Part shown: piece by piece, positions 1-64,000 of the stretch
Numbering within the stretch: the first letter of the stretch is position 1
How the letters are laid out: each line of letters begins with the position of its first letter
Assembly (NCBI RefSeq): GCF_014836555.1
Contig: NZ_JACSQQ010000015.1
Coordinates: 25,172 to 89,171, forward strand
Origin: Oerskovia rustica
GTDB lineage: Bacteria; Actinomycetota; Actinomycetes; Actinomycetales; Cellulomonadaceae
Length of the DNA: 64,000 nt
Direction of reading: 5' to 3'
Program-made: the position numbers and the translations under genes
The notes under the pieces: generated by a model
Database searches by the model: none
What the model was told of the DNA's origin: nothing
The model's input: the letters and a program-made list of their open reading frames with translations, nothing else

Positions 1-1198
1 CCCCCACGGGTGGCCGCGCGCCCAGCGCGCCGAGGTCCTGCGCACCATCGCCCCGGCGGGCTTCGTCGAGGTCCCGCTCCCGCGGGGCAGCGCGACGGAC
101 GCGCTCGCCCCGCTCGGCGGCCCGGTCGCGGACAGCGGGCCCGACGACGTCGCTCCCGCCGAGCCATCGGCGTCGGATCTCGCGTGGGCCGGGTTCTCGT
201 CGGGGAGCACGGGCCGGCCGCGCGCGGTGGTGCGCACCCGCGCTTCGTGGACAGGCTCGTTCCCGGCGACCGCGCGACTCACCGGCACCGGTCCCGAGGA
301 CACCGTGCTGGTGCCCGGTCCGCTCGCGTCGTCGCTGTACTGCTTCGCGGCCGTGCACGCACTCGCGACGGGGGCGTGCGTCCAGCTCGCCAGGGGCGAC
401 GCCGCGATCACGACGGCCCTGGCGACCTCCGACGTCGTGCACCTCGTGCCCTCGGCGCTCGAGCGGATCCTCGACGCGATCGAGGCGGGCACCCCGAGCC
501 GACTGCGGACCGCCGTGGTCGGGGGCGCGTCGCTGCCGAACGACGTGCGCGAGCGCGCGGCCCGCGCGGGGGTGGGCGTCGTGACGTACTACGGGGCCGT
601 CGAGCTGTCGTTCGTCGCGATCGACACCGACGGCACGGGCCTGCGCCCCTTCCCGGGCGTCGAGGTCGAGGTGCGCGAGCTGCCGGGGGCGACGCTCGGC
701 GAGGTCTGGGTGCGGTCGCCGTGGGTCGCGCAGGGGTATCTCGCCCGCGCGACCGGCCCGTTCCGCCGCGACGGCGAGTGGTGCACGGTGGGCGACCTGG
801 CCGAGGTGCCCGTCCCCGAGCCCACCACGGGAGAGGATGTCCCGCTGGTCCTGCGCGGCCGGGGAGACGGCGCGATCCTCACCGGCGGCGCGACGGTCGT
901 CCCGGAGGACGTCGAGGTCGTGCTGCGCGCGATCCCGGGCGTCGAGGACGTCGTGGTCGTCGGGACCCCGCACCGCCGGCTGGGCGCGGTCGTGACGGCC
1001 GTGGTGCAGTGCGCGGACCGGCCGGGGCTCCGCGCGCACCTCGAACGCGTGGCCCGGGCCTCGCTGTCCTCGGCCCAGCGCCCGCGCCACTGGTACGGCG
1101 TGCGCGAGCTGCCCCGGACGCCGTCGGGCAAGGCCGCGCGCGGCGCGATCAGCGAGGCGCTGCTGTCCGGGGAGCCCGCGTACGAGGCGCTGCGGTGA
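1..1198 (+). CDS. AMP-dependent acyl-CoA synthetase/ligase, 5' end outside window
   Basis: This is an adenylate-forming ligase that would activate a carboxylic acid with ATP and transfer it to CoA. The frame is open from the window edge, so the N-terminus is missing and about 398 codons are visible. The phosphate-binding loop FSSGSTGRPRAVVRT is seen near position 200. A later VGGASLP stretch, a YYGAVELSF motif and the C-terminal lysine motif RTPSGKAARG match the ANL superfamily. Its TGA (1196-1198) overlaps the GTG of the thiolase gene, so the two are translationally coupled. The substrate cannot be read. The transporter genes downstream suggest a role tied to vitamin or fatty-acid uptake, which is inference. 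Confidence 0.85.
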   Translation, partial: PHGWPRAQRAEVLRTIAPAGFVEVPLPRGSATDALAPLGGPVADSGPDDVAPAEPSASDLAWAGFSSGSTGRPRAVVRTRASWTGSFPATARLTGTGPEDTVLVPGPLASSLYCFAAVHALATGACVQLARGDAAITTALATSDVVHLVPSALERILDAIEAGTPSRLRTAVVGGASLPNDVRERAARAGVGVVTYYGAVELSFVAIDTDGTGLRPFPGVEVEVRELPGATLGEVWVRSPWVAQGYLARATGPFRRDGEWCTVGDLAEVPVPEPTTGEDVPLVLRGRGDGAILTGGATVVPEDVEVVLRAIPGVEDVVVVGTPHRRLGAVVTAVVQCADRPGLRAHLERVARASLSSAQRPRHWYGVRELPRTPSGKAARGAISEALLSGEPAYEALR

Positions 1199-2376
1199 GC
1201 GCGTCGCCCGACTCCCCCGTGGTCGTCGCCGCGCGGCGGACCTGGATCGGCACGGCGGGCCACGGGCTCGCGGGCGTCGGCGCGGTGGACCTCGCCGCGC
1301 CGGTCCTGGGCGCAGCCCTCTCCGACCTCCCCGGGGGCCTGGACGTCGACGACGTCGTGCTGGGCAACTGCACTGGACCGGGCGGGAACCTTGCGCGGGT
1401 CGCGGTCCTCGCGGCCTCGCTGCGCGACCCGGACGGGCCGTTGACCGAGCACGTCCCCGGGGTCACGGTCGACCGGCAGTGCGGCAGCGGCCTGGCCGCG
1501 ATCCTGCTCGCGGCCCAGGGCGTCCGCGCCGGTGACGGCGACGTCGTGCTGGCCGGGGGCGTCGAGAGCGCCTCGACCGCCCCGCTGCGCGCCCACCGCC
1601 CGCCGCGCGGATCGGAGAACCTGCCCGTCCCCTACGACCGCGCCCCCTTCACGCCGCCCGAGCTCGGCGACCCCGACATGGGCGCCGCCGCCGACGCCCT
1701 GGCCCGCGAGCGGGGCATCGGCCGCGAGCGCCAGGACGCCTATGCCGCACGATCGCACGCACGCGCCCTCGCCGCCCACGCGGCGGGCAGGTTCGCCGAC
1801 GAGATGGTCCCGGTCGGGACGCTCGACCGCGACGAGCGCGCTCGCCGGCTCGACCCTGCGCTGCTCGCACGCCTCCCGGCCGTGTTCACCCCGGGCGGGA
1901 CAGTGACCGCGGGCAACGCGAGCCCGCTCAGCGACGGCGCCGCAGCGGTCGTGATCGTCCCGGAGCGGGTGCGCGCCCGCCTGGGGGTGCCCGGCCTGCG
2001 GCTCGTCGGCGGTGTGACGCACGGCTGCGACCCGCGGCTGCCGGGCTGGGGGCCTGTCCCGGCGGTGCGCGAGCTCCTGGCCCGTACGGGCCGGAGCATC
2101 CACGACGTCGCCGCGATCGAGCTCGTCGAGGCCTTCGCGGCGCAGGTCCTGGCGTTCACGGGCGCGCTCCGACTGCCCGACGACGACGCTCGCCTGTGCG
2201 CGGACGGCGGCGCCCTGGCGCTGGGGCACCCGTGGGGGGCGAGCGGCGCCGTGTCGGTCGTGCGGCTGTTCAGCCGCCTCGTGCGCGCGGGGGCCCCGGC
2301 GGGCTCGCTCGGGCTCGCGGCCGCGGCGGTGGGCGGCGGCCTGGGTGTGGCTGGGTTGTTCGAGGTGGTCCGATGA
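1195..2376 (+). CDS. Thiolase-family protein with degenerate active site
   Basis: The 393-residue protein has the thiolase fold signature. The acyl-accepting Cys96 sits in DRQCGSGLAA, and the GHP histidine is H345 in ALGHPWGASG. Two usual catalytic features are missing. The C-terminal CxGGG cysteine is Ala378 (AAAVGGGLG), and the Asn of NEAF is Val311 (LVEAFAAQ). Ordinary beta-ketothiolase chemistry is therefore doubtful. It may be a thiolase-like acyl transferase or a binding protein. The GTG start at 1195 overlaps the ligase stop (GTGA), and its own TGA overlaps the ATG of the ABC ATPase gene. This is one four-gene operon in the visible part. Confidence 0.85.
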   Translation: MSASPDSPVVVAARRTWIGTAGHGLAGVGAVDLAAPVLGAALSDLPGGLDVDDVVLGNCTGPGGNLARVAVLAASLRDPDGPLTEHVPGVTVDRQCGSGLAAILLAAQGVRAGDGDVVLAGGVESASTAPLRAHRPPRGSENLPVPYDRAPFTPPELGDPDMGAAADALARERGIGRERQDAYAARSHARALAAHAAGRFADEMVPVGTLDRDERARRLDPALLARLPAVFTPGGTVTAGNASPLSDGAAAVVIVPERVRARLGVPGLRLVGGVTHGCDPRLPGWGPVPAVRELLARTGRSIHDVAAIELVEAFAAQVLAFTGALRLPDDDARLCADGGALALGHPWGASGAVSVVRLFSRLVRAGAPAGSLGLAAAAVGGGLGVAGLFEVVR

Positions 2377-3137
2377 GAGGGGCACGCATGCACAGGTCGA
2401 CCGTCGAGAACCAGACACCGGACCCGGCGACCGCGCCCGCCGAGGTGGGCTGCGTCGTCGGGCTCGAGGACGTGCACGTGCGTCTCGGCGAGCGCGACGT
2501 CCTGCGCGGGGTCACCGCCCGGTTGCGCGAGCGGCGCATCGGGATCGTCGGCGCGAACGGCTCGGGCAAGAGCACCCTCGCGCGGCTGCTCAACGGGCTC
2601 GTCCTGCCCACCCACGGCACCGTGCGGGTCGACGGCCTCGACACGCGCCGCTCCGGGGCCCAGGTCAGGCGACGTGTCGGCTTCGTGTTCTCCGACCCCG
2701 ACGCGCAGATCGTCATGCCCACCGTCGCCGAGGACGTCGCCTACTCGCTGCGACGCAGCGAGCACGACCGCGCCGTCCGCGACCGTCTCGTCGCGGACTG
2801 GCTCGAACGCCACGGGCTCGACGGTCACGCCGACCACCCCGCGCACCTGCTCTCGGGCGGCCAGAAGCAGCTCCTCGCGCTCACGTCGGTCCTCGTGACC
2901 TCGCCGCGCCTCGTCGTCGCCGACGAGCCGACGACCCTGCTCGACCTGCGCAACACGCGCCGCGTCGCCGCACTGCTGTCCGAGATCCCGCAGCAGGTCG
3001 TGCTCGTCTCGCACGACCTCGACCTCATGACGGGCTACGACCGCGTGCTCGTGATCGACGAGGGCCGGGTCGTGGCCGACGACGAGCCCGCACCGGCCGT
3101 CGCGTACTACCGCCGGCTCCTGGACGAGCGGCCATGA
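2373..3137 (+). CDS. ECF-type ABC transporter ATPase (BioM/CbiO-like)
   Basis: This 254-residue ATPase would power a vitamin or metal ECF transporter at the membrane. It shows Walker A GANGSGKSTL, a Q-loop region FSDPDAQIVMP typical of ECF A components, signature LSGGQKQLLAL, Walker B LVVADEPTTLLD and switch VSHDLD. The ATG at 2373 overlaps the thiolase stop (ATGA) and has GAGG upstream. ATG 2388 is an alternative start, also with a good AGAGG. A single ATPase followed directly by a T component resembles bioMN of actinobacterial biotin uptake. The S component BioY would be expected upstream, outside the window. The substrate is therefore inferred. Confidence 0.85.
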   Translation: MRGARMHRSTVENQTPDPATAPAEVGCVVGLEDVHVRLGERDVLRGVTARLRERRIGIVGANGSGKSTLARLLNGLVLPTHGTVRVDGLDTRRSGAQVRRRVGFVFSDPDAQIVMPTVAEDVAYSLRRSEHDRAVRDRLVADWLERHGLDGHADHPAHLLSGGQKQLLALTSVLVTSPRLVVADEPTTLLDLRNTRRVAALLSEIPQQVVLVSHDLDLMTGYDRVLVIDEGRVVADDEPAPAVAYYRRLLDERP

Positions 3138-3772
3138 CCCCTGCGAGCGCGGCCCGGCCGAGCACGGCGGCGGGCACGGCCGGTGCCTACGTCGTCGGGC
3201 GCTCGCTGCTGCACCGCGCACCCGCAGGACCCAAGCTCGCCGCGCTCATGGTGTGCTCGCTCGCCCTGCTGCTCGTGCGCGACGCCGTGGGCGTGGGCCT
3301 CGCGGCCCTCGCGGTCGTGGGGCTCTACGGGTTCGCGGGCCTCGGGTGGCGCAGCGCGTGGGGCCAGGTGCGCCCTCTGCGCATGTTCCTGCCCGTGGTG
3401 TTCGCGCTCCAGTGGTGGCTCATGGACCTCACGTCCGCCGCGGTCCTCAGCACGCGCCTCCTGGTGCTCGTGGCGCTCGCGGGCCTCGTGACCTGCACGA
3501 CGCGGGTCGCCGACCTGCTCGCGGCGATCGAGCGCGGGCTCTCGCCGCTCGGCCGCGTCGGAGTGGACGTCGAGCGCATCGCTCTCGTGCTGGCCCTCGC
3601 GCTGCGCAGCGTGCCCGTGATCGCGGACCTCGCGGGACGGGTCCGCGACGCGCAGCGAGCCCGCGGCCACGAACGCGACGTGCGCGCCTTCGCCGTGCCG
3701 CTCGTCGTGGGCGCGATGCGGCAGGCCGACGCGCTCGGCGAGGCGCTGCGGGCGCGCGGTTTCGACGACTGA
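3134..3772 (+). CDS. ECF transporter transmembrane (T) component, EcfT/BioN-like
   Basis: This 212-residue membrane protein has about five hydrophobic segments. It carries the two Ala-Arg-Gly coupling motifs of T components, AQRARGHE and ALRARGFDD, through which EcfT contacts the ATPases. It begins at ATG 3134 overlapping the ATPase stop (ATGA) and ends the operon. The pairing with one ATPase fits BioMN or CbiQ-type modules. No S component is visible, so the transported molecule is not proven. The convergent phosphotransferase gene stops only 4 bp away. Confidence 0.85.
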   Translation: MTPASAARPSTAAGTAGAYVVGRSLLHRAPAGPKLAALMVCSLALLLVRDAVGVGLAALAVVGLYGFAGLGWRSAWGQVRPLRMFLPVVFALQWWLMDLTSAAVLSTRLLVLVALAGLVTCTTRVADLLAAIERGLSPLGRVGVDVERIALVLALALRSVPVIADLAGRVRDAQRARGHERDVRAFAVPLVVGAMRQADALGEALRARGFDD

Positions 3773-3775
3773 CCG

Positions 3776-4729
3776 TCAGGCCCGCCGCTGCTCGAGCCAC
3801 TCGATCGCGACGGCGCCCTGCCGCCGCTGGAACGCGCGCAGGGTCGGCATGTTCAGCGGGGCGGGGTGGCGCGCCGCGTCGAAGAAGTACCCGGCGAGTC
3901 CGGCGAGGAACGCGTCGACGTCCTCGCGCGTGGCCCCCCGGAACAGCGGGTGGGTCGCCGCGATCCGGTCGACGTCGACCGTGCTGCCGTTGACCCGCGC
4001 GTCGAGCAGCAGGGTCACGCCGTCGATCCAGCGCGCACCCGTCCCGGCCCAGGGCCAGTCGACGACCCACACGCGGGCGGACGTGTCGACCAGCAGGTTG
4101 TCGAACCGCAGGTCGAGGTGGACGAGCCGGTCGCCGTGCGCGGCGCGGGCTGCCCCGGCCGCGAGCGCCTCGAGCTCGTCGAGGTGGCTGGCGGCCCAGG
4201 CCGGGAGCGCCGACACGTCACCGTCGGAGCGCAGCCGCGTCCAGCCGTCGAACGACGGCGCGAGCTCGGCCGTCGCCTCGGGGAACGGCGCGGCGCCCGA
4301 GGGGTCCCGGACCACGGGCTGCTCGAGCAGCGCACCGAGGAGCGCGATGAGCTCGCGGCGCTCGGGCGGCAGACCGGGGTGGCGGCCGTCGACGTCCTCG
4401 ATCACGAGCGCGACCCACTCGTCGGACTCGTGCGCGCCCAGGAGCCGGGGGGCCGGCGCGGCATCGGGCAGGCGGCGCAGCACGTCGAGCTCACGGCGGT
4501 GGATGTCGTAGGCGTCGGCGCTTCGGGTGCGACTCACGGCCTTGACGAAGGCCCGGTCGCCCGCAGCGGTGCGCACGCGGTCGGCGCTGCCCGGGGAGTA
4601 CCCGTGCGCCTGGCTCTCGGCCAGGACCACCTCGCCGCCCAGGATCGTCTCGACGTCCGCGCGCACCTGCGGTGCGAGCTCCTGCCAGGTCGTGCGCCGC
4701 GTCGAGACGGTGCGTCGTGTCGAGTCCAT
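3776..4729 (-). CDS. Aminoglycoside phosphotransferase (APH)-family kinase
   Basis: The 317-residue protein belongs to the APH/choline kinase family of small-molecule kinases. The catalytic loop HLDLRFDNLL has H204, Asp206 and Asn211, and the metal-binding aspartate is in VVDWPWAG. The N-terminal lobe has the lysine stretch FVKAVS. The substrate is unknown, and most such solitary actinobacterial genes are not resistance genes. I chose ATG 4729 over the earlier in-frame start at 4816, because a TACTGT -10 box ends 7 nt before it, matching the leaderless pattern elsewhere in the window. Confidence 0.8.
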   Translation of the reverse strand: MDSTRRTVSTRRTTWQELAPQVRADVETILGGEVVLAESQAHGYSPGSADRVRTAAGDRAFVKAVSRTRSADAYDIHRRELDVLRRLPDAAPAPRLLGAHESDEWVALVIEDVDGRHPGLPPERRELIALLGALLEQPVVRDPSGAAPFPEATAELAPSFDGWTRLRSDGDVSALPAWAASHLDELEALAAGAARAAHGDRLVHLDLRFDNLLVDTSARVWVVDWPWAGTGARWIDGVTLLLDARVNGSTVDVDRIAATHPLFRGATREDVDAFLAGLAGYFFDAARHPAPLNMPTLRAFQRRQGAVAIEWLEQRRA

Positions 4730-4838
4730 CCGGGTGACAGTAGTCGGCGCGCGGCGCGGGACCGTTGAGCGCGCGCCCGCGAGTCCTGTCGTGTCCTCGC
4801 AGGTCAGCCGCATCACCCGCGCCGAGCGCCTCGCGCGC

Positions 4839-5384
4839 CTACTTCCCCTCGGGGGTCGGCTGCTTCTCGATCTCGACCCTCGTGAGCTCGGGGGTGAACG
4901 CGTACACGTCCTCGCCGTCCGAGGAGATCCACCACTTGCCGCACATCACGGTGCTCGCCTTCTCCTGACCGTCGGGCCACCACGCCGCCAGCAGGGTGGC
5001 GTCCGTCCGGAAGTCGTCGGCCGTGAACCCCTCGCGCTCGGGCTGCGGGATGAGCGGGTTCTCGGCCGAGACCGTGGTGCAGTCGGCCGGCAGGCCGTCG
5101 AGGCTCCCGCGGTACGTGAGCAGGCGCTCCATGCCCGTGGTGCGGAAGATCCCCTGGACGGTCGCGGCGTCGTCGGGCACCCAGGACGGGACGACCTCGT
5201 CGACCTTGCCCGCCTTGCCGGTGTCGAACGCGTAGGTCTTGGTGTGGCCGTCGTTGCGTTCCTCGAGGCTCTCGGAGAGGCCCCCGCACGCGCTGAGCGT
5301 GAGGGCTGCGAGGCCGCCGAGGGCGACGACGGCGAGCGTGCGGGGTCGGCGGGCGATGGACGGGGACGTGGTGTTCGTGGTCAT
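4839..5384 (-). CDS. Putative secreted lipoprotein, unknown function
   Basis: The 181-residue protein starts with a twin-arginine-containing basic region and a hydrophobic stretch ending in the lipobox LSAC, so it should be lipid-anchored on the outer face of the membrane. The mature part has two further cysteines (ADCTTV and VMCGKW), which could form a disulfide. I do not recognise a family. TAGCGT lies 7 nt before the ATG, suggesting a leaderless transcript. It stands alone between the kinase gene and the secreted beta-propeller gene. Confidence 0.75.
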   Translation of the reverse strand: MTTNTTSPSIARRPRTLAVVALGGLAALTLSACGGLSESLEERNDGHTKTYAFDTGKAGKVDEVVPSWVPDDAATVQGIFRTTGMERLLTYRGSLDGLPADCTTVSAENPLIPQPEREGFTADDFRTDATLLAAWWPDGQEKASTVMCGKWWISSDGEDVYAFTPELTRVEIEKQPTPEGK

Positions 5385-5688
5385 GGCATCGACGCTACGG
5401 AGGCGCCCGGGGGCGACGCGTCGGGTCCTGGTCGGGTCCTGCGCGCGCTCGTCTGCACCGCTCGCGGGACCCTGTGGCAGGCGGTCTCCCCCTCTCGTCG
5501 CAGGCCGAGGGCGAGTCCCCCAGGGTCATCCCCTAGTCGCCGAGATGCCGGATTCGTCGCGTACGCCCCATCGGCCATCCGGCGGCCCTCGTCCCGTCGG
5601 CCGCCGTTCACCGGCCGGTCACCGGCCGGGCCTAGGTTCCGAGCGTCCGCCCTGCACCCTGTGGGGCCATCGGAACGAGGAGCACGGA
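5385..5688. other. Intergenic region with divergent promoters
   Basis: This 304-bp non-coding stretch separates divergent genes. It holds the TAGCGT -10 of the lipoprotein gene (5392-5397, minus strand) and a GC-rich hairpin around 5607-5629 (CCGGCCGG on both sides of GTCA). I see no convincing small ORF or riboswitch. Confidence 0.5.
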
Positions 5689-7991
5689 ATGCGCGTGGTT
5701 CACCAGTCCCGCCTGCGGCACCCGAGGTCGGCCGGGATCGTGGCCGTCGGCCTCACGGTCGCGGTCGCCGCCGGGACGTTCGGGGTCGTCGGCACCGCCG
5801 TCGCGGCCCCCGACCCGTCCGTCCCCCCTGCCGTCACGCTCTCGCCGCTCGGCACGTACTCGACGGGCCAGCTCGACGAGTCCGCGGCGGAGATCGTCGC
5901 GTTCCACGCGGCCTCCACGCGACTGTTCGTCGTCAACGCCCAGTCCGGGAAGGTCGACGTCCTCGACGCCCGGGACCCTTCGGCCCCGACCCGCCTGTTC
6001 GAGCTCTCGGTCGGCGGCACGGCTTCCGCGGACGGCTCGGTCGTCGCGGCCGACGCCGTCGTGAACTCGGTCGCGATCCGCCCCGACGGCCTCGCGGTGG
6101 CCGCGGTCGAGTCGAGCACCAAGACCGACGACGGCTGGCTCGTCCTCTTCGACGCGGCCGCGCCCGTGACCACGCCGGGGGCCGCCCCCGCGACGCGATC
6201 CTCGGCGCCGTGCGCGTGGGCGCGCTGCCCGACATGGTGACGTTCTCGCCCGACGGCTCGCGCATCGCGGTCGCGAACGAGGGCGAGCCTGCGGACGACT
6301 ACAGCGTCGACCCCGAGGGCTCGATCTCGATCGTCACGGCCCCCGCCGGCCTCGCGAGCGCCGCCCAGGCGGACGTCCGTACGGCGACGTTCCACGCGTT
6401 CGAGGCGGGTGGCGCCATGCCGCTCCCGGCCGGGGTCCGCGTGTTCGGCGGCCGGGAGGCCGCGGGCACCGGCACGCCCGATCGCCCGGTGTCGGAGAAC
6501 CTCGAGCCCGAGTACATCGCGTGGGACGCGACCGGCACCCTCGCCTACGCGAGCGTCCAGGAGGCGAACGCGCTCGCGGTCGTCGACGTCGCGAGCGCGA
6601 CCGTGACGGACCTGCTGCCGCTCGGGACGCAGGACCACGCCGCCGCGGGCACGGGCCTCGACGCGTCCGACAAGGACGGGAAGATCGACATCCGCGCGTG
6701 GCCGGTCAAGGGCCTCTACCAGCCCGACACGATCGCCTCCTACCAGGCGGGCGGCGCGACGTACCTCGTCACGGCCAACGAGGGCGACTCGCGCGACTGG
6801 GCCGGGTACTCCGAGGTCGCGCGCGCCAAGGACCTCGGCAAGAAGGGTGTCCCGGGTCTGTGCGCCGACGCGTTCTCGACGTTCGTCGGCGCGCCCGGCA
6901 ACCCGGCGACGCTCGCCGACCTCACCGCGGACGCCCACCTGGGCCGGCTCAACGTCAGCACAGCGAGCGGCCTGCGCGCCGACGGCTCGTGCTACGAGGA
7001 GCTGTACTCCTACGGGTCGCGCTCGTTCTCGATCTGGTCGACAGACGGCCGTCAGGTCTTCGACTCGGGCGACGCGTTCGAGCAGCTCGTGGCCTCGGTC
7101 AACCCCGACTTCTTCAACTCGAACCACACCGCGTCCGGGTTCGACGGGCGCAGCGACGACAAGGGCCCCGAGCCCGAGGGCCTCACGCTGGGCGCGGTCG
7201 GCGGTCGCACGTACGCGTTCATCGGCTTCGAGCGCGTGGGCGGCATCGCGGTCTTCGACATCACCGACCCCGCGCGCGCGACCTCCGTGTCCTACGTCAA
7301 CCGCCGCGACTTCTCGGTGAGCGCCGAGGCGACGCCCGAGAGGCTCGCCGAGGCAGGCGACCTGGGGCCCGAGGGCCTCACGTTCGTCCCCGCGAGCGAC
7401 TCGCCCACGGGCGCGCCGCTGCTCGCGGTCGGGAACGAGATCTCGGGCACCACGACGTTCTACGGCGTCGACGTCCCCGGGGCCGAGCCCGACGACGGGC
7501 GGATCGACCTCACGGTCACCATCCCCGCCGCACCCGTCGAGCCGGGCGAGTTCGTGTGGACGATCGACGGCGGCAGCCGCGTCGTGGACCTCGGCACGGC
7601 CCGGCTCGCGGGCGACCACCTCGCGGCCATGGGACGGCTGAGCGCCGTGACGGTCACCGACACCCGTGCGACGGCTCCCGCATGGTCCGTCTCGGCCCAG
7701 GTCGACGACTTCACGAGCGGCGCCGGCGCGGGTGCGCGCACGCTGCCCGGCAAGCACCTCGGCTGGACCCCGTCGCTCGTGACGGCGGGCGGCGGGACGT
7801 TCGCGGGCGCCCCCGTGGCCTCGGGTCTCGTGAGCGGCAACGGCCTCGCCGACTCGGCCCTCCTCGGCTCGGCCGCAGCCGGGCACGAGCTGGGCAGCGC
7901 GGTCCTCGGGGCCGACCTCGACCTGCGCTTCCCGGTCGACGCCGCCGCGGGCACGTACACCGCGACACTCACGCTGACCGCGATCGGCTGA
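5689..7991 (+). pseudogene. Choice-of-anchor I-type secreted beta-propeller protein, frameshifted
   Basis: The product would be an exported beta-propeller protein of about 767 residues. It has an N-terminal signal peptide (hydrophobic stretch ending AAPDPS), blade motifs such as FSPDGSRIAVANEGEP, and the family-typical segments PEGLTFVPASDSPTG and AVGNEISGTTTFY. The reading frame breaks in a run of five C (6185-6189). The first frame ends at 6238-6240, and the correct frame resumes as RDAILGAVRVGALPDM. One extra C would restore the full protein, so this is either a recent mutation or a sequencing error. The C-terminal 150 residues (TVTDTRATAPAWSVSAQ, then DDFTSG and GWTPSLV) look like an actinobacterial WxL-type wall-binding domain. 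The next gene encodes the matching WxL-interacting type. Confidence 0.8.
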
Positions 7992-7997
7992 CCGGCC

Positions 7998-9056
7998 GTG
8001 GATCGTCGCGCCGCGGCCGCCCGTCGTCGTCGCAGTGCGGCGGCCGTCCTCGCCGGGGTGGTGGCAGCGCTGCTGTCGACCGCCCCGGCCGGGGCCCTCG
8101 AAGCGCCCGACGGCGCAGCACCGGTCGAGCCCGTGCCGGTCGGCGAACCCGTCAGCTGGGGCGTGGCCCCCGCCTCGGCCCCGACGTTCGACCTCGTCCT
8201 CGACCCCGGGGCCACGGTCACCGACGAGCTCGTCGTGACCAACCACGGCGACGTCCCGCTCGACCTCGCGGTCTACGCGGCCGACGCCTTCACCTCGCCC
8301 ACGGGTGCTCTCGACGTCCTGCCCGCGGGCACGCCGTCCGAGGACCTGGGCGCCTGGATCACCCCGGACGCCGCGCGCGTCGCGGTAGGCCCGGACGAAC
8401 GGGTCACGGTCCCCTTCACCCTGACCGTCCCGGCCGGGGCGACGCCCGGCGACCACACGGCCGCGCTCGTCACCTCGCTCGTGACGGGGGCGGGCGAGGG
8501 CGGGGTCGCGGTCGACCGGCGCCTCGGCACGCGAGTCCTGGTCAGGGTCGCGGGCGACCTCGTCCCGTCGGCGGCGATCACGGCCGTCCATGCCGCCTAC
8601 ACCGGGGCGTGGAACCCCGCGGGCACCGGGGACGCGCAGGTCTCGTACACCGTGACCAACACGGGCAACGTGCGCCTCAAGGGCCCGCTCTCGGCGACGG
8701 TCGCGAGCGGTGTCGGCAGCGTGTCGGTCCCGCTGGGCGACCTGCCCGAGCTCCTTCCGGGCGGCGCGATCACCCTCACGGGGACGGTGAGCGGCGTCGC
8801 GCCGCTCGGGTGGCTCAGGGCGTCCGTGACCCTCACGCCGGTCGTCGCCACCCCGGCGAGCACCACCCTGCCCGACGGCGCCGCCTCCCACCCCGTGCCC
8901 CTCGCCACGGGCGAGGGGCACCTGTGGGCGGTCCCGTGGTCGGCGCTCGCCCTGGCGACCCTGCTGGTCGGTGCGGTCCTGGGCTGGCGGGCGCTGCGCC
9001 GTCGGGCACGCGTACGGTTCGAGGCCGCGGTCGACGCGGCCCTCGCAGCCCGTTGA
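7998..9056 (+). CDS. WxL-interacting/DUF916-like cell-surface protein
   Basis: The 352-residue protein has a signal peptide (ending PAGAL). Two immunoglobulin-like beta-rich domains follow: one around residues 50-190 (LVLDPGATVTDELVVTNHG onward) and a second around 190-290 with VSYTVTNTGNVRLKG. A C-terminal membrane helix and an arginine-rich tail complete it. This is the layout of WxL-interacting proteins with a peptidoglycan-binding domain (DUF916 then DUF3324). It starts with GTG 6 bp after the WxL-like beta-propeller gene and probably helps hold that protein on the wall. The pairing is known for Firmicutes, and its extension here rests on motif and layout. Confidence 0.75.
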   Translation: MDRRAAAARRRRSAAAVLAGVVAALLSTAPAGALEAPDGAAPVEPVPVGEPVSWGVAPASAPTFDLVLDPGATVTDELVVTNHGDVPLDLAVYAADAFTSPTGALDVLPAGTPSEDLGAWITPDAARVAVGPDERVTVPFTLTVPAGATPGDHTAALVTSLVTGAGEGGVAVDRRLGTRVLVRVAGDLVPSAAITAVHAAYTGAWNPAGTGDAQVSYTVTNTGNVRLKGPLSATVASGVGSVSVPLGDLPELLPGGAITLTGTVSGVAPLGWLRASVTLTPVVATPASTTLPDGAASHPVPLATGEGHLWAVPWSALALATLLVGAVLGWRALRRRARVRFEAAVDAALAAR

Positions 9057-9112
9057 GTGCGTGATTCGGCTGCGACTCGCCGGGCGTGTCGCAGCCGAAC
9101 CATGCACTCAAC
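9052..9112. terminator. Long bidirectional inverted-repeat terminator covering both stop codons
   Basis: Two 25-bp arms (9052-9076 and 9088-9112) match at 23 positions, and the two differences still allow G-U pairs in RNA. The loop is 11 nt. The stem contains the TGA of the surface-protein gene (9054-9056) and the TGA of the convergent MFS gene (9108-9110), so each transcript ends inside the hairpin. Confidence 0.8.
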
Positions 9113-10373
9113 GGCCGGCAGCCTCCGCGGGCTCGGCGGCCTCCTCGGTCGCGGACGCGCGCGAGCCCCTGAGCGAGAGCAGCATCGAGACCGCGAGCCC
9201 CGCCGCGGTGACCCCGACGAGCAGACGGTAGTCGACCGCGCCGACGACGGCCGCCGCGACCACGGTCATGACGAGCTGCGGCACGTTGAGCAGCATGTTC
9301 GTCGCGGCCGACGTGCGGCCCTGGAGCGTCGGCGGGGTCTTGAGCTGGCGCTCGGTCACGAACCCCACGATCGCCCACGTGACACCCAGCCCGATCGCCC
9401 CCATCCCCACGATGATCGCGACGAGGTTCGTGCCCAGGGCGGGCAGGATCCCGAGCGTCACGATCCCCAGCGCGAGGGCGACCAGGCGCTGCGACCCGAT
9501 CCTCTTGATCATGCGTGCGGCCGTGAGCCCCGCGACGATCGCCGTGACGCCCTGGACGCTCGAGATCGGCCCGAGCATCTCCGGGCCAAGTCCCAGTCCG
9601 TTCTCGATGACCGCGAAGCTCACCGCGTTGAGCACGCCCACGGCCCCGAACGCGACCGCGAGCGCAACGGTCAGGACGCCGAGCGGCGCGGTGCGGATCA
9701 GGTGCCGGAAGCCCGCGGTGACCTCGGCGAGGAACGGCTCACGCTCGTCCTGCGGCGTCGGCGGGGTCTCGACGAGCACGATCCGGGACACGAAGAACGC
9801 CGCGACCACGAACGCCACGACGGCCGAGACCACGAGAGGCAGCGGCCCGACGGCGACGTACACGCCCGCACCGATGACCGGCATGACGAGGCGGAACGTC
9901 TGGTCGATCGTCGTGAGGCGGCCGTTGGCTGCCCCGAGCGCCTCGTCGGGCAGCAGGTCGCGGATGAGCCCGGACTGGGCCGCGGCCGTCGCGAAACCGA
10001 TCCCGGAGTACAGCACCGTGACGACGAAGATCAGCCACACCTGGTCCGGCCCCCTGACCGCGAACAGCGAGAGCAGCGAGACCGCGCCGACGAGGTAGGC
10101 GACGATCATCATTCGGCGGCGCGAGACGCGGTCGGCGACCTGGCCGAGCAGCGGCGAGACGAGCGCCGGGAGGCCCAGCGCCGCGAACACGAGGCCCGCG
10201 GTGCCGTTCGAGCCCGTGAGGTCCTTGACCCACACCGCGAAGATGACCGCGAGGACCGAGTCGGCGAAGTTCGTGAAGCCCCACGCGACCGTCAGGAGGC
10301 GGAAGGGGCGCGTGCGCAGGGCCTGCTTGACCAGTGCCGCGGTGCCGGTGCCGGTGTCCGTGTCCGTGCTCAT
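9108..10373 (-). CDS. MFS transporter
   Basis: The 421-residue protein has about twelve membrane helices and the loop 2-3 motif GQVADRVSRRR of the major facilitator superfamily. It resembles the drug-efflux subgroup (DHA3-like, with PLLGQVADRVSRR and DLLPDEALGAANG). Its ATG overlaps the stop of the ArsR-type regulator gene (ATGA), so the two are one operon and the pump is probably induced by whatever the regulator senses. The substrate is not readable. The C-terminus is short and acidic. Confidence 0.85.
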   Translation of the reverse strand: MSTDTDTGTGTAALVKQALRTRPFRLLTVAWGFTNFADSVLAVIFAVWVKDLTGSNGTAGLVFAALGLPALVSPLLGQVADRVSRRRMMIVAYLVGAVSLLSLFAVRGPDQVWLIFVVTVLYSGIGFATAAAQSGLIRDLLPDEALGAANGRLTTIDQTFRLVMPVIGAGVYVAVGPLPLVVSAVVAFVVAAFFVSRIVLVETPPTPQDEREPFLAEVTAGFRHLIRTAPLGVLTVALAVAFGAVGVLNAVSFAVIENGLGLGPEMLGPISSVQGVTAIVAGLTAARMIKRIGSQRLVALALGIVTLGILPALGTNLVAIIVGMGAIGLGVTWAIVGFVTERQLKTPPTLQGRTSAATNMLLNVPQLVMTVVAAAVVGAVDYRLLVGVTAAGLAVSMLLSLRGSRASATEEAAEPAEAAGR

Positions 10374-11113
10374 GCGTCGGCCTCCTCGCCGGTCGGCAGC
10401 TCGACCGTGACCGAGCCGGGGGTGGACGCGCTCGTGCCGGGAGCGGCCGGGTCCACGGCGGACACCGGAGCGTCCGGGTCGAAGGGGTCCGCGTTGACGA
10501 CACCGAAGAGCCGTGCGGGCCGCGATCCCTCGGGGCGCAGCTCGGGGTGCGCCCAGCGGCCCTCGAAACGGTCGGTGATCGCCTGGAGCTCGCGCGAGAG
10601 CTCGGTGAGCTCGGCAGGCGTCGCCCAGAACGAGCTCTTGGTCATGACGGACGCGAGCAGCCACTCGTGGGGCTGGCGGGGCGCGCCGTCGATCCAGTGC
10701 GCGATCCGCGCGGCCTCCTGGTCGACGACGATCCGCGCGAGCTCGCCCGCGGCACGCAGCGACTCGGGCTGCTCGGGGTCGTAGCGGCTGGTGCGACCGG
10801 TACCCACGGGCTTCCACGGCTTCTCGCGCCCCACCCTTTCGGCCGGTTCGACGAACCCGTACTTGGCGAGCATCCGCAGGTGGAACGAGCAGCTCGCGAC
10901 CGACTCCCCCGTGACCTCCGCGCAGCGCGTGGCCGTGGCCTGACCCTCGTCGTCGAGCAGGTCGAGGATCGCGAGGCGCAGCGGGTGCGCCAGGGCGCGG
11001 ATGCGCTCCGGGTCGGAGGTCGTGACGGCCTCGTCTCGCTGCGCCGGAGCCGGGGGCTGCGCGGGCTGGTGAGCGGCGTCGTCGGGCGGGGTGGTCTGCG
11101 GCATGACAGCCAC
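10370..11113 (-). CDS. ArsR-type winged-helix transcriptional regulator
   Basis: The 247-residue protein has an N-terminal proline-rich leader, then a winged-helix domain at about residues 35-100 (ALAHPLRLAILDLL, then CSFHLRMLAKYGFVEPAE), typical of ArsR/HTH_20 regulators. The rest is longer than classic ArsR and probably senses a ligand. The metal-binding ELCVCDL motif is absent, so it is not a standard arsenic sensor. The GTG at 11113 lies 6 nt after TAGAGT and inside the reach of a perfect palindrome, implying a leaderless mRNA and autorepression. ATG 11104 is an alternative start. Confidence 0.8.
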   Translation of the reverse strand: MAVMPQTTPPDDAAHQPAQPPAPAQRDEAVTTSDPERIRALAHPLRLAILDLLDDEGQATATRCAEVTGESVASCSFHLRMLAKYGFVEPAERVGREKPWKPVGTGRTSRYDPEQPESLRAAGELARIVVDQEAARIAHWIDGAPRQPHEWLLASVMTKSSFWATPAELTELSRELQAITDRFEGRWAHPELRPEGSRPARLFGVVNADPFDPDAPVSAVDPAAPGTSASTPGSVTVELPTGEEADA

Positions 11114-11119
11114 GGTACA

Positions 11120-11155
11120 ACTCTAAAGAAGTCTTGCGCAAGACTTCTTTAGAGT
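11120..11155. promoter_or_regulatory. Perfect 36-bp palindromic operator of the regulator/MFS operon
   Basis: The sequence from 11120 to 11155 is identical to its reverse complement, with GTCTTGCGCAAGAC at its centre. Its right edge on the minus strand forms the TAGAGT -10 box of the regulator gene. It ends exactly at the PAP2 gene stop codon (11155-11157). A dimeric regulator bound here would block the promoter. It could also end PAP2 transcription. Confidence 0.8.
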
Positions 11156-11916
11156 CAGATGAGCGCCTGGCTCTCCTGCCGCAGGTCGTGCAGCCGGTCG
11201 ATCACGACCACTCCCCCGAGCACCGCGACGGCCAGGCTCGCACCGGCCAGGACGTCCGTCACGAAGTGGTAGCCGAGGTAGAGCCTGCTCCCACCGACCA
11301 CGACGATCACGACGACGCTCACCACGACCCACAGCGCGAACACGATCCGCCGCTGCCGCCCCTCCTTCCACTGCCGCCACACGAGGTATCCCCCGACGAG
11401 CACGAGGGTCGCCGCGCCGATCGTGTGCCCCGACGGGAACGAGAAGCTGCGCTCGACGCCCGCGACGACCATCGCGGACTCGTCCGGTCGCGGTCGGGCC
11501 ACGAGCGCCTTGAGGACCGTCGAGACGAGCGTCGAGGTGATCATGGCCCCGACGAGCAGCCCCGGCTCCCACCAGCGCTTGGTCGCGAGCCCCCACCACA
11601 GACAGCCCACGGCCACGAGGATCGGCAGCACCACGGGCCCGAACATGTTGGTGATGAACGTCAGCACGGTCGTCGCGGCCGCGCTCCGGTGCGCGACCAT
11701 CCACTCCAGCACCACGTCGTCGGTGAACCAGAGGTCGTCGCGCTCGCGCACGGAGTCGTAGACGACCAGAAACCCCAGGACGCCGATCACGATCAGGACC
11801 AGGCCCGGCAGCGCGGCGACCAGCCGCGAGCGCCACACGTCCCGCCCGCCCGACGGCGCCGCCTCCCCCGCACTCAGGTCACCTCGGGCGTCACGCGCCT
11901 CGTCGTCAGGGTTCAT
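11155..11916 (-). CDS. PAP2-superfamily membrane phosphatase
   Basis: The 253-residue integral membrane protein shows the three acid-phosphatase signature motifs: a KALVARPRPDES block, the PSGH tetrapeptide in FSFPSGHTIG, and SRLYLGYHFVTD. Such enzymes dephosphorylate lipid phosphates such as undecaprenyl pyrophosphate or phosphatidate on the outer face. The exact lipid is unknown. About six membrane helices are predicted by eye. The ATG at 11916 is preceded by TAGGCT at 6 nt, so a leaderless transcript is likely. Confidence 0.85.
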   Translation of the reverse strand: MNPDDEARDARGDLSAGEAAPSGGRDVWRSRLVAALPGLVLIVIGVLGFLVVYDSVRERDDLWFTDDVVLEWMVAHRSAAATTVLTFITNMFGPVVLPILVAVGCLWWGLATKRWWEPGLLVGAMITSTLVSTVLKALVARPRPDESAMVVAGVERSFSFPSGHTIGAATLVLVGGYLVWRQWKEGRQRRIVFALWVVVSVVVIVVVGGSRLYLGYHFVTDVLAGASLAVAVLGGVVVIDRLHDLRQESQALI

Positions 11917-12065
11917 CCCGAGAGCCTAGGGAGAAAAAGGGGTGCGCCGCTCGGTGAGGAGGTGGAAGTGTGGCACCCATCACCGCGGTGGCGTCCGTCC
12001 GGTCAGTACCGGGCGGTGGAGGGCCCGGCCAGGTCCACGAATCCGACGTCACGAGAGACACCACC

Positions 12066-12215
12066 ATGCATCCCCAGCTCATGTACGACGTCGCCGACCT
12101 CGGTCGGCGCGAACAGCTCCAGGAGCAGACCCGCCGCCGCAGCTCGCTGCGCCGGGCGACGACGCGCCTCCCGGAGCACACCCGGCGATCCCGCCGACCC
12201 CGTCACACCGCATGA
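12066..12215 (+). CDS. Small basic protein, 49 residues, unknown
   Basis: The ORF starts MHPQLMYDVADLGRRE and continues into an arginine-rich tail. I recall many short actinobacterial proteins of the form M(H/S)P-LMY-A---R, but have not verified this one. An upstream GTG at 11970 has a better ribosome site (AGGAGG, 7 nt away) and would add 32 residues. I prefer the ATG because the added part has no protein-like character. A strong terminator follows about 50 bp after the stop. Confidence 0.5.
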   Translation: MHPQLMYDVADLGRREQLQEQTRRRSSLRRATTRLPEHTRRSRRPRHTA

Positions 12216-12262
12216 CGCGGCTCGACCCTCCGGCGCCGCCCGTCCACCGGGTCCCCGCACGC

Positions 12263-12299
12263 CGAAGGCCCTGACTCCTCACGGGAGCCAGGGCCTTCG
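12263..12299. terminator. Rho-independent terminator, probably bidirectional
   Basis: An 11-bp perfect stem (CGAAGGCCCTG at 12263-12273, complement at 12289-12299) with a 15-nt loop lies between the small ORF and the convergent DJ-1 family gene. Confidence 0.75.
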
Positions 12300-12318
12300 C
12301 GCTGTCCGCGGACTCGCG

Positions 12319-12894
12319 TCAGGCGCGCTCGGCGCGCTCGGCCAGGACGGCGTCCACCTCGCGCAGGAAGTCGGGGAGGTCGCCCGGGTTGCGGGACGTC
12401 ACGAGCGTCCACCCGCCGGCGTCGTCCCGGACCACCGACCGGTCCTGCCAGGTGCCGCCCGCGTTGCGCACGTCGGTCCGCAGCGACGGGTAGGTCGTCA
12501 GGGTCTTGCCCTCGAGCACGCCCGCCTCGACGAGCACCCACGGACCGTGGCAGATGGCCGCGACCGGTCGCCCGGTGGTCGTGAACGACGTCACGGCGGC
12601 GATCGCCTCGTCCTCGAGCCGCAGCGAGTCGGCGTTGAGCGTGCCGCCGGGGACGAGCAGCAGGTCGTAGCCCGCAGGGTCGACGTCCTGCAGCCGGAGG
12701 GTGGGCGCGACCGTCGTCCCCGGGTCCTTGTCACCCACGAGGGTCTCGACGGGGTCGATCGTCACGGCCGCGACGTCGACGTCCGCCCCTGCCGACCGCA
12801 GGTGCTCGAGCGGCACCACCAGCTCGTCCTGCTCGACGCCGTAGTTCGTCACGATCGCCAGGACGCGACGGCCCGCCAGGTCGGTGTCAGCCAT
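12319..12894 (-). CDS. DJ-1/PfpI-family protein (type 1 glutamine amidotransferase-like)
   Basis: The 191-residue protein has the DJ-1/PfpI fold. The nucleophile elbow cysteine is in AAICHGPWVL, and an upstream LLLVPGGTLNADSLR segment carries the usual glycine pair. Family members act as stress-induced chaperones, glyoxalase or deglycase-like enzymes, or proteases. The HGPW context resembles PfpI/YhbO types. The ATG at 12894 has AAGGAGA 6 nt upstream. It is monocistronic. Confidence 0.8.
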   Translation of the reverse strand: MADTDLAGRRVLAIVTNYGVEQDELVVPLEHLRSAGADVDVAAVTIDPVETLVGDKDPGTTVAPTLRLQDVDPAGYDLLLVPGGTLNADSLRLEDEAIAAVTSFTTTGRPVAAICHGPWVLVEAGVLEGKTLTTYPSLRTDVRNAGGTWQDRSVVRDDAGGWTLVTSRNPGDLPDFLREVDAVLAERAERA

Positions 12895-13034
12895 GGTTGT
12901 CTCCTTCTCGTCGTCGTCAGAGCACCCGGGTGCGGTCGCATCCAGGTCCTCCTCGACCGTAGGTCGGGCCCGTCCGGCTCGCAGCACGGGCGTCCAGGGC
13001 CTCGGCCCCGGCCCCCACGGCCTAGGCTGTGGGC

Positions 13035-13757
13035 GTGAGCCCCGTGAACACCAACGACCGCATCGTGTGGATCGACTGCGAGATGACCGGCCTCGACCTG
13101 GGCGCCGACGCGCTCATCGAGGTCGCCGCCGTCGTCACCGACTCCGAGCTGAACGTCCTGGGCGAGGGGGTCGACGTCCTCATCACCCCGCCGGACGAGG
13201 CGATCGAGCAGATGGGTGACTTCGTCCGCGAGATGCACACCACCTCGGGGCTGCTCGAGGAGCTGCCGGGCGGCACGACCATGGCCGACGCGCAGGCCCG
13301 CGTGCTGGAGTACATCCGCACCTGGGTGCCCGAGCCGGGCAAGGCCCCGCTCGCGGGGAACTCGGTCGGCACCGACAAGACGTTCCTCGAGCGGGACATG
13401 CCGGAGCTGGTCGGCCACCTGCACTACAGGATCGTCGACGTCTCCTCGATCAAGGAGCTCGCGCGTCGCTGGTACCCGCGGGTCTACTTCGCGTCCCCGG
13501 CCAAGACGGGCGGCCACCGTGCCCTGGGCGACATCCTCGACAGCATCGACGAGCTGCGCTACTACCGCGAGGCCCTGTTCGTGCCCCAGCCCGGCACGGA
13601 CTCGCGGACGGCAAAGGCGATCGCCGAGCGGATCAAGGCGACGAGCGTGGGCACGACGCTCGGGACGATCGTCGCGCCCTTGCCAGGAGCCGCCGCGGGA
13701 GACACCGCAGCCCCCGGTTCGGCGCCCGCCGGGGCCGACGCCGAAAACCTGTCCTGA
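13035..13757 (+). CDS. orn: Oligoribonuclease
   Basis: This 3'-5' exonuclease degrades two- to five-nucleotide RNAs and pGpG. The DEDDh motifs are visible: WIDCEMTGLD at the N-terminus, the central GNSVGTDKTFLERDMPELVGHLHYRIVD region shown here by GNSVGTDK and LHYRIVDVSS, and the HRALGDI histidine/aspartate motif. The chain is 240 residues, longer than the E. coli enzyme because of an Ala/Gly-rich tail after about residue 205. GTG 13035 is chosen because TAGGCT ends 6 nt before it. The tRNA-His gene follows. Confidence 0.93.
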   Translation: MSPVNTNDRIVWIDCEMTGLDLGADALIEVAAVVTDSELNVLGEGVDVLITPPDEAIEQMGDFVREMHTTSGLLEELPGGTTMADAQARVLEYIRTWVPEPGKAPLAGNSVGTDKTFLERDMPELVGHLHYRIVDVSSIKELARRWYPRVYFASPAKTGGHRALGDILDSIDELRYYREALFVPQPGTDSRTAKAIAERIKATSVGTTLGTIVAPLPGAAAGDTAAPGSAPAGADAENLS

Positions 13758-13827
13758 GACCCCTCAGAAACCAGGTACACTTTTCGACGGCTGCTAGAAC
13801 GGTTCCTCGGAACCCGAGCAGGCCGTG

Positions 13828-13903
13828 GTGGGTATAGCTCAGCTGGTAGAGCACCTGGTTGTGGTCCAGGGGGTCGCGGGTTCAAGTCCCGTTACTCACC
13901 CCA
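13828..13903 (+). tRNA. tRNA-His (anticodon GTG)
   Basis: The acceptor stem GTGGGTA pairs with TACTCAC, with a G at 13827 serving as the histidine-specific G-1 opposite C73. The anticodon loop reads TTGTGGT, the T-arm is GCGGGTTCAAGTCCCGT, and CCA is encoded. Confidence 0.95.
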
Positions 13904-13906
13904 CGG

Positions 13907-13942
13907 GAAGAGGCTCCTCGCGTTCGCGCGAGGGGCCTCTTC
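13907..13942 (+). terminator. Terminator of tRNA-His
   Basis: A 16-bp stem with one mismatch (GAAGAGGCTCCTCGCG and its complement) and a TTCG tetraloop starts 4 nt after the tRNA and is followed by TGCTTCC. Confidence 0.85.
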
Positions 13943-14042
13943 TGCTTCCAGCACGCAGCATCACCCCCGCGAGACGCCCCCGCGGCGGCTGTGATTCCGC
14001 TCACCGGTGGCGGCTTCGCCTGCCCGTCCTACAGTGGGTGAG

Positions 14043-15449
14043 GTGTCAGCCCCCGCGAACACTGCCGTCCGTGGTGAGCACCAGCACGCGCAGGCCGTGG
14101 CCTCGTTGGTGCGCTCCGCCGCTGCCGTCGACCCCGGTCGCCCCTTGCGCCTCGCCAAGCGGACGACGAACCTGTTCCGCCCCCGGCGCCCGTCCCCTGG
14201 TCCCGGCCTCGACGCGTCGGGCCTCACGGGGGTGATCTCGGTCGACGACGCCGCTGGCACGGCAGACGTCCAGGGCATGTGCACGTACGAGGACCTGGTC
14301 GCGGTGACGCTGCCGCAGGGGCTGGTCCCGACCGTCGTCCCGCAGCTGCGCACGATCACGGTGGGCGGCGCCCTGGCGGGGCTCGGCATCGAGTCGAGCT
14401 CGCTGCGCAACGGCCTGCCGCACGAGGCGGTCCTCGAGATCGACGTCCTGACGCCGTCCGGCGAGCTCGTCACGGCCGGGCCCACGGGCGAGCACGCCGA
14501 TCTCTTCCACGCGTTCCCCAACTCGTACGGGACCCTGGGGTACGCGACACGCGTGCGGCTGCGCCTCGACCGGACCGAGCCGTTCGTCGCGGTCCGCAAC
14601 GTGCGCTTCGGGTCGGTCGCGGAGGTCGCTGCGGCGGTCGGCAAGATCGCGGCGGACGGCTCGTGGGACGGGCAGCGGGTCGACTTCTGCGACGGGGTCC
14701 TGTTCGCCCCGGGCGAGGTGTACCTGTGCCTGGGCCGCTTCGCGTCGCGTGAGGAGGCCCGGTCGCTCGCGCCTGCGCCGAGCGACTACACCGGGCAGCG
14801 CATCTACTACCTCTCGGTGCGTGAACGTCCGCTCGACGTGCTGAGCACCCACGACTACCTCTGGCGCTGGGACACGGACTGGTTCTGGTGCTCGCGCGCG
14901 TTCGGGGCGCAGAACCCGTTGGTGCGCAGGCTGTGGCCGCGCCGGTGGCGACGCTCGGACGTCTACCGCCGGATCGTGGGCCTCGACGAGCGCCTTGACC
15001 TCACGGGCCGGCTCGCGGACCTTCGCCGTCGGCCCCGCAACGAACGGGTGGTCCAGGACGTCGAGGTGCCCCTCGACCAGCTCGAGAGCTTCATGGCGTG
15101 GTTCACGGGCCACGTCCCCATGACGCCCGTGTGGCTGTGCCCCCTGCGGCTCGCCTCTCCCGAGCCGTGGCCGCTGTACCCGCTCGAACCGCACCGCGTG
15201 TACGTCAACGTGGGCTTCTGGGGCGGCGTGCCGATCGCCGAGGGAGGGCGCGACGGCGACGTGAACCGCCTGATCGAGATGGCGGTCGCGGTGCGGCACG
15301 GCCACAAGTCGCTCTACTCGACCTCGACGTACGGGCACGAGACGTTCGACACCTTGTACGGCGGCATCGACTACGCGGCCGTCAAGGACCGCTACGACCC
15401 GGCGGGGCGCACGCCGACGCTCTACGAGAAGGCGGTGCAGGGAGCATGA
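14043..15449 (+). CDS. tmsA: FAD-binding oxidoreductase TmsA/BfaA, 10-methyl fatty acid synthesis
   Basis: TmsA reduces the 10-methylene intermediate made by TmsB to 10-methylstearoyl lipid (tuberculostearic acid type). The 468-residue protein has an FAD-binding PCMH-like N-terminal half (TVGGALAGLGIESSS, LVPTVVPQLRTITVGG) and a C-terminal domain rich in aromatic residues. Its stop overlaps the ATG of tmsB (ATGA), and this partner identifies it. TACAGT lies 7 nt before GTG 14043, so this start is preferred to GTG 14007. A tmsC membrane gene is not seen next to it. Confidence 0.85.
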   Translation: MSAPANTAVRGEHQHAQAVASLVRSAAAVDPGRPLRLAKRTTNLFRPRRPSPGPGLDASGLTGVISVDDAAGTADVQGMCTYEDLVAVTLPQGLVPTVVPQLRTITVGGALAGLGIESSSLRNGLPHEAVLEIDVLTPSGELVTAGPTGEHADLFHAFPNSYGTLGYATRVRLRLDRTEPFVAVRNVRFGSVAEVAAAVGKIAADGSWDGQRVDFCDGVLFAPGEVYLCLGRFASREEARSLAPAPSDYTGQRIYYLSVRERPLDVLSTHDYLWRWDTDWFWCSRAFGAQNPLVRRLWPRRWRRSDVYRRIVGLDERLDLTGRLADLRRRPRNERVVQDVEVPLDQLESFMAWFTGHVPMTPVWLCPLRLASPEPWPLYPLEPHRVYVNVGFWGGVPIAEGGRDGDVNRLIEMAVAVRHGHKSLYSTSTYGHETFDTLYGGIDYAAVKDRYDPAGRTPTLYEKAVQGA

Positions 15450-16720
15450 CGCAGATCGCGGTGGCCGAGGTCCTCGACGAGCTGGCGGACGGCCCGTTGC
15501 CGTTCGGCTTCAGCGCGTACGACGGGTCGAGCGCAGGTCCGGCGGACGCCCCGTTCCACGTGCACCTGGCGAACGAGCGGGGTTTGCGGTACGTCGCGAC
15601 GTCGCCCGGGGGGCTGGGGCTCGGCCGCGCGTACGTCGCGGGCGACCTGCAGGTGGACGGGGTGCCGGGCGGCGACCCGTACCCGTTGCTCCGGGCGGCC
15701 GCCGACGGGCTGCGCCTGCGCCGCCCGAGCCCTGTGGAGGTGGCCCGGTGGGCGCGCGGTCTGGGCCTGGGCGTCCTGCGGCCTCCCGAGCCGCCGCCCG
15801 AGGAGCACCTGTCGCGCCTGCGCCGGCTCACCGAGGGGCTGCGGCACTCGCGACAGCGGGACGCCGAGGCGATCAGCCACCACTACGACGTCTCGAACAC
15901 GTTCTACGAGCGCGTCCTGGGGCCGTCCATGACGTACACGTGCGCGTGCTTCCCCACGTCGCAGGCGACGCTCGAGGAGGCGCAGGAGCACAAGTACGCG
16001 CTGGTCGCAGGCAAGCTGGGCCTGCGCAGGGGCATGCGCCTGCTCGACGTCGGGTGCGGCTGGGGCGGCATGGTCCGGCACGCGGCGCGTGCGGGGGTGC
16101 GGGCGCTGGGGGTCACGCTGTCCCGGCAGCAGGCCGAGTGGGCGCAGGCCCGGATCGAGGCCGAGGGGCTGGCGGACCTCGCGGAGGTCCGGTACGGCGA
16201 CTACCGCGACGTGACCGACGGCGGCTTCGACGCCGTGAGCTCGATCGGGCTGACCGAGCACATCGGTGTCGCGAACTACCGCGCGTACTTCACGTTCCTC
16301 CAGGGTCGCCTGCGTGACGGCGGCCGGTTGCTCAACCACTCGATCACGCGCCCGACCAACACGGCCCGTCCTCGCGCGGGCGGTTTCATCGACCGGTACG
16401 TCTTCCCGGACGGGGAGCTCACGGGCTCGGGCAGGATCATCTCGACCATGCAGGACGTGGGTCTCGAGGTGCGGCACGAGGAGAACCTGCGCGAGCACTA
16501 CGCGATGACGCTGCGCGAGTGGGGCGCGAACCTCACCCGGCACTGGGACGAGTGCGTGGCCGACGTCGGGATCGGCACGGCCCGCGTCTGGGGCTTGTAC
16601 ATGGCCGGCTCGCGGCTCGCGTTCGAGCGCAACGAGATCCAGCTCCACCAGGTGCTCGCGGTGCGCCCCGAGCCGGGCGGGGCGTCGGGCTTCCCGCTGC
16701 GCCCGGACTGGACCCCGTAG
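15446..16720 (+). CDS. tmsB: SAM-dependent fatty-acid methyltransferase TmsB/UfaA1 (cyclopropane synthase family)
   Basis: TmsB transfers a methyl group from S-adenosylmethionine to the double bond of oleoyl phospholipid, giving the 10-methylene form. The 424-residue protein has an N-terminal lipid-binding part and the class I methyltransferase site LLDVGCGWGGM near residue 198. The family motif SHHYDVSNTFYERVLGPSMTYTCA is represented here by SHHYDVSN and SMTYTCACF, and SSIGLTEHIG and GGFIDRYVFPDG are also present. It is coupled to tmsA by a 4-bp overlap. A terminator follows directly. Confidence 0.88.
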   Translation: MTQIAVAEVLDELADGPLPFGFSAYDGSSAGPADAPFHVHLANERGLRYVATSPGGLGLGRAYVAGDLQVDGVPGGDPYPLLRAAADGLRLRRPSPVEVARWARGLGLGVLRPPEPPPEEHLSRLRRLTEGLRHSRQRDAEAISHHYDVSNTFYERVLGPSMTYTCACFPTSQATLEEAQEHKYALVAGKLGLRRGMRLLDVGCGWGGMVRHAARAGVRALGVTLSRQQAEWAQARIEAEGLADLAEVRYGDYRDVTDGGFDAVSSIGLTEHIGVANYRAYFTFLQGRLRDGGRLLNHSITRPTNTARPRAGGFIDRYVFPDGELTGSGRIISTMQDVGLEVRHEENLREHYAMTLREWGANLTRHWDECVADVGIGTARVWGLYMAGSRLAFERNEIQLHQVLAVRPEPGGASGFPLRPDWTP

Positions 16721-16765
16721 GCCCGACGGCGCCGCGCCCCTCGCCGCGGCGCCTCCCGGTCGGGC
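16721..16765. terminator. GC-rich terminator after tmsB
   Basis: Nested arms GCCCGAC (16721-16727 with 16759-16765) and GGCGCCGCG (16728-16736 with 16745-16753) start right after the tmsB stop. The facing gene is convergent, so it may act in both directions. Confidence 0.65.
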
Positions 16766-16799
16766 GCGGGTCGGGCAGGGTCGCGCGACGGCCCCGGGG

Positions 16800-17192
16800 T
16801 CAGGACCCGTCGCGGGCCGCCGTGAGGTGCGTGTGCGCGCACCGCCACCCATCGGGGCCCCGGACGAACACGTCGGTGATCCACTCGTCGGAGGCGAACG
16901 CCTGGCCCTGGTAGTGGCCGGTGTTGGTGCCGCGGCCGACGAGCACGGCGACGTGGCCCAGCGAGCGGACGCTGCCGGTGATCTTGCTCATCGACTCGTG
17001 CGTGAGGTCGCCTGATCGCACGAGGGCCAGGAAGTCCTCCCGGGACGTGGTGCCGTCCTCGCCGACGATCAGCCAGTCGTCGGTCATGAACCGGCCGATC
17101 GCGTCGGCGTCGTTGGCCACGATGGCGTGCCCCCAGTCCGCCTCGACGGCTTCCAGCTCGCCCTGCAGGTCGTGGTCGGTGTCGTGTCCCAT
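16800..17192 (-). CDS. NTF2/SnoaL-like (DUF4440) small protein
   Basis: The 130-residue protein has the NTF2-like fold pattern: an N-terminal helix pair (LEAVEADWGHAIVANDADAIGRFM), then beta strands with the conserved DDWLIVGEDG and WRCAHTHLT ends. Such proteins are small ligand-binding or isomerase-like domains, and no specific reaction can be assigned. The ATG at 17192 has AGGAGGG 4-5 nt upstream. It is monocistronic, convergent with tmsB. Confidence 0.75.
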   Translation of the reverse strand: MGHDTDHDLQGELEAVEADWGHAIVANDADAIGRFMTDDWLIVGEDGTTSREDFLALVRSGDLTHESMSKITGSVRSLGHVAVLVGRGTNTGHYQGQAFASDEWITDVFVRGPDGWRCAHTHLTAARDGS

Positions 17193-17354
17193 GCCACCCT
17201 CCTGGTGCTCACGGACCCGTTTCGGAGGGCCGCTCGGGACCTTGGTCCCGGGCCCGGGAAACCTTCGGCCCTACGCTCGGGGACGGCCCGTCCGGTCGTT
17301 CCTCCCGGCATTGACACTCTGTCATCTCCGCGTGACGGAGGCCACAGAATCTCG

Positions 17355-17372
17355 CTTGTGAAGACGTTCACA
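17355..17372. promoter_or_regulatory. Rex- or CRP/GlxR-type operator
   Basis: TTGTGAAGACGTTCACAA is a perfect inverted repeat matching the Rex consensus TTGTGAA-N4-TTCACAA, and also CRP-type TGTGA-N6-TCACA. A TAGGGT -10 box follows at 17379-17384, so the site sits over the -35 region of the small membrane protein gene. Confidence 0.65.
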
Positions 17373-17485
17373 AGGTCTGTAGGGTCGACTTATCGAAGCG
17401 CTCCCAGCATAGGGATCGCAACGAAGTTCGATCCTTTCGCACCTCATCTCAGGTCGCCTCGACCTCTTCTTCTGGGAGTCACACC

Positions 17486-17965
17486 ATGAGCACCAGCACC
17501 GCTGGTCCCGCCCGCTCCGTCCGCCTCATCGGCCTCGTCACGATGATCGCAGGCCTCGTGCTGCTGCTCGCCGGCGCAGCCACCTGGGCCACCATCACCT
17601 CGCAGCTGGCCGCCGAGAAGATCACGGTCTCCGAGGACGCGTCGATGCTCGCCGGCTCGCCGGTCCGCGGCCCCTTCAGCGCCTACGCCCAGGCCGAGAT
17701 CATCAACGAGCACGCGCTCAAGATGAGCGAGGGCAAGACCTACGCCGAGCTCGACAAGGAAGACCCGACCCGCGCGACGGTCATGAACGGCTCGTTCCTC
17801 CGCGCCTCGCTCTTCACCTCGGTCGTCTCCTACGGCGTCAGCGCACTGGTCATGGGCCTCGGTGTCCTGTTCGGTCTCCTCGGCTACGCCCTGCGTCGCA
17901 TCGGAGCAGCCCCCGCACTGAGCGTCGGCACCGCGAACCCCACCCCTGAGGTCGTCAACGCCTGA
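17486..17965 (+). CDS. Conserved small membrane protein with two helices
   Basis: The 159-residue protein has one membrane helix near the N-terminus (about residues 13-38) and one near the C-terminus (about 105-130), with an extracellular or lumenal loop between them. The loop holds ITVSEDASMLAG, GPFSAYAQAEIINEHAL and GKTYAELDKEDPTR. I recall homologues labelled 'aromatic ring-opening dioxygenase LigA', but nothing here resembles a dioxygenase. A GGGAG site lies 8 nt before the ATG. The Rex-like operator upstream suggests redox or carbon control. A strong terminator follows. Confidence 0.7.
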   Translation: MSTSTAGPARSVRLIGLVTMIAGLVLLLAGAATWATITSQLAAEKITVSEDASMLAGSPVRGPFSAYAQAEIINEHALKMSEGKTYAELDKEDPTRATVMNGSFLRASLFTSVVSYGVSALVMGLGVLFGLLGYALRRIGAAPALSVGTANPTPEVVNA

Positions 17966-18025
17966 CACAGCAGCACCAGCACGACCAGCTCGGCAGATCA
18001 CCCGGCAAGAATCTCCCGGCATGGT

Positions 18026-18059
18026 GAAGGCCCGACGAGCAACCGCTCGTCGGGCCTTC
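18026..18059. terminator. Strong bidirectional terminator
   Basis: A perfect 15-bp stem (GAAGGCCCGACGAGC, 18026-18040, with 18045-18059) and an AACC loop lie between convergent genes. Confidence 0.85.
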
Positions 18060-18127
18060 ATCTCGTCCGGGGTCGGGCACCGTGACGTGCGCCCGTCGAT
18101 CGAGGCGCCCTGGGACGCCCCCGGCGG

Positions 18128-19048
18128 TCAGGCCTCGGGGCTCGCCACGAGCCGCCGCGCCACCGCGTCCGCGAAGCGGTCGAGCGATCCCTTGCCGAGC
18201 GAGAAGAAGAGCGAGGGCTCGGTGAGCTCGGCCTCGATGACCATGGGGGCGCCGTCGTCCCCGTTCACCAGGTCGACGCGCGCGTAGAGGTTGGGCTCCT
18301 GCCCCGGGACGGCCTTCGCCGCGACCCCGAGCGCCTGCTCGGCGACCGCGAGCTGCTCGGGGCTCGCCTCGAAACGGCTCATCTCCTCCTGCTTGTACAG
18401 GCCCTGGGTGGGACGGTGCGGACCGGTGAGCAGGGCGTTCTTGCGCACGGCGTGCGAGAACTCGCCGTCGATGAAGATCAGGCCGGTCTCCCCCGCGGTG
18501 TCGACGCTGCGGACGTACGGCTGGACCATGACCTGACGGCCGGAGGCCAGGAGGTTCTTGGCGTGCTGGATCGCGAGCCCGCGCGAGTGCGCCTCGCCGG
18601 ACTGGTAGCGCCCCGTGTCCTTGGCCCCGGCGCTCACGACAGGCTTGATGACGAAGTCGCCCTGCGCGGGCAGGCGCGTGTGGATGGCGCGCGAGGACAG
18701 GTTCTGGCTCGGGTCGAGCCAGAGCGTCGGGATGACCGGGACGCCCTGCTCCTCGAGCTCCTTGAGGTAGCGCTTGTCGGTGTTCCAGCTGATGACGGCG
18801 GCGGGGTTGAGCACACGACCGGCACGCTCGGCCCACTCGACGAACTCGTCGCGACGGGGCGCGTAGTCCCAGGCCGAGCGCACGACCACCGCGTCGAACG
18901 ACGACCAGTCGACCGACTCGTCGTCCCACACCGACGGCACGGCCTCGATGCCCCGGGCGGCGAGCGCTCCCACGAGGGGGGCGTCGTCCGGGTCGAGGTG
19001 GGGCAGGACGGAGCAGGTGGCGATGGCGATGCGCGCGGTGGTGGTCAC
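18128..19048 (-). CDS. ATP-grasp enzyme (RimK-like), substrate unknown
   Basis: The 306-residue protein has the ATP-grasp layout. An N-terminal pre-ATP-grasp domain (CSVLPHLDPDDAPLVGAL) is followed by ATP-binding strands with FVIKPVVSAGAKDTGRY, the adenine hinge QVMVQPYV, and the metal-binding end ARVDLV plus VIEAELTEPSLFF. These enzymes join a carboxylate to an amine or thiol through an acylphosphate. The specific product is unknown. GTG 19048 is preferred because TAGGCT ends 7 nt before it, and the upstream in-frame start overlaps that box. Confidence 0.8.
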   Translation of the reverse strand: MTTTARIAIATCSVLPHLDPDDAPLVGALAARGIEAVPSVWDDESVDWSSFDAVVVRSAWDYAPRRDEFVEWAERAGRVLNPAAVISWNTDKRYLKELEEQGVPVIPTLWLDPSQNLSSRAIHTRLPAQGDFVIKPVVSAGAKDTGRYQSGEAHSRGLAIQHAKNLLASGRQVMVQPYVRSVDTAGETGLIFIDGEFSHAVRKNALLTGPHRPTQGLYKQEEMSRFEASPEQLAVAEQALGVAAKAVPGQEPNLYARVDLVNGDDGAPMVIEAELTEPSLFFSLGKGSLDRFADAVARRLVASPEA

Positions 19049-19114
19049 GCGTACGAGCCTAGACGCCCCGCGCGCACCGTACACGCGCGGGCGGTGAGAT
19101 CTCCGTCGCGCCCC

Positions 19115-20161
19115 CTAGGCCGCAGCGGCGTCCGCGGTGCGACGCAGGGCGGCGAGGATCCCGTCCGCGGTGAGGGACCCGACGACGTCGCCCGCCTCGT
19201 CCGCGACGGGCACCCGGCCCATCGCGGCCCCGGGCAGCGCCGCGATCGCCTCGAAGGCGACGGACAGCGGCGCGCCCAGGCGGATCGGGTCGGGGGCGGG
19301 CGCCGAGATGAGGTCGACGCTCTCGAGGTCTGCGCGCTGCACCATCGCGAGCCCGAGCATGCGGACGGGCGCGCCCTCTCCGATGAACTCCCGCACGGCG
19401 TCGCTCGCGGGGTGGGCCAGGACGGTCAGGGGCTCGGCGAGCTGTTCGAGGTGCCCGCCGAAGCTGAAGACCGCGATGCGGTCGGCGAGGTGGACGGCCT
19501 CGTCGATGTCGTGCGTCACGAACAGGACCGTGGTCCCGAGCTCGCGCTGGATACGCCGGAACTCGGTCTGGAGCCTTCGGCGCCCGGCAGGGTCGACGGC
19601 ACCGAAGGGCTCGTCCATGAGCAGGACCGGCGGGTCCGTCGCGAGGGCCCGGGCCACGCCGACGCGCTGGCGCTCGCCGCCCGAGAGCTCGTGCGGGTAG
19701 CGCTTGGCGTAGGTGTCGGGGGCAAGACCGACGAGCTCGAGCAGCTCGCCGACCCGTGAGCGGGTCCGTGCCTTGTCCCAGCCGAGCAGCCCCGGGACGG
19801 TCGCGACGTTCTGGGCGACGGTGCGGTGCGGGAACAGGCCGACGTTCTGGATCACGTACCCGATCCGCCGCCGCAGGGCCACGGGGTCCCCCTGCGTGAT
19901 GTCCTCGCCGCTCAGCAGGATGCGCCCGGCCGACGGCTCGACGAGGCGGTTGGTCATGCGCAGCGTCGTGGACTTCCCGCAGCCGGACGGCCCGACGAGC
20001 GCGAGCATCTCGTGCTCGCGCACGCTCAGGGACAGGTCGCCCACGGCGACCGTCCCGTTGGGGTACTCCTTGCGGACGCCGTCGAACACGATCGCCGCCT
20101 CGTCGGTGATCGTCGGGAACGCTGGGGTGGCCTCGGTGGTGCCGGTCGGGGTGCTCGCCAT
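19115..20161 (-). CDS. Osmoprotectant (glycine betaine/choline type) ABC transporter ATPase
   Basis: This 348-residue ATPase has Walker A GPSGCGKSTT, Q-loop YVIQNVGLFPH, signature LSGGERQRVGVARAL, Walker B VLLMDEPFGAVDP and H-loop FVTHDIDEA. The wording QNVGLFPH and GAVDP is typical of the ProV/OpuA-OpuC family. A C-terminal part of about 100 residues resembles a CBS pair, used in this family for ionic-strength sensing. It is divergent from the two permeases, with TAGCGT 6 nt before its ATG and the facing TAGGTT 44 bp away. It thus shares a compact 68-bp control region with them. Confidence 0.88.
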   Translation of the reverse strand: MASTPTGTTEATPAFPTITDEAAIVFDGVRKEYPNGTVAVGDLSLSVREHEMLALVGPSGCGKSTTLRMTNRLVEPSAGRILLSGEDITQGDPVALRRRIGYVIQNVGLFPHRTVAQNVATVPGLLGWDKARTRSRVGELLELVGLAPDTYAKRYPHELSGGERQRVGVARALATDPPVLLMDEPFGAVDPAGRRRLQTEFRRIQRELGTTVLFVTHDIDEAVHLADRIAVFSFGGHLEQLAEPLTVLAHPASDAVREFIGEGAPVRMLGLAMVQRADLESVDLISAPAPDPIRLGAPLSVAFEAIAALPGAAMGRVPVADEAGDVVGSLTADGILAALRRTADAAAA

Positions 20162-20229
20162 GCCACGACGCTACCCGGCGCGCCACCCCGTCGCGCGAGC
20201 GGTGGGCGGCTCGGGATAGGTTCGACGGC

Positions 20230-20970
20230 ATGCCGCCCAACCCGTGGTTCTCGTGGAGCTACGTCCAGAACAACTGGGGAGAGATCTCCCAGGCGCTCGT
20301 CGAGCACACGACGATCACCATCCAGGCCGTGCTGATCGCCCTGGTCATCGCCCTGCCGCTCGCGGCGCTCGCGCACCGTGTGCGCTGGCTCGCCGTCCCC
20401 GTGCTCGGCACGACGGGCGTCATGTACACGATCCCCTCCCTCGCGCTGTTCTCGATCCTCGTCCCGTTCACGGGGATCGGTCGGACCCCCGTGCTCATCG
20501 GTCTCGTGATGTACGCCCTGCTCATCCTGGTGCGCAACGTCCTGGTGGGCCTGCAGGGCGTCGACCCGGACGTACGCGACGCGGCCAAGGGCCTGGGCTA
20601 CGGGCCCACGCGGCTGCTGGCAGCGGTCGAGATCCCGAACGCGCTGCCGAGCATCATGACCGGCGTGCGGCTCGCGACGGTCTCGACCGTGGCGCTCGTC
20701 ACGGTCGGGTTCGTGGCGGGGTACGGCGGGCTGGGCACCCTGATGTTCCGCGGCTTCCGGTCGAGCTACAACGCCCAGATCATGACGGCCACGCTCCTGT
20801 GCCTGCTGCTGGCCGTCGTGCTCGACCTGCTGCTTCTCCTGCTGGGCCGGGTCCTGACACCGTGGTCGCGCACCCGTGCGCCGGGCTCGACGGCCCGCCC
20901 GACGGGACGGGGCACGACCGAGGCGGCGGTCGCGCAGGCGGCCGAAGCGGCGAGCGAGCGGACCGCATGA
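20230..20970 (+). CDS. Osmoprotectant ABC transporter permease 1
   Basis: The 246-residue membrane protein has about five to six helices and the binding-protein-dependent permease EAA loop (DVRDAAKGLGYGPTRLLAAVEIPNALPSIMTG) in the region 115-145, represented by AAKGLGYGPTRLL and EIPNALPSI. It matches OpuCB/YehW-type permeases. The start is ATG 20230, 7 nt after TAGGTT. Its C-terminal 40 residues are a hydrophilic Ala/Arg/Thr tail. It is followed without gap by the second permease. Confidence 0.87.
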   Translation: MPPNPWFSWSYVQNNWGEISQALVEHTTITIQAVLIALVIALPLAALAHRVRWLAVPVLGTTGVMYTIPSLALFSILVPFTGIGRTPVLIGLVMYALLILVRNVLVGLQGVDPDVRDAAKGLGYGPTRLLAAVEIPNALPSIMTGVRLATVSTVALVTVGFVAGYGGLGTLMFRGFRSSYNAQIMTATLLCLLLAVVLDLLLLLLGRVLTPWSRTRAPGSTARPTGRGTTEAAVAQAAEAASERTA

Positions 20971-21647
20971 ACGTCGTCGAGGAAGCCCTGACGTGGCTCA
21001 ACGACCCGCTCAACTGGACCGGCCCCGACGGGCTGCTGGTCCGCACGGGCGAGCACCTGGAGATGACCGCGATCGCGGTCCTCCTGGCCGCCCTGATCGC
21101 GCTGCCCGCGGGCATCTGGCTCGGCCACTCGGGCAAGGGCGCAGGGCCGACGATCGTGATCGTCAACACCTCGCGCGCGCTGCCGACGTTCGGGATCCTG
21201 CTGATCCTCGCGGCGGGCGGGCTGTTCGGTGACCGGGCCGCGGTCATCTCGGCCGTGATCTTCGCGATCCCGCTCATCCTCGCGAACGCCTACACGGGCG
21301 TCGCCGAGGTCGACCCCGACGTCAAGGACGCGGCGCGCGGCATGGGCATGAGCTCGCAGCGCTCGCTGTGGCTCGTCGAGCTGCCGCTCGCGGTGCCGTT
21401 GGTCGCGGCGGGGCTGCGGACCGCGATCGTGCAGGTCATCGCGGTGCTGACGCTCGCGGCGTTCGTCGGTGGCGGGGGGCTCGGCGTGCCCCTGCGCGTC
21501 GGGTTCTCCAACCAGCGCTACGGGCAGGTCCTCGCGGTGGGCGTCGTGATCGCGGTGCTGTGCCTCGTCGTCGACGCGGTCCTCGCGCTCGTCCAGCGGG
21601 CCGTGACCCCCGCGCCGCTGCGCGTGAAGGCGGGCACCGTGCGCTGA
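20967..21647 (+). CDS. Osmoprotectant ABC transporter permease 2
   Basis: The 226-residue permease starts at ATG 20967 inside the stop of the first permease (ATGA). It has the EAA loop KDAARGMGMSSQRSLWLVELPLAVPLV (key parts DAARGMGMS and ELPLAVP) and the family end FVGGGGLGVPL. The two permeases probably form a heterodimer with two copies of the divergent ATPase. The binding protein gene follows after 86 bp. Confidence 0.87.
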   Translation: MNVVEEALTWLNDPLNWTGPDGLLVRTGEHLEMTAIAVLLAALIALPAGIWLGHSGKGAGPTIVIVNTSRALPTFGILLILAAGGLFGDRAAVISAVIFAIPLILANAYTGVAEVDPDVKDAARGMGMSSQRSLWLVELPLAVPLVAAGLRTAIVQVIAVLTLAAFVGGGGLGVPLRVGFSNQRYGQVLAVGVVIAVLCLVVDAVLALVQRAVTPAPLRVKAGTVR

Positions 21648-21733
21648 GGTCCCCCTCGGGTTGCCGGGGCCCTCCCTCGGGGGTGGAATGGGTTGTCCGT
21701 GCGAGCCGACGACCCGAGAGGCACCTGACACCC

Positions 21734-22744
21734 ATGTCACGGCGATCCACCACCTTCCGCACCCTGACCGCTTCCGCCCTCCTCGTCGTCGCTCTCGCGG
21801 CGTGCGGCGAGGCCGGTTCCTCCGGCACCGAGGCGTCCGGGGATTCCACGTCGACCGCGAGCGGCACCGTGTGCGAACCCGTCGCCGGCGACGCGCTCGT
21901 CGTCCTCGAGGACGACAAGAACCTGCAGACCGTCGACAACATCATCCCGGCGGCCAACGCGGCCGCCGTCGCGAACCAGCCGGCCGTGCTGGAGCTGCTC
22001 GACACCGTGTCCGCGGCGCTCGACACCGACAAGCTCATCGCGCTCAACAAGGCCGTCGACGTGGACCGGCAGACGTCCTCGCAGGCCGCGCAGAAGTTCG
22101 TCGAGGACGAGGGTCTCGCGGCGACGTCGACCCCGGGGACCGGCACGTCGCTCGTCGTGGGCGCGGCCAACTTCTCCGAGAGCACGACGCTCGCCGAGAT
22201 CTACGCCGCGGTCCTGCGCTCGGGCGGCTACGACGTCACGGTCCAGACCGTCGACGCGCGCGAGACGTACCTGCCGGCGCTCGAGTCGGGCCAGCTCAGC
22301 GTGTTCCCCGAGTACGTGGGGACGCTCACCGAGTTCCTCAACAAGGAGATCAACGGCGCCGACGCCGAGCCCCTCGCGAGCGGTGACCTCGACTCCACCG
22401 TGACCGCGCTGCGCGACCTCGGGACGCAGAAGGGCCTGACGTTCGGGGAGCCGTCGGCGGCCCAGGACCAGAATGCGTTCGCCGTCACGACGGCCTTCGC
22501 CGAGAAGTACGACGTGTCGACGCTCAGCGAGCTCGCCGAGGCCTGCCCCGGCGGTGTCACGCTCGGCGCCGGCCCGGAGTGCCCCGAGCGCGCGTTCTGC
22601 CAGCCGGGGCTCGAGGAGACCTACGGCCTCAACGTGACCAACTTCGTGAACCTCGACGTGGGTGGGCCGCTGACGAAGTCGGCGCTCCTCCAGGGCGAGA
22701 TCGTGCTCGGCCTCGTGTTCTCCTCGGACGGCCAGCTCGGCTGA
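21734..22744 (+). CDS. Osmoprotectant-binding lipoprotein, circularly permuted OpuCC/ProX type
   Basis: This 336-residue lipoprotein (lipobox AAC, Cys24) should capture the substrate and deliver it to the permeases. The order of its segments is unusual. Residues about 47-128 (ALVVLEDDKNLQTVDNIIP to KFVEDEGL) correspond to what is normally the C-terminal end of YehZ/OpuCC proteins. Residues 139-336 (LVVGAANFSESTTLAEIYA to LGLVFSSDGQLG) correspond to the normal N-terminal part. The end GLVFSSDGQLG would usually run straight into VVLEDDK. The linker AATSTPGTGTS joins the old termini. Both lobes look intact, so function is probably kept. Confidence 0.88.
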   Translation: MSRRSTTFRTLTASALLVVALAACGEAGSSGTEASGDSTSTASGTVCEPVAGDALVVLEDDKNLQTVDNIIPAANAAAVANQPAVLELLDTVSAALDTDKLIALNKAVDVDRQTSSQAAQKFVEDEGLAATSTPGTGTSLVVGAANFSESTTLAEIYAAVLRSGGYDVTVQTVDARETYLPALESGQLSVFPEYVGTLTEFLNKEINGADAEPLASGDLDSTVTALRDLGTQKGLTFGEPSAAQDQNAFAVTTAFAEKYDVSTLSELAEACPGGVTLGAGPECPERAFCQPGLEETYGLNVTNFVNLDVGGPLTKSALLQGEIVLGLVFSSDGQLG

Positions 22745-22764
22745 CCGAGCAGGCGGCTGCTCGG
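22745..22764. terminator. Short terminator hairpin
   Basis: A perfect 8-bp stem CCGAGCAG/CTGCTCGG with a GCGG loop starts right after the binding-protein stop, facing a convergent gene. Confidence 0.65.
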
Positions 22765-22775
22765 GGCCTTCGCGG

Positions 22776-24287
22776 CTACAGGCCGTAGGTCTCGAGCAGC
22801 CGTAGCCAGACCTCGCTGATCGTCGGGTAGGCGGGCACAGCGTGCCACAAGCGTGCAAGCGGCACCTGCCCGACGATCGCGATGGTCGCGGCGTGCAGCA
22901 TCTCCGCCGCGTCCGGGCCGACGAACGTCGCGCCCACGACGACCTGCCGGTCGGTGTCGACCACGATCTGCGCGGTCCCCTCGTAGCCCTCGGCCACGAG
23001 CACGGCCCCGGACACGGACCCCAGCTTGTACGACACCGCCTTGACCGTGAGCCCCGCCTTCCTGGCCTCGGCCTCGGTCAGCCCCACCGACGCGACCTCG
23101 GGGCGGGAGAACACGACCTGGGTCTTCGCACCGTGGTCGGCGGTCGCGGCGTAGCGGCTCCACGGCTCGGGGGTCTCGCCGTCCGCCCCGGCTGCCGCGG
23201 CCTCCCCCGGCTTCGCCCTCCCGAACCTCGCCGCGACCACGTCGCCCACGACGCGCCCCTGGTACTTGCCCTGGTGCGTGGTCGCCACGCGTCCGGTCAC
23301 GTCCCCGCACGCGAACAGCCAGCCGCCGTCGACACCCTGGACCTCGAGCTGGTCGTCGACCGCGAGCGCCTTCCCGGGCTCGAGCCCGACGACGTCGACC
23401 CCCAGGTCCGCGGTGCGCGGCACGCGGCCCGTCGCGACGAGCACCTGCGCCGCCGCGACCGACCCCTTGCCCCGGGGGCCGTCGTACGCGAGGCGCGCTC
23501 CGCCGTCGGGAAGGGACGACGCTCCCGTGACGCTCACACCCAGGCGCACGTCCACGCCGATCGTCTTCAGGCCGGCCGCGACGGCCTCGCTCGCGAAGGG
23601 CTCCGAGCGTCCGAGCAGGCGTCCGCGCGAGAGCAGCGTGACCTGCGACCCCAGGTCGCGGAACGCCGTCGCCATCTCGACGCCCACCACTCCCCCGCCC
23701 AGGATCACGATCGAGGGCGGGACGTCCTGGACGCTCGTGGCCTCGCGGCTGCTCCACGGGTCGGTCTCGGCCAGCCCCGGGGTGTCGGGCAGGACGGGCA
23801 CGCTGCCCGTCGCGACGATCACGGCGTGCCGGGCGGCGAGCAGGCGGGTCTCGGGGAGGTCGTCGACGTCGGCGTCGGGGTCCTCGGGGCCGACCTCGAC
23901 GAGCTTTTCCCCGACGAGCCGGCCCAGGCCGCGCACGAGCGAGATGCCGGCGCCGTCGAGCCACTGGACCTGCCCCGAGTCGTCCCAGTGCGAGACCATC
24001 TCGTCGCGGCGCGCGAGGATCGGCGCCGGGTCGAGCTCCGGGTCGGCCCGGACGCCGGGGACCGCGCGCGCGGCCGCCAGCGCCGCACCCGGGCGCAGCA
24101 GCGCCTTGGACGGCATGCACGCCCAGTAGGAGCACTCGCCGCCGACGAGCTCGGCCTCGACCACGGCAACGCTCAACCCGGTGCGGCTCGCGCGGTCGGC
24201 GGCGTTCTCGCCGACGGGCCCACCACCGATCACGATCACGTCGTAGGTCTCGTCCGGGGTGGCCTGGGTGCGTGGGTCGGTGCTCAT
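22776..24287 (-). CDS. Pyridine nucleotide-disulfide oxidoreductase (lipoamide dehydrogenase-like)
   Basis: The 503-residue flavoprotein has the FAD site DVIVIGGGPVGENAA, a redox disulfide C52-x4-C57 in GGECSYWACMPSK, an NAD(P) site IVILGGGVVGVEMA and the second FAD motif WLFACGDVTG. In lipoamide dehydrogenase and glutathione reductase the catalytic base is the His of HxxPTxSE. Here that place is PAYPTISE, so His is Tyr. It is therefore probably not a true E3 subunit, and its electron acceptor is unknown. ATG 24287 is used, and ATG 24296 is equally possible. Confidence 0.8.
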   Translation of the reverse strand: MSTDPRTQATPDETYDVIVIGGGPVGENAADRASRTGLSVAVVEAELVGGECSYWACMPSKALLRPGAALAAARAVPGVRADPELDPAPILARRDEMVSHWDDSGQVQWLDGAGISLVRGLGRLVGEKLVEVGPEDPDADVDDLPETRLLAARHAVIVATGSVPVLPDTPGLAETDPWSSREATSVQDVPPSIVILGGGVVGVEMATAFRDLGSQVTLLSRGRLLGRSEPFASEAVAAGLKTIGVDVRLGVSVTGASSLPDGGARLAYDGPRGKGSVAAAQVLVATGRVPRTADLGVDVVGLEPGKALAVDDQLEVQGVDGGWLFACGDVTGRVATTHQGKYQGRVVGDVVAARFGRAKPGEAAAAGADGETPEPWSRYAATADHGAKTQVVFSRPEVASVGLTEAEARKAGLTVKAVSYKLGSVSGAVLVAEGYEGTAQIVVDTDRQVVVGATFVGPDAAEMLHAATIAIVGQVPLARLWHAVPAYPTISEVWLRLLETYGL

Positions 24288-24367
24288 GCCTCCCATCGTG
24301 ACCCGGACCTCGCGCGGTTGCCCGCCGGGGCGCGGGGGCGGGTGCCCAGGGAGGAGAGCCCAGCCCC

Positions 24368-24817
24368 CTAGCGGCGCGCGGCGTGCCCGGTGACCAGCTC
24401 ACGCAGCAGAGCGACCAGCACGTCGCGGTCCTTGCTCGGCAGCGACGAGAGGAGGGCGTCCTGCGCGTCGCCGAGCGCTGCGCCGAGCTCGTCGAGCCGA
24501 CGCATCCCCCTGGGGGTCAGCGTGACGATGTTGCGACGCCGGTCGGACGGGTCGGCTCGGCGCTCGACGTCACCGTCGGCCGCCAGTCTGTCGAGCAGCG
24601 CGACCATGTCGCTCCGGTCGATCCCGCACCGGCGCCCGAGCGCGGCCTGGCTCGCTGGGCCGAACTCCTCCAGGGCGGCGAGCACGGCGTAGTGGGACCG
24701 GTGCGCCCCCGCGGCGGACAGGTGCTCCGAGACGGTCCGGGCCGCCTCCAGCGCCGCCTGGGAGAGCAGCCAGCTGGGAAGTGCCCGGAGGCGTTCAGGG
24801 GCGGTCTCGGTCTCCAT
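24368..24817 (-). CDS. MarR-family transcriptional regulator
   Basis: The 149-residue regulator has the MarR winged helix: SHYAVLAALEEFGPASQAALGRRCGID for the DNA-reading helix region (key part QAALGRRCGIDRSDMVALLDRL) and the wing ADPSDRRRNIVTLT. It probably represses itself and the divergent NTF2-like gene through the palindrome between them. TAGGAT ends 6 nt before the ATG, implying a leaderless mRNA. Confidence 0.85.
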   Translation of the reverse strand: METETAPERLRALPSWLLSQAALEAARTVSEHLSAAGAHRSHYAVLAALEEFGPASQAALGRRCGIDRSDMVALLDRLAADGDVERRADPSDRRRNIVTLTPRGMRRLDELGAALGDAQDALLSSLPSKDRDVLVALLRELVTGHAARR

Positions 24818-24846
24818 CCCCAGATCCTACGCTTTGTTGGCTCTAC

Positions 24847-24871
24847 CTATTGTGGGCACTGCCAACAATAG
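24847..24871. promoter_or_regulatory. Putative MarR operator
   Basis: CTATTGTGGGC-act-GCCAACAATAG is an inverted repeat with 10 of 11 pairs matching. Another TTGTTGGC half-site lies at 24834-24841. It sits between the divergent marR-type and NTF2-like genes, close to the marR-type -10 box. Confidence 0.65.
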
Positions 24872-24925
24872 TTAACGTTGGGGGCTCCAACGACTTGCCG
24901 TGGTCACGAACTCTCGGAGGCTCTC

Positions 24926-25405
24926 ATGCCCGTGCACGACGACGCCCACCTTCCCGTCACGCACCACGACGCCCTGCGCGGGCTGCTCGACCGCGAGGAC
25001 GTTGCACGCCTCGTCTCCCGCCTCACGTCCGCCCTCGACGACGGCGACGCCGACCGGCTCCGAGACCTGCTCGTCCCGGACGCACGCGCCACCACCCCCG
25101 GTGGAACCGCGCAGGGGGTCGACGCCGTCGTCGCCCAGGCCGCGCGCAACCATCGGCCGGACGACGGCGTCCAGCACCTCGTCGGCAACGTCCTGGTCGA
25201 TCTCGCACACGACCACGCAGAGGTCCGGGCGAACGTGGTCGCCGCGTTCGCCCGACGCGAGCCGCAGGCGGACAGGCCCGTCACCCTCGGAGCGGTCTAC
25301 CGACTCAGGGCACGCAGGACCGACGCCGGCTGGCGACTGACGCACATCACGACGGAGCCGATCTGGACATCGACCACCCCCGTCACGCGCGCTGGACCGG
25401 CCTAG
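24926..25405 (+). CDS. SnoaL/NTF2-like small enzyme or binding protein
   Basis: The 159-residue protein has the SnoaL-like pattern: a helical start (ARLVSRLTSALDDGDADRLRDLL), the PDARATTPGG turn, and beta strands ending WRLTHITTEPIW. Members include ketoreductase-partner cyclases and dehydratases, and many are uncharacterised. The ATG at 24926 has CGGAGG 5 nt upstream. It is divergent from the MarR gene and is its likely target. Confidence 0.72.
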   Translation: MPVHDDAHLPVTHHDALRGLLDREDVARLVSRLTSALDDGDADRLRDLLVPDARATTPGGTAQGVDAVVAQAARNHRPDDGVQHLVGNVLVDLAHDHAEVRANVVAAFARREPQADRPVTLGAVYRLRARRTDAGWRLTHITTEPIWTSTTPVTRAGPA

Positions 25406-25448
25406 CAGGACCTGGCGCGGCTGCCCGCCGGGCGGGGTGACGCCCGCC

Positions 25449-26027
25449 TCAGGTCGCGTCGTCGACGTGGGCCTCGTCGAGGCGCTCGAGGATCTGTGCG
25501 ACCGTCTCCGCGACGGTCCACCCGGTCGTGTCGAGGTGCAGCCCGCCCGGGGTCTCGCGCGCGGCCGCAGCGAACTCGTCGGGCGTCCACGCGCCGTAGG
25601 CCTGCTTGTGCCGGGCGGCGTCACGCGCGGCGAGGGCCGCGGCGTCGGGCACCAGCACGACGGCGTAGCGCGGCCGGGTGCGCAGGCTCGCCGTGAAGCG
25701 GGCCAGGTCGGGCCCCAGCAGGATGTCCTGGACCACGGCCGTGATCCCCGCGGCCGCGTACGTGTCGGCGGCGCGGGCCGCGAGAGCGTGCCGCAGGTCG
25801 AGCTGGGCACGCGCCTGCGCCGACAGCGGCGGGTCCATCGACGCCTGCCCGCTCACGACGAACCGGCGGAACATGTCGCCGCGCACGTGGGCCGCGAGGG
25901 GGAAGGACCGGGCCAGGGCCTGCGCGACCGTCGACTTCCCGGAGGCCATGGCACCGGTGACGACGAGGACGGGAGCGGACGCGCGGACGTGAGCGGCGCC
26001 GTCGGGCAAGGAGGTCTCAGCAGGCAT
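25449..26027 (-). CDS. P-loop small-molecule kinase / AAA family ATPase
   Basis: The 192-residue protein has a Walker A VTGAMASGKSTVAQAL, a following HVRGDMFRRFV segment, the VVQDILLGPDL motif and a C-terminal HLDTTGWTVAETVAQIL. This layout resembles chloramphenicol phosphotransferase-like and adenylylsulfate or gluconate kinase-like proteins, with the acceptor unknown. TAGGGT ends 7 nt before ATG 26027, so the start is well supported. Confidence 0.75.
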   Translation of the reverse strand: MPAETSLPDGAAHVRASAPVLVVTGAMASGKSTVAQALARSFPLAAHVRGDMFRRFVVSGQASMDPPLSAQARAQLDLRHALAARAADTYAAAGITAVVQDILLGPDLARFTASLRTRPRYAVVLVPDAAALAARDAARHKQAYGAWTPDEFAAAARETPGGLHLDTTGWTVAETVAQILERLDEAHVDDAT

Positions 26028-26084
26028 GCTTCGGACCCTAGGACGTGCGGCGGCCCGGACGCGAGCGGATTGCGGGGCGCTCGC

Positions 26085-26138
26085 CGAGCGTGCAGCTCGG
26101 GCCGTGCGCGGGAGTCCGCGACCCGAGCCGCACGCTCG
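26085..26138 (-). terminator. Long intergenic inverted repeat downstream of actP
   Basis: The 17-bp arms 26085-26101 (CGAGCGTGCAGCTCGGG) and 26122-26138 match at 16 positions around a 20-nt loop. The left arm recurs almost exactly at 28357-28373, so this is one copy of a repeated element that may end actP transcription. Confidence 0.65.
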
Positions 26139-26149
26139 ACGCGAACGGA

Positions 26150-27820
26150 CTAGTGCACGACCGCCTTCTCCGAGCCCGCGCCCGTGAGCGAGCGGACCTC
26201 CATCTCGGCGAACTTCTCCGGGTGCGACGTCTCCTTGCTCAAGAACGTCCCCAGCACACCCAGCAGGAACGCGAGCGGGATCGAGATCAGGCCCGGGTTC
26301 TCGAGCGGGATGACCGCGAAGTCGATGCTCGTGTCCTTGATCATCGACAGGCTCGCACCCGTGGCCGGGTCCACCTTGCCCGAGACGACGGGCGAGAACG
26401 CGATGAGCACCAGGCACGAGACCAGGCCCCCGTACATGCTCCACAGCGCGCCCGACGTGTTGAACCGCTTCCAGAACAGCGAGTAGATGATGGTCGGCAG
26501 GTTCGCGCTCGCCGCGACCGCGAAGGCCAGCGCCACGAGGAACGCGATGTTCTGGCCCTGCGCGAAGATGCCGCCGACGATCGCGAGCACGCCGATCACG
26601 AGCACCGTGAGGCGTGCGACCTTGACCTCGCCGTCGGGCTTGACCTCGCCCTTCTTGATGACGTTCGCGTAGATGTCGTGCGCGAAGCTCGTCGCGGCCG
26701 TGATCGTCAGCCCCGCGACCACCGCGAGGATCGTCGCGAACGCGACCGCCGAGATGATGCCCAGCAGGATCTCGCCGCCCAGCTCGTAGGCGAGCAGGAG
26801 CGCCGCGGAGTTCACGCCGCCGGGGGCCGACGAGATCGCCTCGGGACCCACGAGCGCGCCCGCCCCGTAGCCCAGCACGAGCGTGAACAGGTAGAAGATG
26901 CCGATGAGCCAGATCGCCCAGACGACGCTGCGGCGCGCCTCCTTGCCCGTGGGCACCGTGTAGAAGCGGGTCAGGACGTGCGGCAGGCCCGCCGTGCCGA
27001 GCACCAGGGCCAGCGCGAGCGACAGGAAGTTGAGCTGCGACATGGGCGTCGCCCCGTACTGCTTGCCCGGCTCGACGAGCGCCTCCCCGCCCGGGCCCGC
27101 CTTGTCGATCGCGCCCTGGAACAGGTCCGACAGGTTGAAGCCGAACTTCGCGAGCACCCAGAACGTCATGACCCCGGCACCCGCGATGAGCAGGACCGCC
27201 TTGATGATCTGCACCCACGTGGTGCCCTTCATGCCGCCGATCATCACGTACGCGATCATCAGGACGCCCACGATCGCGATGACGACGGACTGCCCCGCGG
27301 TCGACGAGATGCCGAGCAGCAGCGCGACCAGGCCGCCCGCCCCCGCCATCTGGGCCAGCAGGTAGAAGAACACGACCATGAGCGTCGCGAGCGCCGCCGC
27401 CATGCGCACCGGGCGCTGGCGCAGGCGGAAGCTCAGGACGTCGGCCATGGTGAACTTGCCCGTGTTGCGCAGCAGCTCGGCCACGAGCAGCAGCGCCACG
27501 AGCCACGCCACGAGGAAGCCGATCGAGTACAGGAACCCGTCGTAGCCGTTGATCGCGATGGCCCCGCAGATGCCCAGGAAGCTCGCGGCCGACAGGTAGT
27601 CGCCCGCGATCGCCGTGCCGTTCTGCGGGCCCGTGAAGTTGCGCCCGCCCGCGTAGAAGTCCGCAGCGGACCTGTTCTGCTTCGAGGCCCGCAGCACGAT
27701 CACCATGGTCACCGCGACGAAGGCCGCGAAGATCCCGATGTTGATCCACGGGTTCCCGACGTCCGAGGCCTCCGCAGCCAGGGTCACGACGGGCGGCTCC
27801 ACGCCCGGCGCCCCCCTCAC
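26150..27820 (-). CDS. actP: Cation/acetate symporter ActP-type (sodium:solute symporter family)
   Basis: The 556-residue protein has about thirteen membrane helices and the family signatures ADFYAGGRNFTGPQNGTAIAGDYLSAASFLG (key parts FYAGGR and GDYLSAASFLG), GLPHVLTRFYTVPTGKEARRS and TSFAHDIYANVI. ActP-type proteins import acetate and sometimes propionate or pyruvate with sodium or protons. The start is GTG 27820, overlapping the DUF485 stop (GTGA) and preceded by GGGGGAGG. The pairing with DUF485 is the classic yjcH-actP arrangement. Confidence 0.88.
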   Translation of the reverse strand: MRGAPGVEPPVVTLAAEASDVGNPWINIGIFAAFVAVTMVIVLRASKQNRSAADFYAGGRNFTGPQNGTAIAGDYLSAASFLGICGAIAINGYDGFLYSIGFLVAWLVALLLVAELLRNTGKFTMADVLSFRLRQRPVRMAAALATLMVVFFYLLAQMAGAGGLVALLLGISSTAGQSVVIAIVGVLMIAYVMIGGMKGTTWVQIIKAVLLIAGAGVMTFWVLAKFGFNLSDLFQGAIDKAGPGGEALVEPGKQYGATPMSQLNFLSLALALVLGTAGLPHVLTRFYTVPTGKEARRSVVWAIWLIGIFYLFTLVLGYGAGALVGPEAISSAPGGVNSAALLLAYELGGEILLGIISAVAFATILAVVAGLTITAATSFAHDIYANVIKKGEVKPDGEVKVARLTVLVIGVLAIVGGIFAQGQNIAFLVALAFAVAASANLPTIIYSLFWKRFNTSGALWSMYGGLVSCLVLIAFSPVVSGKVDPATGASLSMIKDTSIDFAVIPLENPGLISIPLAFLLGVLGTFLSKETSHPEKFAEMEVRSLTGAGSEKAVVH

Positions 27821-28158
27821 CGGTCCTCCCCCTCGATCTGTCGACGCATGTCGTCGGCGACCGGGTCGAACCGCTTGTTCGCCCAGCGCGCGTAGATCAT
27901 GGTGATCGCGAACGTCGAGACGAACTGGCCCAGCCCGAACAGCAGCCCGACCGTGATGTTGCCCGACACCCTGATGCTCATGAAGTCGTGCGCGTAGTCC
28001 GCGAGCAGGACGTACACCAGGTACCAGACCAGGAACAGGGCAGTGACGGGAAAGACGAAGAGGCGGAACCTGCGGCGCAGGTCCTGGAACTCGGGGGAAC
28101 GCTGGACCCGCTGGTAGTCGGTCTCCGCGACGGGATCGTCCGTCGAGATGTCGGTCAT
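27817..28158 (-). CDS. DUF485 membrane protein (YjcH-like)
   Basis: The 113-residue protein has two membrane helices with the DUF485 features SPEFQDLRRRFRLFVFPVTALFL (key part LRRRFRLFVFP) and GLGQFVSTFAITMIYARWAN. It is the usual first gene of the acetate symporter operon and probably assists ActP, although its exact role is not known. GGAGG lies 4 nt before the ATG. Confidence 0.85.
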   Translation of the reverse strand: MTDISTDDPVAETDYQRVQRSPEFQDLRRRFRLFVFPVTALFLVWYLVYVLLADYAHDFMSIRVSGNITVGLLFGLGQFVSTFAITMIYARWANKRFDPVADDMRRQIEGEDR

Positions 28159-28470
28159 GATGCCTCCGTTGGCTCATGCGTGCGGCACGCGGCGTTGCGT
28201 GGCTCGGGCGGCTTTTTCACCCGCTCCGCCAATGTGCCGTACATCACTCTTGTCGCCAAACACCCGATCCGGGCGTGTCGGAGGCTGCGGCGCCGGGTCG
28301 ACGGGTGGGCGGCCTCGCCTGGTGCCGCGGCGGGCCACCGGGCACGGTTCCGACGCCGAGCGTGCAGTTCGGGCTGCCCACGGGCGCCCGTGACGACCAC
28401 AAGTGCACACTCGACGACGTGCCCGAGGCGAGCGGCGTCGTCGGACCGACGGCGGCGCCCCGCAGCGCGC
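28159..28470. repeat. Intergenic region with imperfect long hairpin and repeated element
   Basis: This 312-bp gap has no convincing ORF. Around 28351-28417 it contains a long imperfect inverted repeat whose left arm (28357-28373, CGAGCGTGCAGTTCGGG) differs by one base from the arm at 26085. The facing arm includes GTGCACACTCGACG. It lies downstream of trmB and may end its transcript. The DUF485 promoter must lie near 28170-28250. Confidence 0.5.
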
Positions 28471-29208
28471 TCAGACCCGGCGGAACTCCAGGTCCGTGAT
28501 GCCCCGGCCGGCCGCGTGGCCCTTGTTCTCGAAGCTCGTGAGCACGCGCCCCTCGAAGCGCGGCGCGACCGCACCGACCCCGTGGACGTTCTCGAACGAC
28601 GGGTTCGCGCCGACGACCTCCAGCATCTGGTCCGCGTACTCGGCCCAGTCGGTCGCGAGCCGCCACGTCCCACCGGGACGGACGACCCGCGCGGCGAGCT
28701 GCGCGAGCTCGGGCGTCACGAGGCGGCGCTTGTGGTGGCGCGCCTTGTGCCACGGGTCGGGGAAGAAGATCCAGAGCTCGTCGACCGAGGCCTCCGGCAG
28801 CATCGTCGTCAGGACCTCGGCCGCGTTCGCCTGCACCAGGCGCAGGTTCGTCAGACCTCGCTGCGTCGCCCGCAGCACGGTCTGCGCGAGTCCTGGCGTA
28901 TAGACCTCGACGGCCAGGAAGTCACGTTCCGGGGTGGCCTCGGCCGCGTTGACCACGGCCTCCCCCAGGCCCGACCCGACCTCCACCACGAGAGGAGCCG
29001 TCCGCCCGAAGGTCGCGGCGACGTCGAGCACGTGAGCCGGGTCGACGGACGTGCGCGCGATCGACCGAGGGACGTCCAGGACGAACTGGTCGGCGTGGTC
29101 GTCCCACGCGCGCTGCTGGCGAGTGTTGAGGCGGCCGCTGCGGCGGACGAAGGACACGATGTCGGTACGGAAGCCCTGCTCGCGGGCCTCGGAGAGGGTC
29201 TCGGGCAC
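28471..29208 (-). CDS. trmB: tRNA (guanine-N7-)-methyltransferase
   Basis: TrmB makes m7G46 in tRNA using S-adenosylmethionine. The 245-residue protein has the SAM motif VVEVGSGLGEAVV, then EVYTPGLAQ, the catalytic-region FFPDPWHKARHHKRRLVTPE (key part FPDPWHKARHHKRR), and the C-terminal SFENKG segment. All are characteristic. The GTG at 29208 is 6 nt after TAGACT. It is monocistronic. Confidence 0.92.
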   Translation of the reverse strand: MPETLSEAREQGFRTDIVSFVRRSGRLNTRQQRAWDDHADQFVLDVPRSIARTSVDPAHVLDVAATFGRTAPLVVEVGSGLGEAVVNAAEATPERDFLAVEVYTPGLAQTVLRATQRGLTNLRLVQANAAEVLTTMLPEASVDELWIFFPDPWHKARHHKRRLVTPELAQLAARVVRPGGTWRLATDWAEYADQMLEVVGANPSFENVHGVGAVAPRFEGRVLTSFENKGHAAGRGITDLEFRRV

Positions 29209-29251
29209 CCGCCCAGTCTAGGCGGGCGCCCGAGACCCCTCCCGCGGAGGG

Positions 29252-30589
29252 TCAGACGTACTGCGCGTACGCCGGCAGGTCGAGCTGACCGTTGCCCGAC
29301 AGGCCGATGACGACGACCTCGGGCTCGGTGAGCGTGCGCGCGTACGCGATCGCCGCCGCGACCGCGTGCGTCGACTCGGGCGCCGGGATGATGCCCTCCG
29401 AGCGGGCGAACTCGAGCCCCGCCCGGAACGCCTCGTCCTGGTCGATCGCGATCGCGTCCATGAGCCCCAGGTTCACGGCGTGCGAGACCATGGGCGACAT
29501 GCCGTGGTAGCGCAGACCGCCCGCGTGGATGGCCGGCGGCACGAAGTCCTTGCCCAGCGTGTGCATCTTGAGCAGCGGCGTGAGCCCAGCGACGTCGCCG
29601 TGGTCGTAGCGGTACTCGCCCCGCGTGAGCGACGGGCACGCCGAGGGCTCGCACGCGACGAGCCGCGTCGTCGTGCCCTCGCGCAGGTTGCGCCCCAGGA
29701 ACGGGAACGTGAGCCCTGCGAGGTTGGACCCTCCGCCCGCGCACCCGAACACGACGTCGGCGACCGGCTCCCCCGCCTCCTCGAGCTGGACCAGGGCCTC
29801 CTGACCGATGACCGTCTGGTGCAGCATCACGTGGTTGAGCACGCTGCCCAGCGAGTAGTGCGCCTGCGGGTCCTGCGCCGCGACCTCGACGGCCTCGCTG
29901 ATCGCCATGCCGAGCGAGCCCGTGGTGTCCGGGTCGCTCGCGAGGATCGCACGGCCCGACGCCGTCAGCTCCGAGGGCGACGAGTGGCACACGCCCCCGT
30001 AGGCCTCCATCTGGAAGCGGCGGTACGGCTTCGAGTCGTACGACGCCCGCACCTGCCACACCTCGCACGTGAGCCCCAGCAGGGCTGCGGCCATCGACAG
30101 CGAGGCCCCCCACTGCCCCGCGCCGGTCTCGGTCGTGAGCCGCGTCGTGCCCTCCATCGCGTTGTAGTACGCCTGCGCGATCGCCGTGTTGGGCTTGTGC
30201 GAACCGACCGGGCTCACGCCCTCGTACTTGTAGTAGATCCGGGCGGGCGTGCCGAGCGCGCGCTCCAGGCGGTGCGCACGGATGAGCGGCGCCGGCCTCC
30301 ACATCGCGTAGATCTCACGGATCGTCTGCGGGATCTCGATGTAACGCTCGGTGCTGACCTCCTGCTCGATCAGCGCCAGGGGGAACAACGGGGCCAGGTC
30401 CGCGGGCACCAGGGGCTCGAGCGTGCCCGGGTGCAGGTGCGGCGGGACGGGCTCGGGCAGGTCCGCGTTCAGGTTGTACCAGTGCGTCGGGACGGTGGAG
30501 GGGATCTCGACGCCGAGCGGCTCGAGCGAGCGAGCGGTCGGGGCGGCAGGCACCGAGGGTGCCGGGGCGGGGAGGGGGGACGTCGTCAA
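29252..30589 (-). CDS. Tryptophan synthase beta chain-like protein, TrpB2 type
   Basis: This PLP enzyme joins serine and indole to give tryptophan. The 445-residue chain with a long N-terminal extension ([13 protein letters not shown] and an Ala/Pro-rich start) is typical of TrpB2, which often works without TrpA. The PLP lysine lies in [10 protein letters not shown] and the phosphate loop is [12 protein letters not shown] chose TTG 30589, 6-7 nt after GGAGAG. Upstream in-frame starts would put that ribosome site inside the gene. A trp leader peptide upstream indicates attenuation by charged tRNA-Trp. Confidence 0.85.
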
Positions 30590-30655
30590 GGAACTCTCTC
30601 CTTCGTGGATGGGCACGTGCGGGGGCAACGTTCCGGGCGATCCACTCCGGGAGAC

Positions 30656-30765
30656 CTGCTGGACCGCCCTTCGTCGGGCTCGGTCAGCACGCCACAGCGT
30701 CCGACCGTCAGCGGTCGGGCCACCAGGTGTGTGCGGTGAGCAGGTTCACGGGCAGACCATAGCCC
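30656..30765 (-). promoter_or_regulatory. trp attenuator (leader with competing hairpins)
   Basis: After the TATGGT promoter box and leader peptide, three pairings are possible. Hairpin 1:2 is CCGACCG-CTGA-CGGTCGG (30701-30718, with the stop codon in its loop). Hairpin 3:4 is GACCG...GGG/CGGTC (30662-30685). Alternative 2:3 pairing is CGGTCGG with CTGACCG (seven pairs including one G-U). A ribosome stalled on the Trp codons at 30720-30725 would cover segment 1 and favour 2:3. There is no T-run after 3:4. Confidence 0.7.
30708..30749 (-). CDS. trpL: trp leader peptide
   Basis: A 13-codon ORF reads [13 protein letters not shown] with two adjacent Trp codons (30720-30725), three codons before the stop. 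The GTG start lies 6 nt after TATGGT (30756-30761), so it is probably the first codon of the mRNA. It precedes trpB2 by about 120 nt. Trp-Trp in such a short ORF before a tryptophan gene is the hallmark of attenuation. Confidence 0.8.
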
Positions 30766-30819
30766 GCGGGGCGGCGAACTGTGAAGCGCGTCTCACGGAC
30801 GGCCGTGCGCCGGGGACGA

Positions 30820-30860
30820 CGAAGGCCCCTCCCCGCGGCGACGCAGGTGAGGGGCCTTCG
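30820..30860 (-). terminator. Terminator after tRNA-Lys
   Basis: A 12-bp perfect stem (CGAAGGCCCCTC, 30820-30831, with 30849-30860) and a 17-nt loop lie immediately downstream of tRNA-Lys on the minus strand. Confidence 0.8.
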
Positions 30861-30863
30861 AGG

Positions 30864-30939
<76 letters not shown>

Positions 30940-31049
30940 GCGAGAAGAAACACTACTGAACCGGCCCCCCGGAGACAAATCAGGGGGCCGGACAGGGCTG
31001 TGACCTGCGCGACAACCCGCTGCGCGGGCCGCCGTCGGTGCCGCGCGTG

Positions 31050-31517
31050 CTACAGGTACAGCCCGGTCTTGCCGCTCGTCTCCTCGGGCTGCGAGACCGC
31101 GCTGACGTCCTTCTCGCGCAGCAGCACGAAGCTCTTGCCGTTCAGCTCGACCTCTGCGCGCTCCTCGGGGTCGAACAGCACGCGGTCGCCCCGGCTCACG
31201 TGCCGCACGTTCTCGCCCGTCGCGACGACCTGGGCCCACGCGAGCCGCTTGGGCCCGACGGCCGTCGCGGGGATCACGAGCCCCGCCGACGACTGCCGCT
31301 CGGACGAGTCGACCTCGGGCAGGACCAGGAGGCGGTCGTGCAGCATGCGCAGCGGCAGGCGCTCGGGCTCGCTGCCCGACGGCGTCGCGCGCGTCGCGGA
31401 GGACTTCTTCCGGGAGGTGCTGGCCGCGGCGGCCGGCTCGGGGCGCGCGTCCGGCTCGGGCCCGGCGTCCGGCTCGGGTGCGGGGGCGTCGTGCGGGGTG
31501 GGGGTCGTCGTGCTCAC
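31050..31517 (-). CDS. GroES-like protein with disordered N-terminal extension
   Basis: The 155-residue protein has a low-complexity Pro/Ala/Glu N-terminus (about 55 residues), then a co-chaperonin-like domain: MLHDRLLVLPEV, SSAGLVIPATA, QVVATGENVRHVSRGDRVLFD and FVLLREKDVSAV. This follows the GroES beta-barrel order, including the SAGGI-like mobile loop. No groEL is adjacent, so it is probably a GroES paralogue with a separate role. TAGCGT ends 7 nt before GTG 31517. Confidence 0.72.
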   Translation of the reverse strand: MSTTTPTPHDAPAPEPDAGPEPDARPEPAAAASTSRKKSSATRATPSGSEPERLPLRMLHDRLLVLPEVDSSERQSSAGLVIPATAVGPKRLAWAQVVATGENVRHVSRGDRVLFDPEERAEVELNGKSFVLLREKDVSAVSQPEETSGKTGLYL

Positions 31518-31582
31518 GGTCCCCACGCTACCGGTGTCCTCTAGGCTCGGTGTGAACCGCGATACGCACCACGAGGAGTTCC

Positions 31583-32062
31583 ATGAGCACGCGCCTTGCC
31601 GTCGGAGACGACGCCCCCGACTTCACCCTCCCGACCGCCGACGGCGGTTCCGTGACGCTGTCCGACCTGCGCGGCAGCTCGGCCATCGTCTACTTCTACC
31701 CCGCGGCCTCGACGCCCGGCTGCACCAAGGAGGCGTGCGACTTCCGCGACTCGCTCGCGTCGCTCCAGGGCGCGGGCTACAAGGTCGTCGGCATCTCGCC
31801 CGACGCGCTGCCCAAGCTCGTGAAGTTCGCCGAGGAGGAGTCGCTGACGTTCCCGCTCGCGTCCGACGAGTCCAAGGAGACGCTCGAGGCGTACGGGGCG
31901 TGGGGCGAGAAGAAGCTCTACGGCAAGACCGTGACGGGCGTGATCCGCTCGACCGTCGTCGTCGACCCCGACGGCAAGGTCGCGCTCGCGCAGTACAACG
32001 TCAAGGCGACGGGCCACGTGGCCAAGCTGCGCCGTGACCTGGGGATCGACCCCAAGAAGTAG
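31583..32062 (+). CDS. bcp: Thioredoxin-dependent peroxiredoxin, Bcp/PrxQ type
   Basis: Bcp reduces hydrogen and alkyl peroxides using thioredoxin. The 159-residue protein has the peroxidatic and resolving cysteines in STPGCTKEACDFRD, five residues apart as in atypical 2-Cys PrxQ proteins, preceded by IVYFYPAA. GAGGAG lies about 5 nt before the ATG, and TAGGCT at 31541-31546 is a plausible -10 of its leadered mRNA. It is divergent from the GroES-like gene. Confidence 0.9.
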   Translation: MSTRLAVGDDAPDFTLPTADGGSVTLSDLRGSSAIVYFYPAASTPGCTKEACDFRDSLASLQGAGYKVVGISPDALPKLVKFAEEESLTFPLASDESKETLEAYGAWGEKKLYGKTVTGVIRSTVVVDPDGKVALAQYNVKATGHVAKLRRDLGIDPKK

Positions 32063-32123
32063 GCCGCCCGGTCCGCGAGCCGCCGATCGGTGCACCCCTC
32101 GCGCGCCCGTAGACTGTGCGGGC

Positions 32124-32205
32124 GCGCGAGTGGCGTAATTGGCAGCCGCGCCAGGTTTAGGTCCTGGTGTCTTCGGACGTGCGGGTTCGAGTCCCGCCTC
32201 GCGCA
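32124..32205 (+). tRNA. tRNA-Leu (anticodon TAG)
   Basis: Acceptor arms GCGCGAG/CTCGCGC pair, the anticodon arm is CCAGGTTTAGGTCCTGG, the long variable arm is TGTCTTCGGACGT, and the T-loop is GGTTCGAGTCC. Only CC of CCA is encoded. A TAGACT -10 box lies 8 nt upstream (32110-32115). Confidence 0.95.
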
Positions 32206-32219
32206 CCTTCTGTCCCCGG

Positions 32220-32690
32220 TCAGCCGACCGGTACCTCGATCGTCCCGGGCACCAGTCCCGGCTTCGTCTCGGTGCAGTCGGTGTCGGCGGCCAGTCCCCA
32301 CCCCTTGACCTGGACCGCGTCCCCGGCGCACCCGACGAGCTCCCGGTCCCCGAGCGGCTCCTCGAGCGCGACCGTCGTGGGCCGGACCCCGAAGTCCTCG
32401 CTGCACGCTCCCCTGGTCCGCTGGACGAAGGCCCGTACCTCGACGGTCCCGGTGCTCTCGTCGACCTCGACCTCGTCGACGTCGATGCACGTGCTGCCCC
32501 CGGCGAAGACGGCGACCTCCAGGTCCGTCCCGTCCTGCGCGAGGAGCACCCACTCGACCCGCAGACGTTGCGGCTCCCCCGCCTCGCAGCCCGCGAGGAC
32601 GGCCACGCCCAGCATGCACACCGCGACCGCAGGCGTGATCGTGCGCGCGCGGCCGCACGTCGCCGAGGACCACCACGTCGCTCTCGTCAT
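32220..32690 (-). CDS. Putative lipoprotein, unknown function
   Basis: The 156-residue protein has a basic start, a hydrophobic segment (TPAVAVCMLGVAVLAGC) and a lipobox LAGC. The mature part has four cysteines (STCIDV, RGACSEDF, VGCAGD, DTDCTE) that could form two disulfides. No family is recognised. TAGGGT ends 7 nt before ATG 32690. It converges on tRNA-Leu, with its stop 15 bp beyond the tRNA end. Confidence 0.65.
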   Translation of the reverse strand: MTRATWWSSATCGRARTITPAVAVCMLGVAVLAGCEAGEPQRLRVEWVLLAQDGTDLEVAVFAGGSTCIDVDEVEVDESTGTVEVRAFVQRTRGACSEDFGVRPTTVALEEPLGDRELVGCAGDAVQVKGWGLAADTDCTETKPGLVPGTIEVPVG

Positions 32691-32794
32691 GCGCCGGACC
32701 CTACCGCCGCACGGGCCCCCGCGCAGGTCCCCGATCACGCAGCGCGCACGCGCCCGTCCTACTCTGGGAGGAGGTCCCGAGGAGGCGATCCCCA

Positions 32795-33391
32795 GTGCCG
32801 AACGGTCGGAGAACCCAGGCCATCTACGCGCACGAGGTCTCGGCGGCGATGTCGGCGATCGACCGGCGACGCTTCCTGCCGCGCAACCAGCGCCCGTACG
32901 CACGCGACGACCGGCCGCTGCCGATCGGCCACGGCCAGACGAACTCCCAGCCCCGGACGGTCGCCGACACGCTGCGCCTCCTCCAGGTGCCGCGCGGTGC
33001 GCGCGTCCTGGACGTGGGGTCGGGCTCGGGGTGGACGACGGCGCTGCTCGCCCACCTGGTCGGGTCGAGCGGGAGCGTCGTGGGCGTCGAGATCGACCCG
33101 GACCTCGCGGAGTGGGGGGCGGCGAACCTCGCGACCTACCCCATGTCGTGGGCGCGGATCGAGGTCGCCGAGCCGGGCGTGCTCGGGCGCCCGACCATGG
33201 GGGGCTACGACCGCATCCTCGTCTCGGCGGCCGCCCAGGTCCTGCCGCAGGAGCTCGTCGACCAGCTCTCGATCGGAGGGCGCCTCGTGATCCCGGTGCA
33301 GCACGTGCTGGTCCTCGTGGAGCAGCACCTGACGGGCACCGTGACGAGCCGGCACGGGAGCTACAGCTTCGTGCCGCTCATCGGGTCGTAG
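32795..33391 (+). CDS. Protein-L-isoaspartate O-methyltransferase-like protein
   Basis: The 198-residue protein has the PCMT layout: RRRFLPRNQRPYARDDRPLPIGHGQTNSQP (key part PLPIGHGQTNSQP, the substrate-binding strand), then the SAM motif VLDVGSGSGWTTALLA, and late strands ILVSAAAQVLPQELVDQL and GGRLVIPV. These enzymes repair isoaspartyl residues. The protein is slightly short but complete. It starts with GTG 32795 behind GAGGAGG. Its stop overlaps the convergent thymidine kinase gene by 14 bp. Confidence 0.82.
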   Translation: MPNGRRTQAIYAHEVSAAMSAIDRRRFLPRNQRPYARDDRPLPIGHGQTNSQPRTVADTLRLLQVPRGARVLDVGSGSGWTTALLAHLVGSSGSVVGVEIDPDLAEWGAANLATYPMSWARIEVAEPGVLGRPTMGGYDRILVSAAAQVLPQELVDQLSIGGRLVIPVQHVLVLVEQHLTGTVTSRHGSYSFVPLIGS

Positions 33392-33995
33392 CCGCGGCTC
33401 CCGCGCGCCAGCGCGCGGCCGAGAAGTGGACCCGGCACCGTGCCTGGTAGGACTCGACGCCACCGACGTGCTCGGCCCCCGCGGTGAGGGCGTCACCACG
33501 TCCGTCGTCGCCACGGCCGACGACGACGCGCTCGTGGAAGGGGGCGTCCTCGCCGCAGACCGTGCAGACGGCCGTGAGGCGATCCCGGCGCTCGGCCAGC
33601 GCGCCGAGCGCCGGGATCGGGTCGAAGGGGCGTCCGTCGAACGTCACGTCGAGCCCCGCGACGATCATCACGAGGCCCGCGTCGGCCGCGTGCTGCACGA
33701 CGTCGAGCAGGTCGGGGCCGAAGAACTGCGCCTCGTCGACCGCGACGAGCTCGACCGCGGGATCGACCAGGTCGAGGACCTCCGTGGCGGACGTCGCGGC
33801 ACGCGAGGGGATGTCGAGGCCTGAGTGCGAGCTCACGATGCCCTCGCCGCGCCGGTCGTCGAGCGCGTGGTGCACGACCTCGACGCGGCGACCCGCGATC
33901 TGCGCCCGGCGTACGCGCCGCAGCAGCTCCTCGGTCTTGCCCGCGAACATGGGCCCGCTGATGACCTCGACCCGTCCCCGCCGCACGTCGTCCAC
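33378..33995 (-). CDS. tdk: Thymidine kinase
   Basis: This salvage enzyme phosphorylates thymidine. The 205-residue protein has the type II thymidine kinase P-loop SGPMFAGKTEELLRR, Walker B AVDEAQFF, and cysteines of the zinc site CTVCGEDA and YQARCRVHF. The lasso region VGGVESYQARC is present. Start is GTG 33995 with a weak TCTACT box 6 nt before it, and GTG 33986 is an alternative. The last 14 bp overlap the convergent methyltransferase gene. Confidence 0.9.
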   Translation of the reverse strand: MDDVRRGRVEVISGPMFAGKTEELLRRVRRAQIAGRRVEVVHHALDDRRGEGIVSSHSGLDIPSRAATSATEVLDLVDPAVELVAVDEAQFFGPDLLDVVQHAADAGLVMIVAGLDVTFDGRPFDPIPALGALAERRDRLTAVCTVCGEDAPFHERVVVGRGDDGRGDALTAGAEHVGGVESYQARCRVHFSAARWRAGAAATTR

Positions 33996-34054
33996 GCAGC
34001 CAGTAGACCATGGGGTGATGACAACGGCAGGGCCCACAAGGCATGCCCCGGGGC

Positions 34055-34639
34055 TCAGCCTCGCGCGTCCCACTCCGAGCGCAGCACACCCATGACGACC
34101 GCGTCGTACCGCTGCCCACGCACGACCCGCGCGTCGCGGAAGCGGCCCTCCTCGACGAACCCGAGTCGTCGACCCACACCCAGCATCGGCCCGTTGCCGG
34201 ACCACGTCGCGAAGTCCAACCGAACCCAGTCGGTCACCGAGAACAGGTAGGTGGTCCACAGCGCGAGCGCCTCGCGACCGATGCCCCGCCCGCGCACGGC
34301 CGGGTCGTAGACACCGATGCCCATGCGCGCCCACGCGGTCTCGCCCGACTCCCAGTACCAGGAGACGGTCCCGACGAGGTGGTCGTCGGGGTCCGCGATC
34401 ACGGCCGAGCGAGGGGGCAGGCCGTCCACCACCCCGGGCGGCGTCAGCGCGAGGGCGGCGACCCGAGCGTCGGCCTGCGCGTCGTCGGGCACGGGGTAGT
34501 ACGGCCCGTCCCACTCGTGCCACTCGTGGTGGGGACGCAGCCACTCACGGAAGACGGCGAGGTCCGCGGGCCGCCAGCCTCGGAGCCGGGCAGCATGCCC
34601 GACGCCGTAGACCGGCACCTGCGGATCCCTCGCCGTCAT
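34055..34639 (-). CDS. GNAT-family N-acetyltransferase (RimJ/RimL-like)
   Basis: The 194-residue protein has the GNAT acetyl-CoA site RGRGIGREALALW, preceded by MGIGVYDPAV, and a C-terminal NGPMLGVGRRLGFVEEGRFRDA typical of RimJ/RimL-like acetyltransferases that modify protein N-termini or small amines. The substrate is unknown. Start is ATG 34639. The RNase E/G gene ends 17 bp upstream on the same strand, so the two may be cotranscribed. Confidence 0.8.
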   Translation of the reverse strand: MTARDPQVPVYGVGHAARLRGWRPADLAVFREWLRPHHEWHEWDGPYYPVPDDAQADARVAALALTPPGVVDGLPPRSAVIADPDDHLVGTVSWYWESGETAWARMGIGVYDPAVRGRGIGREALALWTTYLFSVTDWVRLDFATWSGNGPMLGVGRRLGFVEEGRFRDARVVRGQRYDAVVMGVLRSEWDARG

Positions 34640-34656
34640 CGGTGGTTCAGCGTGCG

Positions 34657-37600
34657 TCAGTCGACGTCGCCCTGCGGCGAGGAGCCCTCGTCGGAGGCCT
34701 CGTCGGTCAGGTCAGCCGACGACGCAGCCTCCCCAGCAACCTCCTCGTCAGCGGCGGCCTGCTCGACCGGAAACGAGTCCTGGTCGTCGGCGACCTCCGG
34801 GGCACCCTCCGTGGACTCGGCGTCCGTCAGCGCGGTCTCGATCCCGACCGCTTCGACCTCGGCCGGTACGACGACCTCGGCCTCGGTCACCTCGGTGACC
34901 GCCGCCTCAGCGCCGACGGCCCCCTCGACGGACGCGCCGCCGGCGTGGTCGTGGTGGTGCGCGTGGGCCGCCGCGGCAGCGATCGTGGCGAGCGTGGCCT
35001 TGACGGCCTCGCGCGCCTCCGACGTGACCTCGGGCAGCACCGGGACCGCAGGGGCCGCGGCCGGCGCCGTCTCCTTGGTCGCGCGCTTGCGGCGCGACCG
35101 GGAACGCGAGCTCTCCGACTCTGCGGGCTCCTCCTGCGCTGCGGCAGGAGCCGGGGCGTGCTGGTGACCGCCGCCGTTGTTCGAGCCGCCCGACTTCTCG
35201 ATCGGGTCGGTGTGCACGATGAAGCCACGACCGTTGCAGTGGTCGCACGTCTCGCTGAACGCCTCGACCAGGCCCTGGCCCACGCGCTTGCGCGTCATCT
35301 GGACCAGGCCGAGCGAGGTGACCTCGGCGACCTGGTGCTTGGTGCGGTCGCGGCCCAGGCACTCGACCAGGCGACGCAGCACCAGGTCGCGGTTGGACTC
35401 GAGCACCATGTCGATGAAGTCGATGACGATGATGCCGCCGATGTCGCGCAGGCGCAGCTGGCGGACGATCTCCTCGGCGGCCTCGAGGTTGTTGCGCGTC
35501 ACCGTCTCCTCGAGCGTGCCACCGGAACCGGTGAACTTGCCCGTGTTGACGTCGACGACCGTCATGGCCTCGGTGCGGTCGATCACGAGCGAACCGCCCG
35601 AGGGCAGCCAGACCTTGCGGTCCATCCCCTTGGCGAGCTGCTCGTCGACGCGGTGCGCCGAGAAGGCGTCCTTCTCCGACGTCCAGCGCGAGACGCGCTC
35701 CTTGAGGTCGGGCGCGAGCTCGGCGACGTAGCTCGAGATCTCGTTCCAGGCGTTGTCGCCCGAGACGACGAGCGAGCTGAAGTCGTCGTTGAAGATGTCG
35801 CGGACGACGCGGATCGCGAGGTCCGGCTCACCCTGGAGCAGTGCCGGGGCGGAGACCGACTTCGCCTTCTTCTCGATCGCCTCCCACTGGCTCTGCAGGC
35901 GCTCGACGTCGGCGCGCAGCTCGTCCTCGCTCGCTCCCTCGGCTGCCGTGCGCACGATCACGCCCGACCCCTCGGGGACGACCTCGCGCAGGATCTTCTT
36001 GAGGCGGGCACGCTCGGTGTCCGGGAGCTTGCGCGAGATGCCGGTCATGCCGCCGCCGGGAACGAACACGAGGTAGCGGCCCGCGAGCGTGATCTGCGAC
36101 GTGAGGCGAGCGCCCTTGTGGCCGATCGGGTCCTTGGTGACCTGGACCAGCACGGAGTCGCCGGACTTGAGCGCCTGCTCGATGCGGCGCGGCTGCCCGT
36201 CGAGGCCCACGGCGTCCCAGTTGACCTCGCCGGCGTACAGGACGGCGTTGCGGCCCTTGCCGACGTCGATGAACGCGGCCTCCATGGACGGCAGGACGTT
36301 CTGGACGCGGCCCAGGTAGACGTTGCCGGCCATCGAGACCTGCGACTGCTGCGAGACGTAGTGCTCGACGAGCACGCCGTCCTCGAGCACGGCGATCTGC
36401 GTGCGGCCGTTCTTCTCGCGCACGACCATGGAGCGCTCGACCGACTCGCGGCGTGCGAGGAACTCGGCCTCGGTGATGATCTGGCGGCGGCGACCCGCGT
36501 CGCGGCCCTCGCGGCGGCGCTGACGCTTGGCCTCGAGGCGCGTCGAGCCCTTGAGCGCGGTCACCTCGTCCGAGGACGTGCTGCCGCTGCGCTCGCGCGT
36601 GCGGGTGCGGGTGGACGACGTGGAGGTGGAGACGCCGGCGGTCTCGCTGCCGTCGGCCCGTCCGCCACGACGACGGCGGCGACGGCGACGGCTCGATCCC
36701 GAGCCCTCCTCGCCGTCGTGCTCGTCGACGTGGTCGTCCTGCTGGTCCTGCTGGTCCTCGGTGGTCTCGGCGCCCGGCTCACCCTCGGAGGCTGCGCCCG
36801 CGGGCTGCTCCGCCCGGTCGTCCGACTCGTCGTCGCCGTACTCGTCGCCGTCGGCTCGTGAGTCGCTGCCGCGCGAGCGGCGGCCACGGCCACCGCGACG
36901 GCGACGACGGCGCGGTGCGCCCTGCTCGTCGTCCTCGGCGGAGGCCGACTGCTCGTCGGTCTCGACCACGATCTCGAGGTCGTCGGCCTCGAACGCGTCG
37001 GCCGGGATCTCGACGCCCTCGGCGACGAGCTCGGCCTCGATCAGCTCGATCTCCTCGACAGCGGCCAGGTCCGCCCCGACGAGCTCGACCTCGACGGCGG
37101 ACGCCTGCTCGGGCGCCGACTCCGCGGCGGGGACCGCCGGGGCCTGGGGGGGGGGGGGCGCCCGGGTGGGCGCGGGCGCCCGGGCGCCGGGGGGGGCGGC
37201 CCGGCCGCGGCCGCCGCGCGTGCGGGCGGGGGCCTCACGCTGCTCGACCGGGGACTGCTCGGCGGTCGCCTGCGGAGCCTGCTCGGCGGGAGCCTCGGGG
37301 GCCGGGGCCTCCACGCGGGCGGGCGCCTCCTCGGTCGGGCGCGTGCCCGGCGTGGCGAAGCTCGGCAGGGCGTCCGTGGGCGACGTGGTGGGGCGCACGA
37401 CGCGGCGCGAACGGCGCGGCGCGGCGGCCGGGTCCGGAGCCTGGAACAGGAGCGCGGTGGTCGCCAGACGCGGGGTGGCGGAGCCGCCACCGGTCGACGC
37501 GGGCGAGGCGGGCGCCTCCTCCACGACCGGGGTGGCCGCCTCGGCCTCGGCCTTGGCTGCTGCCGAGACCTTGTTGACGCGGCGCGAGCGGACCTTGGGC

Positions 37601-38505
37601 GCGGCGGGCTCGACGGGAGCCTCGACGACGGGAGCGGTCTCCTCGGCCGGGGCCTTCGAGGTCGCACGGCGACGCTTGGCTGCGGGGGCCTTCTCGACCG
37701 GCGCGTCGCCGGGCACCTCGGTGGTGGTCTCCTCGGCGGCCGGTGCTACGGCCTGCGCTGCGGAGGACCGCGTGGCCCGACGGCGCTTCGCGGCCGGGGC
37801 GGCAGGCTCGTCCGCCGCGGGGGTCGCCTGAGCGGCAGGGGCTGCAGCGGGCACGTCGGCGACCGGTGCGGCAGCGACGGGTGCGGTGGTGGGCTCGGCA
37901 GCCGGCTCTGCGGCGGGCTTGCGGGTGCGGCGGGCGCGGGCGGGCTTCTCGGCCGGGGCGTCCTCCTCGGCGGCGGGCTTGAGCCCGAGCTCGGACAGCA
38001 CGTCGAGGACCGGCGCGTCGGCGGCGGCACGGGCCGCAGCGCCCCGCTTGCCACCACGACGGGGGGCATCGGCCGGGGCGTCCGCGGCGGGCGCCTGCAC
38101 CGTGGCGGGAGCCTTCGCGGCGGGCGCCGTCGTGGTCGCGGGCTTCGTGGCGGGGGCCTCCGTGGCGGGTGCCTCGGCGGCGTTCGAGGCCGAGGGGGTC
38201 GTCGTCGGGCGGACGACGCGGCGCGAGCGACGCGGGGCGGCCTCGGCGGTCGGGAGGTCGATCCCGAGCGAGCCCGTGGGGGCGACGGGGTTGACGGCCG
38301 CGGGCTGCGCGGGGGCCTTCACGGCGGGGAGGGAGATCTGGGCTGTGGCCGCCTGGGCGACGGCCTCGGCGGAACCGGGCGCCGCGGCGGTCCGGGTGAC
38401 GCGTCGTCGGGCCGGCTTCTTGGCGGGTGCTGCGTCCTGGCCGGCGGCCGAGCTCGTTGGGTCAGGGGTCGAGCTCGTCGTGTCAGGGGTGTGGTCGAGG
38501 GTCAC
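34657..38505 (-). CDS. rne: Ribonuclease E/G family endoribonuclease
   Basis: This is the main RNA-processing endonuclease, 1282 residues, central to mRNA decay and rRNA maturation. The first ~600 residues are low-complexity Ala/Pro/Lys sequence with repeated RRSRRVVRPTT blocks and RRRAT motifs. An Arg/Gly-rich patch and acidic stretches follow. The S1-like domain begins near residue 720 (GNVYLGRVQNVLPSMEAAFIDVG). The catalytic DNase I-like part has VVDVNTGKFTG and IIVIDFIDM, and the zinc link is CDHCNGRG near 1085. A 13-G run in the plus strand (37146-37158) encodes prolines. GTG 38505 has AGGAG 8 nt upstream. Confidence 0.92.
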   Translation of the reverse strand: MTLDHTPDTTSSTPDPTSSAAGQDAAPAKKPARRRVTRTAAAPGSAEAVAQAATAQISLPAVKAPAQPAAVNPVAPTGSLGIDLPTAEAAPRRSRRVVRPTTTPSASNAAEAPATEAPATKPATTTAPAAKAPATVQAPAADAPADAPRRGGKRGAAARAAADAPVLDVLSELGLKPAAEEDAPAEKPARARRTRKPAAEPAAEPTTAPVAAAPVADVPAAAPAAQATPAADEPAAPAAKRRRATRSSAAQAVAPAAEETTTEVPGDAPVEKAPAAKRRRATSKAPAEETAPVVEAPVEPAAPKVRSRRVNKVSAAAKAEAEAATPVVEEAPASPASTGGGSATPRLATTALLFQAPDPAAAPRRSRRVVRPTTSPTDALPSFATPGTRPTEEAPARVEAPAPEAPAEQAPQATAEQSPVEQREAPARTRGGRGRAAPPGARAPAPTRAPPPPQAPAVPAAESAPEQASAVEVELVGADLAAVEEIELIEAELVAEGVEIPADAFEADDLEIVVETDEQSASAEDDEQGAPRRRRRRGGRGRRSRGSDSRADGDEYGDDESDDRAEQPAGAASEGEPGAETTEDQQDQQDDHVDEHDGEEGSGSSRRRRRRRRGGRADGSETAGVSTSTSSTRTRTRERSGSTSSDEVTALKGSTRLEAKRQRRREGRDAGRRRQIITEAEFLARRESVERSMVVREKNGRTQIAVLEDGVLVEHYVSQQSQVSMAGNVYLGRVQNVLPSMEAAFIDVGKGRNAVLYAGEVNWDAVGLDGQPRRIEQALKSGDSVLVQVTKDPIGHKGARLTSQITLAGRYLVFVPGGGMTGISRKLPDTERARLKKILREVVPEGSGVIVRTAAEGASEDELRADVERLQSQWEAIEKKAKSVSAPALLQGEPDLAIRVVRDIFNDDFSSLVVSGDNAWNEISSYVAELAPDLKERVSRWTSEKDAFSAHRVDEQLAKGMDRKVWLPSGGSLVIDRTEAMTVVDVNTGKFTGSGGTLEETVTRNNLEAAEEIVRQLRLRDIGGIIVIDFIDMVLESNRDLVLRRLVECLGRDRTKHQVAEVTSLGLVQMTRKRVGQGLVEAFSETCDHCNGRGFIVHTDPIEKSGGSNNGGGHQHAPAPAAAQEEPAESESSRSRSRRKRATKETAPAAAPAVPVLPEVTSEAREAVKATLATIAAAAAHAHHHDHAGGASVEGAVGAEAAVTEVTEAEVVVPAEVEAVGIETALTDAESTEGAPEVADDQDSFPVEQAAADEEVAGEAASSADLTDEASDEGSSPQGDVD

Positions 38506-39019
38506 GCGATGCGCTCCTGGTACCCCGAAGGTCCGTCCCCACATCGTGCGGCCCGTTCGGGCGGTTGTCGTCGCTCGGGACGTGCGCATCGCAGCGCTGT
38601 CGTCCCCGCGACGGAAGTCGGCGGTGGCGGCTCGGGCAAGGGCGGGCGGCGGGGGGCGCTTCGCCGGGCGGGCCATTCTTCCCGTTCGGCGGCGCTCCGC
38701 GAGCCGCGGACTGCGGTTGCGTCGAGCACGTACTGGGCGCGGAGGAGATGTGGTCCCCCTTGCTGGGTCAAGTATCGCACAGCCGACGTCGATCAGATGG
38801 GCATCTACAGGTCCGCCGCCCGTGTCGTCCAGAGGACCAAGGTCCCGACTCGGACCTTGTGAAGGTTCTCACAAACTGTCGTTTCCCGAGAGTTTTGGCG
38901 CCTGCTCCCCTCGCCGATGGTGCAGATTGGTCATAGCGTCGGCAGTAGGAACGCTGACCCTGCCCTGAGACAACCCCTCAGAACCCCCGGCAGCCCCCAG
39001 GAACCCCCCAGGAGCGTTT
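38506..39019. promoter_or_regulatory. Control region between rne and cydA
   Basis: This 514-bp gap separates divergent genes and holds no credible ORF. It contains the rne promoter and leader, the TTGTGA-N6-TCACAA operator at 38857-38874, and the cydA leader. A possible -10 for cydA lies near 38933-38952. The cydA ribosome site AGGAG is 5 nt before its GTG. Confidence 0.5.
38857..38874. promoter_or_regulatory. Rex- or CRP/GlxR-type operator upstream of cydA
   Basis: TTGTGAAGGTTCTCACAA matches the Rex consensus TTGTGAA-N4-TTCACAA with one mismatch, and CRP-type TGTGA-N6-TCACA exactly. It lies about 145 bp before cydA. Rex control of cyd genes is established in Streptomyces. A second, perfect site lies at 17355. 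Confidence 0.68.
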
Positions 39020-40540
39020 GTGGACGTCCTCGATCTCGCGAGGTGGCAGTTCGCCATCACGACCGTCTACCACTTCATCTTCGTGCCGTTGACGATCGGG
39101 CTCGCTCCTCTCGTCGCCATCATGCAGACCGCATGGGTGCGCACGGGGAACGAGCGGTGGCTCAAGCTCACCAAGTTCTTCGGCAAGCTCCTCCTCATCA
39201 ACTTCGCGATCGGCGTCGTGACGGGGATCGTCCAGGAGTTCCAGTTCGGTATGAACTGGAGCGAGTACTCGCGCTTCGTCGGGGACGTCTTCGGTGCTCC
39301 GCTCGCCATGGAGGCGCTCGCCGCCTTCTTCATCGAGTCGACGTTCCTCGGGCTGTGGATCTTCGGCTGGGACCGCCTGTCCAAGAAGGTGCACCTCGCG
39401 TGCATCTGGGCCGTCGCGATCGCCGTGAACCTCTCGGCGTTCTTCATCCTCGCGGCCAACTCGTGGATGCAGCACCCCGTCGGGACCATCTACAACCCCG
39501 AGACCGGGCGTGCCGAGATGAACGACATCGGCGCCGTGCTCACCAACAACACGCTGTGGGCGGCGTTCCCGCACACCATCACCGCGGCCTTCCTCACCGC
39601 GGGCACGTTCGTCGCCGGCATCGCCGCCTGGTGGATGGTGCGCCTCGTGCGCACCAAGAAGGCCGAGAACATCGACCTCGCGCGCAACGTCTACCGCCCG
39701 GCCATCACGCTCGGCGTCATCGCGATGATCGTCGGCGGGCTCGGCGTCGCGGTCAGCGGCGACTTCCAGGCCAAGCTCATGTTCCAGCAGCAGCCCATGA
39801 AGATGGCCGCGGCCGAGGCCCTGTGCGAGAGCTCGCCCGACGGCGCACCGTTCTCGATCCTCGCGATCGGCGACCTGTCCGACTCGTGCGAGGGCGTCAA
39901 CCACATCCTCGAGATCCCCGGCATGACGTCGTTCCTCGCCAAGGGCAGCTTCACCGCCCCGCTCCCAGGTGTCGACGAGGTCCAGCAGAGCATGACCGAG
40001 CGCTACGGCGACCTCACCGCGGCCGGCGAGCCCGTCAACTACTCCCCCAACCTGGGGCTGACGTACTGGAGCTTCCGCCTCATGATCGGCTTCGCGGTCG
40101 GGTCGATCGTCCTTTCGGCCATGGCGCTGTGGCTGACCCGCAAGGGACGCGTGACCGACAACAAGTGGTTCGCCCGCGTCGGGATCTGGGCCATCCCCAT
40201 GCCGTTCATCGCGTCGTCGTTCGGCTGGATCTTCACCGAGACCGGGCGCCAGCCCTGGGTCGTCGCCCCCAACCCCTCGGGGATCGACTCGATCCGCCTG
40301 CTCACCGAGCGTGGCGTGTCGACCGTGGTGAGCCCCGGCGTCGTCCTGACCTCGATGATCGTCTTCACGCTGGTCTACGGGGCCCTCGCGGTCGTCTGGT
40401 TCAAGCTCATCCACCGCTACTCGGTCGAGGGCGTGCCCGAGATCGTGCACGACGACTCCCCCGAGGCGCGCGCCAAGGGCGACCCCGACGCCCCGGACTC
40501 GACCGACGAGTCCGACCGCCCCCTGTCCTTCGCGTACTGA
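39020..40540 (+). CDS. cydA: Cytochrome bd quinol oxidase subunit I
   Basis: CydA binds hemes b558, b595 and d and oxidises quinol with high oxygen affinity. The 506-residue membrane protein has axial His18 in TTVYHFIFVPLTIG, the core segment EFQFGMNWSEYSRFVGDVFG (key parts FQFGMNW and YSRFVG), and GRQPWVV. The Q-loop is of the short type usual in actinobacteria. GTG 39020 follows AGGAG by 5 nt. It is the first gene of cydABDC, expected to be induced at low oxygen. Confidence 0.95.
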   Translation: MDVLDLARWQFAITTVYHFIFVPLTIGLAPLVAIMQTAWVRTGNERWLKLTKFFGKLLLINFAIGVVTGIVQEFQFGMNWSEYSRFVGDVFGAPLAMEALAAFFIESTFLGLWIFGWDRLSKKVHLACIWAVAIAVNLSAFFILAANSWMQHPVGTIYNPETGRAEMNDIGAVLTNNTLWAAFPHTITAAFLTAGTFVAGIAAWWMVRLVRTKKAENIDLARNVYRPAITLGVIAMIVGGLGVAVSGDFQAKLMFQQQPMKMAAAEALCESSPDGAPFSILAIGDLSDSCEGVNHILEIPGMTSFLAKGSFTAPLPGVDEVQQSMTERYGDLTAAGEPVNYSPNLGLTYWSFRLMIGFAVGSIVLSAMALWLTRKGRVTDNKWFARVGIWAIPMPFIASSFGWIFTETGRQPWVVAPNPSGIDSIRLLTERGVSTVVSPGVVLTSMIVFTLVYGALAVVWFKLIHRYSVEGVPEIVHDDSPEARAKGDPDAPDSTDESDRPLSFAY

Positions 40541-40573
40541 CGCGCTCTGACGGCTCAAGGAGACCCAGTACTC

Positions 40574-41749
40574 ATGGAACTCACCATTCTCTGGTTCGTG
40601 CTCATCGCGATCCTGTGGATCGGCTACCTGGTCCTCGAAGGCTTCGACTTCGGCGTGGGCATGCTCCTGCCGATCCTGTCCCGCAGCAAGGACAAGGCGA
40701 AGAAGGACACCGAGCGTCGGCTCATCATCAACACGATCGGCCCGGTGTGGGACGGCAACGAGGTCTGGCTCATCACCGCGGGTGGTGCGACCTTCGCGGC
40801 CTTCCCCGAGTGGTACGCCACGCTGTTCTCCGGGTTCTACATCCCGCTCTTCCTGATCCTGCTCGCGCTCATCGTGCGCGGTGTCGCGTTCGAGTACCGC
40901 GGCAAGATCAACGACGACCGCTGGCGCGCACGCTGCGACCAGGCCATCGTCTTCGGCTCGTGGATCCCCGCGATCCTGTGGGGCGTCGCGTTCGCCAACC
41001 TGGTCCGCGGCGTCGAGCTCGACGCGGCCCACCAGTACGTCGGCGGCTTCTGGGCCCTGCTCAGCCCGTTCGCGCTGCTCGGCGGCCTCACGACCGTGCT
41101 GCTCTTCCTCATGCACGGTGCCGTGTTCATCGCCCTCAAGACGGACGGCGAGGTCCGGGTCAAGGCCCGCCGCCTGGCCGGCTGGTTCTCGATCGCCTCG
41201 GTGTTCGTGGCCGGCGGCTGGGCCGTGTGGGCCCAGGTCGCCTACTCGGTGCCGTGGACGTGGGCCGTGGTCGTCGTCGCGGCCGTCTCCCTGGTGGGTG
41301 TCGTGCTCGCCAACGCCAAGGCCCGCGAGGGCTGGGCGTTCCTGTTCTCCGCGCTCGCGATCCTCTCCGCGACCGTGCTGATCTTCGGGTCCATGTACCC
41401 CGACGTGATGCCGGCGCTCGACCCCGCGAACTCGCTGACCATCGACAACGCGTCCTCGACGCAGTACACGTTGACCGTCATGACGTGGGTCGCCGTGTTC
41501 CTGGTGCCGCTCGTGCTGGTCTACCAGTCGTGGACGTACTGGGTGTTCCGCCGTCGCCTGTCGACCAAGGACATCCCGCCGCCCATCGGTCTCTCGCTCA
41601 GGAAGCTCAAGGACTCCGCGTTCGGCGGGCCGTCCTCGGGCGGCGCCAAGAACCTGGACCTGACCCCCGCCACGGGTGAGCGGGACCCGGGGACGGACGC
41701 GGCGGCGTCGAGCAGCACGAACGACGGCACCGGCAGCACGTCCGCGTGA
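40574..41749 (+). CDS. cydB: Cytochrome bd quinol oxidase subunit II
   Basis: CydB pairs with CydA in the oxidase. The 391-residue membrane protein has the start LTILWFVLIAILWIGYLVLEGFDFGVGML (key part EGFDFGVG), then NTIGPVWDGNEVWLI, and late QSWTYWVFRRRL. A hydrophilic Ser/Thr/Ala tail of about 55 residues follows the last helix. AAGGAG lies 11 nt before the ATG, which is wider than usual. The stop overlaps the cydD GTG. Confidence 0.95.
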   Translation: MELTILWFVLIAILWIGYLVLEGFDFGVGMLLPILSRSKDKAKKDTERRLIINTIGPVWDGNEVWLITAGGATFAAFPEWYATLFSGFYIPLFLILLALIVRGVAFEYRGKINDDRWRARCDQAIVFGSWIPAILWGVAFANLVRGVELDAAHQYVGGFWALLSPFALLGGLTTVLLFLMHGAVFIALKTDGEVRVKARRLAGWFSIASVFVAGGWAVWAQVAYSVPWTWAVVVVAAVSLVGVVLANAKAREGWAFLFSALAILSATVLIFGSMYPDVMPALDPANSLTIDNASSTQYTLTVMTWVAVFLVPLVLVYQSWTYWVFRRRLSTKDIPPPIGLSLRKLKDSAFGGPSSGGAKNLDLTPATGERDPGTDAAASSSTNDGTGSTSA

Positions 41750-43542
41750 AGCCTCTCGATCCACGGCTCCTGCGCCAGGCGCGGGCGGCTCGCGGGTACG
41801 TCGTGCTCACGGCGGTGCTCGGCCTCGTCACGGCCGGGCTCGTCGTGGCGCAGGCGCTGCTCATCGCGAGCGTCCTCGCCCCCGCGATCCAGGGCAGCCT
41901 CACGCTGCCCGACGTCGCCACCCCTCTGTCGTGGCTCGCCGCGGTCGTGGTGGTGCGTGCCGGGGTCGCGTGGGCGCAGGAACGGTTCGCGCTCAAGGCC
42001 GCGACCAGGACGGTCGCGGAGCTCCGCGAGCAGGTCGTCAGCCATGCGGTGGCCCTCGGGCCCCGCTGGCTGGCGACCGGCCGCGGACCGGCCGTCGCGA
42101 CGCTCGCGACGCGCGGGCTCGACGACCTCGAGCCCTACATGGTCCGCTACCTGCCCCAGCTCCTGCTCGCGGCGACCGTCACGCCCGCGACCCTGGCCGT
42201 GGTGCTGGGCCTCGACTGGATCTCCGCGCTCATCATCGCGGTCACGATCCCCCTCGTCCCGCTCTTCATGATCCTCGTCGGGCAGCTCACGGCCGGGACG
42301 TCCGAGCGACGGCTCCAGGTCATGCAGCGGCTCGGGTCGCAGGTCCTCGACCTGCTGGCCGGGCTCCCGACCCTGCGCGCGTTCGGTCGCGAGCACGGCC
42401 CCGAGAAGCGCGTCCGGGCGCTCGGCGACGCGAACCGCCGCGCCACCATGGGCACGCTGCGCGTCGCGTTCCTGTCGGGCATGGTCCTCGAGCTGCTCAC
42501 GACGCTGTCGGTCGCGCTCGTCGCGGTCGGCATCGGGCTGCGGCTCGTGTACGGCGAGGTCGGGCTCGAGCCTGCGCTCGCCGTCCTGGTCCTGGCGCCC
42601 GAGGTCTACCTGCCGCTGCGCCAGGTCGGCATGCACTTCCACGCCTCGACCGACGGCATCGCGGCGGCCAACCAGGCGTTCGAGGTGCTCGACGAGCCGG
42701 TGCCGCCCGTCGGGACCACCCCCGCCCCGGCCCTCGCCGGCGCACGCATCACGTTCGACGGCGTCAGCGTGCGCGCGGGAGAGCGCGACGTGCTGGCCCC
42801 GGCCGCGCTGACGACGGCGTTCGGCGCCCGGGCGGCGGCGACCGACGCCTCCGGGACCGGTGCGACGCCGTCGGGCACCGTGGTCGCCCTGACCGGGCCC
42901 AGCGGGTCCGGCAAGACCACCACGGCCCTGGTGCTCCTGGGCCTGCTGGCCCCCGACGCCGGGCGCGTCCTGGTCACCCCGCGCGACGGCGAGCCCGTCG
43001 ACCTCGCGGACGTCGACCCGACCACCTGGTGGCCGCAGGTCGCCTGGGTGCCGCAGCGCCCCACGCTCACCCCGGGGACCGTGCGCGACGTCGTGCTCGA
43101 CGGTCGCGAGGTCCCCGACGCCGACCTCGCCGCCGCCGCGCGCCTGTCCGGGCTGGACGCCGTGCTCGACGTCCTGCCCGACGGCTGGCACACGGTGATC
43201 GGGCAGGGAGGCGTGGGCCTCAGCGTGGGTCAGCGCCAGCGCGTAGCCCTCACGGCCGCGCTCCTCGGGGACCCGGCCCGTGTCCCGCTCGTCGTGCTCG
43301 ACGAGCCCACGGCCCACCTGGACGCGCGCGGCGAGCAGGCCGTGCTCGACGCCGTCCGCACGTGGCGCGACCAGGGACGCACGGTCGTCGTGGTGGCGCA
43401 CCGCACGAGCCTCGTCGAGCTCGCCGACCAGGTCGTGACGGTGGCCTCGGCACCGCTCCCGCCCGCCGCGGGCACCGAGCCCGCCCCTTCCGTGCCGGAC
43501 GCGTCGACCGCGTCCGCCTCCTCGTCAGGAGCCGTCGCATGA
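41746..43542 (+). CDS. cydD: Thiol reductant/heme ABC exporter subunit CydD
   Basis: CydDC is a heterodimeric ABC exporter needed to assemble cytochrome bd. CydD has 598 residues, with a six-helix membrane domain (LTAVLGLVTAGLVVAQALL at the start) and an ATPase domain with Walker A GPSGSGKTTTAL, signature LSVGQRQRVAL and Walker B LVVLDEPTAHLD. It starts with GTG overlapping the cydB stop (GTGA). A short proline/alanine-rich linker follows the membrane domain. Confidence 0.93.
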   Translation: MKPLDPRLLRQARAARGYVVLTAVLGLVTAGLVVAQALLIASVLAPAIQGSLTLPDVATPLSWLAAVVVVRAGVAWAQERFALKAATRTVAELREQVVSHAVALGPRWLATGRGPAVATLATRGLDDLEPYMVRYLPQLLLAATVTPATLAVVLGLDWISALIIAVTIPLVPLFMILVGQLTAGTSERRLQVMQRLGSQVLDLLAGLPTLRAFGREHGPEKRVRALGDANRRATMGTLRVAFLSGMVLELLTTLSVALVAVGIGLRLVYGEVGLEPALAVLVLAPEVYLPLRQVGMHFHASTDGIAAANQAFEVLDEPVPPVGTTPAPALAGARITFDGVSVRAGERDVLAPAALTTAFGARAAATDASGTGATPSGTVVALTGPSGSGKTTTALVLLGLLAPDAGRVLVTPRDGEPVDLADVDPTTWWPQVAWVPQRPTLTPGTVRDVVLDGREVPDADLAAAARLSGLDAVLDVLPDGWHTVIGQGGVGLSVGQRQRVALTAALLGDPARVPLVVLDEPTAHLDARGEQAVLDAVRTWRDQGRTVVVVAHRTSLVELADQVVTVASAPLPPAAGTEPAPSVPDASTASASSSGAVA

Positions 43543-45386
43543 GCGACCTCGACCAGGTACCCGGCGAGCCCGTCGCCGCCGGGTCCACCGCGCGGGTCGG
43601 CACCGCCGACGATCGCACCGGTACCGACCCGCTGTGGCGCGCGGTCCGGCTCCTCGACGTGAGCTGGGGACGTGCCGCGAAGGCGATCGGCCTGGGCTCG
43701 CTGGCCCTCGCGAGCTCGGTCGGCCTCGCGGCCGTCGCGGCCTGGCTCATCGCGCGCGCCTCGCAGATGCCGCCCGTGCTCCAGCTGTCCGTGGCGACCG
43801 TGGCCGTACGCGCGTTCGGCATCTCGCGCGGCGTGTTCCGCTACCTCGAGCGCCTGGCCTCGCACGACGTCGCCCTGCGCGGCATGGCCTCGCTCCGCGC
43901 GAACGTGTACACCTCGCTCGCCTCCGGACGTACAGCGGCCGTGGCGGGGGTGCGACGCGGTGACCTGCTCGCCCGTGTCGGCGCAGACGTCGACGCCGTG
44001 GGCGACGTCGTCGTGCGCGCGATCATCCCCGCCGGCGTCGCGCTCGTCGTGTCCGCGGGATCGGTGATCCTCGTCGGGGCCTTCCTGCCCTCGGCCGGCC
44101 TCGCCCTGCTCGCGTGCCTGCTCCTCGCGGGCGTCCTCGGCCCGTGGCTCTCGGCCCGCGCCGCTCGGCGCACCGAGGAACGGGGCGCCGCCGCGCGCGC
44201 CGAGATGACCTCGACCGTGCTCGAGACCCTCGAGGGCGCGGGCCCCCTGACCGTCTCGGGCCGCCTCGCGCAGCGCGTGGACTCGCTGCGTCGCACCGAC
44301 CGCGAGCTCGCGGCGGTCACCGACTCGGGAGCCAGGACGTCGGGCACGGCCGCGGCCGTCAACAACGCCGCGATCGGCCTCGCCGTGCTCGCCGCGCTGC
44401 TCCTCGGGATCCCTGCGGTCGCCGCGGGCACGCTGACCCCGGTCGAGCTCGCCGTCGTCGTCCTCACGCCCCTCGCGGTGTTCGAGGCAGCGGGCGTGCT
44501 GCCCGCCGCCGCGGTGCAGATGCACCGCTCGCGCCAGGCCGCGCGACGCATCATGGAGCTGCTCGACGCCGCCGCTACCGATGTGTCAGAACCGCCGAGC
44601 ACCAGAGGGCACGCCTGGTCCGACAGGTCGGAAGTCGTCGTGACCCGCGCGGCGTGCGGCTGGGACGGCCGCGCGGCCGTCACCGGGGTCGGCCTGCTGG
44701 TGCGCCCCGGGCGCTCGGTCGCGGTCGTCGGCCCCTCGGGCGTCGGCAAGACGACCCTGCTCATGACGACCGCCGGTCTCATCCCCCCGGTCGCGGGGAG
44801 CGTGTCCCTCGACGACGCGCCCATCGCGACCTTCCCGCCCGACGACGTCGCGCACCAGGTCGTCTTCGTCGCCGAGGACGGGCACGTCTTCGACACCACG
44901 GTGCTCGAGAACCTGCGCGTCGCCCGGGGCGACGTGACGCCGGACGAGGCGTCGGCCGCCCTGGTCGACGTCGGGCTCGACGAGTGGCTCTCAGGACTGC
45001 CCGACGGGGTCGAGACGACCCTCGGCCCCGACGCGACGACCATCTCCGGCGGGGAGCGTCGTCGGCTGCTCGTGGCGCGCGCACTGCTCGCCCCCGCTCC
45101 CCTGCTGCTCGTCGACGAGCCCGCCGAGCATCTCGACCCGGCGACGGCCGACGAGCTGCTCACCCACCTCGTGGCGACCAGCCGCACGGGCGGGCGCGGG
45201 ATCGTGGTCGCGACGCACCGCCTGTCGGCCCTCGCCGCGGTCGACGAGGTGCTGCTCCTGGGACGGCCCGCCGACGCGTCTCCCGACGCGCCGGCGACCG
45301 TGCTGGCCCGTGGCACGCACGCCGAGCTGCTCGCGCACGACGAGGGCTACCGGTGGGCGCTCGCGCAGGAGACCGCGAGCGTCTGA
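43539..45386 (+). CDS. cydC: Thiol reductant/heme ABC exporter subunit CydC
   Basis: CydC is the partner half-transporter, 615 residues. It has six membrane helices, a linker near residue 345, Walker A GPSGVGKTTLL, signature ISGGERRRLLVARAL and Walker B LLLVDEPAEHLDP. Its ATG overlaps the cydD stop (ATGA), so cydABDC is a single tightly coupled unit. The C-terminal EGYRWALAQE is typical. It ends the operon 34 bp before the convergent DUF4259 gene. Confidence 0.92.
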   Translation: MSDLDQVPGEPVAAGSTARVGTADDRTGTDPLWRAVRLLDVSWGRAAKAIGLGSLALASSVGLAAVAAWLIARASQMPPVLQLSVATVAVRAFGISRGVFRYLERLASHDVALRGMASLRANVYTSLASGRTAAVAGVRRGDLLARVGADVDAVGDVVVRAIIPAGVALVVSAGSVILVGAFLPSAGLALLACLLLAGVLGPWLSARAARRTEERGAAARAEMTSTVLETLEGAGPLTVSGRLAQRVDSLRRTDRELAAVTDSGARTSGTAAAVNNAAIGLAVLAALLLGIPAVAAGTLTPVELAVVVLTPLAVFEAAGVLPAAAVQMHRSRQAARRIMELLDAAATDVSEPPSTRGHAWSDRSEVVVTRAACGWDGRAAVTGVGLLVRPGRSVAVVGPSGVGKTTLLMTTAGLIPPVAGSVSLDDAPIATFPPDDVAHQVVFVAEDGHVFDTTVLENLRVARGDVTPDEASAALVDVGLDEWLSGLPDGVETTLGPDATTISGGERRRLLVARALLAPAPLLLVDEPAEHLDPATADELLTHLVATSRTGGRGIVVATHRLSALAAVDEVLLLGRPADASPDAPATVLARGTHAELLAHDEGYRWALAQETASV

Positions 45387-45420
45387 CCTGGCGGCGCGTA
45401 CGACGCCACCACGAGTCGGC

Positions 45421-45825
45421 TCAGCCCGGCGACCGCAGGCTCGCCAGGCGGCTCACGACCGGGTCCCGCCACTCCGCGAGGTCCTCGGGCCCGTTCTCTG
45501 CCCAGAGCTCGTGGAGCTCGGACGTGTCGCTGCCCTCGACCGCGCGCTCGAGCGTCGTCAGGACCCATGCGTGCTGCTGGTCGGTCAACGACGCGGCGAA
45601 CGCGACGGCGTCGACCCCCTCGAGGTGATCGTCCGCAGGCCGCAGGCCGCGGGCCACGGCGAGCACCTCCGCGACCGCGATCGCGGCCTGCGCGTCGTCG
45701 ACCTCGAGGTAGTCCTCGTCGAGATACCCGCTGAAGTCCTCGATCCCGAAGTTCCCTGCGTGCAGTGCCGCGAGCAGGTCGCCGGCGCCGTCGTTCTCGA
45801 ACGGACCTGAGCCCCACGTCCCCAT
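45421..45825 (-). CDS. DUF4259 protein
   Basis: The 134-residue protein starts MGTWGSGPFENDGAGDLL, the signature of DUF4259, which is common in actinobacteria and of unknown function. An acidic helical part (VDDAQAAIAVAEVLAVARG) and WAENGPEDLAEWRDPV follow. ATG 45825 is used, with GGAGA about 7 nt upstream, because the family starts there. An in-frame upstream start adds non-conserved sequence. Confidence 0.78.
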   Translation of the reverse strand: MGTWGSGPFENDGAGDLLAALHAGNFGIEDFSGYLDEDYLEVDDAQAAIAVAEVLAVARGLRPADDHLEGVDAVAFAASLTDQQHAWVLTTLERAVEGSDTSELHELWAENGPEDLAEWRDPVVSRLASLRSPG

Positions 45826-45909
45826 GTCTTCTTCTCCGTCTCCGCGGGCTGCTCCGCCCGTCGGGACGACCCTACGGGGATCCGGTGACACGGGCCCGCG
45901 CGGCGCGGC

Positions 45910-47298
45910 TCAGCCTCGGGACGCCCCCAGTCGTGACAGGAAGAGCGCCTCACCGACCGCGAGCTGCTCGATCTCGCTGGGCGCGACCGACTCGTTGGGC
46001 GCGTGGATGAGGCACGCGGGCTCCTCGACGCCGAGCAGCACGATCTGCGCGTCGGGGTAGCCAGAAGCGAGCACGTTGCACAGCGGGATCGACCCGCCCT
46101 GGCCGGCCGTCACGGTCTCCTTGCCGAACGCGTCCGCCAGGGCGCGCGAGAGCGTGTCGAAGACCGGGCCGTCGGTGCGCGCCTGGAACGGCTGTCCGAC
46201 GGCGTCGCGCACCGTCGTGACCCTGACCCCCCAGGGCGCGTGGTTCTCCAGGTGGGCCACGAGCTTGTCCTGGAGGTCTCGCGCGTCCGCGCCGGGCGGG
46301 ATGCGCAGGTTGAGACGGGCGGCCGCGCGCGGCTGGATCGCGGCGGCCGAGCCGACGACGTTCGGAGCGTCGATGCCCAGGATCGTCACCGCCGGACGCG
46401 CCCAGAGCTGGTCGGAGACGCGCCCCGACCCGAGGAGTCGCGTGCCGTCGAGCATGCCGGCGTCGCTGCGGAACTGGTCGGGGTCGTAGTCGACGCCGGG
46501 CCAGGTCGCGTCGGCGATCTCGGACGGGACGCCGTCGATGGTGGTGTTGCCCTGGTCGTCGCGCAACGAGGACAGGAGGTGGACGAGGGCCGCCAGCGCG
46601 TCGGGGGCCGCTCCCCCGAACATGCCCGAGTGGATCTCGCCCTCGAGCGCCTCGACCGTCACGACCACGTTGGCCGCGCCACGCAGGGACACGGTGAGCG
46701 TCGGCAGGCCCAGGGTCGCGTTGCCCGTGTCCGCGACGAGGATCGCGTCCGCCGAGAGCTCTCCCGGGTGGGCCTCGACGTACTGGTCGAGTCCCGCGGT
46801 GCCCTGCTCCTCGGAGCCCTCGATGACGATGCGGATGCCGACCGGGTAGTCGTCACCGCCGAGCGCTCGCAGGGCGCGCAGCGCCGTGAGGTGCGTGACG
46901 ATGTTGCCCTTGCAGTCCGCGGAACCCCGCCCGTAGAGGCGCCCGTCCCGCTCCGTCAGCTCGAACGGGGGCGTGCGCCACGCCGCGTCGTCGAGCGGCG
47001 GCTGCACGTCGTAGTGCGAGTAGAGCAGGACGGTCGGCGCCCCGGGCGGCCCGGGGCGGTGGCCCAGGACCACGTGCGAGCCGTCGGGGGTCTCCTCCAG
47101 GTGCGCGTCGTCGATCCCCTCGGCACGGAAGGCGTCGGCGACCCAGTGGGCTGCGCGCTCGCAGTTCTCCTTCGGGAACAGCCGTTCGTCGGCGACCGAC
47201 GGGATCGCGACGAGGGTCCGCAGGTCGTCGAGCGCTCGAGGCAGCAGCGACGCCACCTGCGCCTTCACGGGGGCGAGATCTTCCGGTGTGCTGCTCAC
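45910..47298 (-). CDS. M20-family dipeptidase/peptidase
   Basis: The 462-residue metallohydrolase has the M20 zinc motifs LLYSHYDVQPP and GRGSADCKGNIVTHL, the catalytic glutamate region IVIEGSEEQGTAGL, and a final histidine in CLIHAPNESV. The dimerisation lid lies between. It probably hydrolyses dipeptides in the cytoplasm. Its GTG overlaps the stop of the small membrane protein gene, and the amino acid permease is upstream in the same operon. Uptake followed by peptide breakdown is a reasonable inference. Confidence 0.88.
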   Translation of the reverse strand: MSSTPEDLAPVKAQVASLLPRALDDLRTLVAIPSVADERLFPKENCERAAHWVADAFRAEGIDDAHLEETPDGSHVVLGHRPGPPGAPTVLLYSHYDVQPPLDDAAWRTPPFELTERDGRLYGRGSADCKGNIVTHLTALRALRALGGDDYPVGIRIVIEGSEEQGTAGLDQYVEAHPGELSADAILVADTGNATLGLPTLTVSLRGAANVVVTVEALEGEIHSGMFGGAAPDALAALVHLLSSLRDDQGNTTIDGVPSEIADATWPGVDYDPDQFRSDAGMLDGTRLLGSGRVSDQLWARPAVTILGIDAPNVVGSAAAIQPRAAARLNLRIPPGADARDLQDKLVAHLENHAPWGVRVTTVRDAVGQPFQARTDGPVFDTLSRALADAFGKETVTAGQGGSIPLCNVLASGYPDAQIVLLGVEEPACLIHAPNESVAPSEIEQLAVGEALFLSRLGASRG

Positions 47299-47795
47299 GA
47301 GTCCTCCTGGTGCGTCGTGCTGCTGTCGAGATTGAGCGAGTCGACGTAGGCGTCGAACTCGTCGAGCTGCTCGGGGCAGTACACCTCGACCACGAGGCGG
47401 TCCCCGGCGAGCCGTCGCTCGTCGACGAGCGACGGTCTGCTGCCCGGACCGGTGGCCCCGTTCGTGGACCCGAGGTTGGCCGTCGCCTTCACCAGTGCGG
47501 CCGGGTCGGTGCAGAACCCGCCGCCGTCGGCACCGAGGACCGCGACGATCTGGTCCTCGTCGAACGCCGTGATGCCGATCGCCTCGAACTCGGCGTGGAG
47601 CTCGGCGGCCCGCTGCTCGGCCAGCTCGCGGTCCTGCGCGGCGTGGTAGTTGTTGTAGAGCACGGCCATGAGGACTCCGACGGCGACCGCGAGGAGCGCT
47701 GCGGCGGTGTAGAGGATCCAGCGCCGGGGGTCACCCGGTTCGTCCTCGTGCTGCGGCAGGCCGTCAGGGCCCTCGGTGGTGGACGTCGCGGTCAT
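47295..47795 (-). CDS. Single-pass membrane protein of unknown function
   Basis: The 166-residue protein has a hydrophilic N-terminus and one membrane helix (about residues 25-45, RRWILYTAAALLAVAVGVLM). An exposed domain follows with GGFCTDPAALVK and VVEVYCPEQLDEF, two cysteines that could pair. It sits between the permease gene (1 bp gap) and the dipeptidase gene (GTGA overlap), so it is cotranscribed, but I do not recognise a family. Confidence 0.65.
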   Translation of the reverse strand: MTATSTTEGPDGLPQHEDEPGDPRRWILYTAAALLAVAVGVLMAVLYNNYHAAQDRELAEQRAAELHAEFEAIGITAFDEDQIVAVLGADGGGFCTDPAALVKATANLGSTNGATGPGSRPSLVDERRLAGDRLVVEVYCPEQLDEFDAYVDSLNLDSSTTHQEDS

Positions 47796-47796
47796 G

Positions 47797-49350
47797 TCAC
47801 GCCTCCTTCGGTCCGTCGGCCGGGGCGTCGACGAGCGGTTCCTCCGGCCCCCCGACGTTGTCCGGGTTCTTCCACCCCGGCTTGCGCAGGAAGTAGAAGA
47901 GCGCGGGCACCAGGATCCCGACGACGCCCAGCCCGCCACCGACGATCAGCAGGTACACCCCGCCGCTGCCGCTCGAGAACTGCGCGGGCGGCACGAAGCC
48001 GATGATCATCGCCGCGACCGACGCCAGGAAGCCGACCGTGCACAGCAGCGTGAGCGCCGGCGCGCGATACCCGCGGGGGTGGTCGGGCTGGTTCCGCCGC
48101 AAGCGGACGGCCGCGACGAAGAGCAGCAGGTACATGATCAGGTACACCTGCGTGGTGATGACCGACAGGATCCAGTAGGAGCTCGAGACGTCCGGGATGA
48201 ACGCGTAGAGGAGCGCGATGGCGGTCGTCACGAGCCCCTGCGAGACCAGGATGTTCTGCTGGACGCCGTGCTTGTTGAGCTTCTGCAGGAACGGCGGCAG
48301 GTAACCCTCCTCGCGCGCGACCGTCAGCAGCCCCTTCGAGGGGCCCGCGAGCCAGGTGAGCATGCCGCCGAGCGAGGCCGCGATGAGCATGAGGCCCAGG
48401 ATCGGCGTCAGCCAGCTCACCCCGAAGTTGGCGAAGAACGCGTCGAAGGCCTGCATGACACCGGCCGTCAGGCTGAGCTGGTCGGCCGGGATGACCCAGC
48501 TGATCGCGAGCGCCGGGAGGATGAAGATCAGCAGGACCAGGCCGATCGCGAGGAACATCGAGCGCGGGAACTCCTTGGCGGGCTTGCGCAGGCTCGTCAC
48601 GTGCACCGCGTTCATCTCCATGCCCGCGTAGGACAGGAAGTTGTTGACCACGAGCACGAGCGACGCGATCCCGGTCCACTGCGGCAGCAGGTGCGAGGCG
48701 TCCATGGGAGCGGCCGAGGCGTTGCCCTGCCCGAGGAACACGAGCCCCAGGACCACGAGCAGCGCGCCGGGGACCAGCGTCCCGATGATGAGCCCGAAGC
48801 TGGACAGGCCCGCGACGGTCTTGGTGCCCTGCGACGACACCCAGACCCCGGTCCAGAACAGCACGACGATGACGATCGCGACGTACAGGCCGTTGCTCGC
48901 GAGCGACGGGTTGATGACGTAGGCGAACGTGCTCGCCACGTACCCGAGCAGGCTCGGGTAGTAGAAGATCGTCATCGCGAACTGGCACCAGATCGCGAGG
49001 AACCCCGCGGGCTTCGAGATGCCGTCGGCGACCCAGCGGTACACGCCTCCCGACCAGCCGGACGCGAGCTCGGCGGACACGAGCGAGGTGGGCAGGAGGA
49101 AGACGATCGCCGGGACGATGTACAGGAACACCGCCGCCAGCCCGTACACGGCCATGGTCGGCGCGGCACGCAGGCTCGCGACCGACGACGTGATCATGAA
49201 CGCGAGCATGAGCCAGGTGATGTAGTTCTTGGGCGTCCTGGCGGTGATCGCCGCGCGCATCTCCTCCCGCGTGGGCGGCGCCCCGCGGGACCCCGGCGCG
49301 GCCGTCGAGGTCGCCCCCGTCTCGCCCGACTCCGCTGTGGATGAGGTCAT
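47797..49350 (-). CDS. APC-family amino acid permease
   Basis: The 517-residue protein has about twelve helices and features of the APC superfamily glutamate:GABA/glutamate antiporter-like group: SAELASGWSGGVYRWV, LAIWCQFAMTIFYYP, YAGMEMNAVHVTSLRKPAKEFPR (key parts YAGMEMNAVH and KPAKEFPR) and WLAGPSKGLL. The transported amino acid is not certain. GGAGG lies 4-5 nt before ATG 49350. It is the first gene of a three-gene operon with the membrane protein and dipeptidase. Confidence 0.85.
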   Translation of the reverse strand: MTSSTAESGETGATSTAAPGSRGAPPTREEMRAAITARTPKNYITWLMLAFMITSSVASLRAAPTMAVYGLAAVFLYIVPAIVFLLPTSLVSAELASGWSGGVYRWVADGISKPAGFLAIWCQFAMTIFYYPSLLGYVASTFAYVINPSLASNGLYVAIVIVVLFWTGVWVSSQGTKTVAGLSSFGLIIGTLVPGALLVVLGLVFLGQGNASAAPMDASHLLPQWTGIASLVLVVNNFLSYAGMEMNAVHVTSLRKPAKEFPRSMFLAIGLVLLIFILPALAISWVIPADQLSLTAGVMQAFDAFFANFGVSWLTPILGLMLIAASLGGMLTWLAGPSKGLLTVAREEGYLPPFLQKLNKHGVQQNILVSQGLVTTAIALLYAFIPDVSSSYWILSVITTQVYLIMYLLLFVAAVRLRRNQPDHPRGYRAPALTLLCTVGFLASVAAMIIGFVPPAQFSSGSGGVYLLIVGGGLGVVGILVPALFYFLRKPGWKNPDNVGGPEEPLVDAPADGPKEA

Positions 49351-49622
49351 CGTTCCTCCGTGCCGCCAAGACCCCCTGGACGGGCGGGTCGCCGTGAACC
49401 GCTGGGACGTGCCAGACGTTGCGAACATATCGCCAGGGACCGGTTTGCGCTCCCGGAACGCCGGGCGGTCCGCGCGGCCCTCGCCCGCCAGGTCGGACGA
49501 CGTGTCGGCGCTGGTAGCGTCGGCGTGTCCACCGCGCCGGGTCCGGGCCGGGCTGCGCCGGCCGTCCGCTCGACCACCGCCCGACTGCCGCCCGTCGCAC
49601 CTTCCCTCGTCTGGAGCCACGC

Positions 49623-50597
49623 GTGAAGATCCTCGTCCCCCACACGATCACCCTCGACCTCACCTCGGGGGCGGCCCCGGCGGGCCGGGACCGCTCGGAG
49701 ACTCCGGACAAGGTCGTCCTGTACGACGCTTCCGCTCCCCTGCCCCCGGAGCACCGCGACGCCGAGGTCCTCGTCGCGTGGGCCAACTCCCCCGAGAACC
49801 TGGCCGACGCCGCAGCCCACCTCCCCCGGCTCCGCTGGGTGCAGACGCTCGCCGCCGGACCGGACGCGATCCTCGCGGCGGGCTTCGCTCCCGAGGTGGT
49901 CGTGACCAACGGCCGGTCGCTGCACGACGGCCCCGTGGCCGAGCACGCCCTCGCGCTCACGCTGGCCGCGGTCCGCGACCTCGACCGCCTCGGGGCCGCT
50001 CAGCGCGAGCACTGCTGGGACTCCGCGACGGTCGACTGGCAGGCCGATCCCGCGACGAGCCGACACTTCACGCTGCACGGCGCGCGCGTGACGATCTGGG
50101 GGTTCGGGTCGATCGCCGCCAGGCTCGCGCCCCTCTACGCGGCACTGGGGGCGCACGTCACAGGGGTCGCGAGCACGGCAGGCGAACGGCACGGCTTCCC
50201 GGTCGTGACCGACGAGGACCTGCCGCGGGTCCTCGCCACGACCGACGTCCTGGTCTCCCTGCTGCCGGCCGTCCCGGCCACCCGCCACGCGTTCGACGCC
50301 GCGCGCATCGACGCGCTCCCGGACCACGCGGTCTTCGTCAACGTGGGCCGGGGTGCCACGGTCGACGAGGAAGCCCTCGTCGCCGCGCTGCGCGAGGGCC
50401 GGCTGGGCTGCGCGGCCCTGGACGTGACGGAGACCGAACCGCTCCCGTCCGACTCCCCGCTCTGGGACACCCCACGCACGATCATCACGCCGCACGTCGC
50501 TGGCGGGCGTCCCCAGGGAGCGTCAGCGCTGGTCCGGGAGAACGTGGAGAACCTGCGCGCGGGCCGCCCGCTGCGCAACGTAGTCCCGCGCGGCTGA
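49623..50597 (+). CDS. NAD-dependent D-2-hydroxyacid dehydrogenase
   Basis: The 324-residue protein has the Rossmann motif VTIWGFGSIAARLA and the catalytic region VFVNVGRGATVDEEAL with DVTETEPLPSDSPLWD. The active-site histidine is in IITPHVAGG. This family reduces 2-ketoacids, with glyoxylate, hydroxypyruvate and similar compounds typical. The substrate is unknown. GTG 49623 is 8 nt after GGAG. It ends 18 bp from the convergent mutM gene. Confidence 0.85.
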   Translation: MKILVPHTITLDLTSGAAPAGRDRSETPDKVVLYDASAPLPPEHRDAEVLVAWANSPENLADAAAHLPRLRWVQTLAAGPDAILAAGFAPEVVVTNGRSLHDGPVAEHALALTLAAVRDLDRLGAAQREHCWDSATVDWQADPATSRHFTLHGARVTIWGFGSIAARLAPLYAALGAHVTGVASTAGERHGFPVVTDEDLPRVLATTDVLVSLLPAVPATRHAFDAARIDALPDHAVFVNVGRGATVDEEALVAALREGRLGCAALDVTETEPLPSDSPLWDTPRTIITPHVAGGRPQGASALVRENVENLRAGRPLRNVVPRG

Positions 50598-50615
50598 GCG
50601 CCGCCCCACGGGCAC

Positions 50616-51599
50616 CTACCAGCGAGCGTTCCGCGGCACCTTCTGGCAGACGGGGCACGTGTACGACGACCGGTTCATGAACTCGTCGCGCCGCACGAGC
50701 GCACCGCAGCGGGTGCAGGCCTCGCCCTCGCGGCCGTACACCGCGAGCGAGCGGGAGAAGTAGCCGGACTGGCCGTTGACGTTGACGTAGAGCTCGTCGA
50801 AGCTGGTGCCGCCCTGGGCGAGGGCTTCGCGCATGACCTCCTCGGCCGCGTCGAGCACGCGGTGCGCCTCGGCCAGGCGCAGGGTGTCGGTGGGGCGCGC
50901 GTAGTGCAGGCCGGCGCGCCACAGCGCCTCGTCGGCGTAGATGTTGCCCACGCCGGACACGAGGCGCTGGTCGAGCAGGGCTCGCTTGATCCCGGTCCGA
51001 CGACGGCGGATCGCCCTCGCGAGGTCGTCGCGCCGCAGCGCGGGGTCGAGCAGGTCGCGCGCGATGTGGGCGGCGGGCTCGGGGATCTCCGCGAGAGCCG
51101 AGCCCCAGCCACCGGGGCCATCGTCGGGGGTGGGCGCGAGGTCCGTGACCGACAGGTGCCCGAACGTGCGCTGGTCCACGAAGTCGAGGGTCCGCGGCGT
51201 CCCGGGCTCCCCGGGGAGCGCGGACAGCTCGAGCCGGACACGCAGGTGCGGCACCTTGTCGACCGCGGCCGTCCCCGAACGGACCAGGAGCTGGCCACTC
51301 ATGCCCAGGTGCGCCATGAGCGCGGTGACGTGATCGCCCGCGGGCGCTGCGCCGTCGGGCAGAGGGCTGCGAACCGAGGCGTGGGCGGGCTCCTGCGACA
51401 GGAGGAGCCACAGGTACTTGCCGCGGCGGACCGCGGCGCCCACGCGCTGGCCGACGAGCTGGCCGCGGAAGCTCTCGGGGCCGCCCTCGTGGCGGCGGAC
51501 CGAGTAGTCGCGCAGGACCTCGACGCCGGTGACGACCCGGCCCGTGACGTGGCGGGCCAGGCCGTCACGGACGGTCTCGACCTCGGGGAGCTCAGGCAA
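50616..51599 (-). CDS. mutM: Formamidopyrimidine-DNA glycosylase (Fpg)
   Basis: MutM excises 8-oxoguanine and related lesions and nicks the DNA. The 327-residue protein starts [13 protein letters not shown] after an initiator TTG, exposing the catalytic Pro and Glu. [10 protein letters not shown] and the helix-two-turn-helix [12 protein letters not shown] follow, with zinc finger cysteines CTRCG and CPVCQ at the C-terminus. The TTG at 51599 lies 8 bp inside rnc, so it is coupled to it. TTG is fixed by the required N-terminal proline. Confidence 0.93.
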
Positions 51600-52365
51600 C
51601 GGTCCCGTGCGCCCCGTCGATCGGCTCGCCCGGGTCGGCCGCGGAGGCCGCAGGCACGGCCGCCGCGGGTAGCGGAAGCTCGATGATCGCCCGGTAGGCC
51701 ATCTCGGCGGCGTCCTGCTCCGCGTACTTCTTGGCCGAGCCGCTCCCCGTGCCGTACACGACGCCGTCGAGCGAGACCTCGGACGTGAAGGTGCGGGCGT
51801 GGTCCGGACCGTCGCCCTGGCTCGCGTACGCGGGGGCACCGAGGTTCCGCGCGGCAGCCGCCTCCTGGAGGGAGGTCTTCCAGTCGAGCCCCGCACCCAG
51901 GTCCGCGGCGACGGCGAGCGTCGGGTCCACGAGACGGTGCACCAGGTCGCGCGCGACCTCGAGGCCATGGCTGAGGTAGGTCGCGCCGATGAGGGCCTCG
52001 ACGGTGTCCGACAGGATCGAGTCCTTGTCGTTCCCGCGCGTGCGCACCTCGCCCTTGCCGAGCAGGATGTACCCGCCGAGCCCCAGGGTGCGCGCGATCG
52101 CGGCGAGGGACTTCTGCGAGACCGTGGCGGCGCGCATCTTGGCGAGCTCGCCCTCGGGGAGGTCAGGGTGGCGGCGGTACAGCGCCTCGGTCACGACCAG
52201 GCCCAGGACCGCGTCGCCGAGGAACTCGAGGCGCTCGTTGGTCGGGATCCCGCCGTGCTCGTGCGCGAAGGAACGGTGCGTCAGTGCAAGCACGAGAAGC
52301 TCGGGATCCAGGTGGATCCCGAGCCTCTCGAGAAGACCGGCGGCCGCGGGGGCGTCCGGCGTCAC
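51592..52365 (-). CDS. rnc: Ribonuclease III
   Basis: RNase III cuts double-stranded RNA, including rRNA precursors. The 257-residue protein has the catalytic motif [13 protein letters not shown], a second metal site [12 protein letters not shown] and a C-terminal double-stranded RNA-binding domain ([13 protein letters not shown] and [17 protein letters not shown]). GTG 52365 is 5 bp after rpmF. The end is a variable Ala/Pro tail. mutM begins within its last codons. Confidence 0.95.
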
Positions 52366-52370
52366 GCTAT

Positions 52371-52565
52371 TCAGCCTGCGTGCTCGGTGCGCAGCGCCTC
52401 GACGTACTGACGGCTCTTGTAGGTGCCGCAGGTCGGGCACGCAGCGTGCGACAGCTTGTCGCCCTTGCACTGCGGGCAGGTCGTGAGGTTCGCGGCGGTG
52501 GTCTTCCACTGCGAACGACGCGCACGGGTGTTGCTGCGCGACATCTTGCGCTTCGGAACAGCCAC
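52371..52565 (-). CDS. rpmF: 50S ribosomal protein L32
   Basis: The 64-residue protein starts [21 protein letters not shown] and has a zinc ribbon CPQC/CPTC in [10 protein letters not shown] and ACPTCGTYK, the form of L32 with all four cysteines. GTG 52565 follows the yceD-like stop by 2 bp. The gene order yceD, rpmF, rnc, mutM is the standard cluster. Confidence 0.97.
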
Positions 52566-52567
52566 GG

Positions 52568-53182
52568 CTAGCTCTCTTTCGTCTCGTCGGACACGCTCGG
52601 ATCCTCGAGCATGCTCTGTAGTGCCGACCACCGGGGATCGACAATGTCGTGCGAGTGATCAGGATCCTCAGCCAGACGTGCTCCGCACTCGGAGCACAGG
52701 CCCTGGCAATCGGGCTGACACAACGGTCTGAATGGTAGTGCAGTGACGACGGAATCCCGAAGCGCGGGCTCGAGATCGATCAGGTCGCCCTCGAGCTCGT
52801 ACACCTCGTCCTCGTCGTCACCGGACTCTGCCGCGGCCTTCGCACGCTCGGGATACACGAACAGCTCCTGGACGTCCGCGACGACGTCAGCCGTCACCGG
52901 TTCCAGGCACCGCACGCACTCCCCGACCGCCTGGGCCTGGGCAGTCCCCGTCACCAGCACACCGTCCATCACCGATTCGAGCCGGACGTCCAGCTCGAGG
53001 TCGGTGCCTTCAGGGATGCCGATCACGACGGTTCCGAGGTCGGCCGGAGCCTTGACCGAGCGAGTCACCTCACGCATCGATCCGGGACGCCGACCGAGCT
53101 CGTACGTGTCGAGCACAAGAGGCGAGCGCGAGTCGAGAGTGATGGGTTCCTCCACAGGGTTTCGGCGACCCGAGCGGGCCAC
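52568..53182 (-). CDS. YceD-like protein (DUF177)
   Basis: The 204-residue protein is the usual partner of rpmF. It shows [31 protein letters not shown] and a second metal-like site [13 protein letters not shown]. In E. coli YceD is linked to 23S rRNA and ribosome assembly, but its reaction is not known. The start is uncertain. GTG 53182 is given, but GTG at V10 is also possible, and neither has a clear ribosome site. Confidence 0.82.
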
Positions 53183-53410
53183 CGGTGTTCAAGGTCACAG
53201 CACGCACGCCTGCCCCGCGAGAACTCGGGGGATGGACGAGCGTCCTCGGTCCCAGTCGATGACAGGCAGGACCAACGGACTATCTTACGGCATCGCGGAA
53301 CTGCCGTCGAACCTCGCGAACTGCCCACCGCGCCGCTCGGGTCCGCGCAGCGTGTGCGGGGAGGCGCGGGCGAGGACCGGGCGAGCCCGACCCGCCCCTC
53401 GGTGCAAGCG

Positions 53411-53935
53411 TCAGGCCCCGTCCGCCTGCCCCTGGTAGTCGCCGATGCGCTGCGCGAGCTTGGCGCGCCCCGCGTGCACCTGCGCCATGATCTTGCCGAG
53501 GTCCACCTCGAACTCCGCGAGGCGACGGTCGCAGTAGTCGTCGGCGTCGACGCGCAGCTCCGCGGCGGTCCGCTCGGCCTCCTCGACGATCGCTCGGGCG
53601 CGGGACTCGGCCTGGACCGCTACCTGCTCCTTCTGGACCAGCTCGATCGCCCGGGCGCGCGCCGTGTTGAGGATGTCCTCTGCCTGCCGGTTCGCGTCCT
53701 CCAGGACGGCGTTGGCCTCGGCCAGGACCTCGTCCGCGTGCGCGAGCTGCTCGGGCAGCGCCTGGCGCATCTCGTCGACGAGGGCAAGAGCGTCGGCCTT
53801 GTGCACGAGGACCGAGGACGACATGGGCATCGCCCGGGCGTTCTCGACGAGCAGGGCCAGGTCGTCGAGGATCACGTGGAGACCGGCCTCGGTCTGCGCC
53901 TCGTCCTCGGTCTGCCCGAGCGGGTGGTCGTTCAT
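53411..53935 (-). CDS. DivIVA-like coiled-coil protein
   Basis: The 174-residue protein is mostly predicted coiled coil: ALVDEMRQALPEQLAHADEVLAEANAVLEDA and RARAIVEEAERTAAELRVDAD (key parts VDEMRQALPEQL and RAIVEEAERTA). It resembles the cell-division-initiation/ATP synthase B-like proteins conserved beside coaD in actinobacteria. A link to septum or pole organisation is inferred from this position. Its ATG overlaps the coaD stop (ATGA). Confidence 0.75.
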   Translation of the reverse strand: MNDHPLGQTEDEAQTEAGLHVILDDLALLVENARAMPMSSSVLVHKADALALVDEMRQALPEQLAHADEVLAEANAVLEDANRQAEDILNTARARAIELVQKEQVAVQAESRARAIVEEAERTAAELRVDADDYCDRRLAEFEVDLGKIMAQVHAGRAKLAQRIGDYQGQADGA

Positions 53936-54477
53936 CGGCCTGTTCCTTCCGTGGTGGGGGGCGCCTGCGCCGACCCGTCGGCGCGGGCGGCGCGGTCTGC
54001 GAGCGCCTGGCGCACGAGGTCCCCGACGCCCGCGGGCACCAGGTCGTCGACGGGACCGCCGAAGCGGGCCACGTCCTTGACGAGCGAGGACGCGACGTGG
54101 GCGAGGGCGGGGTCGCCCGGGACGAACACCGTCTCGACGCCCACGAGATGACGGTTCATGAGGGCCATGGGCAGCTCGGCGTCGAAGTCCGCACCGCCCC
54201 GCAGCCCCTTGACGACGGCCGCCGCGCCGGCGTCCCGGCAGAAGTCCACGAGGAGGCCGGGCACGATCTCGACGCGGACGTCCTCGAGCCCCGGGCTCAC
54301 GGCGAGCGCCGCGCGGGCGATCTCGACGCGCTGCTCGGCGCTCAGCAGCGCTGACTTGGAGGAGTTGCGGGCGACCCCCAGGATCACCTCGTCGAACAGC
54401 GACCGCGCTCGGCGGACGATGTCGAGGTGGCCGAGGGTGAGGGGGTCGAACGACCCCGGGCAGACGGCGATGGTCAC
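53932..54477 (-). CDS. coaD: Pantetheine-phosphate adenylyltransferase
   Basis: CoaD makes dephospho-CoA from 4'-phosphopantetheine and ATP. The 181-residue protein has the nucleotidyltransferase motif GSFDPLTLGHLDIVRRA, then VVKGLRGGADFDAELPMALMNR (key part GLRGGADFDAE) and SSLVKDVARFGG with the usual SSS/T loop. Start GTG 54477 is fixed by the MTIAVCPGSFDP start and the TACCGT box 6 nt upstream. A 20-residue tail is extra. Confidence 0.94.
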   Translation of the reverse strand: MTIAVCPGSFDPLTLGHLDIVRRARSLFDEVILGVARNSSKSALLSAEQRVEIARAALAVSPGLEDVRVEIVPGLLVDFCRDAGAAAVVKGLRGGADFDAELPMALMNRHLVGVETVFVPGDPALAHVASSLVKDVARFGGPVDDLVPAGVGDLVRQALADRAARADGSAQAPPTTEGTGR

Positions 54478-54628
54478 CTCGCCACGGTAGTACACGCCCG
54501 CCGGGAATCCGGGCAGGTCAGGGCTGTCGGGCGACCCGCGGAGCGCCAGCACGGCGCCGGGGCGGCAGCCCGGCCGGGGACGCCCGACCGTCCTGCGCGC
54601 ACGCCACGAGCGCGGCAGGATGGGGGCC

Positions 54629-55513
54629 ATGCCTCCCGTGTCCGGCCCCGTCGTCGTCCCCCTGCGTTCCGTCGAGCAGCTCACGCAGCTCTACCGGGAC
54701 GTGCTGAGCCCGTCGTTCCCGCCTGCCGAGCTGGTCTCGCTCGACTCGTTCCTCGCGGACCACGCGGCGGGGCACCTGGAGTCGTTGGGCGTCGTCGAGG
54801 TGCCCGACGGCGCCACTCCCCCGGCCGGTCCGGCCGCGGCGGGCACGAGGTCGGGTGAGGCGGGCACCGGGCTGGCCGGGGCGAGCACCGCCTCGGACGG
54901 CCTCGGCGAGGAGAGCACCTCGACGGGCGGGACCGGCACGGTGCCGACCGGTCGCGTGGTGGCGGGCGTCGTCGGGTCCTGGTCGGCCGAGGCGCGCGTC
55001 CTGCTGGTGCAGTACCTGGCGATCGCCCCGGGGCGCCGCGGAGGTGGCATCGGTGCCGCACTGCTCGGGGCCGCGGTCGCCGCGTGGCTGAAGGACCTGC
55101 ACCCGGTCATGGTGCTCGGCGAGGTCGAGCACCCGCGGTTCCATGCCGCGAGCGAGGCGCACGGCGACCCCGAGGCTCGGCTGCGGTTCTACGCCCGCCA
55201 CGGTGGGCGCGTGCTCGCGGTGCCGTACTTCCAGCCCGGCAACGAGCCGGGGGCTGAGCGGGTCCCGGCACTGCTGCTCATGACGCTCGCGACCGAGGAC
55301 CCGGAGGCGGCGAGCGTACCCGCCGCGCCCCTGCGCGCGTTCCTGCGGGAGTACTTCGAGGCCAGCGAGGGATCCTTGGCCAACGACGCACCGACCCGCG
55401 CCCTGCTCGACGCGGTGTCGGGCGACCGGGTCGCGCTGCTCGGCGTGGACGAGCTGGACCACGTGCCCGTGGGGCTGCTCGACGGGTCGTCGCTGCGCGC
55501 GCCGGCGGGCTGA
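54629..55513 (+). CDS. GNAT-family acetyltransferase
   Basis: The 294-residue protein has an acetyl-CoA site LAIAPGRRGGGIGAALLGAAV, a catalytic-strand region MVLGEVEHPR and YARHGGRVLAVPYFQP. A Gly/Thr/Ser-rich insertion of about 45 residues (about residues 64-110) splits the N-terminal part. The substrate is unknown. It is the only plus-strand gene between coaD and rsmD. ATG 54629 lies 7 nt after CAGGAT, with ATG 54620 as an alternative. Confidence 0.75.
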   Translation: MPPVSGPVVVPLRSVEQLTQLYRDVLSPSFPPAELVSLDSFLADHAAGHLESLGVVEVPDGATPPAGPAAAGTRSGEAGTGLAGASTASDGLGEESTSTGGTGTVPTGRVVAGVVGSWSAEARVLLVQYLAIAPGRRGGGIGAALLGAAVAAWLKDLHPVMVLGEVEHPRFHAASEAHGDPEARLRFYARHGGRVLAVPYFQPGNEPGAERVPALLLMTLATEDPEAASVPAAPLRAFLREYFEASEGSLANDAPTRALLDAVSGDRVALLGVDELDHVPVGLLDGSSLRAPAG

Positions 55514-55537
55514 CGCCGTCCGGCCCCCCGCCGTCCG

Positions 55538-55640
55538 CCCGCGAGACGGGAGGTTCGGTCCCAGACGGGAGCCTTCGCCCGTTGCGGGGAGACCCGTCTC
55601 GGACCGAACCACCCGCACCCCGGCACCCGTCTCGCGCGGG
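55538..55640. terminator. Nested long inverted repeat between convergent genes
   Basis: Inner 18-bp arms (55552-55569 and 55593-55610) match at 17 positions. Outer arms (55538-55550 and 55626-55640) pair except for a 2-base insertion. All four carry AGACGGG or its complement, so alternative pairings are possible. The rsmD stop starts 3 bp after the right end. Confidence 0.75.
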
Positions 55641-55642
55641 TC

Positions 55643-56227
55643 TCAGGACGCGTCGGCCTGCGGCTCCTCGGCCGTCGCGGGGCCCGCGTAGTACACCGCG
55701 GTCTCGCCGTAGTCCTTGCGGGCGAGCAGCTCCCACCCGGACGGCCACGTCGGTTCGGGGCTGCGTGTAGACCGCTCGACCACGACGACCGCGTCCTCGA
55801 CGAGCGCCGAGGTCTGCGCGAGCTGGCGCAGGAGCTCGGCGACGACGGCCTCCGACACGTCGTAGGGCGGGTCGATGAAGACGACGTCCCACGTGGTCGA
55901 CGGAGGCGACTGCACGAACTTCTCGGCCTTGTCCTGGACGACCTGCACGTTCGTCAGGCCGAGGGTCTTCACGTTGGCCCGGCAGACCTCTGCCGCGACC
56001 CGGGCCGCGTCCACGAGCACGACTCGCTGCGCGCCGCGCGAGGCCGCCTCGAGCCCCAGGGCGCCGGACCCCGCGTACAGGTCCAGGACGTAGGCGCCGT
56101 CGAGGACCCCGTAGTGCTCGAGCCGCGAGAAGATCGCCTCGCGTACCCGGTCGCTCGTGGGCCGCGTCCCCTTGGGGGGCACCTGCAGGCTGCGTCCACC
56201 GACCGTCCCGGCCACGATCCTCGTCAT
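55643..56227 (-). CDS. rsmD: 16S rRNA (guanine966-N2)-methyltransferase
   Basis: RsmD methylates G966 of 16S rRNA. The 194-residue protein starts MTRIVAGTVGGRSLQVPP and has GTRPTSDRVREAIFSRL, the SAM motif VLDLYAGSGALGLEAASRGA and the catalytic DPPY in VVFIDPPYDV. A short acidic tail ends it. ATG 56227 is 6 nt after TAGGCT. recG lies upstream, with a 94-bp gap holding a tandem repeat. Confidence 0.94.
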   Translation of the reverse strand: MTRIVAGTVGGRSLQVPPKGTRPTSDRVREAIFSRLEHYGVLDGAYVLDLYAGSGALGLEAASRGAQRVVLVDAARVAAEVCRANVKTLGLTNVQVVQDKAEKFVQSPPSTTWDVVFIDPPYDVSEAVVAELLRQLAQTSALVEDAVVVVERSTRSPEPTWPSGWELLARKDYGETAVYYAGPATAEEPQADAS

Positions 56228-56276
56228 GCGGACAGCCTAGACGGACGCCCTGGCACGCCCGCGCCGCCTGGACGGT

Positions 56277-56326
56277 GTCACCCTCGGCGGGCACGACCGT
56301 CACCCTCGGCGGGCAGAACCGTCACG
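56277..56326. repeat. Tandem 22-bp repeat downstream of recG
   Basis: Unit GTCACCCTCGGCGGGCACGACC (positions 56277-56298; key part GTCACCCTCGGCGGGCA) is repeated at 56299-56320 with two base changes and starts again at 56321. It runs right up to the recG stop codon. Confidence 0.7.
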
Positions 56327-58697
56327 CGCGTTCCAGGAACTCCTCGCGCTCGGGGTCGAGCCGGCTCGCGATCGCGGCCCGCAGCTCCGGGTGCTGCTCG
56401 AGCTCTGGGTCGCCGCCGACGACCTCCGCGGCGTCGGCTCGCGCCTGCTCGATCACCGCGACGTCCTTGACGACGCGCAGCAGCCGCAGCGAGCTCGCCC
56501 TGCCGGACTGGGCCGCGCCCAGCACGTCGCCCTCGCTGCGCAGCTCGAGGTCCACGGTCGCGAGCCGGAACCCGTCCGTCGTCTCGGCCATGGTCTCGAC
56601 GCGCACGGCCGCGGGCGTCCCGGGCTCGACGGTCGAGACGAGCAGGCACAGCCCGGGCGCGGATCCGCGGCCCACGCGCCCGCGGAGCTGGTGAAGCTGC
56701 GAGAGGCCGAAGCGGTCGGCGTCGAACACGACCATGACGGTGGCCTCGGGGACGTCCACGCCGACCTCGACCACGGTCGTGGAGACCAGCACCTGGACGG
56801 CCCCGGACGCGAAGTCGGCCATGACCTTCTCCTTGTCCGCGGGGGCCATCTGCCCGTGCAGGACCCCGACGGCGAGCCCGCGCAGGGCTGGCACGCTCGC
56901 GAGCTCCTCGGCGACCTCGAGCACGGCGCGCAGCGGTGGCCGGTCCGACCCGGTGCCCGGTCCGTCCAGGTCGAGGAAGTCGGGCACCTCGTCGAAGTCG
57001 TCGGTCCGGGTCTTCTTCTTCGCGGGGGCGCCCTCCCCGTCGGCGGCGCCCGAGCCCGCCGCAGGTTCGTCGGGGTGGATCCGCGCGCACACCACGTAGG
57101 CCCGATGGCCGGCGTCGACCTCCTCGCGCACGCGCTGCCACGTCCGGTCCATCCAGGCCTCGTTGTCCGCGGGGACCACGTGCGTCGTGATGCCGGCGCG
57201 GCCGGCCGGGATCTCGGTGAGCGACGACGTCTCGAGGTCTCCGAACACGGTCATCGCGACCGTGCGCGGGATGGGGGTCGCGGTCATGACGAGCAGGTGC
57301 GGGCTGGTGCGGGCCTTGGCGCGCAGCGCGTCGCGCTGCTCGACGCCGAACCGGTGCTGCTCGTCGACCACGACGAGGCCGAGGTCCGCGAACTGCACGT
57401 TCTCGCTCAGCAGCGCGTGGGTCCCGACGACGATCCCGGCCCGGCCGCTCGCTGCGTCGAGCAGCGCGCCCTTCTTTGCCGCGGCCCCCATCGACCCCGT
57501 GAGGAGCGCGACGCGCGTGCCGTGGTCGGCCCCGCCCAGCATGCCCTCCTCCGCGAGCGGCCCCAGCAGGGTCCGCAGGGTGCGGGCGTGCTGCGAGGCG
57601 AGCACCTCGGTGGGAGCCAGGAGCGCGGCCTGACCTCCGGCGTCGACCACCTGGAGCATCGCGCGCAGCGCGACGACCGTCTTCCCCGAGCCGACCTCGC
57701 CCTGGAGCAGGCGCTGCATGGGCCGCGAACGCTCGAGCTCGCCGGAGATCTCCTCGCCGATCTCGCGCTGCCCGGCCGTGAGCGTGAACGGCAGCGACGC
57801 GTCGAAGTCCGCGAGCGCGCTGGGCTCGCCCGGTGCGCGCAGCGGCCGCGCCGTGGCCTCCTCGGCCTCGGCCCGCGCGCGCCGCTGGGCGAGCGCGGCC
57901 TGCAGGACGAACGCCTCCTCGTAGCGCAGCCGGTCCCGCCCGTGCTGCCACTGGCGCGTGTCGAAGGGCTCGTGGACGTCCTTGAGCGCCGCGTGCCGGG
58001 ACCCGAAGCCCCGGGCCTCGCGCACGGCGGGCGGCAGCGGGTCCGGCACCTCGTCCTCGGTCAGCGGGTCGAGGACCTGGCGGACGGCCTTCTGGATGCG
58101 CCAGCTCGGGATCGAGGCGCTCGCCGGGTAGAGCGGGATGGGGCGCCGCGCCTCGATGAGGGCGGCCTCCTCGTCGTCGGCGTCGACCCCGATGACGAGG
58201 TAGTCCGGGTGCGTGAGCTGGCGGGCCCCGCGGTAGGCGCTCACGACGCCGGTGAACAGGCCTGTGCGGCCGGGCTGGAGACGGCTCTCGTGGGTACGCA
58301 GCGCACCGGTGCCCTTCGCGAAGAACGTCAGCGAGAGGCGGTGGACGCCGTCGGTCACCTCGGCCTGGAGCATGGCGCCGCCGCGCGAGCGCATGGCCCG
58401 CACGGTCGCCTGGACGACACGAGCCATGATCGTGACGTGCTCGCCCAGCACCAGGCCACCGAGGTCGGTCAGCTTGCCCGGGTCGCCGTAGCGGCGCGGG
58501 TAGTGGCCCAGCAGGTCCCCCGTGGTCTCGAGGCCCAGCTTGGCGAGGGCGCCCGCCGAGCGCGGGCCGAGCACCTTGGTCAGGGGCTCGGCGAAGCGGT
58601 CGACCGGTCCGGTCACCAGGTCGCCTGCGAGGCGTCGCGTGCCGGTCAGGTGGTCCGCGTCCGCCCCGGGGGCGGCGGTGCGAGGGTCGCTGCTCAT
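56322..58697 (-). CDS. recG: ATP-dependent DNA helicase RecG
   Basis: RecG reverses stalled replication forks and branch-migrates junctions. The 791-residue protein has an N-terminal OB wedge domain (GEHVTIMARVVQATVR), Walker A QGEVGSGKTVVAL near residue 334, DEQH in VVVDEQHRFGVEQRD, TATPIPRT, and helicase motifs QVLVSTTVVEVGVDVPEAT (key part TVVEVGVDVPEAT) and QLHQLRGRVGRG. A lysine-rich insert (APAKKKTRTDDFDEVPD) lies in the C-terminal helicase domain. ATG 58697 overlaps the DAK2 gene stop. Confidence 0.95.
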   Translation of the reverse strand: MSSDPRTAAPGADADHLTGTRRLAGDLVTGPVDRFAEPLTKVLGPRSAGALAKLGLETTGDLLGHYPRRYGDPGKLTDLGGLVLGEHVTIMARVVQATVRAMRSRGGAMLQAEVTDGVHRLSLTFFAKGTGALRTHESRLQPGRTGLFTGVVSAYRGARQLTHPDYLVIGVDADDEEAALIEARRPIPLYPASASIPSWRIQKAVRQVLDPLTEDEVPDPLPPAVREARGFGSRHAALKDVHEPFDTRQWQHGRDRLRYEEAFVLQAALAQRRARAEAEEATARPLRAPGEPSALADFDASLPFTLTAGQREIGEEISGELERSRPMQRLLQGEVGSGKTVVALRAMLQVVDAGGQAALLAPTEVLASQHARTLRTLLGPLAEEGMLGGADHGTRVALLTGSMGAAAKKGALLDAASGRAGIVVGTHALLSENVQFADLGLVVVDEQHRFGVEQRDALRAKARTSPHLLVMTATPIPRTVAMTVFGDLETSSLTEIPAGRAGITTHVVPADNEAWMDRTWQRVREEVDAGHRAYVVCARIHPDEPAAGSGAADGEGAPAKKKTRTDDFDEVPDFLDLDGPGTGSDRPPLRAVLEVAEELASVPALRGLAVGVLHGQMAPADKEKVMADFASGAVQVLVSTTVVEVGVDVPEATVMVVFDADRFGLSQLHQLRGRVGRGSAPGLCLLVSTVEPGTPAAVRVETMAETTDGFRLATVDLELRSEGDVLGAAQSGRASSLRLLRVVKDVAVIEQARADAAEVVGGDPELEQHPELRAAIASRLDPEREEFLERA

Positions 58698-60415
58698 TCT
58701 GCTCCCAGCTCCAGGTCGGCGTGGTCGCGCCCCGAGTCGAGGACGACGACCTCGATGCCCGGGACGCGCTGGCGGGCGATGCCTGCGACGACGTCGATCA
58801 CGACCGGGTCGACCCGTCGCCCCGGCAGGACGGTCAGCACCTCGTCGTCGGCGCGGAGGAGGCCTTCGAGCGCGGGTCGCACGAGCGCCCCGTCCGCGGG
58901 GACCTGGACGGCCCGGACGTCGTCGAGGGTCTCCCGCATGAGGGAGACGACGTCGTCGACGGAGCCCAGGGTCGCTGCGGCGAGCGCCGCCACGACGTGC
59001 AGGTCGGTGGGGGCGTCGAGCACCTCGATGCCCCGCAGGTCGCCGACGCCCGTGCCGACGAGCCCGCCGGCCTCGCGGGCCACGCCGGCCGCGTCCTCGC
59101 TCCCGGGCAGGACGGCGACGCGGCGTGCGCCGGTGTCCACGGCCACGCGCAGCACTTCCCCCGGTGTCGGCGCCTGGTCGGTCGCGAGGAGGACGACGGC
59201 ACCGCTGCGGGCCAGGTCGGGCACGAGGCCGGGGGCCGACGTGATCGCGACGACGCCGTGCTCGGGTACCTCGCCGGGCGTCGGGACAGCGTGCCCGTGC
59301 AGGCCGCGCGCCGCGACCTGGGTCGGGAGGTGACGGACGCACACCTGACGCAGCCGGGCGCCGCCGGCCGCGGTCCGGGCGGCCTGGACCGCGCGCGCGG
59401 GGTCGTCGGTGTGCACGTGGGCCTGCCAGACGCCCTCCCCCACGACCACGACCGAGTCGCCGACCTGCGCGAGGGCCGCTCGCAACGCGTCGGCGAGGGA
59501 CGACGACGGAGCCGGGGTGCCTGTGCCGTCTGTGCCGTCGACCACGAGCATGACCTCGAACTCGCCGTCGATCCCGACGGGCGCGTGCTCGGGCGCCGCG
59601 CCGTTCACCGGCCCGACGACGTCGCTCCCCTGCGCGGTCACGCTCGCCGTGACATCGGTCACGTCCTCGTCGGCAGGCCCGCTCGTCATGGGGGCCATGG
59701 TGCCGTCGACCACCGACAGGGAGCTGCCCGGACCGAGGCGAAGGCCGTCGGTGGCGACGTCGTCGGTCCCCGCAGCGTCAACGGCGACGACCCCCAACGC
59801 CCGGCACAGCGCGTCGAGGACGAGCACGAGCCCGAACGCCCCGGCGTCGAGCACGCCCGCGCGGGACAGGACGTCGAGCTCTCGGGGGCTGCGCAGCATG
59901 GCCTCGTGCGCCCCCGTGCGCGCTGCGAGCACGACGCCGTTCCGGTCTGCCCCGGCGTCCGCCGCGAGGCGCGCGGCGACGGCGGCTCCGTCGGCCGCGG
60001 TGAGGATCGTGCCGGGGACCGGGACGGCGACGGCCGCGTACGACGAGCGGGCCGCCGCCTCGAGGCGCGTCGCGACCCGCAGGGACCCGACGGGCTCGTC
60101 GGCCACGGTGGTCGCACCGGCGAACCCGCGCAGGAACTCGCTGAGGATCACACCAGAGTTGCCGCGGGCCCCGATCAGGGCACCCCGCGCGAAGGCGAGC
60201 AGCAGGGTGTCGACGGGCGCGCCGTCGGGCACCTCGCCCACGGCCCGCGCACCCTCGGTGACGGTCAGGAACAGGTTGGTGCCCGTGTCGGCGTCGGCCA
60301 CGGGGAACACGTTCGCGCGGTCGATGCGCGCCCTGGCCTCGCCCAGCGTCCGGACCGTCTCCGCCACCCATGCCCGCACCACCGCGGGCTCGATGTGCTC
60401 CGTGCCGTCCGTCAC
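58694..60415 (-). CDS. DAK2-domain protein (fatty-acid kinase-like/YloV family)
   Basis: The 573-residue protein has an N-terminal DAK2 (DhaL-like) kinase domain with the nucleotide/metal motif NVFPVADADTGTNLFLT and ARGNSGVILSEFLRGF. A middle linker and a C-terminal DegV-like half (TSAPGLVPDLARSG onward) follow. It resembles YloV/FakA-type proteins, and FakA phosphorylates fatty acids with a FakB partner. The partner is not seen here. GTG 60415 follows AAGGAG by 10 nt. Its stop overlaps recG, and this neighbour pair is conserved in actinobacteria. Confidence 0.82.
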   Translation of the reverse strand: MTDGTEHIEPAVVRAWVAETVRTLGEARARIDRANVFPVADADTGTNLFLTVTEGARAVGEVPDGAPVDTLLLAFARGALIGARGNSGVILSEFLRGFAGATTVADEPVGSLRVATRLEAAARSSYAAVAVPVPGTILTAADGAAVAARLAADAGADRNGVVLAARTGAHEAMLRSPRELDVLSRAGVLDAGAFGLVLVLDALCRALGVVAVDAAGTDDVATDGLRLGPGSSLSVVDGTMAPMTSGPADEDVTDVTASVTAQGSDVVGPVNGAAPEHAPVGIDGEFEVMLVVDGTDGTGTPAPSSSLADALRAALAQVGDSVVVVGEGVWQAHVHTDDPARAVQAARTAAGGARLRQVCVRHLPTQVAARGLHGHAVPTPGEVPEHGVVAITSAPGLVPDLARSGAVVLLATDQAPTPGEVLRVAVDTGARRVAVLPGSEDAAGVAREAGGLVGTGVGDLRGIEVLDAPTDLHVVAALAAATLGSVDDVVSLMRETLDDVRAVQVPADGALVRPALEGLLRADDEVLTVLPGRRVDPVVIDVVAGIARQRVPGIEVVVLDSGRDHADLELGAE

Positions 60416-60538
60416 GCTCGTGGGGCTCCTTCGTCGGGGTCGGGCGCGCGGGGTGCCGAACCCCCGCAGAGCCTGCGATACTTACCGGACCACCGTAGTC
60501 CGCCCTGCGCGCTGCACCATGCACGCTCTCGGGTCGGT

Positions 60539-60568
60539 TTGGGGTGGAGGGTGGCCATCGGCTACCCT
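60539..60568 (+). promoter_or_regulatory. Predicted rpmB promoter
   Basis: TTGGGG (60539-60544) and TACCCT (60563-60568) with an 18-bp spacer precede rpmB by about 140 bp. Confidence 0.45.
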
Positions 60569-60707
60569 ATGGAGGTTGCCCGGACAGATCCGGGCGACCA
60601 CGGACGTTCCCCGGCCTGTGTGCTGGTTCGGAGCGTTCACCCCACAGACCATTCACTACGTCGCCGCTGTCCTTTCGCGGAGGCGTGCACGACGATCAGG
60701 AGAAATC

Positions 60708-60899
60708 GTGGCTGCCAACTGCGAAGTCTGCGGCAAGGGCCCGAGCTTCGGGCACAGCATCTCGCACTCGCACATCCGTACGAAGCGTCGCTGGAACCCG
60801 AACATCCAGCGCGTCCGTGCGATCGTCTCGGGTACCCCGAAGCGTCTCAACGTGTGCACCTCGTGCCTGAAGGCCGGCAAGGTCGTCCGTCACGTCTGA
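60708..60899 (+). CDS. rpmB: 50S ribosomal protein L28
   Basis: The 63-residue protein starts with GTG and MAANCEVCGKGPSFGHSIS, followed by IRTKRRWNPNIQRVRA and CTSCLKAGKVVR. It is a zinc-type L28 with four cysteines (CEVC and CTSC). AGGAG lies 5 nt before the GTG. A strong terminator follows within 20 bp. Confidence 0.96.
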   Translation: MAANCEVCGKGPSFGHSISHSHIRTKRRWNPNIQRVRAIVSGTPKRLNVCTSCLKAGKVVRHV

Positions 60900-60917
60900 G
60901 CCTTCCCGCTCGTTCGC

Positions 60918-60953
60918 CGAAAGCCCGCCAGGAATCGTCCTGGCGGGCTTTCG
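60918..60953 (+). terminator. Strong terminator of rpmB
   Basis: A 16-bp perfect stem (CGAAAGCCCGCCAGGA at 60918-60933, with 60938-60953) and an ATCG loop lie just after the stop codon. Confidence 0.88.
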
Positions 60954-61047
60954 CGTTCCTGGGGAACGCCCGGGCCCGACGGCGGTGCTCCCCTGCGGCG
61001 CGAGGCCGCGGTGCGCACGGGGTCGTCGGGGGCCGTGACCGGTCGTG

Positions 61048-61653
61048 TCAGTCCACGCGACGCCGCTTCGGCCGGGCCCGAAAGTGCGCCCGCTCCCCCT
61101 GGGGGCCGTGCAGGACGAGGAGCTCGACCGGGTGCTCGTCGGCGTTGAGGATCGCGTGCGGGGTGCGCGTGTCGAACTCTGCGGCCTCGCCCTCGCCCAG
61201 CACCAGGTCGTGCTCTCCGAGCAGGAGCCGCAGCCGCCCGCCCAGCACGTAGAGCCACTCGTAGCCCTCGTGCACCTTGGTCTCCGGCAGCACGTCCGAG
61301 GTCCGTCCGTGCAGGACCTGCTTGTAGGCCTGGACCCCGCCCGGGCGGCGGGACAGCGGCAGGATCGTCGAGTCTCCCCGCTTCACGGGCCGCGCGTGGA
61401 TGCGCGGGTCTCCCGTGGGCGGCGCGCCGACGAGCTCGTCGAGCGGGACCTCGTGCTCGCGCGCGAGCGGCAGCAGGAGCTCGAGCGTCGGGCGCCGGCC
61501 TCCTGACTCCAGGCGGGACAGGGTGCTCACGGAGATGCCCGTGCGGTCGGAGAGCTCGACGAGGGTCAGCTGACGCTGCTGTCGCAGCGCCCGCAGCCGG
61601 GGGCCGACGGCCTCGAGGGCGGCGGCGAAGGGGTCGTCCTCTGGTGCGTTCAT
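61048..61653 (-). CDS. XRE-family regulator with cupin sensor domain
   Basis: The 201-residue protein has an XRE helix-turn-helix at residues 18-75 (LRALRQQRQLTLVELSDRTGISVSTLSRLESG), represented by LVELSDRTGISVSTLSRLE. A cupin domain follows (KVHEGYEWLYVLGGRLRLLLGEHDLVL and DTRTPHAILNADEHPVELLVL). Such XRE-cupin proteins bind small ligands and often control the neighbouring gene. A GC-rich tail (RPKRRRVD) ends it. It faces an oxidoreductase gene through a TTGCC-N5-GGCAA operator. Confidence 0.85.
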   Translation of the reverse strand: MNAPEDDPFAAALEAVGPRLRALRQQRQLTLVELSDRTGISVSTLSRLESGGRRPTLELLLPLAREHEVPLDELVGAPPTGDPRIHARPVKRGDSTILPLSRRPGGVQAYKQVLHGRTSDVLPETKVHEGYEWLYVLGGRLRLLLGEHDLVLGEGEAAEFDTRTPHAILNADEHPVELLVLHGPQGERAHFRARPKRRRVD

Positions 61654-61663
61654 GCACCCGAGT

Positions 61664-61678
61664 TTGCCACTCCGGCAA
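61664..61678. promoter_or_regulatory. Putative XRE operator
   Basis: TTGCC-ACTCC-GGCAA is a perfect inverted repeat 11 bp upstream of the XRE-cupin start, with a third TTGCC half-site at 61684-61690. It lies between the divergent genes. Confidence 0.6.
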
Positions 61679-61733
61679 CAGGAATTGCCACCGAAGACCC
61701 TGCGCACCGATGCTCGTCGAGGAGGTGGTCCCC

Positions 61734-62768
61734 ATGACCCGCACGAGCCCGACACCCGCCACGGGTGAGAACACGCACACCGACGCCACGCCCCGCGTCC
61801 ACGACGTGATCGTCGTCGGAGGCGGCGCGGCCGGGCTCAGCGGAGCCCTGACCCTCGCCCGCGCCCGGCGCGACGTGCTCGTGGTCGACGCGGGTCGCCC
61901 CCGCAACGCCCCCGCCGCGCACATGCACGGCTACCTGTCCCGCGACGGCGAGGACCCTGCCGCGCTCCTGGCCACCGGGCGCGGCGAGGTCGCGGCGTAC
62001 GGCGGCCGCATCACGCAGGGCACGGTCGAGTCGGCCGCCCGGCTGCCGGACGGCGGCTTCGAGGTCCGGCTCGCGGACGGCCGGGACCTGCACGCTCGGC
62101 AGCTGCTCGTCACCACGGGGCTCGTCGACGAGCTGCCCGCGGTCCCCGGGGTCGCCGAGCGCTGGGGCAGGGACGTCCTGCACTGCCCCTACTGCCACGG
62201 CTGGGAGGTGCGCGACCAGGCCGTGGGCGTCCTCGCCACGAGCCCGGTGGCGCTCCACCAGGCCCAGATGTGGCGACAGTGGACCGACGACGTGACGCTC
62301 TTCCTCCACGGGTCGCCCGCGCCGGACGCACCGACCCGCGCCGCGCTCGACGCGCGCGGCGTCACGGTCGTCGACGGTCCGGTCGAGGCGCTCGACGTCC
62401 GGGACGGCGTGCTGAACGGCGTGCGGCTGGCGTCCGGCGAGGTCGTGCCGTGCGACGCCCTCGTCGTCGCGCCCCGCTTCACCGCCCGGTCCGCGGTCCT
62501 GGAGTCCCTGGGGGTCGAGACCGCGGAGCAGGTCGTCGACGGCACGGTGGTCGGGACGTACGTCCCGTCGGACCCGATGGGAGCGACCTCGTTGCCCGGG
62601 GTTCGCGTCGCGGGCAACGTCACGAACATCATGGCGCAGGTCGTCGCCGCGGCCGCCGCCGGGGTCCAGGCCGCTGCGGCGACCAACGCCGACCTGATCG
62701 CCGACGACGTCCGACGAGCGGTCGCGGGCTCCGTCGGCACCCGGCAGGCGACCGTCGGCAAAGGCTGA
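61734..62768 (+). CDS. Thioredoxin reductase-like flavin oxidoreductase
   Basis: The 344-residue protein has FAD motif VIVVGGGAAGLSGA, the CxxC redox pair in LHCPYCHGWEVRDQ and the end motif GVRVAGNVTNIMAQVVAAAAAG. This is close to thioredoxin reductase, but the NADPH-binding GxGxxA motif is weak (GVLATSPVALHQA), as seen in ferredoxin-type or NADPH-independent relatives. ATG 61734 follows AGGAGGTGG by 5 nt. It is divergent from the XRE-cupin regulator, which is probably its controller. Confidence 0.78.
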   Translation: MTRTSPTPATGENTHTDATPRVHDVIVVGGGAAGLSGALTLARARRDVLVVDAGRPRNAPAAHMHGYLSRDGEDPAALLATGRGEVAAYGGRITQGTVESAARLPDGGFEVRLADGRDLHARQLLVTTGLVDELPAVPGVAERWGRDVLHCPYCHGWEVRDQAVGVLATSPVALHQAQMWRQWTDDVTLFLHGSPAPDAPTRAALDARGVTVVDGPVEALDVRDGVLNGVRLASGEVVPCDALVVAPRFTARSAVLESLGVETAEQVVDGTVVGTYVPSDPMGATSLPGVRVAGNVTNIMAQVVAAAAAGVQAAAATNADLIADDVRRAVAGSVGTRQATVGKG

Positions 62769-62917
62769 GAGGATCGGTGGACGACGGACCGCGAGGGGCG
62801 ACGCCGACGGCCCAGCCACCCCTCGTCGAAGCCGACAACACATCCCCTTGGGGAGATTTGCTGAAGATCCGGACAAAGAGGGTTGGCGAATCTCCACGGA
62901 AGTGGCAGGATTTGGTC

Positions 62918-63436
62918 ATGGTGACGGAACTCAACGAGGTAACGATCCGCACGGCGACACCGCAGGACGCGGCGTCGATCGCCCAGGTGCACATCGCCTC
63001 CTGGCGCGGTGCCTACGCCGGGATCGTCCCTGACGAGTACCTGGCCTCGCTCGACCACGACCAGCGTGAGTCCGCCTGGACCACGAACCTCACGAACTCC
63101 GGCGCGGACATCCTGCTCGCCGAGGCCGACGGGCGCGCCCTCGGTTTCGCCAGCATCGGGCCGGCCCGCGACGAGGACGCCGACGACGGCGACCTCGAGA
63201 TCTACGCCATCTACCTCGACCCCGAGGCGTGGGGCCGTGGCGTGGCCCGTGACCTGATGAGGACCATGCTCGGCAAGGTCCCCCCGCGCACCCCTGTCTC
63301 CCTGTGGGTGCTCAAGGACAACGACCGCGCGCAGCACTTCTACCGCCGCCACGGGTTCGCCCCGGACGGCGTCGAGCGCCGCGACGACATCGGCGGCCGT
63401 GACCTGACCCAGGTGCGGTACCGCCGCAGGTCCTGA
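62918..63436 (+). CDS. GNAT-family acetyltransferase
   Basis: The 172-residue protein has an N-terminal VTIRTATPQDAASIAQVH, the acetyl-CoA site LDPEAWGRGVARDLM and a C-terminal HFYRRHGFAPDGVERRDDIGG (key part FYRRHGFAPDG). The substrate is unknown. ATG 62918 is 6 nt after CAGGAT. A 150-bp gap precedes it and contains a CCCCTTGGGG hairpin. Confidence 0.8.
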   Translation: MVTELNEVTIRTATPQDAASIAQVHIASWRGAYAGIVPDEYLASLDHDQRESAWTTNLTNSGADILLAEADGRALGFASIGPARDEDADDGDLEIYAIYLDPEAWGRGVARDLMRTMLGKVPPRTPVSLWVLKDNDRAQHFYRRHGFAPDGVERRDDIGGRDLTQVRYRRRS

Positions 63437-63460
63437 CGCCGGGCCTCCGACAGTCCTCCC

Positions 63461-63496
63461 GTCGAGGGGGTCGCCCGAGAGGGTGGCCCCCTCGAC
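63461..63496. terminator. Terminator between GNAT gene and thiL
   Basis: The 10-bp perfect arms GTCGAGGGGG (63461-63470) and CCCCCTCGAC (63487-63496) around a 16-nt loop lie between convergent genes. Confidence 0.7.
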
Positions 63497-63510
63497 CGTC
63501 GTCCCAGGGC

Positions 63511-64000
63511 TCAGCCGCGGAAGTGGTCCCACCCCACGCCGTGCGCGCGCGGCGCGGCCCCGTCGACCGTGACCGCCGGACGTCCGGCGCCGGAGGCCGC
63601 GGGTCCCGCAGCCACCACGCGCCCGACCTCCCGGAACGGCTCGGGGATGGCCGTCCCCGCAGGGAAGGTCGCGAGCAGCCCGTGGTCCTCACCACCCGTC
63701 AGGACCCAGTCGCGAGCCAGTGCCGCCCTGTCTCCCGACCCCGCGACGTCCTCGGCGGCGGACGGCCACTCCCCCGCCGGACGCCGACCCGTGGCCGAGC
63801 TCACGGCGGACGCCGCACGGGCGAGCCGGGCGAGGTCCGCCGCGAACGCGTCGAGGTCCAGGTCGATCCCGACGCCGCTCGCGCGGGCGACACGGCCCGC
63901 GTCCCGCAGCAGCCCGTCGGACAGGTCCAGCATCGCGGTCGCACCGGCGTCGGCTGCCGCTGGGCCCGCGGCGAGCGGCGGCTCGGGCCGCAGGTACGCG
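63511..64000 (-). CDS. thiL: Thiamine-monophosphate kinase, 5' end outside window
   Basis: ThiL phosphorylates thiamine phosphate to the coenzyme form. The frame is open to the window edge, giving the last ~160 codons. Before the internal Met it reads [21 protein letters not shown], then [17 protein letters not shown] and [12 protein letters not shown], all conserved in ThiL (substrate and metal site, then C-terminal domain). The N-terminal DD motif lies outside. A 40-residue alanine-rich variable part separates the last two blocks. Confidence 0.88.

Follow-up and report, generated by a model that had tools for sequence, protein, structure and literature searches.

The substrate-binding proteins (SBPs) OpuAC, ProX, OpuBC, OpuCC and OsmF (PF04069; type II, cluster F-III, PMC9732360) have a two-lobed fold with hinges, are anchored as lipoproteins and belong to operons with a ProV-like ATPase and two permeases; their segments follow the order N1-N2-C. 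Natural circular permutation is already known among glycine-betaine-type binding proteins, as B. subtilis OpuAC (2b4l) was found in the CPSARST study of 2008 to be permuted relative to Archaeoglobus ProX (1sw1) (PMC2395249). The glucose-binding lipoprotein Tp0684 (MglB-2) of T. pallidum is likewise a natural permutant of a lipid-anchored binding protein and has retained ligand binding; it differs from the protein described here by its Type I / cluster B fold, its ligand, the place of the cut and an added fourth lobe crossing (PMC4990184). In the literature searched on circularly permuted OpuAC-like proteins, a scope outside which most subscription journals lay, the CPSARST study alone treats the family, and the arrangement described below is absent.

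The window, that is the whole stretch of 64,000 nucleotides of Oerskovia rustica DNA that was analysed, carries such an SBP gene, whose product the first-pass annotation had read as circularly permuted. As presented in Table 1, the canonical C-terminal segment comes first and the canonical N-terminal segment second. The PF04069 (OpuAC) profile matched with 139.4 bits, against a gathering cut-off of 21.2, and the whole domain was covered in two stretches of the same frame, with Pfam positions 188-256 preceding positions 2-184. The chain order is thus C-N1-N2 instead of the canonical N1-N2-C, and we refer to this form as CP-A. The same swap was observed with phmmer against PDB chains: residues 145-335 of the query aligned with 13-196 of EgtUC and residues 54-129 with 200-275, and the ProX and YehZ/OsmF chains also matched in swapped order. 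By contrast, the OsmF equivalog profile NF049931 (NCBIfam) gave 72.8 bits, under its curated cut-off of 400 bits, a score that the permutation itself lowers, the profile being linear. Each segment is present once, the order is rotated, a linker lies at the old termini and the predicted fold is compact, as in a circular permutant. The segment boundaries proposed in the first-pass annotation (about 47-128 and 139-336) agree with the profile and PDB alignments, and the short Thr/Gly linker that it had placed between the old termini is indeed there; in the 136 CP-A proteins this linker measures 8 to 12 residues and contains 29% Gly.

Table 1. Features of the CP-A locus (coordinates in the window) and, in the last row, the CP-B proteins of other loci.
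Feature	Position	Strand	Basis or note
Importer ATPase, ProV-like, divergently transcribed	19115..20161	-	Profile matches, locus comparison
ABC permease 1	20230..20970	+	PF00528
ABC permease 2, its first 4 bases shared with permease 1	20967..21647	+	PF00528
CP-A substrate-binding lipoprotein gene	21734..22744	+	336 aa plus stop, one open frame
Signal peptide and lipobox LAAC24, lipid-anchor C24	21734..21805	+	Sequence; no variation at C24 among 49 aligned CP-A proteins
Ser/Thr/Gly-rich tether from lipid anchor to fold, residues 25-46	21806..21871	+	pLDDT below 50 for residues 9-40
Segment homologous to canonical C-terminus, residues 47-128	21872..22117	+	Pfam OpuAC 188-256; PDB alignments
Linker between old C- and N-termini, residues 129-138, AATSTPGTGT	22118..22147	+	CP-A comparison
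Segment homologous to canonical N-terminus, residues 139-336	22148..22741	+	Pfam OpuAC 2-184; structural match of model 138-336
C47, CP-A-specific cysteine in new N-terminal arm (CEPVAGD)	21872..21874	+	Cysteine tally across relatives
C271, putative partner of C47	22544..22546	+	Cysteine tally across relatives
C283 and C289 (ECPERAFC), older pair common to many canonical relatives	22580..22600	+	Cysteine tally
CP-B proteins	L074:4265-5224; L075:4880-5848; L076:4721-5683; L095; L096; L098		Order N2-C-N1

A canonical copy of the C segment after residue 336 would have spoken against a permutation. None was found: a profile scan of the locus recovered one C segment, and the next ORF (22776-24296) lies on the strand opposite to the permuted gene. 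The genome gave a single match to the CP-A protein at E <= 0.001. These results bear on domain shuffling, in which the N-terminal segment would be an accessory domain brought in from another gene and merely resembling the canonical C-terminus. Segment swaps by fusion occur, and this explanation was considered for the glucose-binding protein of T. pallidum (PMC4990184). For the window protein we regard it as very improbable, because the segment scores 116 bits with the same subfamily profile, retains the motif LEDDKxLQxxDNxxP and faces no other C segment that could complete the fold, and because proteins rearranged to canonical segment order give well-supported clades for both CP-A and the second permuted type, CP-B (see below). 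An artefact of annotation or assembly, such as a frameshift, a misjoined contig or a wrong start, has a negligible probability, since the frame runs uninterrupted in more than 100 independent assemblies, including single-contig chromosomes. It was excluded by the confident AlphaFold2 model and by the C-N order in 136 distinct proteins, a recurrence that is not due to chance.

The permuted chain was modelled with AlphaFold2 on 49 permuted sequences, with a mean pLDDT of 89.9 and a pTM of 0.82. Residues from about 50 onwards were mostly above 95 pLDDT and confidence was poor only up to about residue 40, the extent to which the tether is predicted to be disordered. The structural aligner depends on chain order, and two overlapping parts of the model matched known chains separately: residues 138-336 superposed on ProX/YehZ-type chains (Z of about 14.5, rmsd of about 2), and the best sequential match, B. 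subtilis OpuAC, covered residues 44-269 (Z of 16.6, 192 residues, rmsd of 4.4). Residues 47-128 comprise the last strand of lobe 2, hinge 2 and the C-terminal helices on lobe 1, and residues 139-336 most of lobe 1, hinge 1 and most of lobe 2. The interdomain-linker residues of EgtUC have been named (PMC9732360), and by alignment its N339 and Y341 correspond to D245 and N247, and its Y443 to D68. This alignment places residues 47-67 in lobe 2 and 69-128 in lobe 1, so that the permuted chain would begin and end in lobe 2, with the old termini linked on lobe 1. The N-terminal segment had been expected to complete the second lobe, which holds for residues of about 47-67 and fails for 69-128. As claimed from the outset, the natural junction is split over both ends of the protein, the new termini falling between the strands GLVFSSD and ALVVLEDD (335|47).

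We further compared the surroundings of the gene. It sits after the two permease genes, and the layout of divergent ATPase, permease, permease and SBP is common to most permuted loci and to several canonical ones. The permuted gene therefore occupies the operon place of the unpermuted form, which argues for a circular permutation in place. Taken together, profiles, PDB alignments, predicted structure, relatives and operon context support the permutation, and we put at close to nine in ten the probability of the explanation as a whole, namely an importer SBP (OpuB/OpuC/OsmF-type ABC) that was circularly permuted where it stood. In this explanation the old termini, which both belong to lobe 1, would have been joined through the short Gly-rich linker, new termini would have opened in lobe 2, and the lipid tether would have shifted from lobe 1 to lobe 2. 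The two lobes may close on a small polar or cationic solute and hand it to the two permeases.

Tandem duplication followed by fusion and trimming is the textbook route to circular permutants, and CP-A may have arisen in this way. Adjacent tandem SBP genes exist, both copies being permuted in three loci of Klenkia and Modestobacter (L158, L165 and L169) and both canonical in another (L089:4856-6817), so duplication at the locus does occur. No fused intermediate (N-C-N-C or C-N-C) was present in the loci, where only the orders C-N, N-C and N2-C-N1 were found (the tally included two rows of one C-N protein truncated by its contig). As no intermediate protein was found, we only infer the duplication route.

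To describe the spread of CP-A, we analysed a set of 136 distinct CP-A, 69 canonical and six CP-B proteins. A full-length permuted match was found in 64 of the 101 sampled genomes of the family to which Oerskovia belongs, with identities from 100% down to 54%, in 17 of 395 genomes of the class sample and in 2 of 296 of the phylum sample. The genera concerned include Blastococcus, Geodermatophilus, Modestobacter, Klenkia, Promicromonospora, Demequina, Myceligenerans, Micromonospora, Motilibacter, Luteimicrobium, Actinotalea, Isoptericola, Cellulomonas and Oerskovia. The first-pass annotation had suggested similar forms in Micrococcales; the permuted order does occur there, but it is widely fixed in Actinobacteria, in several families and orders and far past that group (Geodermatophilaceae, Micromonospora and Motilibacter). 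Two records look mislabelled: 'Bacillus sp. AZ43' (L121), whose protein is 84% identical to a Blastococcus protein, and one titled 'Spirochaetaceae bacterium' (L171). A match with an internal stop in genome G252 was identified as a canonical gene of the usual kind (L073).

Canonical relatives are close, with up to 56% identity to CP-A in the N part. After rearrangement of all proteins to canonical segment order, the CP-A proteins formed one clade in a tree of 53 rows (10 of 10 rows, bootstrap 100 / SH-aLRT 99), from which the divergent L077, L078 and L098 had been left out. When two divergent rows were added, the likelihood was higher with CP-A held together, and in tests that took in the divergent proteins one origin per permuted type was not rejected. 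These results are consistent with a single origin of CP-A.

Three relatives at the phylum level matched in odd pieces, and their proteins run N2-C-N1, cut near residue 270 of the window protein. We found six proteins of this second type, CP-B, all in one distant family of Actinobacteria (family code f60). CP-B resembles CP-A in its SBP subfamily, in a Gly-rich junction linker of similar length and in its adjoining importer genes; it differs by the position of the cut, by a separate origin and by the lack of C47 and C271. An AlphaFold2 model built on the six sequences reached a pLDDT of 48.6 and was set aside. The similar linkers would fit a single initiating event, in which both types were cut down differently from a common tandem fusion (N-C-N-C). 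We consider such a shared ancestor quite implausible: forcing CP-A and CP-B into one clade lowered lnL by 100.9 and was rejected (AU p = 1.5e-6), CP-B, itself one clade in the 53-row tree (100/94), fell within the canonical proteins of its family in a larger tree, and canonical copies stand alongside CP-B in two genomes (G855 and G879). Overall, the CP-B permutation is independent of CP-A.

B. subtilis OpuAC appears to share the chain order of CP-B. The window protein is 16% identical to the OpuAC chain, which left model residues 270-336 unmatched in sequence, and on the chain 3chg_D residues 48-269 of the model fell on positions 64-272; these ranges suggest an order N2-C-N1 with a cut near residue 270, as opposed to 335|47 in CP-A. 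The event had been called rare, a description to be softened, as it is not unique: CP-B arose independently, and OpuAC is permuted relative to ProX (PMC2395249).

The cysteines also set the three groups apart. C47 and C271 were present in 136/136 CP-A, 0/69 canonical and 0/6 CP-B proteins, a tally that probably reflects one ancestral event long kept and not 136 events. From these sequences, the simplest reading of the co-occurrence would be a C47-C271 disulfide stapling the new terminus; gained with the permutation, it could hold the freed edge strand and the new N-terminus on lobe 2. Alternatively, C47 and C271 may not be bonded together and may have separate roles, for example in a metal site or as partners of C283 and C289. 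This seems unlikely to us, as C283 and C289 are both present or both absent in every protein of the set, canonical ones included, and as a divergent CP-A protein (L078:5021-6037) has lost the two together yet retains C47 and C271. The question touches the staple alone and not the permutation.

For many natural circular permutants the only known counterparts are very distant proteins, from which the event cannot be reconstructed. CP-A has close canonical relatives that occupy its operon position, and its subfamily contains a second permutation, which makes the steps and the costs of a natural permutation directly testable; the relatives provide natural unpermuted controls, and the cysteine pair hints at a means of stabilising a freed terminus. 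For annotation, the linear profiles score permuted proteins in parts only. Permutation being known in this protein class (PMC2395249), the novelty of CP-A is moderate. What is new is a third chain order, the existence of close unpermuted relatives at the corresponding operon place, the CP-A cysteine pair and the independent CP-B. As a tentative idea, to which we give clearly less than even credit, the subfamily might be unusually permutable, with at least two independent openings of lobe 2, at different sites, in Actinobacteria, and CP-A might have been locked by the new disulfide and kept because its anchor sits on lobe 2 instead of lobe 1.

Finally, we examined the ligand pocket. EgtUC, of the quaternary-ammonium-binding cluster F-III, has a four-sided aromatic cage formed by F293, Y341, Y419 and Y443 (PMC9732360). 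The aligned positions of the window protein are Y194, N247, F329 and D68, so that two of four are aromatic, short of a four-sided aromatic cage. The first-pass annotation had named an osmoprotectant-binding protein: the OpuAC/ProX-type domain is confirmed, but with two of the four cage positions polar, osmoprotectant binding is an uncertain assignment when judged from the alignment. F329 is found in 117 of the 136 CP-A proteins. N247 (22472-22474) and D68 (21935-21937) stand in place of tyrosines; both positions are polar in most of the subfamily, which sets it apart from the other cluster F-III SBPs.

Follow-up and report, generated by a model that had tools for sequence, protein, structure and literature searches.

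In Streptomyces lividans TK24, the leaders trpL1, ahead of trpE, and trpL2, ahead of trpS, have been mapped as leaderless, and trpL2 is described as having no U-rich stretch (PMC8079986). Attenuators are predicted before trpB1EDGC and trpB2A of Corynebacterium diphtheriae (PMC1262725), and for Corynebacterium a trp leader is also reported ahead of trpB1 (PMC5784534). The leaderless polycysteine open reading frames (ORFs) of mycobacteria (Canestrari 2020) are associated with translation attenuation, as cited in PMC13236596. The Corynebacterium ilvBNC genes are stated to have a leader peptide (PMC10272879), formed without a ribosome-binding site (RBS) according to the title of Morbach 2000 (listed in PMC4046766), and in C. 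glutamicum roughly one mRNA in three is given as leaderless (PMC3890552).

The window, the whole stretch of Oerskovia rustica DNA that was analyzed, is 64 kb long and contains a gene for a TrpB-like PLP enzyme (trpB2) preceded by a short ORF with tandem Trp codons (WW). In bacteria little is known about the role of TrpB2, a second, stand-alone tryptophan synthase beta. We predict that the region ahead of the gene is a cis-acting, ribosome-mediated attenuator through which the supply of charged tRNA-Trp sets expression of the orphan trpB2 (probability about 0.78). The features are:

30780..30785, minus strand, -35-like element TTCACA, with an 18-nt spacer to TATGGT; the pair matches 9/12 of a sigma-70-like consensus
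30756..30761, minus strand, -10 box TATGGT, exactly 6 nt before the leader GTG
30708..30749, minus strand, leader ORF, probably translated from nucleotide 1
30720..30725, minus strand, tandem Trp codons TGGTGG within the leader
30701..30718, minus strand, hairpin 1:2, CCGACCG/CGGTCGG, with the stop codon inside the loop
30681..30707, minus strand, pairing 2:3, CGGTCGG with CTGACCG, seven pairs including one G-U, duplex of -12 kcal/mol
30657..30689, minus strand, hairpin 3:4, TGCTGACC(GA)GCCC / GGGCGGTCCAGCA, without a U-tract behind it
30594..30604, minus strand, trpB2 RBS GAAGGAGAGAG, upstream of TTG 30589
29252..30589, minus strand, trpB2 (TrpB-like PLP enzyme), with its TTG start at 30589

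The leader runs on the minus strand for 13 codons, from GTG 30749 to a TGA stop ending at 30708, and the gene of the TrpB2 family begins about 120 nt beyond the stop. An earlier note on this DNA had described the 13-codon leader 6 nt after TATGGT, its tandem Trp codons, hairpin 1:2 at 30701-30718 and a 2:3 pairing of 7 bp. The window coordinates bear out each of these, with one G-U among the 2:3 pairs; the 3:4 hairpin that it placed at 30662-30685 is present but longer. TTCACA/TATGGT is the sole sigma-70-like site in 30500-31000 (mean 0.0 in 50 shuffles). On both strands of the window the leader is the sole tandem-Trp ORF of up to 25 codons, and it is one of two short ORFs that start 5-8 nt past TANNNT. 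The trpB2 product scores 692.6 bits against NF009057 (cut-off 366) and 589.1 bits against TIGR01415 trpB_rel, over the curated cut-off of 518.85. The nearest named relative is Oerskovia turbata (96%), in line with a genome of Oerskovia. In an Rfam scan tRNAs alone pass the gathering score and the leader has no such match, and a riboswitch or other Rfam element was rejected for lack of a match.

The predicted element resembles S. lividans trpL1 and trpL2 in having a short leaderless ORF that contains one to three Trp codons and is followed by hairpins, in a high-GC actinobacterium, and it resembles trpL2 in having no U-rich stretch. The S. lividans leaders, as described, differ in their targets (trpE and trpS), in the U-rich terminator of trpL1 and in their peptide sequences (PMC8079986). 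The trp attenuators reported for Corynebacterium and Streptomyces also have tandem Trp codons and complementary strands shared by antiterminator and terminator; unlike the locus here, they serve biosynthetic operons and have poly-U terminators (PMC1262725, PMC5784534). In C. diphtheriae a trpB gene is likewise first in the controlled operon, a likeness at the level of the gene name (PMC1262725, PMC5784534). The mycobacterial ORFs are leaderless, short and rich in the end-product residue, which is Cys rather than Trp, and they belong to cys operons (PMC13236596). Corynebacterium ilvBNC shares a leader peptide formed without an RBS (PMC10272879, PMC4046766) and differs in its branched-chain residues and its ilv operon (PMC10272879).

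The earlier note had called the arrangement unusual, a view that does not survive the mapped leaderless Trp leaders of S. lividans (PMC8079986) and the attenuators predicted in C. diphtheriae (PMC1262725). In the literature covered, which leaves out most subscription journals, a search for a leader at a TrpB2 gene in these genera found both 'trpB2' and 'leader peptide' in PMC1262725 alone. The kind of device is known and gains new members and a new target here; an orphan TrpB2 as the target, and the transfer into Rhodococcus discussed below, look new.

TrpB2 is present in 74 of 200 genomes of the family, and the upstream DNA was examined for 70 of these (four were not fetched). The leader lies ahead of trpB2 in 21 of the 70: in 7/7 Oerskovia genomes (g1), 10/10 of g8, which we take to be Cellulosimicrobium, 2/2 of g20, which is Sanguibacter by identity to the named loci L020 and L022, and 2/4 of g25. 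It also precedes trpB2 in three erythropolis-type Rhodococcus loci (L017, L018 and L019). Tandem Trp codons occur in 22 of the 24 leader-bearing regions, and the other two, both in g25, have a single Trp. The leader peptides include VTLLPTHTWWLDR in Rhodococcus L018, VTHPSVTPWWPAA and close forms in g8, and VITHSARLWWPTR and VITHSVRLWWPTR in Sanguibacter. In g25 (L122 and L123) the peptide is VILLTALDGWRHH, with one Trp, and hairpin 1:2 is still strong; these two loci offer a natural experiment on the sufficiency of one Trp codon. Conservation of the WW codons and of the pairing in relatives was a point on which the earlier note had staked its reading, and the codons and hairpin 1:2 are both conserved. 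The trpB2 RBS is GAAGGAGAG in 7/7 Oerskovia and in the three Rhodococcus leader regions.

The occurrence of Trp codons was also assessed by a scan blind to them, for ATG or GTG 5-8 nt past TANNNT opening 4-25 codons within 320 nt before a TrpB2 match. The set comprised about 125 regions at 66% TrpB2 identity or more (at 65.5% or more there were 128 distinct ones, of which a pair could not be scanned in full for want of length). The 24 distinct regions that matched all carry Trp codons, and the remaining regions gave none. The spacing from TANNNT to the start is 6 or 7 nt in all 24 leader-bearing regions, which puts the leader start at, or 1-2 nt from, the predicted transcript end in five genera and is good comparative evidence for a leaderless leader. 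Among 37 loci with less similar TrpB2 the scan found two ORFs without Trp, in L085 and L095, and one with four Trp, in L090, and among 28 new class-level loci L214 alone, with no Trp. That the leader is a chance short ORF within an ordinary 5' UTR is hardly credible: short ORFs are common and most of the TrpB2 genes examined have no leader, but conservation across five genera and the outcome of the Trp-blind scan contradict this explanation. The leader is missing from 49 of the 70 family TrpB2 genes examined, so a TrpB2 gene can do without it, and relatives with and without the leader are natural controls.

A degenerate 23-mer covering the sequence after the Trp codons has 18 exact matches in the 200 family genomes (10 in g8, five in Oerskovia, two in Sanguibacter and one in G082, at G082:C28). 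The 17 matches in g8, Oerskovia and Sanguibacter all lie before trpB2, and two further Oerskovia genomes have a one-mismatch copy of the core in the same place. Among 394 genomes drawn from the class, the 23-mer is exact in this genome and once in G679 (L236), where no leaderless ORF was found. Other tandem-Trp ORFs before TrpB2 occur in L091 and in L068 (Rhodopseudomonas); the latter was set aside as probably due to chance because it is missing in L064, the other Rhodopseudomonas. Plasmid-borne TrpB2 copies appear in eight records (best identity 76.5%), whose named features are TrpB-like enzymes.

The four-Trp locus L090 belongs to a gammaproteobacterial MAG. At 2753-2920, before trpB2, it has TTGACA-17-TATCTT, 7 nt, and then a leader, MLFNLTRNGAWRWHWWFSPVGAFV, ending in a stop. 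A hairpin, AAAAAGCCCAC/GTGGGCTTTTT, follows the leader and runs into a U-run; a simple terminator scanner did not report it. Judged from its sequence, this trpB2 is preceded by a textbook Trp attenuator whose predicted start is also close to the promoter, and it would represent, in another phylum, an independent case of a Trp attenuator ahead of TrpB2.

For the Oerskovia element, we predict that RNA polymerase would start at or adjoining GTG 30749 and that a ribosome would load at the 5' end of the transcript without an RBS. At low Trp the ribosome would stall on the WW codons; since strand 1 of hairpin 1:2 starts zero or one base past the Trp codons, the stalled ribosome would cover strand 1 and free strand 2, which would pair with strand 3. 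With ample Trp the ribosome would run on to the stop codon that lies in the loop of 1:2; strand 2 would be covered or would refold on strand 1, and 3:4 would then form and trpB2 expression fall.

The hairpins were compared with 2000 dinucleotide shuffles per sequence. For 1:2, the number of shuffles as good was 1 in L002, 29 in L017, 8 in L018, 9 in L104, 105 in L022 and 3 in L122, and this hairpin exceeds shuffled sequence in every lineage. For 2:3 the numbers were 205, 365, 801, 42, 914 and 278 in the same order, which is within chance in most lineages taken singly. For the 3:4 region they were 84, 622, 77, 1700, 126 and 413; the isolated 3:4 hairpin is strong in Oerskovia (0/200 shuffles). 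In the window sequence alone, 1:2 is far beyond chance, 3:4 marginal and 2:3 within chance. Mutually exclusive 2:3 and 3:4 alternatives can be drawn in all lineages, with energies near chance in most.

Structural register, not MAFFT alignment columns, was the basis for counting pairs; a column-wise covariation count was dropped, since from genus to genus strand 1 moves by one base and 3:4 moves with loop length. In 1:2, 146 of 154 cells are paired in the 22 WW sequences (148/161 if the L122 row is included, which was omitted as misregistered by one base), and two of the seven positions show two-sided changes (A-U to G-C and C-G to U-A). In 3:4, for which 19 of 23 rows were counted (L122 and three rows from Rhodococcus fell outside the register), the two-sided changes are A-U to G-C and U-A to G-C. 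Between g8 and Oerskovia the same position differs in all four strands, A-U-A-U to G-C-G-C, so that 1:2, 2:3 and 3:4 are all preserved. The strand order and this concerted change favor 2:3 and 3:4 as paired states. Against them, stem changes within a genus tend to disrupt pairing and do not restore it (L006, L007, L108, L113 and L098).

Sequence constraint extends beyond the peptide. Among the seven Oerskovia the mean pairwise identity rises from 0.672 ahead of the promoter and 0.713 within it to 0.977 over the leader ORF and 0.995 between its stop and the 3:4 end; it is 0.930 between 3:4 and the RBS, and third codon positions of trpB2 give 0.839. The values for g8 are 0.661, 0.713, 0.969, 0.929, 0.921 and 0.872, respectively. 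Identity remains high past the ORF; the whole element is conserved and not the peptide alone. These data bear on another explanation, in which a translated leaderless leader acts by itself, 1:2 slows ribosomes or protects the RNA, and 2:3 and 3:4 arise by chance in a GC-rich transcript. Such a role would fit the strength of 1:2 throughout and the near-chance scores of 2:3 and 3:4 individually. We regard it as improbable, given the near-invariance beyond 1:2, out to the 3:4 end, in both genera and the joint change of the strand-1 and -3 purine and the strand-2 and -4 pyrimidine between g8 and Oerskovia.

A leaderless, Trp-codon-sensing attenuator of trpB2 is therefore the reading that we retain, and as a prediction it is well supported by comparison. 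The comparison supports the predicted promoter, start position, Trp codons, hairpin 1:2 and position before trpB2; the case for a 2:3/3:4 switch is weaker. Very probably the leader signals tryptophan scarcity to the cell. What the earlier note had inferred stands as to a leaderless Trp leader before TrpB2, through the conserved WW codons and 1:2; its claim of full attenuator logic does not, as there is no terminator-like site, no U-tract in any lineage, and a 2:3 pairing no stronger than chance in most.

The output step is the least certain part. A scan of the leader region found no terminator-like site, and a U-tract after 3:4 is absent in all five genera; with no U-tract anywhere, we weighed occlusion of the RBS against Rho-dependent or U-poor termination. 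Two further pairings are relevant:

30635..30669, minus strand, possible pairing 4:5, GGGCGGTCC with GGATCGCCC, nine pairs, incompatible with 3:4
30597..30654, minus strand, possible hairpin 5:6, TCTCC..GTGGAT / ATCCAC gaa GGAGA, which would hide the trpB2 RBS

In the occlusion variant, 2:3 would free strand 4 to pair with 5 and thereby open 5:6. A translational output of this kind, with 5:6 hiding the trpB2 RBS and WW stalling relayed via 2:3 and 4:5 to open it, is possible and is put forward tentatively; it would be close in kind to the mycobacterial leaderless polycysteine ORFs. It is consistent with the lack of a U-tract in every lineage and with 3:4-to-RBS identities above those of the trpB2 third positions in both Oerskovia and g8. 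A hairpin covering or abutting the RBS, and a 4:5 pairing that undoes it, can be drawn in each lineage, with stability mostly within chance. Pairing 4:5 reads GGGC-GGUCC/GGAUC-GCCC in Oerskovia versus GGGU-GGUCC/GGAUC-ACCC in L018, one two-sided change, read by eye. Set against this, z-scores over nine sequences range from -2.38 to +0.33 for 4:5, its energy being within chance in most lineages, and from -2.8 to +1.33 for 5:6 (L002 -0.89, L006 -2.8). In equilibrium folding of the 22 WW sequences the RBS stays largely paired in each of three states: no ribosome, ribosome at WW, ribosome at the stop. The probability of an open RBS shows no consistent difference among these states, and on this ground a simple equilibrium RBS switch is kept only as a rival reading.

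With a transcriptional output, 3:4 would be a U-poor terminator, or the completed leader would expose the RNA to Rho, and stalling would prevent either. The leaderless trpL2 before trpS in S. lividans, described as having two hairpins and no U-rich stretch (PMC8079986), is a precedent, and the strong isolated 3:4 of Oerskovia speaks for it as well. This output too is possible and is put forward tentatively; against it stand the missing terminator-like site and a 3:4 region in g8 that is weaker than most shuffles. Since 5:6 and 4:5 are mostly within chance and the RBS is mostly paired in every state, occlusion and Rho-dependent or U-poor termination are left as near-equal rivals. Supposing that the attenuator is real, action of 3:4 by occlusion of the trpB2 RBS falls just short of even odds, and action by Rho-dependent or U-poor termination is plausible at below even odds. 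The fullest version is unlikely: a five-helix relay (1:2, 2:3, 3:4, 4:5 and 5:6) that would open the trpB2 RBS ~120 nt downstream, as a terminator-less translational Trp attenuator that, together with its gene, passed as one unit into Rhodococcus from a Cellulomonadaceae-like donor. An attenuator that five genera share and that lacks a terminator would be of help in deciding how U-poor attenuators work in high-GC bacteria.

The descent of the gene was examined in a tree of 50 TrpB2 proteins that we selected from the collected loci; L019 has an odd cyanobacterial taxonomy label in the tree output, which was ignored. The Oerskovia-like copies of L017, L018 and L019 fall within a 39-row clade (100/99) of Cellulomonadaceae-like and other sequences, and five other Rhodococcus TrpB2 copies, all without the leader, lie in a separate supported clade. 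This separation suggests that trpB2 and its leader probably entered Rhodococcus jointly. The leader label needs at least four changes on the TrpB2 tree, and the leader may have a single origin.

The trpE locus of this genome (L206), presumably located after a hisI-like gene, has no ORF of up to 25 codons with two Trp in the stretch examined, and the same holds for L001 and L013. Here, then, it is trpB2 that carries the Trp leader, not the gene of the main pathway. This suggests that TrpB2 is called on when tRNA-Trp charging falls and points to a role in supplying Trp, for example from indole.

A strong GC hairpin at 30821-30859, close upstream of the leader promoter, directly follows tRNA-Lys(CTT) (30939-30864) on the same strand; it is probably the terminator of this tRNA, with few scattered T behind it. 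On the other side of trpB2, a large inverted repeat at 29196-29238 separates it from the next gene, which starts at GTG 29208 and which we take to be trmB. The loop of the repeat contains TAGACT, 6 nt ahead of GTG 29208, which is likely another leaderless start, inside a hairpin.
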